IMG/VR virus record: IMGVR_UViG_3300020439_000098
Span: 1 to 21,799 of that record
DNA from: a virus
DNA: 21,799 bases
Reading direction: 5' to 3' (one strand)
Shown: in pieces, positions 1 through 21,799 of the stretch
Position numbering within the stretch: the stretch's first letter is position 1
How the letters are laid out: the number at the start of each line of letters is the position of its first letter
Program-made: the position numbers and the translations under genes
The notes under the pieces: model-generated
The model's database searches: none
Seen by the model: only the letters and a program-made list of their open reading frames with translations
What the model was told of the DNA's origin: nothing

Positions 1-1032
1 GTCTATCTGTTCTTTTAGAACCTCAAGGGTGGCGTCTTGATCTTTGATCTTAGCGTCTACGTCTTTTAACGCCTCCGAAACTGTTGACGCCTTCGACTCT
101 GCTGTTGCAATCTTTTCCTTGCGATGCGCCTCTTCCACGCTCTGGTCACACGTGGGGCAGTGTTCGTTATCGGTAAAGAACTTTGCTTGTCTTTTGTACT
201 CTTTGAGTTTTCCTTTGAAGTCTCGACTGTAGTCAACTAGTTTCTCCCTTTTCTTCTGATTCGATTCTATATCTTTTTGGGTTGTGGGAAGTAGTCTGTC
301 AATATTTCCAGACAACTCTTCAGATGTTTCTGCGATAGCAGCCGCTCGTGCGGTATGTTCTTCAATGGTCTTTTCTTTCTGTCTACGCTGTTGTGCATTA
401 ACAGATACTAACTCAGAGATCAAACGCTTTTGTCCGTTGATCTTAGTATTTATTAAATCTATCTCGTGACCGTTGTTTGTGATATACTCTTTGGTAAGAG
501 CGATCTTCTCTTTCAGAAGACTATTCATCTTACTGAACATATTGATATCAAGTAGGTCTTCAATCACATCCCGCCTTGCCTGAGAGGTAAGTTGCATAAA
601 GGGCACGAAGGATGAAGACCCTAGAACCACTATTTGATGAAACGATTTGTGGTTCAACTTGATGATGTTTTTCTCTAACATAGACTGATAGTCTTTTGCG
701 TGAGAATTTTGGTTCACCATATTTCCATTGACCCAGACTTCAAACTTGTTGGGTTTGATGCCTCGGACAATCTTATACTTCTGTGAACCTATCCTAAACT
801 CAACTTCTACCATAGTACCCTTTTGATTGATACTATTGACAAGTTGTCCTTTAGAAATTTTACGATGTGGTTTACCAAATAATGCAAACGCAAGAGCGTC
901 TAACATAGTTGACTTACCCGCACCGTTTTGTCCAATGACCAATGTTGTTGGGGACTCTTCAAAGTTTATTTCGTTGAAAGTGTTCCCCGTGGACAAGAAA
1001 TTCTTGTACCGCAGTTTTTCAAAATATATCAT
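1..1032 (-). CDS. gp46: gp46 recombination nuclease ATPase subunit (N-terminal part, cut by window edge)
   Basis: T4 gp46 is the Rad50-like ATPase of the gp46/gp47 nuclease that resects DNA ends for recombination-dependent replication and takes part in host DNA breakdown. The frame starts with ATG at 1032 and stays open for 344 codons to base 1, so the C-terminal half lies outside the window. The N-terminus carries an ABC-type Walker A (GQNGAGKST, about residues 34-42) after a Rad50-like opening with FLSTGNTFNEI. A charged coiled-coil stretch follows, and near residue 300 there is a CPTC motif, the expected zinc-hook cysteines. The start lies just after the stop of the preceding small gene (1036-1038), as in a tight operon. 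A strong promoter inside that small gene (1115-1143) can transcribe it independently. Identification is secure; only its length is unknown. Confidence 0.95.
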   Translation of the reverse strand, partial: MIYFEKLRYKNFLSTGNTFNEINFEESPTTLVIGQNGAGKSTMLDALAFALFGKPHRKISKGQLVNSINQKGTMVEVEFRIGSQKYKIVRGIKPNKFEVWVNGNMVNQNSHAKDYQSMLEKNIIKLNHKSFHQIVVLGSSSFVPFMQLTSQARRDVIEDLLDINMFSKMNSLLKEKIALTKEYITNNGHEIDLINTKINGQKRLISELVSVNAQQRRQKEKTIEEHTARAAAIAETSEELSGNIDRLLPTTQKDIESNQKKREKLVDYSRDFKGKLKEYKRQAKFFTDNEHCPTCDQSVEEAHRKEKIATAESKASTVSEALKDVDAKIKDQDATLEVLKEQID

Positions 1033-1035
1033 AAA

Positions 1036-1257
1036 TTAATCGTTCACTTGATCTTCGTGTAGACCACACCAGTTGCACGGAGCCCCTGACTCTACACCTA
1101 TCTCAGTCTTTTCTACTATACAGTAGTGAGTCCAAAATGTCAAGCCCCCAGTTTCTTTTTTTAGAAAAGTTTTTCCTTTCTTCTTAAAAATTTTATCCCA
1201 GTTTTCTTCAAACTGTTTCCGATTTGGTATCGGTCTTGGGTTGCTCCCCTTGCTCAT
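1036..1257 (-). CDS. Small conserved phage protein with C-terminal CxxCG motif
   Basis: I chose the ATG at 1257 (73 aa) rather than the one four codons upstream at 1269, because a GGAG Shine-Dalgarno lies six bases before it. The protein then begins MSKGSNPRPIPNRKQFEENW, which resembles a family of very small proteins seen in many tailed phages (recognised from memory, not searched). It has a basic middle (KKKGKTFLKKE) and ends with CNWCGLHEDQVND; the paired cysteines and a histidine could bind a metal, but two cysteines alone do not make a zinc finger. It overlaps the upstream 63-aa gene by 50 bases in another frame and stops four bases before gp46. The gp46-directed promoter lies inside it. 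Function unknown. Confidence 0.75.
   Translation of the reverse strand: MSKGSNPRPIPNRKQFEENWDKIFKKKGKTFLKKETGGLTFWTHYCIVEKTEIGVESGAPCNWCGLHEDQVND
1115..1143 (-). promoter_or_regulatory. Sigma70-type promoter for gp46
   Basis: On the minus strand: TTGACA (1138-1143), a 17-base spacer, then TATAGT (1115-1120). The start would fall near 1108, about 75 bases before the gp46 ATG at 1032. It lies inside the coding sequence of the preceding small gene. The perfect -35, ideal spacing and five of six -10 matches make it convincing, and the same architecture recurs several times in this window. Confidence 0.7.
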
Positions 1258-1399
1258 ACTGAACTCCATTCTTAATCATTTCTTTTAAGACAAGTTCAAG
1301 TTGGTGTCTCTCACGAGATGTAAGACTGTTATACATTCTCTTACCCTTTTTGTCAGCAACACCTGCTCGTCTTAACAGTTTAGCCTTACGTCCATTCAT
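1208..1399 (-). CDS. Small basic hypothetical protein between gp47 and gp46
   Basis: A 63-aa protein beginning MNGRKAKLLRRAGVADKKG. Its ATG overlaps the gp47 stop (TAATG at 1397-1401), and a GGAG lies eight bases upstream inside the gp47 end, so it is probably translated by coupling to gp47. The N-terminal half is strongly basic (RKAKLLRR, DKKGKR); the C-terminal tail is acidic and polar. Small proteins with this RKAK...KRMYNSL pattern occur in marine T4-like phages as I remember them, but I know of no function. It overlaps the next gene by 50 bases in a different frame. A nucleic-acid-binding role is only a guess from charge. Confidence 0.7.
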   Translation of the reverse strand: MNGRKAKLLRRAGVADKKGKRMYNSLTSRERHQLELVLKEMIKNGVQYEQGEQPKTDTKSETV

Positions 1400-2463
1400 T
1401 AGACTATCTCCATATTTTGTGCTTCGATCATAAGATTAGAAATGTCTTTCTTAATTCTATCTTTGTCTAGATCGGTTACTACATTGTCAATATAGTCAAA
1501 CATAATCGTTTCGGTATCATCTAAATTGATCTCACCGTCCGCTACGTTCTCACCAAGGAATTCACGGAAGTCCTCAGCAATCTTGAGTTCGTGTATCTTT
1601 TGTGCCTGAACTCTATCGACAAATTTCTCGAATTCGATTGGGTCACCTTTGTTGACTACGATGATCTTAACAAACTTGTGATCAAGATATCGCATATCCT
1701 TAAATTTAAAGTTACCCATCTTTTCGTGATCATAAAATATCTTTTCATAGATAGTGACAGGATTATGTACAGCAGTTAGTTCTCTTGTATCCGTATCAAG
1801 TATATGGAAATACTTTTTATCGTTACAGTCATTCCAAAAGAACTCCATCTGAGAACCAAGGTAATGGATATTACGTTGCGTGGACTTGGCGTGAAAGTGT
1901 CCAGTTAATACCATTTCAAATCGGTCAAAGACCTTTGAGTCCATTCCATCCATACACGGCATACCCCTTTGCATATCGAATCCTTTCAATTCAAGGTGTG
2001 CGCCGATTATATCTGCCTTACAGTTTTCTATAAACTCTAGACATTGTTTCTCATTATCATCACAAATCCAAGGGACTAGACCAATCTTTAGACCGTCATA
2101 ATCCATCACTCTTGGTTCTAGAACGATATTCACTTCGTTCATATAATGACCTTGCAACTCTTTGAGAGCGTTAAGTTCATTAGTGTTCTTGAAATAAGTA
2201 TCGTGGTTACCAAGGATGATATCCATAGTCATCCCGTACTCACGTAACTTATCTAAAAAGATTTTTCTGTTATGATGCAATGCCTTGAAGTTGATTGTCT
2301 TACGGTTATCGTAGTAATCACCAAGGTGCAAGATCGTGTCGATCTTATTCTCTAACAGATATGGGAAAAATACGTCACGGTAGAACTTCTCTTGGTAGTC
2401 CATAAAGACATCCGAAGAGTTACGTATCCCAGCGTGCGTATCATTTAATATAGCAATTTTCAA
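1399..2463 (-). CDS. gp47: gp47 recombination endonuclease (Mre11-like)
   Basis: The 354-aa protein is the metallophosphoesterase partner of gp46; together they resect DNA ends in recombination-dependent replication. The calcineurin-like motifs are all visible: NDTH (residues 7-10), HLGDYYDNR (about 46-54), the GNHD signature (85-88), GAHLEL near 155 and TGHFH (187-191). These supply the residues for two metal ions. Length is close to T4 gp47 (about 339 aa). The start at 2463 follows a clear promoter (2499-2527) with a leader of about 30 bases, so this gene opens the gp47-small-small-gp46 sub-operon. Gene order 55-47-46 matches T4. Nothing appears damaged. Confidence 0.97.
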   Translation of the reverse strand: MKIAILNDTHAGIRNSSDVFMDYQEKFYRDVFFPYLLENKIDTILHLGDYYDNRKTINFKALHHNRKIFLDKLREYGMTMDIILGNHDTYFKNTNELNALKELQGHYMNEVNIVLEPRVMDYDGLKIGLVPWICDDNEKQCLEFIENCKADIIGAHLELKGFDMQRGMPCMDGMDSKVFDRFEMVLTGHFHAKSTQRNIHYLGSQMEFFWNDCNDKKYFHILDTDTRELTAVHNPVTIYEKIFYDHEKMGNFKFKDMRYLDHKFVKIIVVNKGDPIEFEKFVDRVQAQKIHELKIAEDFREFLGENVADGEINLDDTETIMFDYIDNVVTDLDKDRIKKDISNLMIEAQNMEIV

Positions 2464-2473
2464 ATATATACCT

Positions 2474-2507
2474 CTCAGTTTACTGAGTATTGTGTAGTAT
2501 TCTACAC
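2474..2507 (-). repeat. Two small perfect inverted repeats in the gp47 leader and promoter
   Basis: CTCAGT/ACTGAG (2474-2479 and 2482-2487, 2-base gap) lies in the leader, and GTGTAG/CTACAC (2492-2497 and 2502-2507, 4-base gap) covers the -10 hexamer and start point. The second could be an operator or an RNA hairpin at the 5' end of the gp47 message. Both arms are exact in the sequence; function is inferred from position only. Confidence 0.4.
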
Positions 2508-2527
2508 GATCCAGCAGGAAATGTCAA
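2499..2527 (-). promoter_or_regulatory. Sigma70-type promoter for gp47
   Basis: Minus strand: TTGACA (2522-2527), 17-base spacer, TAGAAT (2499-2504). Predicted start near 2492. It lies in the gap between the tiny 39-aa gene and gp47. A host-type promoter with perfect -35 and spacing suggests early or constitutive expression of the recombination genes by host RNA polymerase. An inverted repeat straddles the -10. Confidence 0.8.
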
Positions 2528-2531
2528 GCGT

Positions 2532-2651
2532 TTAATCAGCAAATTTGCCGTGTCGGATAAGGTGGTGCATCCTATGTCTAAAGATACACCAGACCAGTTT
2601 CACTAGAGTGTCCTCTTTATAGACACCCGCATCACATTCATATATCCACAT
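2532..2651 (-). CDS. Tiny conserved-looking protein (39 aa) between gp55 and gp47
   Basis: Its ATG overlaps the gp55 stop codon (TAATG at 2649-2653), and it ends at 2532, just before the gp47 promoter. The protein starts MWIYECDAGVYKEDTLVKL and ends with a histidine-rich stretch, FRHRMHHLIRHGKFAD. The exact stop/start overlap and the fact that it fills the gap between two core genes favour a real gene. Similar short proteins ending in an HHLI-like segment occur in T4-like marine phages as far as I recall, but no function is known to me. The histidine cluster could bind a metal or a partner; this is speculation. Confidence 0.6.
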   Translation of the reverse strand: MWIYECDAGVYKEDTLVKLVWCIFRHRMHHLIRHGKFAD

Positions 2652-3244
2652 TATTCATTAACCAAAAAGTCAGAGAGATCGGAGTCAACCTTAACTGCTC
2701 GTCTCTTTCTTTTCTTCTCTTCTTTCTGGAAGTCTTTAAACTCTTGATCCGCACTCTTCACTGTATCGATACGCATACGCAAAGTATCGACAAAGTATTG
2801 TGCTGTGTTGGCGGCATTCTCAGCTCCGTTCTCTTCTAGGAACTCTTCGATGCCTGATTGGGCGATATACCTCAACTTGATATCTTGTTGTTTCTTTTCC
2901 TTCTCAATCCTACGTAGGAAAGCGTACCAAGATATCTGCGTAAAATACGCAAACGCATTCGGTTTACCTGTTCTGGTGGCAGACTCTATATTATAATTAA
3001 GGATCGCTTTCAAACAATTCTCAACTGCGTCCATTACCATTTCTTCTCTATAGGTATAACGGACAAAGTTTGCCTTGTGTGATAAACCTTCTGCAATCTT
3101 TAGAAAACACCTTGCGATATAATCTGGAACTACAGGGTTTGGTATCTTTGCCTTTTTGGCACGGTTAACTTCTTCAACATATTCTACAACCGCTTGCGAG
3201 AACTGTGCGTTGTTAACGTAATGAGGTTTTTCTTTTGGTTTCAT
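2651..3244 (-). CDS. gp55: gp55 late-transcription sigma factor
   Basis: A 197-aa protein matching the T4 gp55 family, the divergent sigma factor that directs host RNA polymerase to TATAAATA late promoters and docks on the gp45 sliding clamp. The middle has a sigma region-2-like segment (FAYFTQISWYAFLRRIEKEK, about residues 98-117) expected to contact the -10 box. The C-terminus is a basic linker (KKRKRRAVK) followed by DLSDFLVNE, an acidic/hydrophobic tail in the position of the clamp-binding motif. T4 gp55 is about 185 aa. It starts a few bases after the peroxiredoxin stop, so both should come from the strong promoter at 3804-3832. The late boxes elsewhere in the window are its expected targets. 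Confidence 0.93.
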   Translation of the reverse strand: MKPKEKPHYVNNAQFSQAVVEYVEEVNRAKKAKIPNPVVPDYIARCFLKIAEGLSHKANFVRYTYREEMVMDAVENCLKAILNYNIESATRTGKPNAFAYFTQISWYAFLRRIEKEKKQQDIKLRYIAQSGIEEFLEENGAENAANTAQYFVDTLRMRIDTVKSADQEFKDFQKEEKKRKRRAVKVDSDLSDFLVNE

Positions 3245-3248
3245 TATA

Positions 3249-3776
3249 TTACCCTACAAATTCTTCGCCTGGCGTCCAAGAACAACCTGTGAGTCCACCC
3301 GCTTTCAATGCTTGAAGAGTTCTGAGAACTTCGTCTGCATTTCTTCCAGTGTCTAATGCATTCACAGATACGTGTTGGATAACTCTATCTTTATCAAAGA
3401 TAAAGGTTGCACGATAACACACACCTTCCTCTTCATTAACAATACCTAATTCATTAGATAGATTTAATCCACAGTCAGCTGCAAGTGTATGGTTGATATC
3501 ACCAATCAACTTATTACTTTGTTTCCACGCAAGTTTACAGAATTCATTGTCACCTGAAATACCAATTACGTTTGCCTCATCAACAAGAACATCCATTGCT
3601 TTGATTTCAGTAGGACAAATAAAAGTAAAGTCCTTTGGATAAAAGTATACTACTGTCCAATCGTGTTTGAGTGGTTGATATCCTTCATCGACAGTTACAT
3701 CGACAAATTCATTATTAGAATCAATTCCTTTTAATTTTATAGGTGGAAATTGATCACCTACTGTAAGTTGATACAT
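3249..3776 (-). CDS. Peroxiredoxin (AhpC/Prx1-type) encoded by the phage
   Basis: A 175-aa thiol peroxidase of the AhpC/TSA type, which reduces hydrogen peroxide and organic hydroperoxides in the cytoplasm. The active-site signature PKDFTFICPTE (residues 47-57) gives the PxxxTxxC motif with peroxidatic Cys54; the conserved Arg is R122 (CYRATF). A C-terminal GCSWTPGEEF (Cys165) matches the resolving-cysteine region of typical 2-Cys enzymes (VCPANWxPG in AhpC). Extra cysteines are at 80, 102 and 120. GGAG lies seven bases before the ATG. The gene has a near-perfect promoter of its own and is followed at once by gp55. I infer an auxiliary metabolic gene that protects the infected cell from oxidative stress; the reductant would have to come from the host or elsewhere in the phage. 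Confidence 0.93.
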   Translation of the reverse strand: MYQLTVGDQFPPIKLKGIDSNNEFVDVTVDEGYQPLKHDWTVVYFYPKDFTFICPTEIKAMDVLVDEANVIGISGDNEFCKLAWKQSNKLIGDINHTLAADCGLNLSNELGIVNEEEGVCYRATFIFDKDRVIQHVSVNALDTGRNADEVLRTLQALKAGGLTGCSWTPGEEFVG

Positions 3777-3803
3777 TACAAATCTCCATTTTTATTAACA
3801 AGT

Positions 3804-3832
3804 ATTATACCTGTTCTAACACCCTTTGTCAA
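3804..3832 (-). promoter_or_regulatory. Consensus sigma70 promoter for peroxiredoxin and gp55
   Basis: Minus strand: TTGACA (3827-3832), exactly 17 bases, TATAAT (3804-3809): both hexamers are full consensus. Predicted start near 3797, about 20 bases before the peroxiredoxin ATG, leaving room for its GGAG. The -35 sits inside the 3' end of the cytidylyltransferase gene. This is the strongest promoter by sequence in the window. Confidence 0.88.
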
Positions 3833-4229
3833 GGCGTTTTCGCAATTCAGACGTAGAAAATTCGTGTTTTCTTTCGTTATAGTAAATATCTATATCATTA
3901 TTACGACACCAATCTTTACCAGTAAAATCTTTCCCTCGATATTCCTCACCTATAATACGAACGTGAGGTCTAATCAATTGCATTACACCTAGTAGTTCTA
4001 TTTCGGTAGTATAAGGAACTATATGATCTACCCACTTAACCGCACGTAATTGTATGAACCGTTCAGATACAGTTTGTACGGGAGTATTTTTTTCGGGTCT
4101 ATCTATAGAGGGATCGATCTGTAATCCACAGATCAAATAATCGCATTGTTCTTTTGCTTCTTCTAACATTGTCACGTGTCCAGCGTGCAACAAATCAAAA
4201 GCAGAACAAGTAAATCCAATTCGTTTCAT
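3816..4229 (-). CDS. Cytidylyltransferase-like nucleotidyltransferase
   Basis: A 137-aa single-domain enzyme of the HxGH nucleotidyltransferase superfamily, closest in size and motifs to glycerol-3-phosphate cytidylyltransferase (TagD) and the nucleotidyltransferase domain of heptose pathway HldE/RfaE. HAGH is at residues 15-18 after a Rossmann strand (RIGFTCSAFDLL). The second substrate-binding loop is represented by RKHEFSTSELR (about 119-129), in place of the usual RTxGISTT. Such enzymes activate a phosphorylated sugar or alcohol with CTP or ATP; the substrate cannot be read from the sequence. It follows the 53-aa membrane protein with only a few bases between (TGA at 4233-4235, ATG at 4229). 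Possible roles are surface glycan or nucleotide-linked metabolism. Family is firm, substrate open. Confidence 0.85.
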   Translation of the reverse strand: MKRIGFTCSAFDLLHAGHVTMLEEAKEQCDYLICGLQIDPSIDRPEKNTPVQTVSERFIQLRAVKWVDHIVPYTTEIELLGVMQLIRPHVRIIGEEYRGKDFTGKDWCRNNDIDIYYNERKHEFSTSELRKRLDKGC

Positions 4230-4232
4230 ATG

Positions 4233-4394
4233 TCACCAGTTGTGTATTATATTTGCCATTATAAAAAAGCACGTAAGAAAATTAACACCCACAATGATAG
4301 TACGTAACATTGCAACATAATTATCATACGGTTCTGTTTTATCATCCGAGAACCCGCCCAAGGCGTATTTCCATATTGTCCATATCTTTTCCAT
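4233..4394 (-). CDS. Small single-span membrane protein (53 aa)
   Basis: The ATG overlaps the cupin stop codon (TAATG at 4392-4396), and the frame closes with TGA four bases before the next start. The protein begins MEKIWTIWKYALGGFSDDKT, has a polar middle, and ends with one hydrophobic segment (about residues 31-51, rich in I, V, L, F) and HNW. This suits a single membrane span with the N-terminus in the cytoplasm. The N-terminal WTIWKYxxGxFSD pattern resembles small conserved proteins of marine T4-like myoviruses as I remember them. Function unknown. The tight packing with the cupin and nucleotidyltransferase genes suggests co-expression. Confidence 0.7.
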   Translation of the reverse strand: MEKIWTIWKYALGGFSDDKTEPYDNYVAMLRTIIVGVNFLTCFFIMANIIHNW

Positions 4395-4726
4395 TAGTGG
4401 TTTCTCCCCCCATCAAATACACACACAAAGTATAACCCCAAGTGTCCTGTATTGAACACTCTATGATACTCACCATCTTCTATACAAACAACATCGCCTT
4501 CCGTAACAGGAAAACGTTCATCATCAATTTGCATCTCACCACTACCTTTAATAAAAAAATAGACTTCTTCTTGTCCACTATGGGAGTGTCCGTTGGTACA
4601 TTTGTTTGCACGTAGGAATGTACTACTCAATACAAGGTTATTACCAAATGTATTATCTTTTAGGGTGTAAGTATCATTATCCTTAATAATCTTACCACCA
4701 ATATCATTTATTGTAACTTTTTTCAC
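4394..4726 (-). CDS. Single-domain cupin protein
   Basis: A 110-aa beta-barrel cupin. Motif 1 is HSHSGQEEVYFFIKGSG (about residues 47-63), giving the two histidines and the glutamate of the metal site, and motif 2 is GDVVCIEDGEYHRVFN (77-92) with the third histidine, H88. Small cupins of this kind include sugar-phosphate isomerases, epimerase-like proteins and binding proteins, so the reaction cannot be named. The likely start is GTG at 4726; I see no good Shine-Dalgarno sequence and no better in-frame ATG. A plus-strand promoter (-35 at 4734-4739) begins only eight bases upstream, pointing away from this gene. It precedes a membrane protein and a nucleotidyltransferase, a grouping compatible with sugar metabolism. 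Confidence 0.85.
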   Translation of the reverse strand: MKKVTINDIGGKIIKDNDTYTLKDNTFGNNLVLSSTFLRANKCTNGHSHSGQEEVYFFIKGSGEMQIDDERFPVTEGDVVCIEDGEYHRVFNTGHLGLYFVCVFDGGRNH

Positions 4727-4733
4727 TTTTTGC

Positions 4734-4762
4734 TTGACAAAACTTGTTTCTTCGTGTAAAAT
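4734..4762 (+). promoter_or_regulatory. Plus-strand sigma70-type promoter facing antisense DNA
   Basis: Plus strand: TTGACA (4734-4739), 17-base spacer, TAAAAT (4757-4762). Predicted start near 4769. No plus-strand gene follows; transcripts would run antisense to the 183-aa gene and uvsW. Directly behind the -10 is an unusually GC-rich patch (4764-4787) in an AT-rich setting. By sequence it is as good as the gene-linked promoters here, so it could make a regulatory RNA, or it may be a leftover from rearrangement. Confidence 0.5.
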
Positions 4763-4796
4763 AAGCAGCTGCTGTTGGGGGCCGCTGAATACCTAA

Positions 4797-5348
4797 TTAA
4801 TGTATAGTCTTTTTAGTAAAAATATCTACTATTTTTCCACCACCACCATCTGAATCACCTTCGGGAAGTAAATAATCCTCATCCGTGATTTCTGGTGTTT
4901 CTAGTGCATCTAAGTAATCTTGCATTGATCCTAACTGATCACTCAACATTGCAATATGATTACGAGTCATCTTCTGAACTTCTTCAATGGGCATTTCTTT
5001 CACCATACCCTTAATTCTATTGACGTGAGTTTCGTGCATATCTTTTACTGCACGAGTGTATTCATTTAAAATTGGTGCGTGAGGGATCGCAATAGATACT
5101 ACGTGAAGACTGTTCAATACTAACAGTTCTTCTTCACCTTCTTGATAGACCATCCAAGGGCGGAATGAGAAATACTTATCACCAACCTGATTCTCATACA
5201 TATTGAGTTTCATCGCATTCTTAACAACAATATTATCATCGTGTTCGTCATTGAATTGCACAACAAAACAAACGATCTCTTCACCCGTAGTTAATTTAAA
5301 CTGGCGATGATTGTGGAGAACTCTATATGCTCCGTCTGAATCTATCAT
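4797..5348 (-). CDS. Conserved hypothetical protein downstream of uvsW, possible Sm-like N-terminus
   Basis: A 183-aa protein. The N-terminal part (about residues 15-85: FKLTTGEEIVCFVVQFND, then IVVKNAMKLNMYE) is beta-rich and resembles the two-motif pattern of Sm/LSm-like barrels in that it begins with a G-E-x-I strand and has an I-x-x-A-x-x strand; this is pattern similarity only. The middle is helical (NEYTRAVKDMHETHVNRIKG...), and a GDSDGGGGK linker leads to a short KIVDIFTKKTIH tail. Proteins of this type accompany uvsW in marine T4-like phages, as I recall. It starts three bases after the uvsW stop. RNA binding would be a testable guess; I assign no function. Confidence 0.7.
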   Translation of the reverse strand: MIDSDGAYRVLHNHRQFKLTTGEEIVCFVVQFNDEHDDNIVVKNAMKLNMYENQVGDKYFSFRPWMVYQEGEEELLVLNSLHVVSIAIPHAPILNEYTRAVKDMHETHVNRIKGMVKEMPIEEVQKMTRNHIAMLSDQLGSMQDYLDALETPEITDEDYLLPEGDSDGGGGKIVDIFTKKTIH

Positions 5349-5350
5349 AA

Positions 5351-6841
5351 CTATTCCTTCAAATTGATCTCATACACTTTGTATGGGAACTGCTCTTTAC
5401 TATATATCTTAATCCTTTCACCACTATGTCTGAGAGTAAAGTTCTTATATCCCTTGACGTGCATATCATCTGCGATATCATATAATTTAGTCACAGAACC
5501 GTCATCACTCTTTCGGAGTCCACGTCCAATACTTTGCAATACTTTTATTTGCGACTTACTTGGTGAAGCAAAAATAATATTATGCAAATTTTTAATGTTG
5601 ATACCAGTGCTAAAAGTTCCAAGGGAAGCGACAATAATGCTGTCATTCTGTTTCTCGATTATACCTCTTATTTGTTCTCTATCTTTTGTATCAACTTCTC
5701 CAGACACATAAAAAATCTTGCGTCCTTTTTTTGCCTTCTTCTCCATCATATCGAATAACACTTTACCGTGTTTATCAACGTACTGGAATAACACCAGTGT
5801 GTTACCTGTCTGATCGAGTGCGAGATTGGTAATAAAATTATTCCGTTTCTCGTGTTGACATAAGAAGTCAACTTCTTCTTGATAGGTCTTATCTTTATTT
5901 AGGTGACATATATCGTTATGATAGCGTAACAGTAAAACTTTTATATCTAATTTTGCGAGTGTACCTTTCTCCTGTAGATCACGTGTCTGAGTTACACGGA
6001 ATGTTGGCCCAAACAATCCTTCCAATACTAATTTATTTGTTTCTGTACCATCGAGTGTACCTGTAGTACCAAATCTATATTCAGCGTTCTTCGCTTTGTT
6101 CATAATACCTGACAAGGATTTTGCCTTGAATAAATGTACCTCATCTCCAAAGATACAATGAAAGTCTTCAAACCAAGACGATGAGAATTTGTATATAGAC
6201 TGCCACGTAGATATCACTACACGTTTATCAGTCTGTTTATCTTTTCCTGAATAGATTCTATGACAATACTTCTCGACATCAAAACCATACTCATAGAAGT
6301 CTTTGTACATCTGTTCTACTAAACTTGTAGTCGGAACAATAATAAGAACCTTTTGATCGAAGTTATCTAGATACCATCGCAACATATTATAGATGATAAA
6401 TGACTTACCCGATCCTGTAGGGGACAATAGGATCGCACGTTTGTTTTCTATACCGTGAGTAATTGCATCGTACTGATAATCACGTACTTCAAACGGGGAT
6501 TCTAGTTCGGTTAGATATTTGACTAGGTTGGGGTGGGAGACAACGTTCTTCTTTTCGGGGTGTCCGTACTTAGGGTTATCTTCTATCTGTAACGGATACA
6601 TTCTATCCGCAGAAAATTTCTTGAGGTGTGACCACAGTCCAACATTTAGATCACGAGTAACTGCATTGAACAGTCTGATCTTACCATCCCACTGCTTACG
6701 TTTAAATGCCGGCATAAACCTGTAGCCTGGCACATAGAACGAAAAGTGTTCTCGCAGTTCTTGGACTTGGTGCGGTTCACAATCAATCGACATCATTGAG
6801 TGATCTTGCATACGCACCGTGATGGTGTTGGGGATACTCAT
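5351..6841 (-). CDS. uvsW: UvsW RNA-DNA / recombination helicase
   Basis: UvsW is the T4 superfamily 2 helicase that unwinds R-loops and branched DNA, shutting off origin-dependent replication and aiding recombination and fork regression. I prefer the ATG at 6841 (496 aa) over the one at 6865: it overlaps the uvsY stop as ATGA and has AAGGG just upstream, and the protein then starts near the T4 one. An N-terminal double-stranded-DNA-binding-like region (DCEPHQVQELREHFSF...WDGKIRLF) precedes the helicase core. Walker A SPTGSGKS (about 140-147), DEVH box (233-236), TTGTLDG (260s), and motif VI QSIGRGLRK (436-444) are intact. Length matches T4 (about 503 aa). Coupled translation with uvsY is likely. 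Confidence 0.96.
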   Translation of the reverse strand: MSIPNTITVRMQDHSMMSIDCEPHQVQELREHFSFYVPGYRFMPAFKRKQWDGKIRLFNAVTRDLNVGLWSHLKKFSADRMYPLQIEDNPKYGHPEKKNVVSHPNLVKYLTELESPFEVRDYQYDAITHGIENKRAILLSPTGSGKSFIIYNMLRWYLDNFDQKVLIIVPTTSLVEQMYKDFYEYGFDVEKYCHRIYSGKDKQTDKRVVISTWQSIYKFSSSWFEDFHCIFGDEVHLFKAKSLSGIMNKAKNAEYRFGTTGTLDGTETNKLVLEGLFGPTFRVTQTRDLQEKGTLAKLDIKVLLLRYHNDICHLNKDKTYQEEVDFLCQHEKRNNFITNLALDQTGNTLVLFQYVDKHGKVLFDMMEKKAKKGRKIFYVSGEVDTKDREQIRGIIEKQNDSIIVASLGTFSTGINIKNLHNIIFASPSKSQIKVLQSIGRGLRKSDDGSVTKLYDIADDMHVKGYKNFTLRHSGERIKIYSKEQFPYKVYEINLKE

Positions 6842-7287
6842 AACCCTTCTTGGAAACTTCTCCACTTAATAATATTGCCGATAGTCTGGTGTCTCCACTT
6901 AAGATTATCAACGATTTCAGTTAGAGTATCTATCATCGTTTTAAAGTATACGATCCTCTCTTCACTCTGTTGTATGTCAGTATCAGTGTCGTACCAATAT
7001 TCCTTTGATGCTTTGGTTGTAATGTTATGTCCTTCATATGGATCGTACTTCCATCCCTTTGCATCAGTTTCTTCTTTAGACATCTTGCCTTCGTAATACA
7101 TCCACTTATCCTTCAGAAGTTCTTTCTGTTTGAACTCTGCTTTCTTTAGACGTAGTTTGGTAAGAGAGAGATACTCTAGATATTTTGCGTGTAACGCTGG
7201 TGTGACTCTGGAATCTTCATCCAGTTGATTAGTCGATAACTTAGAATCTTCTTTCCATTCCTCAAGAATGGTATCAAGTTCTATCAT
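6838..7287 (-). CDS. uvsY: UvsY recombination mediator
   Basis: A 149-aa protein corresponding to T4 UvsY (137 aa), the mediator that loads UvsX recombinase on gp32-covered single-stranded DNA. It is mostly helical and highly charged, with the features expected of the family: a central LHAKYLEYLSLTKLRLKKAE helix, then KWMYYEGKMSKEETDAKGW and a C-terminal helix (ERIVYFKTMIDTLTEIVDNL) for oligomerisation. Its stop overlaps the uvsW start, giving the T4-like uvsY-uvsW pair. The start at 7287 lies 14 bases after the stop of the tail-tube paralogue, with GAGG upstream. uvsX is not in the window. Confidence 0.9.
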   Translation of the reverse strand: MIELDTILEEWKEDSKLSTNQLDEDSRVTPALHAKYLEYLSLTKLRLKKAEFKQKELLKDKWMYYEGKMSKEETDAKGWKYDPYEGHNITTKASKEYWYDTDTDIQQSEERIVYFKTMIDTLTEIVDNLKWRHQTIGNIIKWRSFQEGL

Positions 7288-7301
7288 AATAAAACCTCAA
7301 A

Positions 7302-7832
7302 TTATAAATTTTTTATTTCAAATCTCGAAAAGTTAAAAGTGGCGTTGAAGGTTAACACTGAAGCATCACCTGTAGTTGTCAGTGCAACTGTACCTAAATC
7401 TGTAGGTACGCAATCCAGATATCTAATCTGTACCTTAGTGTTATTGTGACTACTTAAAACCGCAACAGTTATATCTGCATATGTAGGGTTTTTAGTATCC
7501 CTTAATCCCGCAGATGTTTCACCTTCATTAACAATACGTTCTAACCAGTTGTGCATATCTTGGTAACCTGACATATTCTCATCTAAGATAATAGACATAC
7601 CCAACTCACCATACGAGATTTTATCTCCCGCAAGTGGAACTTGTGTTACTCTACGTACAGGTAATTGTACTGGATTAACATTGACGCTAGGATGATCTAC
7701 CGACTGTGCAAAAAACTCCAAGTTAGGATATCTTGTTCTATCAATAAGAACACGGAAACCCGTAGGTTGGAGATAATTCAGATTAGTCGTTAGTTCCTGA
7801 TCGTCTATTTGAACTGTACTGTCAACTGCCAT
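7302..7832 (-). CDS. Second tail-tube (gp19-family) virion protein
   Basis: A 176-aa protein of the T4 gp19 tail-tube fold, distinct from the gp19 at 15389-15916. The N-terminal LQPTGFRVLIDRTRYPNLEF and the following QSVDHPSVNVNPVQLPVRR are the family's first strand and the proline-rich hydrophobic strand. Next comes YGELGMSIILDENMSGYQDM, the tube-forming beta region before the helix, and the end is FNATFNFSRFEIK. In T4-like phages, extra tube-fold proteins act at the ends of the tube or the baseplate hub, so a tail-tip or tube-initiator role is plausible but not shown. A TATAAATA late box lies just upstream (7852-7859) and GAGG sits seven bases before the ATG. So it is a late gene placed ahead of uvsY and uvsW. 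Confidence 0.85.
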   Translation of the reverse strand: MAVDSTVQIDDQELTTNLNYLQPTGFRVLIDRTRYPNLEFFAQSVDHPSVNVNPVQLPVRRVTQVPLAGDKISYGELGMSIILDENMSGYQDMHNWLERIVNEGETSAGLRDTKNPTYADITVAVLSSHNNTKVQIRYLDCVPTDLGTVALTTTGDASVLTFNATFNFSRFEIKNL

Positions 7833-7850
7833 ATAAAAACCTCTTTAGAA

Positions 7851-8018
7851 CTATTTATATGTTTTTTTCAGTTCAGTAATAGTTTTCTTCCAGAAACGTC
7901 TTCCCCACGATCTAGGGGCGCACCTCAGTCTTGCCTCTTCGCAAGCTTTTATTCTCCTGTCAAGTAACTTTTTACCTTCTAGAAGATCAGTGTAATATTC
8001 GTATCTATGCGCTGGCAT
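7851..8018 (-). CDS. Small basic hypothetical protein (55 aa)
   Basis: It opens with ATG at 8018 behind an excellent AAGGAG (spacing about five), immediately after the stop of the 78-aa gene (8027-8029), and closes with TAG at 7851-7853. The protein starts MPAHRYEYYTDLLEGKKLLD and is strongly basic towards the end (RSWGRRFWKKTITELKKTYK), with two cysteines. It is soluble and helical by composition. Its stop codon shares bases with the TATAAATA late box of the next gene. The ribosome-binding site and neat packing argue for a real gene; I do not recognise a family and give no function. Confidence 0.7.
   Translation of the reverse strand: MPAHRYEYYTDLLEGKKLLDRRIKACEEARLRCAPRSWGRRFWKKTITELKKTYK
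7852..7859 (-). promoter_or_regulatory. T4-type late promoter for second tail-tube gene
   Basis: Exact TATAAATA on the minus strand. The start would be near 7846, leaving a leader of about 14 bases that still holds the GAGG at 7840-7843. This is the gp55 target sequence and fits a virion gene. Confidence 0.75.
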
Positions 8019-8026
8019 ATAACTCC

Positions 8027-8263
8027 TTAATGAAGTGGTCTTGCGACTCCACCGACTACGATTTCTTCTAGAAAGTAATTACCTTCTATCTCGACACCTA
8101 GTCTATGTTTCACAGACTCACACATCAACTCCCAACTCTCATTGACCTTTGGGCCATTATCAAGTGCAAGTTGCATCTCTTTACTATTTAGTGCAATCAC
8201 TTCAGGGATACCTGTTGCGATATGCTCTAACACTATACCGTTTATAAGATTCTCTTTAATCAT
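8027..8263 (-). CDS. Hypothetical protein (78 aa)
   Basis: Its ATG overlaps the TGA of the 40-aa gene as ATGA (8260-8263), with GAGG a little upstream, so translation is probably coupled. The sequence (MIKENLINGIVLEHIATGIP..., ending EEIVVGGVARPLH) has alternating hydrophobic strands and one amphipathic helix (SKEMQLALDNG) with no recognisable catalytic motif. It is acidic to neutral and soluble-looking. It sits second in the small-gene operon driven by the promoter at 8413-8441. I do not recognise it. Confidence 0.7.
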   Translation of the reverse strand: MIKENLINGIVLEHIATGIPEVIALNSKEMQLALDNGPKVNESWELMCESVKHRLGVEIEGNYFLEEIVVGGVARPLH

Positions 8264-8382
8264 CTTGCAGCCTCCTCAAATTTTTTATTTGCAAATTCCT
8301 CAGCTTCTTCATCACTGAGACCCATTTCAAGACCCTCTTCGAAGAATCTCTCTAGTAACATTTCATTATTTTCATTACTCAT
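8260..8382 (-). CDS. Tiny acidic protein (40 aa), first gene of the early operon
   Basis: ATG at 8382 follows GAGAGG, and the frame ends TGA overlapping the next ATG. The protein begins MSNENNEMLLERFFEEGLEM and continues LSDEEAEEFANKKFEEAAR: a short acidic pair of helices. Tiny acidic proteins with a GLSxEEAExxAxxKF pattern are common in marine T4-like phages as I recall, with no assigned role. It is the first gene behind the strong minus-strand promoter (predicted start about 8406), so it should be highly expressed early, a usual place for host-takeover proteins. Confidence 0.65.
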   Translation of the reverse strand: MSNENNEMLLERFFEEGLEMGLSDEEAEEFANKKFEEAAR

Positions 8383-8412
8383 TTTTTTACCTCTCTTTCT
8401 AATTACACTACT

Positions 8413-8441
8413 ATTATCGCAAATTGGGCAGGTTTTGTCAA
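8413..8441 (-). promoter_or_regulatory. Sigma70-type promoter for the left-arm small-gene operon
   Basis: Minus strand: TTGACA (8436-8441), 17 bases, GATAAT (8413-8418); start near 8406, 24 bases before the 40-aa gene. It is back to back with the plus-strand promoter at 8483-8511; the gap between the -35 boxes is 41 bases. Confidence 0.8.
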
Positions 8442-8482
8442 GCGCTTATTATAATAAAAAGCATAATATTTTACGAAAGTTC

Positions 8483-8511
8483 TTGACAATTCTTGCCCCG
8501 TCCTGTAGAAT
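8483..8511 (+). promoter_or_regulatory. Sigma70-type promoter for the DruA-like gene
   Basis: Plus strand: TTGACA (8483-8488), 17 bases, TAGAAT (8506-8511); start near 8518, 20 bases before the ATG at 8538, with GAGAGAAG as the ribosome-binding region. It has the same hexamers as the gp47 promoter. Confidence 0.82.
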
Positions 8512-8537
8512 GTTAGGTAATTTTATGAGAGAAGTTT

Positions 8538-9662
8538 ATGTTATTATCTAAAGAAGACGCTCTATACGCATCGAAAGTATTCAATGATTACTTCGGTCAG
8601 TTTGATCGTATAGACGCATACAATCGAAAAATCAAACTAGAGAGAATGGAATCTTTTCCAGATTCTCTGCCTGGCTTCGGCCCTGAGAATGACTTTTTTA
8701 ATACTGTCGATGTTCATCCATCTGAAATGAACTTTAAGATAGACAGTGTACCAATGCAACAGTTTCACCAATATCTAGAAATTGTTACATCTGCACCTGT
8801 AGAGATGTCAATTCCAGGCAAACAGATGAATCTGATAGTCAAAGAAACAACTACTAACACGGTAGTCGGTATGATTCGTTTCGGATCACCTACTATTAAT
8901 AGTAAACCAAGAAATACGCTGTTGGGACAACCTCTCGACACACTCAATCCTGAAGTAATGAAACGATTCAACGATTCGGTTATTATGGGATTCGCAATTG
9001 TTCCCGTACAACCTTTTGGGTTCAACTATCTTGGTGGTAAACTACTTTCCGCCATATGTTGTTCACACGAGGTTAGGGAACGCTTAAACAAGAAGTATGA
9101 TTCAAACATTTGTATGTTCGAAACAACTTCCCTGTATGGGTCTACCAAACAAATGTCACAGTACGATGGTATGAAACCCATACTCAGGTTTAGTGGTCTG
9201 ACAGACTCGAAGTTCTTACCACTCATCAATGATGATACTTTTCGTTCCTTGCACCAATTCTTTATAGACAGAAATGGTGGTGAACCTCTTGTACCTAAAG
9301 AGGCATCTTCACGTAAACTCAAGGTACAAACAAAAATGATTGGTATCATCAAAGCTTCTCTCAAAAATAATGAGGGGTATGATGAGTTCTGTCAGACCAT
9401 TTCTACTGCACTAGACCTTACACAAAGAAAACGTTCCTTCTATTCAACTTATGGATATGAGAACGTGATGGATTATTTGAATTTAAAAACGGACACATTG
9501 ATCAAGAAAGAAAACTTCGATAGATTCTACTTCGATAATCAAATTGAATGGTGGAAGAATAAAGCATCAAAGAGATATGATTCATTGAAATCGGATGGTA
9601 GACTACGAACAGTTCTTGAAACTTGGAATACTAACCCAGAAGATATTGACATTATCCGTTAG
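8538..9662 (+). CDS. DUF4338/DruA-like protein, possible GNAT fold
   Basis: A 374-aa protein, first of only two plus-strand genes. The core (about residues 108-222) shows VVGMIRFGSP, then RNxLLG, then the block FAIVPVQPFGFNYLGGKLL (152-170), CMFETTSLYGSTK (192-204) and YDGMKPILRFSG (209-220). This order resembles the DUF4338 family, known from the Druantia defence protein DruA, where a GxxxFxSP strand is followed by RFLILP...NLASxxL and LLETF...GTxY. The GGKLL turn followed by a helix is also what a GNAT acyltransferase uses to bind acyl-CoA. N- and C-terminal parts (1-100, 240-374) are charged and helical. I recall similar proteins in marine T4-like phages. Candidate roles are DNA or protein modification, or a decoy of host defence; none is proven. 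Confidence 0.8.
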   Translation: MLLSKEDALYASKVFNDYFGQFDRIDAYNRKIKLERMESFPDSLPGFGPENDFFNTVDVHPSEMNFKIDSVPMQQFHQYLEIVTSAPVEMSIPGKQMNLIVKETTTNTVVGMIRFGSPTINSKPRNTLLGQPLDTLNPEVMKRFNDSVIMGFAIVPVQPFGFNYLGGKLLSAICCSHEVRERLNKKYDSNICMFETTSLYGSTKQMSQYDGMKPILRFSGLTDSKFLPLINDDTFRSLHQFFIDRNGGEPLVPKEASSRKLKVQTKMIGIIKASLKNNEGYDEFCQTISTALDLTQRKRSFYSTYGYENVMDYLNLKTDTLIKKENFDRFYFDNQIEWWKNKASKRYDSLKSDGRLRTVLETWNTNPEDIDIIR

Positions 9663-9675
9663 TATGTGTTATAAT
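9646..9675 (+). promoter_or_regulatory. Sigma70-type promoter for bS21
   Basis: TTGACA (9646-9651) lies in the last codons of the DruA-like gene, followed by an 18-base spacer and TATAAT (9670-9675); a second TATAAT is at 9675-9680. Start near 9682 gives a leader of about 20 bases containing GAGG. This would let bS21 be expressed separately from the gene before it. Confidence 0.7.
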
Positions 9676-9682
9676 ATAATAG

Positions 9683-9690
9683 TATAAATA
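9683..9690 (+). promoter_or_regulatory. TATAAATA late-promoter box ahead of bS21
   Basis: Exact TATAAATA match. A gp55-directed start would fall at about 9696-9697, inside the GAGG (9694-9697), leaving almost no leader. It is either a weak or leaderless late start or a chance match in AT-rich DNA; the sigma70 promoter just upstream fits the gene better. Confidence 0.4.
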
Positions 9691-9701
9691 AGTGAGGTAT
9701 T

Positions 9702-10001
9702 ATGCGAAGAAATTTTAATAAAAACAGAAGACCTCAACGTCCTAAAAAGAAATTCTATCCTAAAGACGTTGGGTTAAAGGTTACGGTCAGAGACGGAAAT
9801 GTCGATGCCGCCCTAAGAGTATTGAAGAAGAAAGTCAAGAAGGCGAATCTAATTCAAGAAATCAAAGATCGAGAATTTTATCAGACTCGAAATCAAAAGC
9901 GTAGGATCGCAAAACAGAAAGCGATTAGACGTGCCAAAAGAACCAGAGAGAAGGAACTCGAAGCAGCTGCAAATTATCGCAGACAAGCAAACTGGTTATA
10001 A
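9702..10001 (+). CDS. rpsU: Viral ribosomal protein bS21
   Basis: A 99-aa homologue of bacterial ribosomal protein bS21, which sits on the 30S platform next to the anti-Shine-Dalgarno end of 16S rRNA and helps initiation. The bS21 core is clear at about residues 25-85: LKVTVRDGNVDAALRVLKKK, then KANLIQEIKDREFYQ and the basic tail QKRRIAKQKAIRRAKR. Bacterial bS21 is usually 65-75 aa; this one has an extra basic N-terminus (MRRNFNKNRRPQRPKKKF) and a C-terminal NYRRQANWL. Ribosomal proteins are rare in viruses, but bS21 is the one most often reported in them. GAGG lies before the ATG. It is last in the plus-strand island, with its own promoter and strong hairpins behind it. I infer that it enters host ribosomes and favours phage messages. 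Confidence 0.92.
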   Translation: MRRNFNKNRRPQRPKKKFYPKDVGLKVTVRDGNVDAALRVLKKKVKKANLIQEIKDREFYQTRNQKRRIAKQKAIRRAKRTREKELEAAANYRRQANWL

Positions 10002-10005
10002 ATCC

Positions 10006-10050
10006 AATTTGTTTCTAAGAATACACGTTGCACACTTAAAGAAACAAATT
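10006..10050 (+). repeat. Long inverted repeat in the bS21 3' untranslated region
   Basis: AATTTGTTTCT (10006-10016) pairs exactly with AGAAACAAATT (10040-10050) across a 23-base loop, beginning four bases after the bS21 stop. It is AT-rich without its own T-run, so it may protect the 3' end of the message or help the terminator that follows. Confidence 0.5.
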
Positions 10051-10081
10051 AAAAAGGGGGACTTAACGTCCCCTTCTTTTT
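10051..10081 (+). terminator. Terminator after bS21, possibly bidirectional
   Basis: GGGGAC (10057-10062), loop TTAAC, GTCCCC (10068-10073), followed on the plus strand by TTCTTTTTA. On the minus strand the same stem is followed by TTTTT, so it can also stop capsid transcripts coming from the right. Confidence 0.8.
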
Positions 10082-10091
10082 ATTCAGAGAC

Positions 10092-10116
10092 AAAAAAAGG
10101 GAGTCCGAAGACTCCC
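10092..10116 (-). terminator. Terminator of the capsid operon
   Basis: Read on the minus strand: GGGAGTC, TTCG tetraloop, GACTCCC (10099-10116), then seven T (10092-10098). The UUCG loop closed by C-G is especially stable. It lies about 45 bases behind the gp23 stop. A weaker TTAGG/CCTAA stem (10126-10140) with a T-rich tract on the plus strand lies between it and gp23. Confidence 0.87.
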
Positions 10117-10159
10117 TTAAAAATGTTAGGTTAACCCTAATCTTTTTCTTATTACAGAC

Positions 10160-11473
10160 TTATGTCAAGATGTTAGTTACCTTGAAGATTCTGTAGTAAG
10201 GGTTGGTCTTAACAGCAGCAAGACCGTTAGCAGGTGTAGAACCAACAAATGGGTTTGAAGCCATTCCGTAACGAGTTTTAAACCCGATACGTGGTTGGAA
10301 GTTATCTTCACCAATTGCCTTAACCATTTGCAATGGTACGTAAGGACAATAGAACACACCAGCGTCATAAGGGTTAGACCCACGGTAACCAACAGTTACA
10401 TAGTCAGTATTTGCATACGGATCGATGTAAACTTTGATACGTCCGTTAAGTGTACCAGCGAATGTGTTACCAGTGTCATCAACGTTTAAGTTGGTATTCA
10501 TTGCAGGGCTGTAGTCAAGAGAACCTGAAGCTGCAAGTGCAGTAGCAACGTCTGAAGAACAGATAATAACATTACCTTTTCCACGTCTTGTTTCTTTTGC
10601 AATTACGTTTGCTTCACGATCAATTTGTACACCCAAGCCTTTGAATTTCTCAGCAGACCAACGACCATCAGCATCAGATGACATATTGAATATACCATTA
10701 GATGTAACGTTTGCTTGTTGAGCACCAGTTTTAGCTTGTGAGTTAATTGTACGAATTACTTCACGGTTGATTTCTGCAAGAATTTCTGTAGACAGAATAT
10801 TTGCAAGTTCTGTCTCAGCGTCAAGACCGTGAATTGCTTTAAGGTCTTGAGCAAGTTCTACAGTGTATTCAGCTTTAAGCGCACGAGAAACAGCAGTCAC
10901 AGTTGATTTCTCAATTGTGAAACCCATTTCGTGGAAAGATGAACCACCAGAAGAACCTAATGCTTCTGCATCATCAGTAGGCATACCACCAGCAAAGATG
11001 TCAGTAATACGAGCACCTTCTGAGTCTACGCCATTCCAACCTGAAGCGTTATCTGAATCGTGTGTTCCAGAACTATCACCAGAGAACTGAGTTTCAGCTT
11101 CGTTGAATAGTGCTTCACGGTTTGAAGTTGAACCACCTTGGTATCTTGCCTTCATAGCGAAGATAAGACCAGTTGGGCCATTCATAGGTTGAACACCAGC
11201 AACGTCATATGCGATGAGGTTAGGCATAGCACGGCGTACTAGTGAAATCAACACAGGGTTAAAGTTTGCAACAGATGAAGTGCTGTTGGCAGGAGCAGCG
11301 GCGTTCTCAGTTAAGAACCCTTGCATTGCAACACCTTCTTCGATCATTGCTTGTTCTTGGTTTTCAAGAACGGCAGCGGTTACGGCTTTTCTATAGTGAT
11401 CGCCGATAACGCCAGCGGACTCTTCGTTAAGAACGGGAGACCACTTTTCGATCAATCTATCGTAAGATTCCAT
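10160..11473 (-). CDS. gp23: gp23 major capsid protein
   Basis: A 437-aa T4-type major capsid protein (HK97 fold) that forms the hexamers of the head. Family landmarks include NFNPVLISLVRRAMPNLIAY and the following GVQPMNGPTGLIFAMKARY (about 70-108), and the C-terminal FKTRYGMASNPF. The N-terminal propeptide should be cut by the gp21 protease; FLTE-NAAAP (cut after Glu56) fits the known (L/I)xE rule. It is shorter than T4 gp23 (521 aa), as is usual for marine relatives. It is the last gene of the virion operon, 11 bases behind gp22, and followed by strong terminators. I see no TATAAATA box directly in front of it, so its late promoter must be non-canonical or further upstream. Confidence 0.97.
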   Translation of the reverse strand: MESYDRLIEKWSPVLNEESAGVIGDHYRKAVTAAVLENQEQAMIEEGVAMQGFLTENAAAPANSTSSVANFNPVLISLVRRAMPNLIAYDVAGVQPMNGPTGLIFAMKARYQGGSTSNREALFNEAETQFSGDSSGTHDSDNASGWNGVDSEGARITDIFAGGMPTDDAEALGSSGGSSFHEMGFTIEKSTVTAVSRALKAEYTVELAQDLKAIHGLDAETELANILSTEILAEINREVIRTINSQAKTGAQQANVTSNGIFNMSSDADGRWSAEKFKGLGVQIDREANVIAKETRRGKGNVIICSSDVATALAASGSLDYSPAMNTNLNVDDTGNTFAGTLNGRIKVYIDPYANTDYVTVGYRGSNPYDAGVFYCPYVPLQMVKAIGEDNFQPRIGFKTRYGMASNPFVGSTPANGLAAVKTNPYYRIFKVTNILT

Positions 11474-11484
11474 TTCGTTTTTCC

Positions 11485-12549
11485 TTATTTGGGTGAAATT
11501 TTGCGAATAGCAGAAACGTAACGTTCCATATTTCCACTGACTTCTACTGTATCAGCATCGTCAGATTCCATAATAGTTTCATCACTTACTTCTGCCACCT
11601 CTTTCTTGAAATAACTTTCTTTGACAGTAGATACTTTTTCAGCAAAAGTTTCTTCGTCTTCGAAAATAATGTCATTTACAAGAGATTTTAGTTTTTCTAC
11701 TTGAGTTTCGGCAAGGTCACGTGACGCTTCTCTGATAACAGATTCACGCTTGTAAACTTCCAATTCCTTAGTAGCGTCTATAACTTTCTGAGTAGATTCG
11801 TTGAGTTTACCCTCAAGTTCTTCTACTGATTCAGCAAGTTCGTCAACTAGATCAACTTTAGACTCAGGTACGTCAATGTAAGACTCTTCGAAAACACCTT
11901 TCAGTTTTTCCATAAAAGTCTCAGCGATTTCAGTACGTAAACCGTTCTGAATTGCTAATTGATTTTCCTTCATCCAAGATTCAACTACGTAATTAAGGTA
12001 GCTGTCTACTTTCTCTACAAGTTCTGACTTAGTTGAAGATACTTCTTCTTCTAACTCTTCCTTGTACTGTGCTTCAAGTCTGTCAATTTCAGATGAAACT
12101 TTAGACTTCACAGCAGCTTCAAAGATAGTTGCGGTTTTAGCTTTGAACTCATCACTGAGTGTAGCTTCAGACTCGACTAATGCATCAAGTTCAGCAGTAG
12201 TGTCAACTTCAGGAGATTCTGAAATGACTTCATCTTCTTCCATTTCTACTGACTCGTTATGATAAGATTGATGTAACTTCAGCATTTCTGCTTTGTTCAT
12301 CTTCTGCATCTTATCAACCATTGCACTAATCATACCCGCCTTTGTCTTAGGAGCAGGAGCTTGTTTTTTAACTGCATCTTCAGCGCCGTCTACAGTCTTC
12401 TCAGACTCATCTTCGTCACTACCCTTATCGAGTAATTTAGAATCAGCAGCTTCTTCTACAGTTTCCTCTTCGAGAGCCTCTTCCACGATGTCGTTAATAT
12501 CTTCATCGGTAGATTCGACTTCGACTTGGTTTTTTACTTCTTCAGTCAT
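11485..12549 (-). CDS. gp22: gp22 prohead scaffold core protein
   Basis: A 354-aa highly acidic, coiled-coil-rich protein in the gp22 position between the prohead protease and the major capsid protein. The first 110 residues are almost all acidic or low-complexity (EDINDIVEEALEEETVEEA...). A long heptad-like helical region follows (EIDRLEAQYKEELEEEVSST and onward), and the end is NMERYVSAIRKISPK. gp22 forms the inner core on which the shell assembles and is then degraded by gp21. T4 gp22 is about 269 aa; the longer acidic N-terminus is common in marine relatives. Assignment rests mainly on position, composition and the C-terminal end. ATG at 12549 follows AAGGAG. Confidence 0.9.
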   Translation of the reverse strand: MTEEVKNQVEVESTDEDINDIVEEALEEETVEEAADSKLLDKGSDEDESEKTVDGAEDAVKKQAPAPKTKAGMISAMVDKMQKMNKAEMLKLHQSYHNESVEMEEDEVISESPEVDTTAELDALVESEATLSDEFKAKTATIFEAAVKSKVSSEIDRLEAQYKEELEEEVSSTKSELVEKVDSYLNYVVESWMKENQLAIQNGLRTEIAETFMEKLKGVFEESYIDVPESKVDLVDELAESVEELEGKLNESTQKVIDATKELEVYKRESVIREASRDLAETQVEKLKSLVNDIIFEDEETFAEKVSTVKESYFKKEVAEVSDETIMESDDADTVEVSGNMERYVSAIRKISPK

Positions 12550-12559
12550 AATCGACTCC

Positions 12560-13219
12560 TTAGATTTGCGATTTAATTAACGAGAGGAAATTTTTAAACT
12601 CTCGAATTTGCACTTCTGGACGAAATGCCTTCGGAGCGTTTTTAATTTCAGTCTCCATATTTTCAATTACCTGAGGCGAAAGAACACCGTTATCCCAAAC
12701 CCACTCAACACCTTCCATTATACCATTTACAAATGCTTCTGGTGCTGACGGGTCTTGTACGATGTCAACCGTACTAAGCATAAAGTCGTCTTTGACGTAC
12801 ATTGCGCCGTTCTTCTGCTCAAGGCTACCCATACCACGAGTTGACACACCTAGTTGCACGCCACCTTCGAGAAGACCTTCAACGATCTTACCCATAGGAG
12901 TCGGCAATATTTGTGCCTTTCCGATCACATTATTTCCCTCAAATTTAAGTTCTTTAATGAGATGCGAAACTTTGTCTAAGTTAACTGTCGGCCCTTCAGG
13001 GTGGTTTAGTTCCCCAACTGCCCGTTTCTTAGAAACTTGTTCTTTAACGTATTTGTTTACCGCCTTTTCCATAATTGCTTTGGGGTAAACACGTCCATTG
13101 CGGTTCTTTTTGTCCGCTTGTGCGAATACGCCTTCGATGACGTAATTTTTCTCGCCGTTTTCTTTCTTTTCAACGATACACTGGATATCGTTTTCTACGT
13201 ATTCACTAATTAATTTCAT
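12560..13219 (-). CDS. gp21: gp21 prohead protease
   Basis: A 219-aa serine protease of the herpesvirus-assemblin-like fold that cleaves gp23, gp22 and other core proteins after (L/I)xE sites during head maturation. The catalytic His is in GELNHPEG (H73) and the nucleophile in GVSTRG (S126); the acidic region STVDIVQDPSAPEAF (about 149-163) is the typical block after the nucleophile. The N-terminus (VIEGVFAQADKKNRNGRVYP) is the usual phage prohead-protease start. Length agrees with T4 (212 aa). It starts directly behind the stop of the 73-aa gene. Confidence 0.96.
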   Translation of the reverse strand: MKLISEYVENDIQCIVEKKENGEKNYVIEGVFAQADKKNRNGRVYPKAIMEKAVNKYVKEQVSKKRAVGELNHPEGPTVNLDKVSHLIKELKFEGNNVIGKAQILPTPMGKIVEGLLEGGVQLGVSTRGMGSLEQKNGAMYVKDDFMLSTVDIVQDPSAPEAFVNGIMEGVEWVWDNGVLSPQVIENMETEIKNAPKAFRPEVQIREFKNFLSLIKSQI

Positions 13220-13441
13220 TTAGGTTAATTCCCTTATTACGGTTTCGATTGCCTTCTCGGCATCTTTCTGAGACTTGAAAGCGTCTAATCGATCACCGTC
13301 TACATATGCGACAAAGGGTAGATTATCCCTTCCCTTTTTGTCGGGACGTTGATATATCTCGACAGGGATTCGTTTAATCTTTTTCTTGTAGACAACGTTA
13401 CCTTCAGGTTTTTTGTCTCTAATTTCCTGAAATGTTTTCAC
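13220..13441 (-). CDS. Small conserved protein between gp67-like and gp21 genes
   Basis: A 73-aa basic protein. The start appears to be GTG at 13441 (MKTFQEIRDKKPEGNVVYKK), since no ATG is available upstream before the late box. The sequence alternates strands and lysines (KIKRIPVEIYQ...PFVAYVDGDRLDAFKSQKDAEKAIETVIREL), suggesting a compact alpha/beta fold. It occupies the place of T4 gene 68 (prohead core), but I see no convincing similarity to gp68, which is about twice as long. Similar proteins sit next to gp21 in marine T4-like phages as I remember them. A TATAAATA box is 23 bases ahead, so it opens a late transcript with gp21, gp22 and gp23. A head-assembly role is only inferred. Confidence 0.75.
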   Translation of the reverse strand: MKTFQEIRDKKPEGNVVYKKKIKRIPVEIYQRPDKKGRDNLPFVAYVDGDRLDAFKSQKDAEKAIETVIRELT

Positions 13442-13464
13442 AACAAGTTTTTCCCTTTACCAAT

Positions 13465-13472
13465 TATTTATA
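13465..13472 (-). promoter_or_regulatory. T4-type late promoter ahead of the gp21-gp22-gp23 group
   Basis: Exact TATAAATA on the minus strand, three bases after the gp67-like gene's stop. Start near 13459, giving a leader of about 18 bases before the GTG at 13441. Well placed to drive the head operon. Confidence 0.78.
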
Positions 13473-13475
13473 CGA

Positions 13476-13775
13476 TTAAGAATCTTCAGAAGGTTCTTCT
13501 TCTTCGATTTCATCGTCTAATTCGTCCGAAACGACTTCTTCATCGTCTAATTCGTCCAAAATTTCCTCATCGGTGATGTCATCCACGGGTTCATCGTTGT
13601 GATAATTACCCGCAACTGCCACCTTCTCTGCTTCTAATGCAGAATGTACTTTGTCTTGAATGATACTATTAAATGAACCTTCCGCTTTGTTAAGTTCACC
13701 TGTAGTAATTTGATTGACTAAATCTTCTATCGGATTTGCAACCACTTCGTCTTGCTTTTGAGTTTCTTCACTCAT
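13476..13775 (-). CDS. gp67: gp67-like prohead core protein
   Basis: A 99-aa protein matching T4 gp67 in layout: a helical N-terminal half (IEDLVNQITTGELNKAEGSF, then SIIQDKVHSALEAEKVAVAG) and a strongly acidic C-terminal tail rich in D and E. T4 gp67 (80 aa) has the same LV-x-A-x-x-x-F...KIAIA core followed by an acidic run; it is part of the prohead core and affects head shape. It lies just behind gp20 and ahead of gp21, as in T4. The acidic tail contains a DELDDE duplication encoded by a 19-base direct repeat (13509-13527 and 13539-13557). Confidence 0.8.
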   Translation of the reverse strand: MSEETQKQDEVVANPIEDLVNQITTGELNKAEGSFNSIIQDKVHSALEAEKVAVAGNYHNDEPVDDITDEEILDELDDEEVVSDELDDEIEEEEPSEDS

Positions 13776-13791
13776 TATATTTCTCCTTTAA

Positions 13792-15306
13792 TTAAAAGTC
13801 TTCATCCTCACCATCTTCGGAGTTAGCATTTTCTGCTTCAACTTGATCCTTCATAGTTTGGATGTCTTCATCTGTCATTCTCATTACGTTCTTCATAACC
13901 CATTCTCTAGAGAAGTATTCGCCCACGTAGTTCGATACCGCATCAAGAACGTTCAACCTATCTTGCAATAATTCCATATCTTTAAGTTCTGTAAAATGGT
14001 TGTCACGTAGAAAATCTACATTGATGTCATTCTTCCACTCTTCCCAATCCTGTTCAGTAATGATACCCTTTAAGAGTAACTGTTTACGTAGGATTCCAAG
14101 GAATAAGTGTGAGAATCTTTTACGCAACCTTTCAATAAACTTGTGGAACTTCACTTCGTCTCTTGTGATCTCTGTGGATCGTCCTAGAGAGAATTGTGCT
14201 TCCTGTTCTAGTCTATTAATAGGTACGTTTAATGCACGATACAATCTCTTCTGGAAGTAGATAATATCGTCAATCTGTCCTAAGTTCTCACCGCCTGGCA
14301 ATGTTGATATCTCAGTACCTCTACCACCTTCTCTACGAGGCAACCAGAAGTCTTCCAACATTGACATATGTTTGCGGTCATCTTTTAGGTCACCAGTTGA
14401 TGCATCGTACACTAACTTATTTCTATAACGAGTCATAATGTCTTTCATATATGCTTCGGATTTATTTCGAGGCATATTACCAACATCGATATAGAATATA
14501 CGTCTTTCAGGCGCACGTGCGAGACGGTAGATGACTAGAGAGTCTTCTAACATTCTCAACTGGTTAATTGGTTTGAGTGCCTTATGTAAGTAAGACACAA
14601 CGGTTTTCTTAGATGGGTCAAGTAATCCAGATGTTACATATGATACTGCATCGGGTGCTAACTTGACGCCTTGGTTTGTTCCTGCTTTCTCTTGGTAGAT
14701 AAAAAATTCGTTTACCTTATCTACAATCTTTGCATCCGTCTTTTGATCTTTCTTATATTTTACTTCTTTGACTTTACGGATTTTAGCCGCATCTATTGGA
14801 CGGATTTCTTGAACCCCTAGTTTGAGGTTACCTTCATCAACAACTAAATGATAGAACAATCTGCCGTCTACGTAAAAACTTCTAAAGATATCGTGACCTA
14901 ATTCACTGAAGTTTAACATAGAACAAACACCATCAAATTCTTCTAGCATTTGTTTCTTGATTGAATCTGAAACTTTATCAACACTGTCTAAATTTAATGT
15001 TACGGGTGCTTCGTTTTCACCCCCAACAATAGATTCATTAACAATGTCTTCAATAGCGGCATCTACTTCGGGATGTTCAGCGACCCCTCTGTATTTCATA
15101 ATAAGTTGGGAATTGTCTTTCGCTTTACCGCCTTCAAGGTCAATGTATTGACCGTAATGAGAACCAGACGCAGTTACATACCCCGCACCATCTTCATCGG
15201 TGGGAGTTACAATAGAAGGGAGTTTTTCCTTTTCTTTCTCTTTTTTCTGAACACGTTTAAGTTCAAATCCAAAGAGTTTTAGTAGTGCGTTGTCTTGTTC
15301 TGCCAT
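13792..15306 (-). CDS. gp20: gp20 portal vertex protein
   Basis: A 504-aa portal protein, forming the dodecameric ring at the head vertex through which gp17 pumps DNA and on which the head starts to assemble. Recognisable portions are YRGVAEHPEVDAAIEDIVNE (about 69-88), PERRIFYIDVGNMPRNKSEAY (270s-290s), and LYRALNVPINRLEQE (about 358-372), all typical of T4-like portals. Length is close to T4 (524 aa). The C-terminus is acidic (NSEDGEDEDF). ATG at 15306 follows GAGG at a distance. Two hairpins and a TATAGATA late-like box lie in the gap upstream. Confidence 0.97.
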   Translation of the reverse strand: MAEQDNALLKLFGFELKRVQKKEKEKEKLPSIVTPTDEDGAGYVTASGSHYGQYIDLEGGKAKDNSQLIMKYRGVAEHPEVDAAIEDIVNESIVGGENEAPVTLNLDSVDKVSDSIKKQMLEEFDGVCSMLNFSELGHDIFRSFYVDGRLFYHLVVDEGNLKLGVQEIRPIDAAKIRKVKEVKYKKDQKTDAKIVDKVNEFFIYQEKAGTNQGVKLAPDAVSYVTSGLLDPSKKTVVSYLHKALKPINQLRMLEDSLVIYRLARAPERRIFYIDVGNMPRNKSEAYMKDIMTRYRNKLVYDASTGDLKDDRKHMSMLEDFWLPRREGGRGTEISTLPGGENLGQIDDIIYFQKRLYRALNVPINRLEQEAQFSLGRSTEITRDEVKFHKFIERLRKRFSHLFLGILRKQLLLKGIITEQDWEEWKNDINVDFLRDNHFTELKDMELLQDRLNVLDAVSNYVGEYFSREWVMKNVMRMTDEDIQTMKDQVEAENANSEDGEDEDF

Positions 15307-15320
15307 AATGTTTTCAATTC

Positions 15321-15362
15321 CTCGTTGTGTAATAGAACGAGATGTAGGAATTTCTTCCTACA
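15321..15362 (-). repeat. Two adjacent inverted repeats between gp19 and gp20
   Basis: CTCGTT/AACGAG (15321-15326 and 15336-15341, 9-base loop) is directly followed by TGTAGGAA/TTCCTACA (15343-15350 and 15355-15362, 4-base loop). Neither is followed by a clear T-run on the minus strand, so they look more like RNA-processing or partial-termination structures separating gp19 and gp20 messages than intrinsic terminators. Confidence 0.5.
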
Positions 15363-15366
15363 CCTC

Positions 15367-15374
15367 TATCTATA
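15367..15374 (-). promoter_or_regulatory. Possible variant late promoter ahead of gp20
   Basis: TATAGATA on the minus strand, one base off TATAAATA, in the 82-base gap between gp19 and gp20. Start near 15361, about 55 bases before the gp20 ATG. Plausible by position; the mismatch keeps confidence low. Confidence 0.35.
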
Positions 15375-15388
15375 TGCCAGATAACACC

Positions 15389-15916
15389 TTAACTTGTAGT
15401 GTTACTTTCCCAGTATTGGACTGCAAATTCTACGGTGAATTCCTCAACTGTATCTACTGTCTCGTATGAAACATCGATAGCAGCTACGTTAATTGGAAAA
15501 CATCCACGGAAGTTATAAGTCTTAATAACAGACTCATCTCTGTCCAATTGCTCAACAACTAAGTCAGCTTGATAATCCACTGGATTAGTCAAACCTGTGT
15601 TGTTTTGGTGTGCATTGATACCGTTCATCCATCTTTCCATTGCGTCACGGACATTAAAGTCTGTGTCGTTCAGGACGGTAACAGTCCAACTTTCAAATGT
15701 ACGGTCACCCGCAATTTTCAATTGTCTGCCTCGGAATGGTACTTCAATAACGTTCATTAATGAAGCAGGTAATTGTGCAGCTTTGCACAAGAACGATGTC
15801 AGTTCAACGTCTCCACCAGCATAGCCAGGGAAATTGACAGTTGCTTTAAACAGGTTAGGACGTGCGCCCCCACCTCTCAACTTCGATTTGAAGTCATCTA
15901 CGCCTAAAATTGCCAT
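15389..15916 (-). CDS. gp19: gp19 tail tube protein
   Basis: A 175-aa tail tube subunit that stacks as hexameric rings inside the sheath. The N-terminal FKSKLRGGGARPNLFKATVN is typical; the hydrophobic LCKAAQLPASLMNVIEVPFR and GRQLKIAGDRTFESWTVTVL (about 45-85) form the tube's inner and inter-ring strands. The end is VEEFTVEFAVQYWES. T4 gp19 is 163 aa. It sits between gp18 and gp20 as in T4, 20 bases behind gp18, with GGAG before the ATG. It differs clearly from the second gp19-family protein at 7302-7832. Confidence 0.96.
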   Translation of the reverse strand: MAILGVDDFKSKLRGGGARPNLFKATVNFPGYAGGDVELTSFLCKAAQLPASLMNVIEVPFRGRQLKIAGDRTFESWTVTVLNDTDFNVRDAMERWMNGINAHQNNTGLTNPVDYQADLVVEQLDRDESVIKTYNFRGCFPINVAAIDVSYETVDTVEEFTVEFAVQYWESNTTS

Positions 15917-15936
15917 TGTTTTCTCCTAATCGTTCC

Positions 15937-17733
15937 TTATACCGTTCCGACTACTTCTTCAAATTCCACACCAGTTCTAACTGCAACAAAGTTCAATGTT
16001 ACGTAGTTAATAGAACGTGCGGGTTTGATGAAGATAGATGCAACGAATTCGTTTCTATCGACCACAGCAGCGGTGTTGTTTGTTGCGTCACATACAACAC
16101 GGAAATCTGTGATCCCCCTTCGACCTTTGATCTCTCTCAAGAATGGTTCGACAATGTTTACGAATTCTGCACGAGTAAACTCGTCATTGAATTCAAACAT
16201 AACATTTCGTCCAGCGATTGCAATGGCTCTTTCGATACCAAGGAACAATCTACGAACGTTAATGCGGTCAAACGCACTTGGTCTAGATTCATTAGTCTTA
16301 TCACCAAATAACATTATTCCATCGCCTGGAATATTTGCTATTGGGTTAATACCAGCTTTGTACAATGCATCCCTTTCAGCTTTACTTGGGGAGAGTACGA
16401 TATCCGTAACTCCTAAGTAACGTCCACGTCTTGCACCAGCAGGTGAGAACCAAGGAGCAGCTACTAAGTCTGTTGCAGCCATCAAACCAGCGGTTGATGA
16501 AGCAGCAGGAATCTTAATATACTGATCGTTGTATTTGTCAAACACCTTTAGGTAGTTGTTATCGTGAACCAGATAAGAGGATTTTGTATAAGTGTTATTA
16601 CAAGCTAATACAGCATCGTTAGTACCAGTTGTTACTACTGCGGCTCTTGATGGAGACGCAACAACAACACAGTCCTTACGTGTTGAACCAGCGGTTGTAA
16701 TAAGATCGTTAACTATCGTAGTTGCTGGAGTATCTGTCAATGATTCAGGTGCGATTAAGAAGTCTACTTCGATATTGTCCTTATCTTCGAACTTATCGAA
16801 ACCTCTTAGGATATCATCTGTACCTAATGTACTTGATGATACACCACCGCCTAATGATACTTTAAATGTACCTACTGCGCCGTCTCGGTTACCCGATTTG
16901 CCACCGTGGTCAGCTTTAAAGTCTTCATTACCTGCTTGAGTTGCAGCTGTATCCCAGTTGCTTCCACACAAATCAGAGTTGTCAGAATCACTTGAACTTC
17001 TGTGGAATTTACCGTAGTAAATCCATTCAGATTGTAACTTAATTACATCTTTCCAGTAGTTCGATGTTCCATCAGCTCTCTTTGCATTAGATGCTACTGA
17101 TAGGAATGGGAAGGTTTCGAGAACTTCACCAGCAGTACCAGTGATCTCTCCATCTTCATCAACTACAACAACGTGTATCTCGTCATTCTTTCCACCTAAC
17201 TTACTTACGTAGTCAGACGTTTTTGGAGCTGCGTCAAACTTACCTTTATAAGTCCAGTTATTGAATGCGGCTACACCGCCATTGTCAGAGTCTACAGTTG
17301 TGCAATACGATACCTTTAATGAGTTACCCAACTCGCCTGGATATTTTGCGATGAATATTCCGTCACTGCTATCAATTGTAGCAGATTCGAAAGCATCCAA
17401 ATTATTCAGTGCTTGGGCAGCTCCGCCTGCGGAATCTGACGCAAAGTAAGCATTCGTAGCATCGGAATCTTGCTCACGAACGACTTGCAATGAGTTAGAA
17501 TAACGCAAGAAATATGCGGCTGAATGAAAATCAACCGTATTATCAGTTGTTGGCGCAGAAAAACGAGAAACTAATCCAGATTCATCTGAAACTAGAGTAA
17601 CCTCGCCTACGGGCCCCCAACCGAAATTTCCCACAAACGCACCAGTAGAAGTTTGAACGTTAGGTACAACACCTGTCAGATCAATTTCTTTTACCGTTAC
17701 GGCAGGGGAAGCAGAGGGTGTAAATAGTGCCAT
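15937..17733 (-). CDS. gp18: gp18 tail sheath protein
   Basis: A 598-aa contractile sheath protein. The N-terminus SPAVTVKEIDLTGVVPNVQTSTGAFVGNFGWGPVGEVTLV is the conserved part that links subunits. The C-terminal domain (about residues 440-598) includes GARRGRYLGVTDIVLSPS and INPIANIPGDGIMLFGDKT, then NVRRLFLGIERAIAIAGR and the terminal VAVRTGVEFEEVVGTV, all hallmarks of the sheath core. The middle, surface-exposed part is variable. T4 gp18 is 659 aa. A late box lies about 60 bases ahead, and GGAAAGAG precedes the ATG. It probably starts the late gp18-gp19 transcript. Confidence 0.97.
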   Translation of the reverse strand: MALFTPSASPAVTVKEIDLTGVVPNVQTSTGAFVGNFGWGPVGEVTLVSDESGLVSRFSAPTTDNTVDFHSAAYFLRYSNSLQVVREQDSDATNAYFASDSAGGAAQALNNLDAFESATIDSSDGIFIAKYPGELGNSLKVSYCTTVDSDNGGVAAFNNWTYKGKFDAAPKTSDYVSKLGGKNDEIHVVVVDEDGEITGTAGEVLETFPFLSVASNAKRADGTSNYWKDVIKLQSEWIYYGKFHRSSSDSDNSDLCGSNWDTAATQAGNEDFKADHGGKSGNRDGAVGTFKVSLGGGVSSSTLGTDDILRGFDKFEDKDNIEVDFLIAPESLTDTPATTIVNDLITTAGSTRKDCVVVASPSRAAVVTTGTNDAVLACNNTYTKSSYLVHDNNYLKVFDKYNDQYIKIPAASSTAGLMAATDLVAAPWFSPAGARRGRYLGVTDIVLSPSKAERDALYKAGINPIANIPGDGIMLFGDKTNESRPSAFDRINVRRLFLGIERAIAIAGRNVMFEFNDEFTRAEFVNIVEPFLREIKGRRGITDFRVVCDATNNTAAVVDRNEFVASIFIKPARSINYVTLNFVAVRTGVEFEEVVGTV

Positions 17734-17795
17734 AGCTCTTTCCTTTTCGTAATCTAATTATAAGTTGTCATAATACGGTTATTTTCACATACATT

Positions 17796-17803
17796 TATTT
17801 ATA
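17796..17803 (-). promoter_or_regulatory. T4-type late promoter for gp18, inside a palindrome
   Basis: Exact TATAAATA on the minus strand, in the gp17-gp18 gap; start near 17790, leader about 56 bases. It lies in a 14-base perfect palindrome TTATTTATAAATAA (17795-17808), so an equal box reads on the plus strand (17800-17807) towards the gp17 gene, antisense. Confidence 0.72.
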
Positions 17804-17816
17804 AATAATCTTTTTT

Positions 17817-19427
17817 CTACCACTCTTCGATACTACCATTCTGGTATGGTATCCATCTTTCAGCGTCTTTTAATTGTTCTTGTTCTCGTAAAAAGTCTGT
17901 TCCATCGTCTACAAACCCTACAGGTGGAACATCGTCTTCTATTTCTTTCATTTGTTTTGCAAACATCATCTCTTTGAGGTTGATATCTGTAAGGTCAGCG
18001 AAATATTGGGTAGAAACAAAGTAACCAAACAATACGAGATTCATCATTAAATCATCGTGGTTACCATCTGACGCTTCATATGACTGACCCTTTGACACAA
18101 AGGTTGATATCTCGAATATACTATTCTCATCACAGATATCTAATTTCTTATTTTCTAATATATCTTTGATAGATGAACAACCGATCCGTTTTACTTTACG
18201 GTTCATCTCGATACCGATTCGATCTGATTTGATTGCAGATTCCATATGCATATTTTCATACTCAAGGTCTTGATATAGTCCCTGACATACCAATTGTCCA
18301 GAATCATTTGATTCAACTATCACATATGCGTTATTGTAGAAACTTGCGTACTTATATATAAAATTAGGTAAGAGTATAGGAGATATAGTGTTGTTGCGAT
18401 AAACAGCAACCTGTTTGAAAGGTCTTGTGCTAATGTCGATTACCGTTGCGGTAGAATAATCCTGACCTCTTCCCTTTGACACGTCTACAGTCATTATATA
18501 ATCGTGTTTTGGTTGTGGTAGTGTATAGATGTGAAAGTCACCTTCAACTTTTTTAGGTGGTTTTGCTCTAAATGACAACAACGTTTCTGCGTTGATTAGG
18601 GTATCACCCGTACCAAAGAAGGTGTTACCAAACTCTTGATCGAACTGCAATTGTGAAGTGTTCGCAATAGTCTGTTCCTTCCATTTATCGTCCCTGCCTG
18701 GCACGTCATACCAATTAACTGTAAACGGTTTAAATTCATTTATACCCTGTATCGCACCTTCCCAGATTTTATGGTAGGTATTACCGATCCCATTCGCAGT
18801 TGAGGTAATAATAACTTTGGTTTCTTTACCCGCTGAGATAACTGGATATGTTGATGTGTAAAACTCGTTCGCTCTTTCCACGAACGCAAACTCATCCATA
18901 TAAAGTAAATTAACAGACATACCACGAATAGAACTACCAGAGGTAGCACTAGCAATAATCCTACTATTATTACTAAACTCCAACGACCCTTTGTTAAGTG
19001 CCTTGCAGCCAGGTTGTAAGAAGAAAGGTAGGTTCTCCAACATAAGTGTAACACGAGATAACATCTCCCTTGCGGTTGCACCCTTATTAGCAAGGATCGC
19101 AATCGTCTTTTCTGGATGGAAACAGGCGTACCACAACAGATATCCTACACACGATATAGATTTACCTGATTGTCTACACGCAAGAACAATACTAAAACGA
19201 TGTTCATTAAAGTGTCGAAACATATCTTCTTGATATGGGTACAAGTCAAAAGGTACAAGTCCTTCATCTAAGGAGATAACTTTGAGGTATTTCTTACAGA
19301 AGTATACGGGGTCTTTAGAACACTTAACGTATTCCTTTACCTCATCTTCTGTAAAGTTGTGTTGGACTCCATCTCTCTTGACATTTATATTGCCAAGATA
19401 AGAATCATTCCTGTTCGGGTTCTGCAT
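17817..19427 (-). CDS. gp17: gp17 large terminase (packaging ATPase-nuclease)
   Basis: The motor that cuts concatemeric DNA and pumps it into the head. I use ATG at 19427 (536 aa); the TTG one codon before is less likely. ATPase motifs: Walker A RQSGKS (residues 85-90), Walker B LLYMDE (174-179), and coupling motif STANG (209-213). Nuclease: VDVSKGRGQD (D315), VIVESNDSG (E372), and GNHDD (about 456-459) supply the metal-binding acids. T4 gp17 is 610 aa. It overlaps the end of gp16 by 23 bases, so the two subunits are likely made in a coupled way. All motifs intact. Confidence 0.97.
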   Translation of the reverse strand: MQNPNRNDSYLGNINVKRDGVQHNFTEDEVKEYVKCSKDPVYFCKKYLKVISLDEGLVPFDLYPYQEDMFRHFNEHRFSIVLACRQSGKSISCVGYLLWYACFHPEKTIAILANKGATAREMLSRVTLMLENLPFFLQPGCKALNKGSLEFSNNSRIIASATSGSSIRGMSVNLLYMDEFAFVERANEFYTSTYPVISAGKETKVIITSTANGIGNTYHKIWEGAIQGINEFKPFTVNWYDVPGRDDKWKEQTIANTSQLQFDQEFGNTFFGTGDTLINAETLLSFRAKPPKKVEGDFHIYTLPQPKHDYIMTVDVSKGRGQDYSTATVIDISTRPFKQVAVYRNNTISPILLPNFIYKYASFYNNAYVIVESNDSGQLVCQGLYQDLEYENMHMESAIKSDRIGIEMNRKVKRIGCSSIKDILENKKLDICDENSIFEISTFVSKGQSYEASDGNHDDLMMNLVLFGYFVSTQYFADLTDINLKEMMFAKQMKEIEDDVPPVGFVDDGTDFLREQEQLKDAERWIPYQNGSIEEW

Positions 19428-19752
19428 CAATTACTACGCCTTTCTCTTTTTGAAGTAATCTTTGCAAGTCGGTTGTTGTTCCCACAAAAAGATTGTTTGT
19501 TTGATGTTCAATCTTTTGCAGTTCGTCATCCTTGTTGATATCTTTGTGCTTCTTATTCAAATCCATAAGTTTATCATTCACATCTGAAATTCCCTTAATC
19601 ATATTACTAAGAACTTCAAATGCACGAGGATGCTCTGACTCACGAGCTACTTCAATCATCAAGTCCAAAGACTCTCGACCTTTTTCGATTAGATCGTAAT
19701 AGGTGTCTCTGGAATACTCATAATCATCTTTAATTTTTTTCTCTTCACTCAT
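19405..19752 (-). CDS. gp16: gp16 small terminase
   Basis: A 115-aa, helical, highly charged protein in the gp16 place. It recognises phage DNA and regulates the gp17 motor as a ring oligomer. The central part (SLDLMIEVARESEHPRAFEV) and SDVNDKLMDLNKKHKDINK are the conserved coiled-coil core of T4-like small terminases. T4 gp16 is 164 aa, so this is a short version, as is usual in marine relatives. Its ATG overlaps the gp15 stop (TAATG) and its end overlaps the start of gp17. Confidence 0.9.
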   Translation of the reverse strand: MSEEKKIKDDYEYSRDTYYDLIEKGRESLDLMIEVARESEHPRAFEVLSNMIKGISDVNDKLMDLNKKHKDINKDDELQKIEHQTNNLFVGTTTDLQRLLQKEKGVVIDAEPEQE

Positions 19753-20531
19753 TATGCACTATCCAATATAGTTTCATTAAATCCATAATCACTATCAGCA
19801 CTTACACCAACAGGTGTTGGAGTAATCTTCAGTGTTTGTAAATATACATCACTATCCGCAAGACCGCCGTCTTGAATAAACATATTGTTACGGACATCAC
19901 GGATAACACTTCCTTCACCTTTCGGCCCATAGAATGATATTTTCATTTCGAACGATAGTGTGTATACAATTGTTCTTCGTTGTTCTATTGCACCTTCGAA
20001 GTCATCATTGAAAGCAACCCCTGTAAGTGTAATCGGTACGTCTTCAGTTAGACTTGCGATATCACTGAAAGGTTTCATTGACAACGTGTATTGTGGTGCA
20101 AAGTATGGTAGAACTTGTTCTACTATCTGTAACGCATCGTCTTGAGATTTCGCATAGATGTTTAAGTCGAATCCCATTTGATATGGCGTTGCAGTAAATA
20201 ATTTTGTTCGTTTGTTTACCGATCCATCCAAAGGTTTTGATATTGTTTGAGTTTTATTTAATTGTCTGGATTGATCATATGCTAAAGAAGTAATCTCAAA
20301 AGACATACGTGGTAACTTAATTGCAACTCTACGTTCTGCAGCTTCACCCCTAGACATCTCTTCCAGACGTGCAAGGAAGTTTCTTTTAGGTGCGTATGAT
20401 AGAGGTACTTTTACTTGGGACACAGTTTCACCTGAACTGTTTTGACGCAGTACATATAGATTATTGAACAACGATCCAAAAATGGATACCGCAGTTCTTA
20501 CTCTCTTGTGATAAAACCAAGTTCCAAACAT
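19752..20531 (-). CDS. gp15: gp15 tail terminator / sheath stabiliser
   Basis: A 259-aa protein corresponding to T4 gp15 (272 aa), the ring that caps the finished tail and joins it to the neck. It opens MFGTWFYHKRVRTAVSIFGS, as T4-like gp15 proteins do, and contains KLPRMSFEITSLAYDQSRQL and TPYQMGFDLNIYAKSQDDAL (about 99-185), with GPKGEGSVIRDVRNNMFIQ near the end. Both its ends overlap neighbours by TAATG (gp14 before, gp16 after), indicating coupled translation in the neck-terminase block. Confidence 0.95.
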   Translation of the reverse strand: MFGTWFYHKRVRTAVSIFGSLFNNLYVLRQNSSGETVSQVKVPLSYAPKRNFLARLEEMSRGEAAERRVAIKLPRMSFEITSLAYDQSRQLNKTQTISKPLDGSVNKRTKLFTATPYQMGFDLNIYAKSQDDALQIVEQVLPYFAPQYTLSMKPFSDIASLTEDVPITLTGVAFNDDFEGAIEQRRTIVYTLSFEMKISFYGPKGEGSVIRDVRNNMFIQDGGLADSDVYLQTLKITPTPVGVSADSDYGFNETILDSA

Positions 20532-21397
20532 TATTGTATATCTCCAAACGGATTATTTTCTGAGAAGTCTAAGAAGTCTCCTTCAAAGTCATCGAATATC
20601 TGGTTCTGGAAATCATCCTGAATATCTTGCAATTCTTTTACGAGAGTCGGTGTTCCAGAAGCATCTGCACCAGATACCAGTTTAGTTGTAGTGAACGTAT
20701 GGAATTTACCATCTGTAGCTCCTGCGTGTGCCAGTTCGAGTCTATTGTCGGAATCACTCCAGTGAGTGACTTCTCCTTTCATAGTATATGTATCAAATAC
20801 TTGCGATACTGTTTCACCAATAGTAAATCCACCATTTCCTGAATCGAGAATAAGTTGATACTTGTAAGTGAAATCTTCTTCGATTTCTTGTATCTCATCG
20901 ATACCAGTATCAAAGTCTTCATCGTTGTATTCGAACAACTCACACGTCATTCGGAACGTTGGTAGATTTTGTAATTGATAGAATGGTGTTTCGGTTTCTA
21001 CCTTGTTGATCTGAAATAAAGATTCAGACATAGGCAAGAAAATTAAGTCACCTTCACGTGGTCTAAAATTATTTTTTGATAGGTTTTCACCAATCAACTT
21101 AGTCCAACGTTTACGTGCGACAACAAAAGTTGCTTGATCTCTAAGTTCTATACCAAACTTAGTAAAGATATCCCCTTCACCTTCGAACCCATCTTGGTTC
21201 TCGATATACATCTCTACCTGATACGCATCACTAAATCTAGACGGAATATCGTCTAAGAATATTTTATCTTTATTCTGAACTTCACGAGGTAGGTAATAGA
21301 CATCTTGTCCATACATTTGAATTGCCTCAATGGTGAGGTCTTCGTATAGATTTTGTTCTGCCTTTACATTACTGCGAAAGTGAGAGTTTATCGCCAT
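20531..21397 (-). CDS. gp14: gp14 neck protein
   Basis: A 288-aa neck protein (T4 gp14, 256 aa) that seals the packaged head and provides the tail-joining site. The N-terminus (NLYEDLTIEAIQMYGQDVYY, then LPREVQNKDKIFLDDIPSRF) and the GDIFTKFGIELRDQATFVVARKRW block (about 75-98) are typical. FRPREGDLIFLPMSESLFQI follows near residue 111. The C-terminal part has repeated D/E-rich segments. It starts five bases after the stop of the gp13-like frame and ends in a TAATG overlap with gp15. Confidence 0.95.
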   Translation of the reverse strand: MAINSHFRSNVKAEQNLYEDLTIEAIQMYGQDVYYLPREVQNKDKIFLDDIPSRFSDAYQVEMYIENQDGFEGEGDIFTKFGIELRDQATFVVARKRWTKLIGENLSKNNFRPREGDLIFLPMSESLFQINKVETETPFYQLQNLPTFRMTCELFEYNDEDFDTGIDEIQEIEEDFTYKYQLILDSGNGGFTIGETVSQVFDTYTMKGEVTHWSDSDNRLELAHAGATDGKFHTFTTTKLVSGADASGTPTLVKELQDIQDDFQNQIFDDFEGDFLDFSENNPFGDIQ

Positions 21398-21402
21398 TTA
21401 TT

Positions 21403-21747
21403 TTACCCCAAGAAAAAACCAGGCGGGGTATCATAATCGTTTAGTAATCTTTCTCTTATTCTTTCTAGTTCGGTGTTTGCTTCTTCTATGATTCTAGCGG
21501 CGTTGATTGTTACTCCGCCAGGCAACTGCATTCCTTCAAACTTAGAAAGATTTTCACCCCATTGTCTTTTGATAAGTGCGGTAGCACATTCTTTTATAAA
21601 AATATCATCATATAGATCAGTTGATCCTGAATCGTTTTGTCTTACATAACATTCAACGATGATATAATCACCAACCTTAAGATCGATATGACTTTCATAT
21701 GTAAAAGGATGGTTAAAAATATTAGGGAGTAAAATTGGAATTCTCAT
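21403..21747 (-). CDS. gp13: gp13 neck protein, C-terminal part joined to a PriA-like N-terminus
   Basis: The 114-aa frame opens at ATG 21747 after an in-frame TGA (21751-21753). Residues from about 32 on (VECYVRQNDSGSTDLYDDIF, then ALIKRQWGENLSKFEGMQLP and a PPGFFLG end) match the C-terminus of T4-like neck protein gp13, whose usual length is roughly 250-310 aa. Residues 1-31 (MRIPILLPNIFNHPFTYES...LKVGDYIIV) do not fit gp13; they resemble the first strands of bacterial primosomal helicase PriA (LLPxxFxxPxxYxxxxxLxxGDxVxV). The DNA of this part and beyond is much more AT-rich than the phage. So most of gp13 is missing, replaced by what looks like bacterial sequence. A natural short gene is possible but less likely than a chimera. 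Confidence 0.65.
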   Translation of the reverse strand: MRIPILLPNIFNHPFTYESHIDLKVGDYIIVECYVRQNDSGSTDLYDDIFIKECATALIKRQWGENLSKFEGMQLPGGVTINAARIIEEANTELERIRERLLNDYDTPPGFFLG

Positions 21748-21799
21748 TATTCAAATAAATTTCATCTATGTTATTTTATTTTCAATCATTGTTGTTTTT
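21660..21799. other. Probable non-phage (bacterial, priA-like) flank at window end
   Basis: The last 140 or so bases are clearly more AT-rich than the rest and contain, on the minus strand, an intergenic-looking stretch with stop codons in the gp13 frame followed by the PriA-like start. The junction with phage gp13 lies around 21656-21670, within GGTGATTATATCATC, a stretch that could code for GDYII in either parent and so could serve as microhomology. Confidence 0.5.

Follow-up and report, generated by a model that had tools for sequence, protein, structure and literature searches.

The analysed window is a stretch of 21,799 nucleotides (IMG/VR record IMGVR_UViG_3300020439_000098, whole stretch) from a T4-like marine phage, in which terminase, sheath, tube, portal, gp21-23, gp55, UvsW/UvsY and gp47 are recognisable. 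These identities were assigned from protein matches and from the gene order shared with annotated relatives, the nearest of which, phage C48C1 and the Melnitz phages of Methylophilales, show 77-78% DNA identity to the window over short stretches only. Beside gp55, at 3249-4726, the window also carries a peroxiredoxin (AhpC/TSA), an RfaE-like cytidylyltransferase and a cupin gene, which are possible auxiliary metabolic genes. The Rfam scan of the window found no RNA family.

The gene for ribosomal protein bS21 (9702..10001, + strand; 99 aa, pI 11.6) lies directly downstream of a DruA/DUF4338-like gene of 374 aa (8538..9662, + strand; Pfam DruA 1.6e-10, phrog_19197 1e-154). The pair is inverted and placed between the tail tube gene and gp23, an insert that is absent from this position in C48C1 and Melnitz; no bS21 was detectable in C48C1. 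The convergent neighbour is the gene of the major capsid protein gp23 (10160..11473, - strand), with 77% DNA identity to the C48C1 major head protein gene. Two terminator-like hairpins lie between bS21 and gp23, an intrinsic one downstream of bS21 (10055..10083, + strand) and one for gp23 (10097..10118, - strand). The DruA-like gene has its own sigma70-type promoter, TTGACA-N17-TAGAAT (8483..8511, + strand, 11/12 match), and in the sister lineage, locus L102, the same gene is preceded by TTGACA-N17-TATAGT. The terminator listing of the window held no terminator-like site between the DruA-like gene and bS21, and the two are possibly co-transcribed. The DruA-like protein, whose Pfam family is Druantia-related, is also conserved in cyanophages and HTVC008M, where its gene sits in the replication cluster. 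The two genes as a general phage cassette were also considered and rejected, as a DruA-like homologue occurred at 0 of the 79 other loci of a broad bS21 scan.

The first-pass annotation had described the 99-aa product as a full bS21 core with about 25 basic residues in front and a C-terminal tail, and had proposed an HMM search and a structural prediction as checks. Both bear the description out. The protein matched Pfam Ribosomal_S21 (PF01165) over residues 27-78 (E 6.6e-14, 51.8 bits against a curated cut-off of 27) and NCBIfam TIGR00030 (2.6e-12, 46.4 bits against 28.95), and the reading frame matched PHROG 21469, 'ribosomal protein S21'. Within the core (9780..9935, + strand), the residues V27, V29, R30, A37, R39, K42-K44, E53 and Y60 are kept, following the family pattern VxVR, A-R-LKKK, E, Y. 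The AlphaFold2 model has the expected bS21 helices (34-48, 50-58 and 63-98) and a coil-like N-terminal arm, and in the Foldseek search of the PDB mitochondrial bS21 chains ranked best (E 8e-3, probability 1.00). The gene is thus a real member of the bS21 family. A tblastn search of the annotated phage collection with bS21 gave 0 matches at E 10, although Melnitz, HTVC008M and Mosig encode the protein; this blank is probably an artefact of low-complexity masking and was disregarded. The bS21 scan of genome contigs gave a single weak match, in a Bacilli MAG.

Upstream of bS21 there is a complete sigma70-type promoter, TTGACA-N18-TATAAT (9646..9675, + strand, 12/12 match), with an extended -10 TGn, whose score exceeded those of 100/100 shuffles of its own upstream region. 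The sister lineage L003/L102, in which the gene order is identical and bS21 is 74% identical, has TTGACA-N17-TATAAT at the corresponding site, so that both spacers fall in the 16-18 nt range taken for such promoters; the DNA separating the -10 element from the ATG has diverged there, while the -10 and the TGn are kept. However, the -35 element falls within the codons for the C-terminal DIDIIR of the DruA-like protein, and the protein of cyanophage S-SSM7 likewise terminates in IDIIR. Conservation of the -35 is therefore partly a protein constraint, and only the -10 and its position count as independent evidence for the promoter. Recurrence in a diverged lineage upholds the separate bS21 promoter of the first-pass annotation and, judged from these sequence comparisons, indicates a real, conserved promoter of the sigma70 type. 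In both lineages the DruA-like gene and bS21 each have such a promoter. Early expression by the host RNA polymerase is favoured by this architecture, and sigma70 promoters are treated as early by the authors of the Melnitz paper (PMC9004378).

The start codon is preceded by a GAGG Shine-Dalgarno core (9694..9697, + strand) 4 nt before the ATG. GGAG, GAGG or AGGA cores precede 17 of the 26 genes in the window, compared with 8% of random positions, in agreement with the earlier statement that most messages of this phage carry clear GGAG/GAGG sites. On the same count, a host of the Bacteroidetes style, free of Shine-Dalgarno sites, was considered and rejected.

The second expression signal that had been proposed for bS21, a late promoter formed by the TATAAATA box, is present as a motif (9683..9690, + strand), but its assigned role does not hold up. 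The box lies 11 nt from the ATG, whereas the other TATAAATA boxes of the window with a same-strand downstream gene are about 20-60 nt from the start codon. With the late start point usual in T4, a transcript from this box would have its 5' end inside or just ahead of the Shine-Dalgarno site. Moreover, TATAAATA is missing at the homologous site of L003/L102 and occurs within 100 nt upstream of 0 of the 61 other representative phage bS21 genes. In the window it is found five times against 1.9 expected, and the phage encodes the late sigma factor gp55; the box is also retained in the near-identical relatives L002/L004. These last two points would fit dual expression, early from the sigma70 promoter and late from the box, but with the box missing from the sister lineage and from the other 61 genes, and with its poor spacing, we do not accept late expression as part of the claim. 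The box is probably non-functional for bS21, and the suggestion that the protein is made both early and late is very improbable.

The N-terminal extension (residues 1-25; 9702..9776, + strand) is basic, with a net charge of about +8.5, and is without predicted structure (AlphaFold2 pLDDT about 60). In the comparison with L003, where synonymous sites are near saturation, dN was 0.14 for residues 1-25 and 0.17 for the core, and both parts are under purifying selection. The C-terminal tail (9957..9998, + strand) is poorly conserved, matching L003 at 7 of 15 positions and with a dN of about 0.5. Judged by the low dN of the arm against that of the tail, the arm is maintained, whereas conservation of the tail is not strong. 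The basic extension is not unique to this phage, as at least 11 residues precede the core in 37 of 62 representative phage bS21s. In solved bacterial bS21s no more than about 10 residues precede the core, and among the solved structures long N-termini occur only in the plant mitochondrial and plastid forms.

Several hundred bS21 relatives, of which at least 498 were confirmed, were found in IMG/VR, and they are carried by marine phages of different types. The census was based on 62 representative phage bS21 genes, including that of the window. In a tree of phage sequences built on few alignment columns, the window and L003 formed a pair (100/99) inside a 29-row group (89/92) of N-extended, often tRNA-linked bS21s. 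A tRNA gene ends 13-25 nt ahead of the bS21 start in 21/62 of the representative genes; these tRNAs are mostly Arg(TCT), with Gly(ACC) and Thr(TGT) as well. Examples are L016 (1338-1415) and about 20 IMG/VR loci, such as L024 (5906-5982) and L030 (5867-5943). This adjacency, recorded once in the Melnitz paper (PMC9004378), appears to be widespread.

One phage clade shows another arrangement, in which 13 distinct upstream sequences carry TTGACA-N17-TANNNN with its end 5-7 nt ahead of the bS21 start codon (L105, L111, L112, L114-L116, L121, L122, L125-L127, L129 and L130; also L045, L062, L087, L093 and L100). From this spacing a leaderless bS21 mRNA is predicted in the clade; the other promoters at these loci mostly have longer leaders. 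Permuted (two-piece) tmRNA genes lie a few kb from bS21 at three of the loci (L062 11221-11648, L087 11861-12294 and L093 9473-9906).

Starting from the family membership, the conserved promoter and the purifying selection, we consider it rather probable that the gene is a phage-adapted rpsU, transcribed early from a sigma70 promoter, whose product replaces host bS21 in the 30S subunit and shifts initiation in favour of the phage. A cellular rpsU would have been acquired by a T4-like marine phage and subsequently adapted. The host RNA polymerase would transcribe it from the sigma70-type promoter, possibly with read-through from the DruA-like gene, so that bS21 would probably be made from early infection onward. 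The protein may then displace its host counterpart on the 30S platform, adjoining the anti-Shine-Dalgarno region, with the flexible basic arm extending into the RNA-rich surroundings, and initiation on such subunits may be altered to the advantage of the phage. A bias of translation towards phage mRNAs is plausible. Counting against the early timing, bS21 of Bacteroidetes phages is transcribed late, along with the structural genes (PMC9723584).

The alternatives concern mainly what the protein does once in the ribosome. The bS21 of HTVC008M enters E. coli 70S ribosomes, and the purified ribosomes carrying it retained about 5% of their activity in vitro (PMC6375957). Since translation was nearly abolished in this heterologous ribosome, inhibition is a real alternative: phage bS21 would lower ribosome activity on most mRNAs and aid takeover of the host without favouring phage messages, and the conserved sigma70 promoter fits such early action. 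The assay was, however, heterologous, incompatibility being the cause suggested by its authors (PMC6375957), and the same ribosomes are still needed for the late proteins of the phage; host shut-off is unlikely, though a serious rival. It is somewhat easier to imagine, though still doubtful, that the gene merely supplements an exchangeable ribosomal protein that is in short supply in slow-growing oceanic hosts and leaves mRNA preference unchanged. The spread of the gene over different types of marine phages, the conserved core residues and the frequent neighbourhood of phage tRNA genes, themselves supply genes, agree with that explanation, but the conserved phage arm would be superfluous for it, and solved bacterial bS21s do without one.

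A more specific version of the preferred reading, an altered initiation, can be put forward only as speculation that we regard as quite unlikely. The recurrent arm, rich in Asn, Lys and Arg, would be a phage-specific addition that reprograms initiation and touches the mRNA or the 3' end of the 16S rRNA, while tRNA-linked, early or leaderless expression would keep bS21 synthesis independent of the altered initiation state. If so, these expression routes would shield the synthesis of bS21 from a state that bS21 itself creates. The extension is a defined, removable unit. The case bears on the question whether viral ribosomal proteins redirect host ribosomes or simply disable them.

Phage bS21 is a common gene, known already from both cultured and uncultured marine phages (PMC6375957, PMC7029224, PMC9004378, PMC9723584); what the window adds, an early-type promoter and an N-terminal arm kept by selection, is modest. 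The closest known case is the Methylophilales phage Melnitz EXVC044M, like the source of the window a T4-like marine phage of Kyanoviridae with an N-extended bS21 of the same class. Its RpsU is 41% identical to the bS21 described here and falls, via the close homologue L043, in the same region of the tree. In Melnitz, the gene lies behind a tRNA-Arg(TCT) gene and distant from the capsid genes (PMC9004378), whereas in the window it has no tRNA, has its own sigma70 promoter and adjoins gp23. The bS21 of Pelagibacter phage HTVC008M belongs to the same protein family, but it has 67 aa, lacks the N-terminal extension, is 28% identical and lies behind a tRNA-Gly; its entry into E. coli ribosomes is the only demonstration in the literature of incorporation of a phage bS21 (PMC6375957). 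In the unrelated freshwater Bacteroidetes phages described by Chen et al. 2022, bS21 is, as in the window, encoded on the other strand from the capsid and structural genes near it (PMC9723584). Unlike the window, with Shine-Dalgarno sites at its genes and a sigma70-type bS21 promoter, these phages infect hosts usually without such sites and express bS21 late with the capsid genes (PMC9723584); a conserved early-type promoter within a late-gene region predicts a timing different from theirs.
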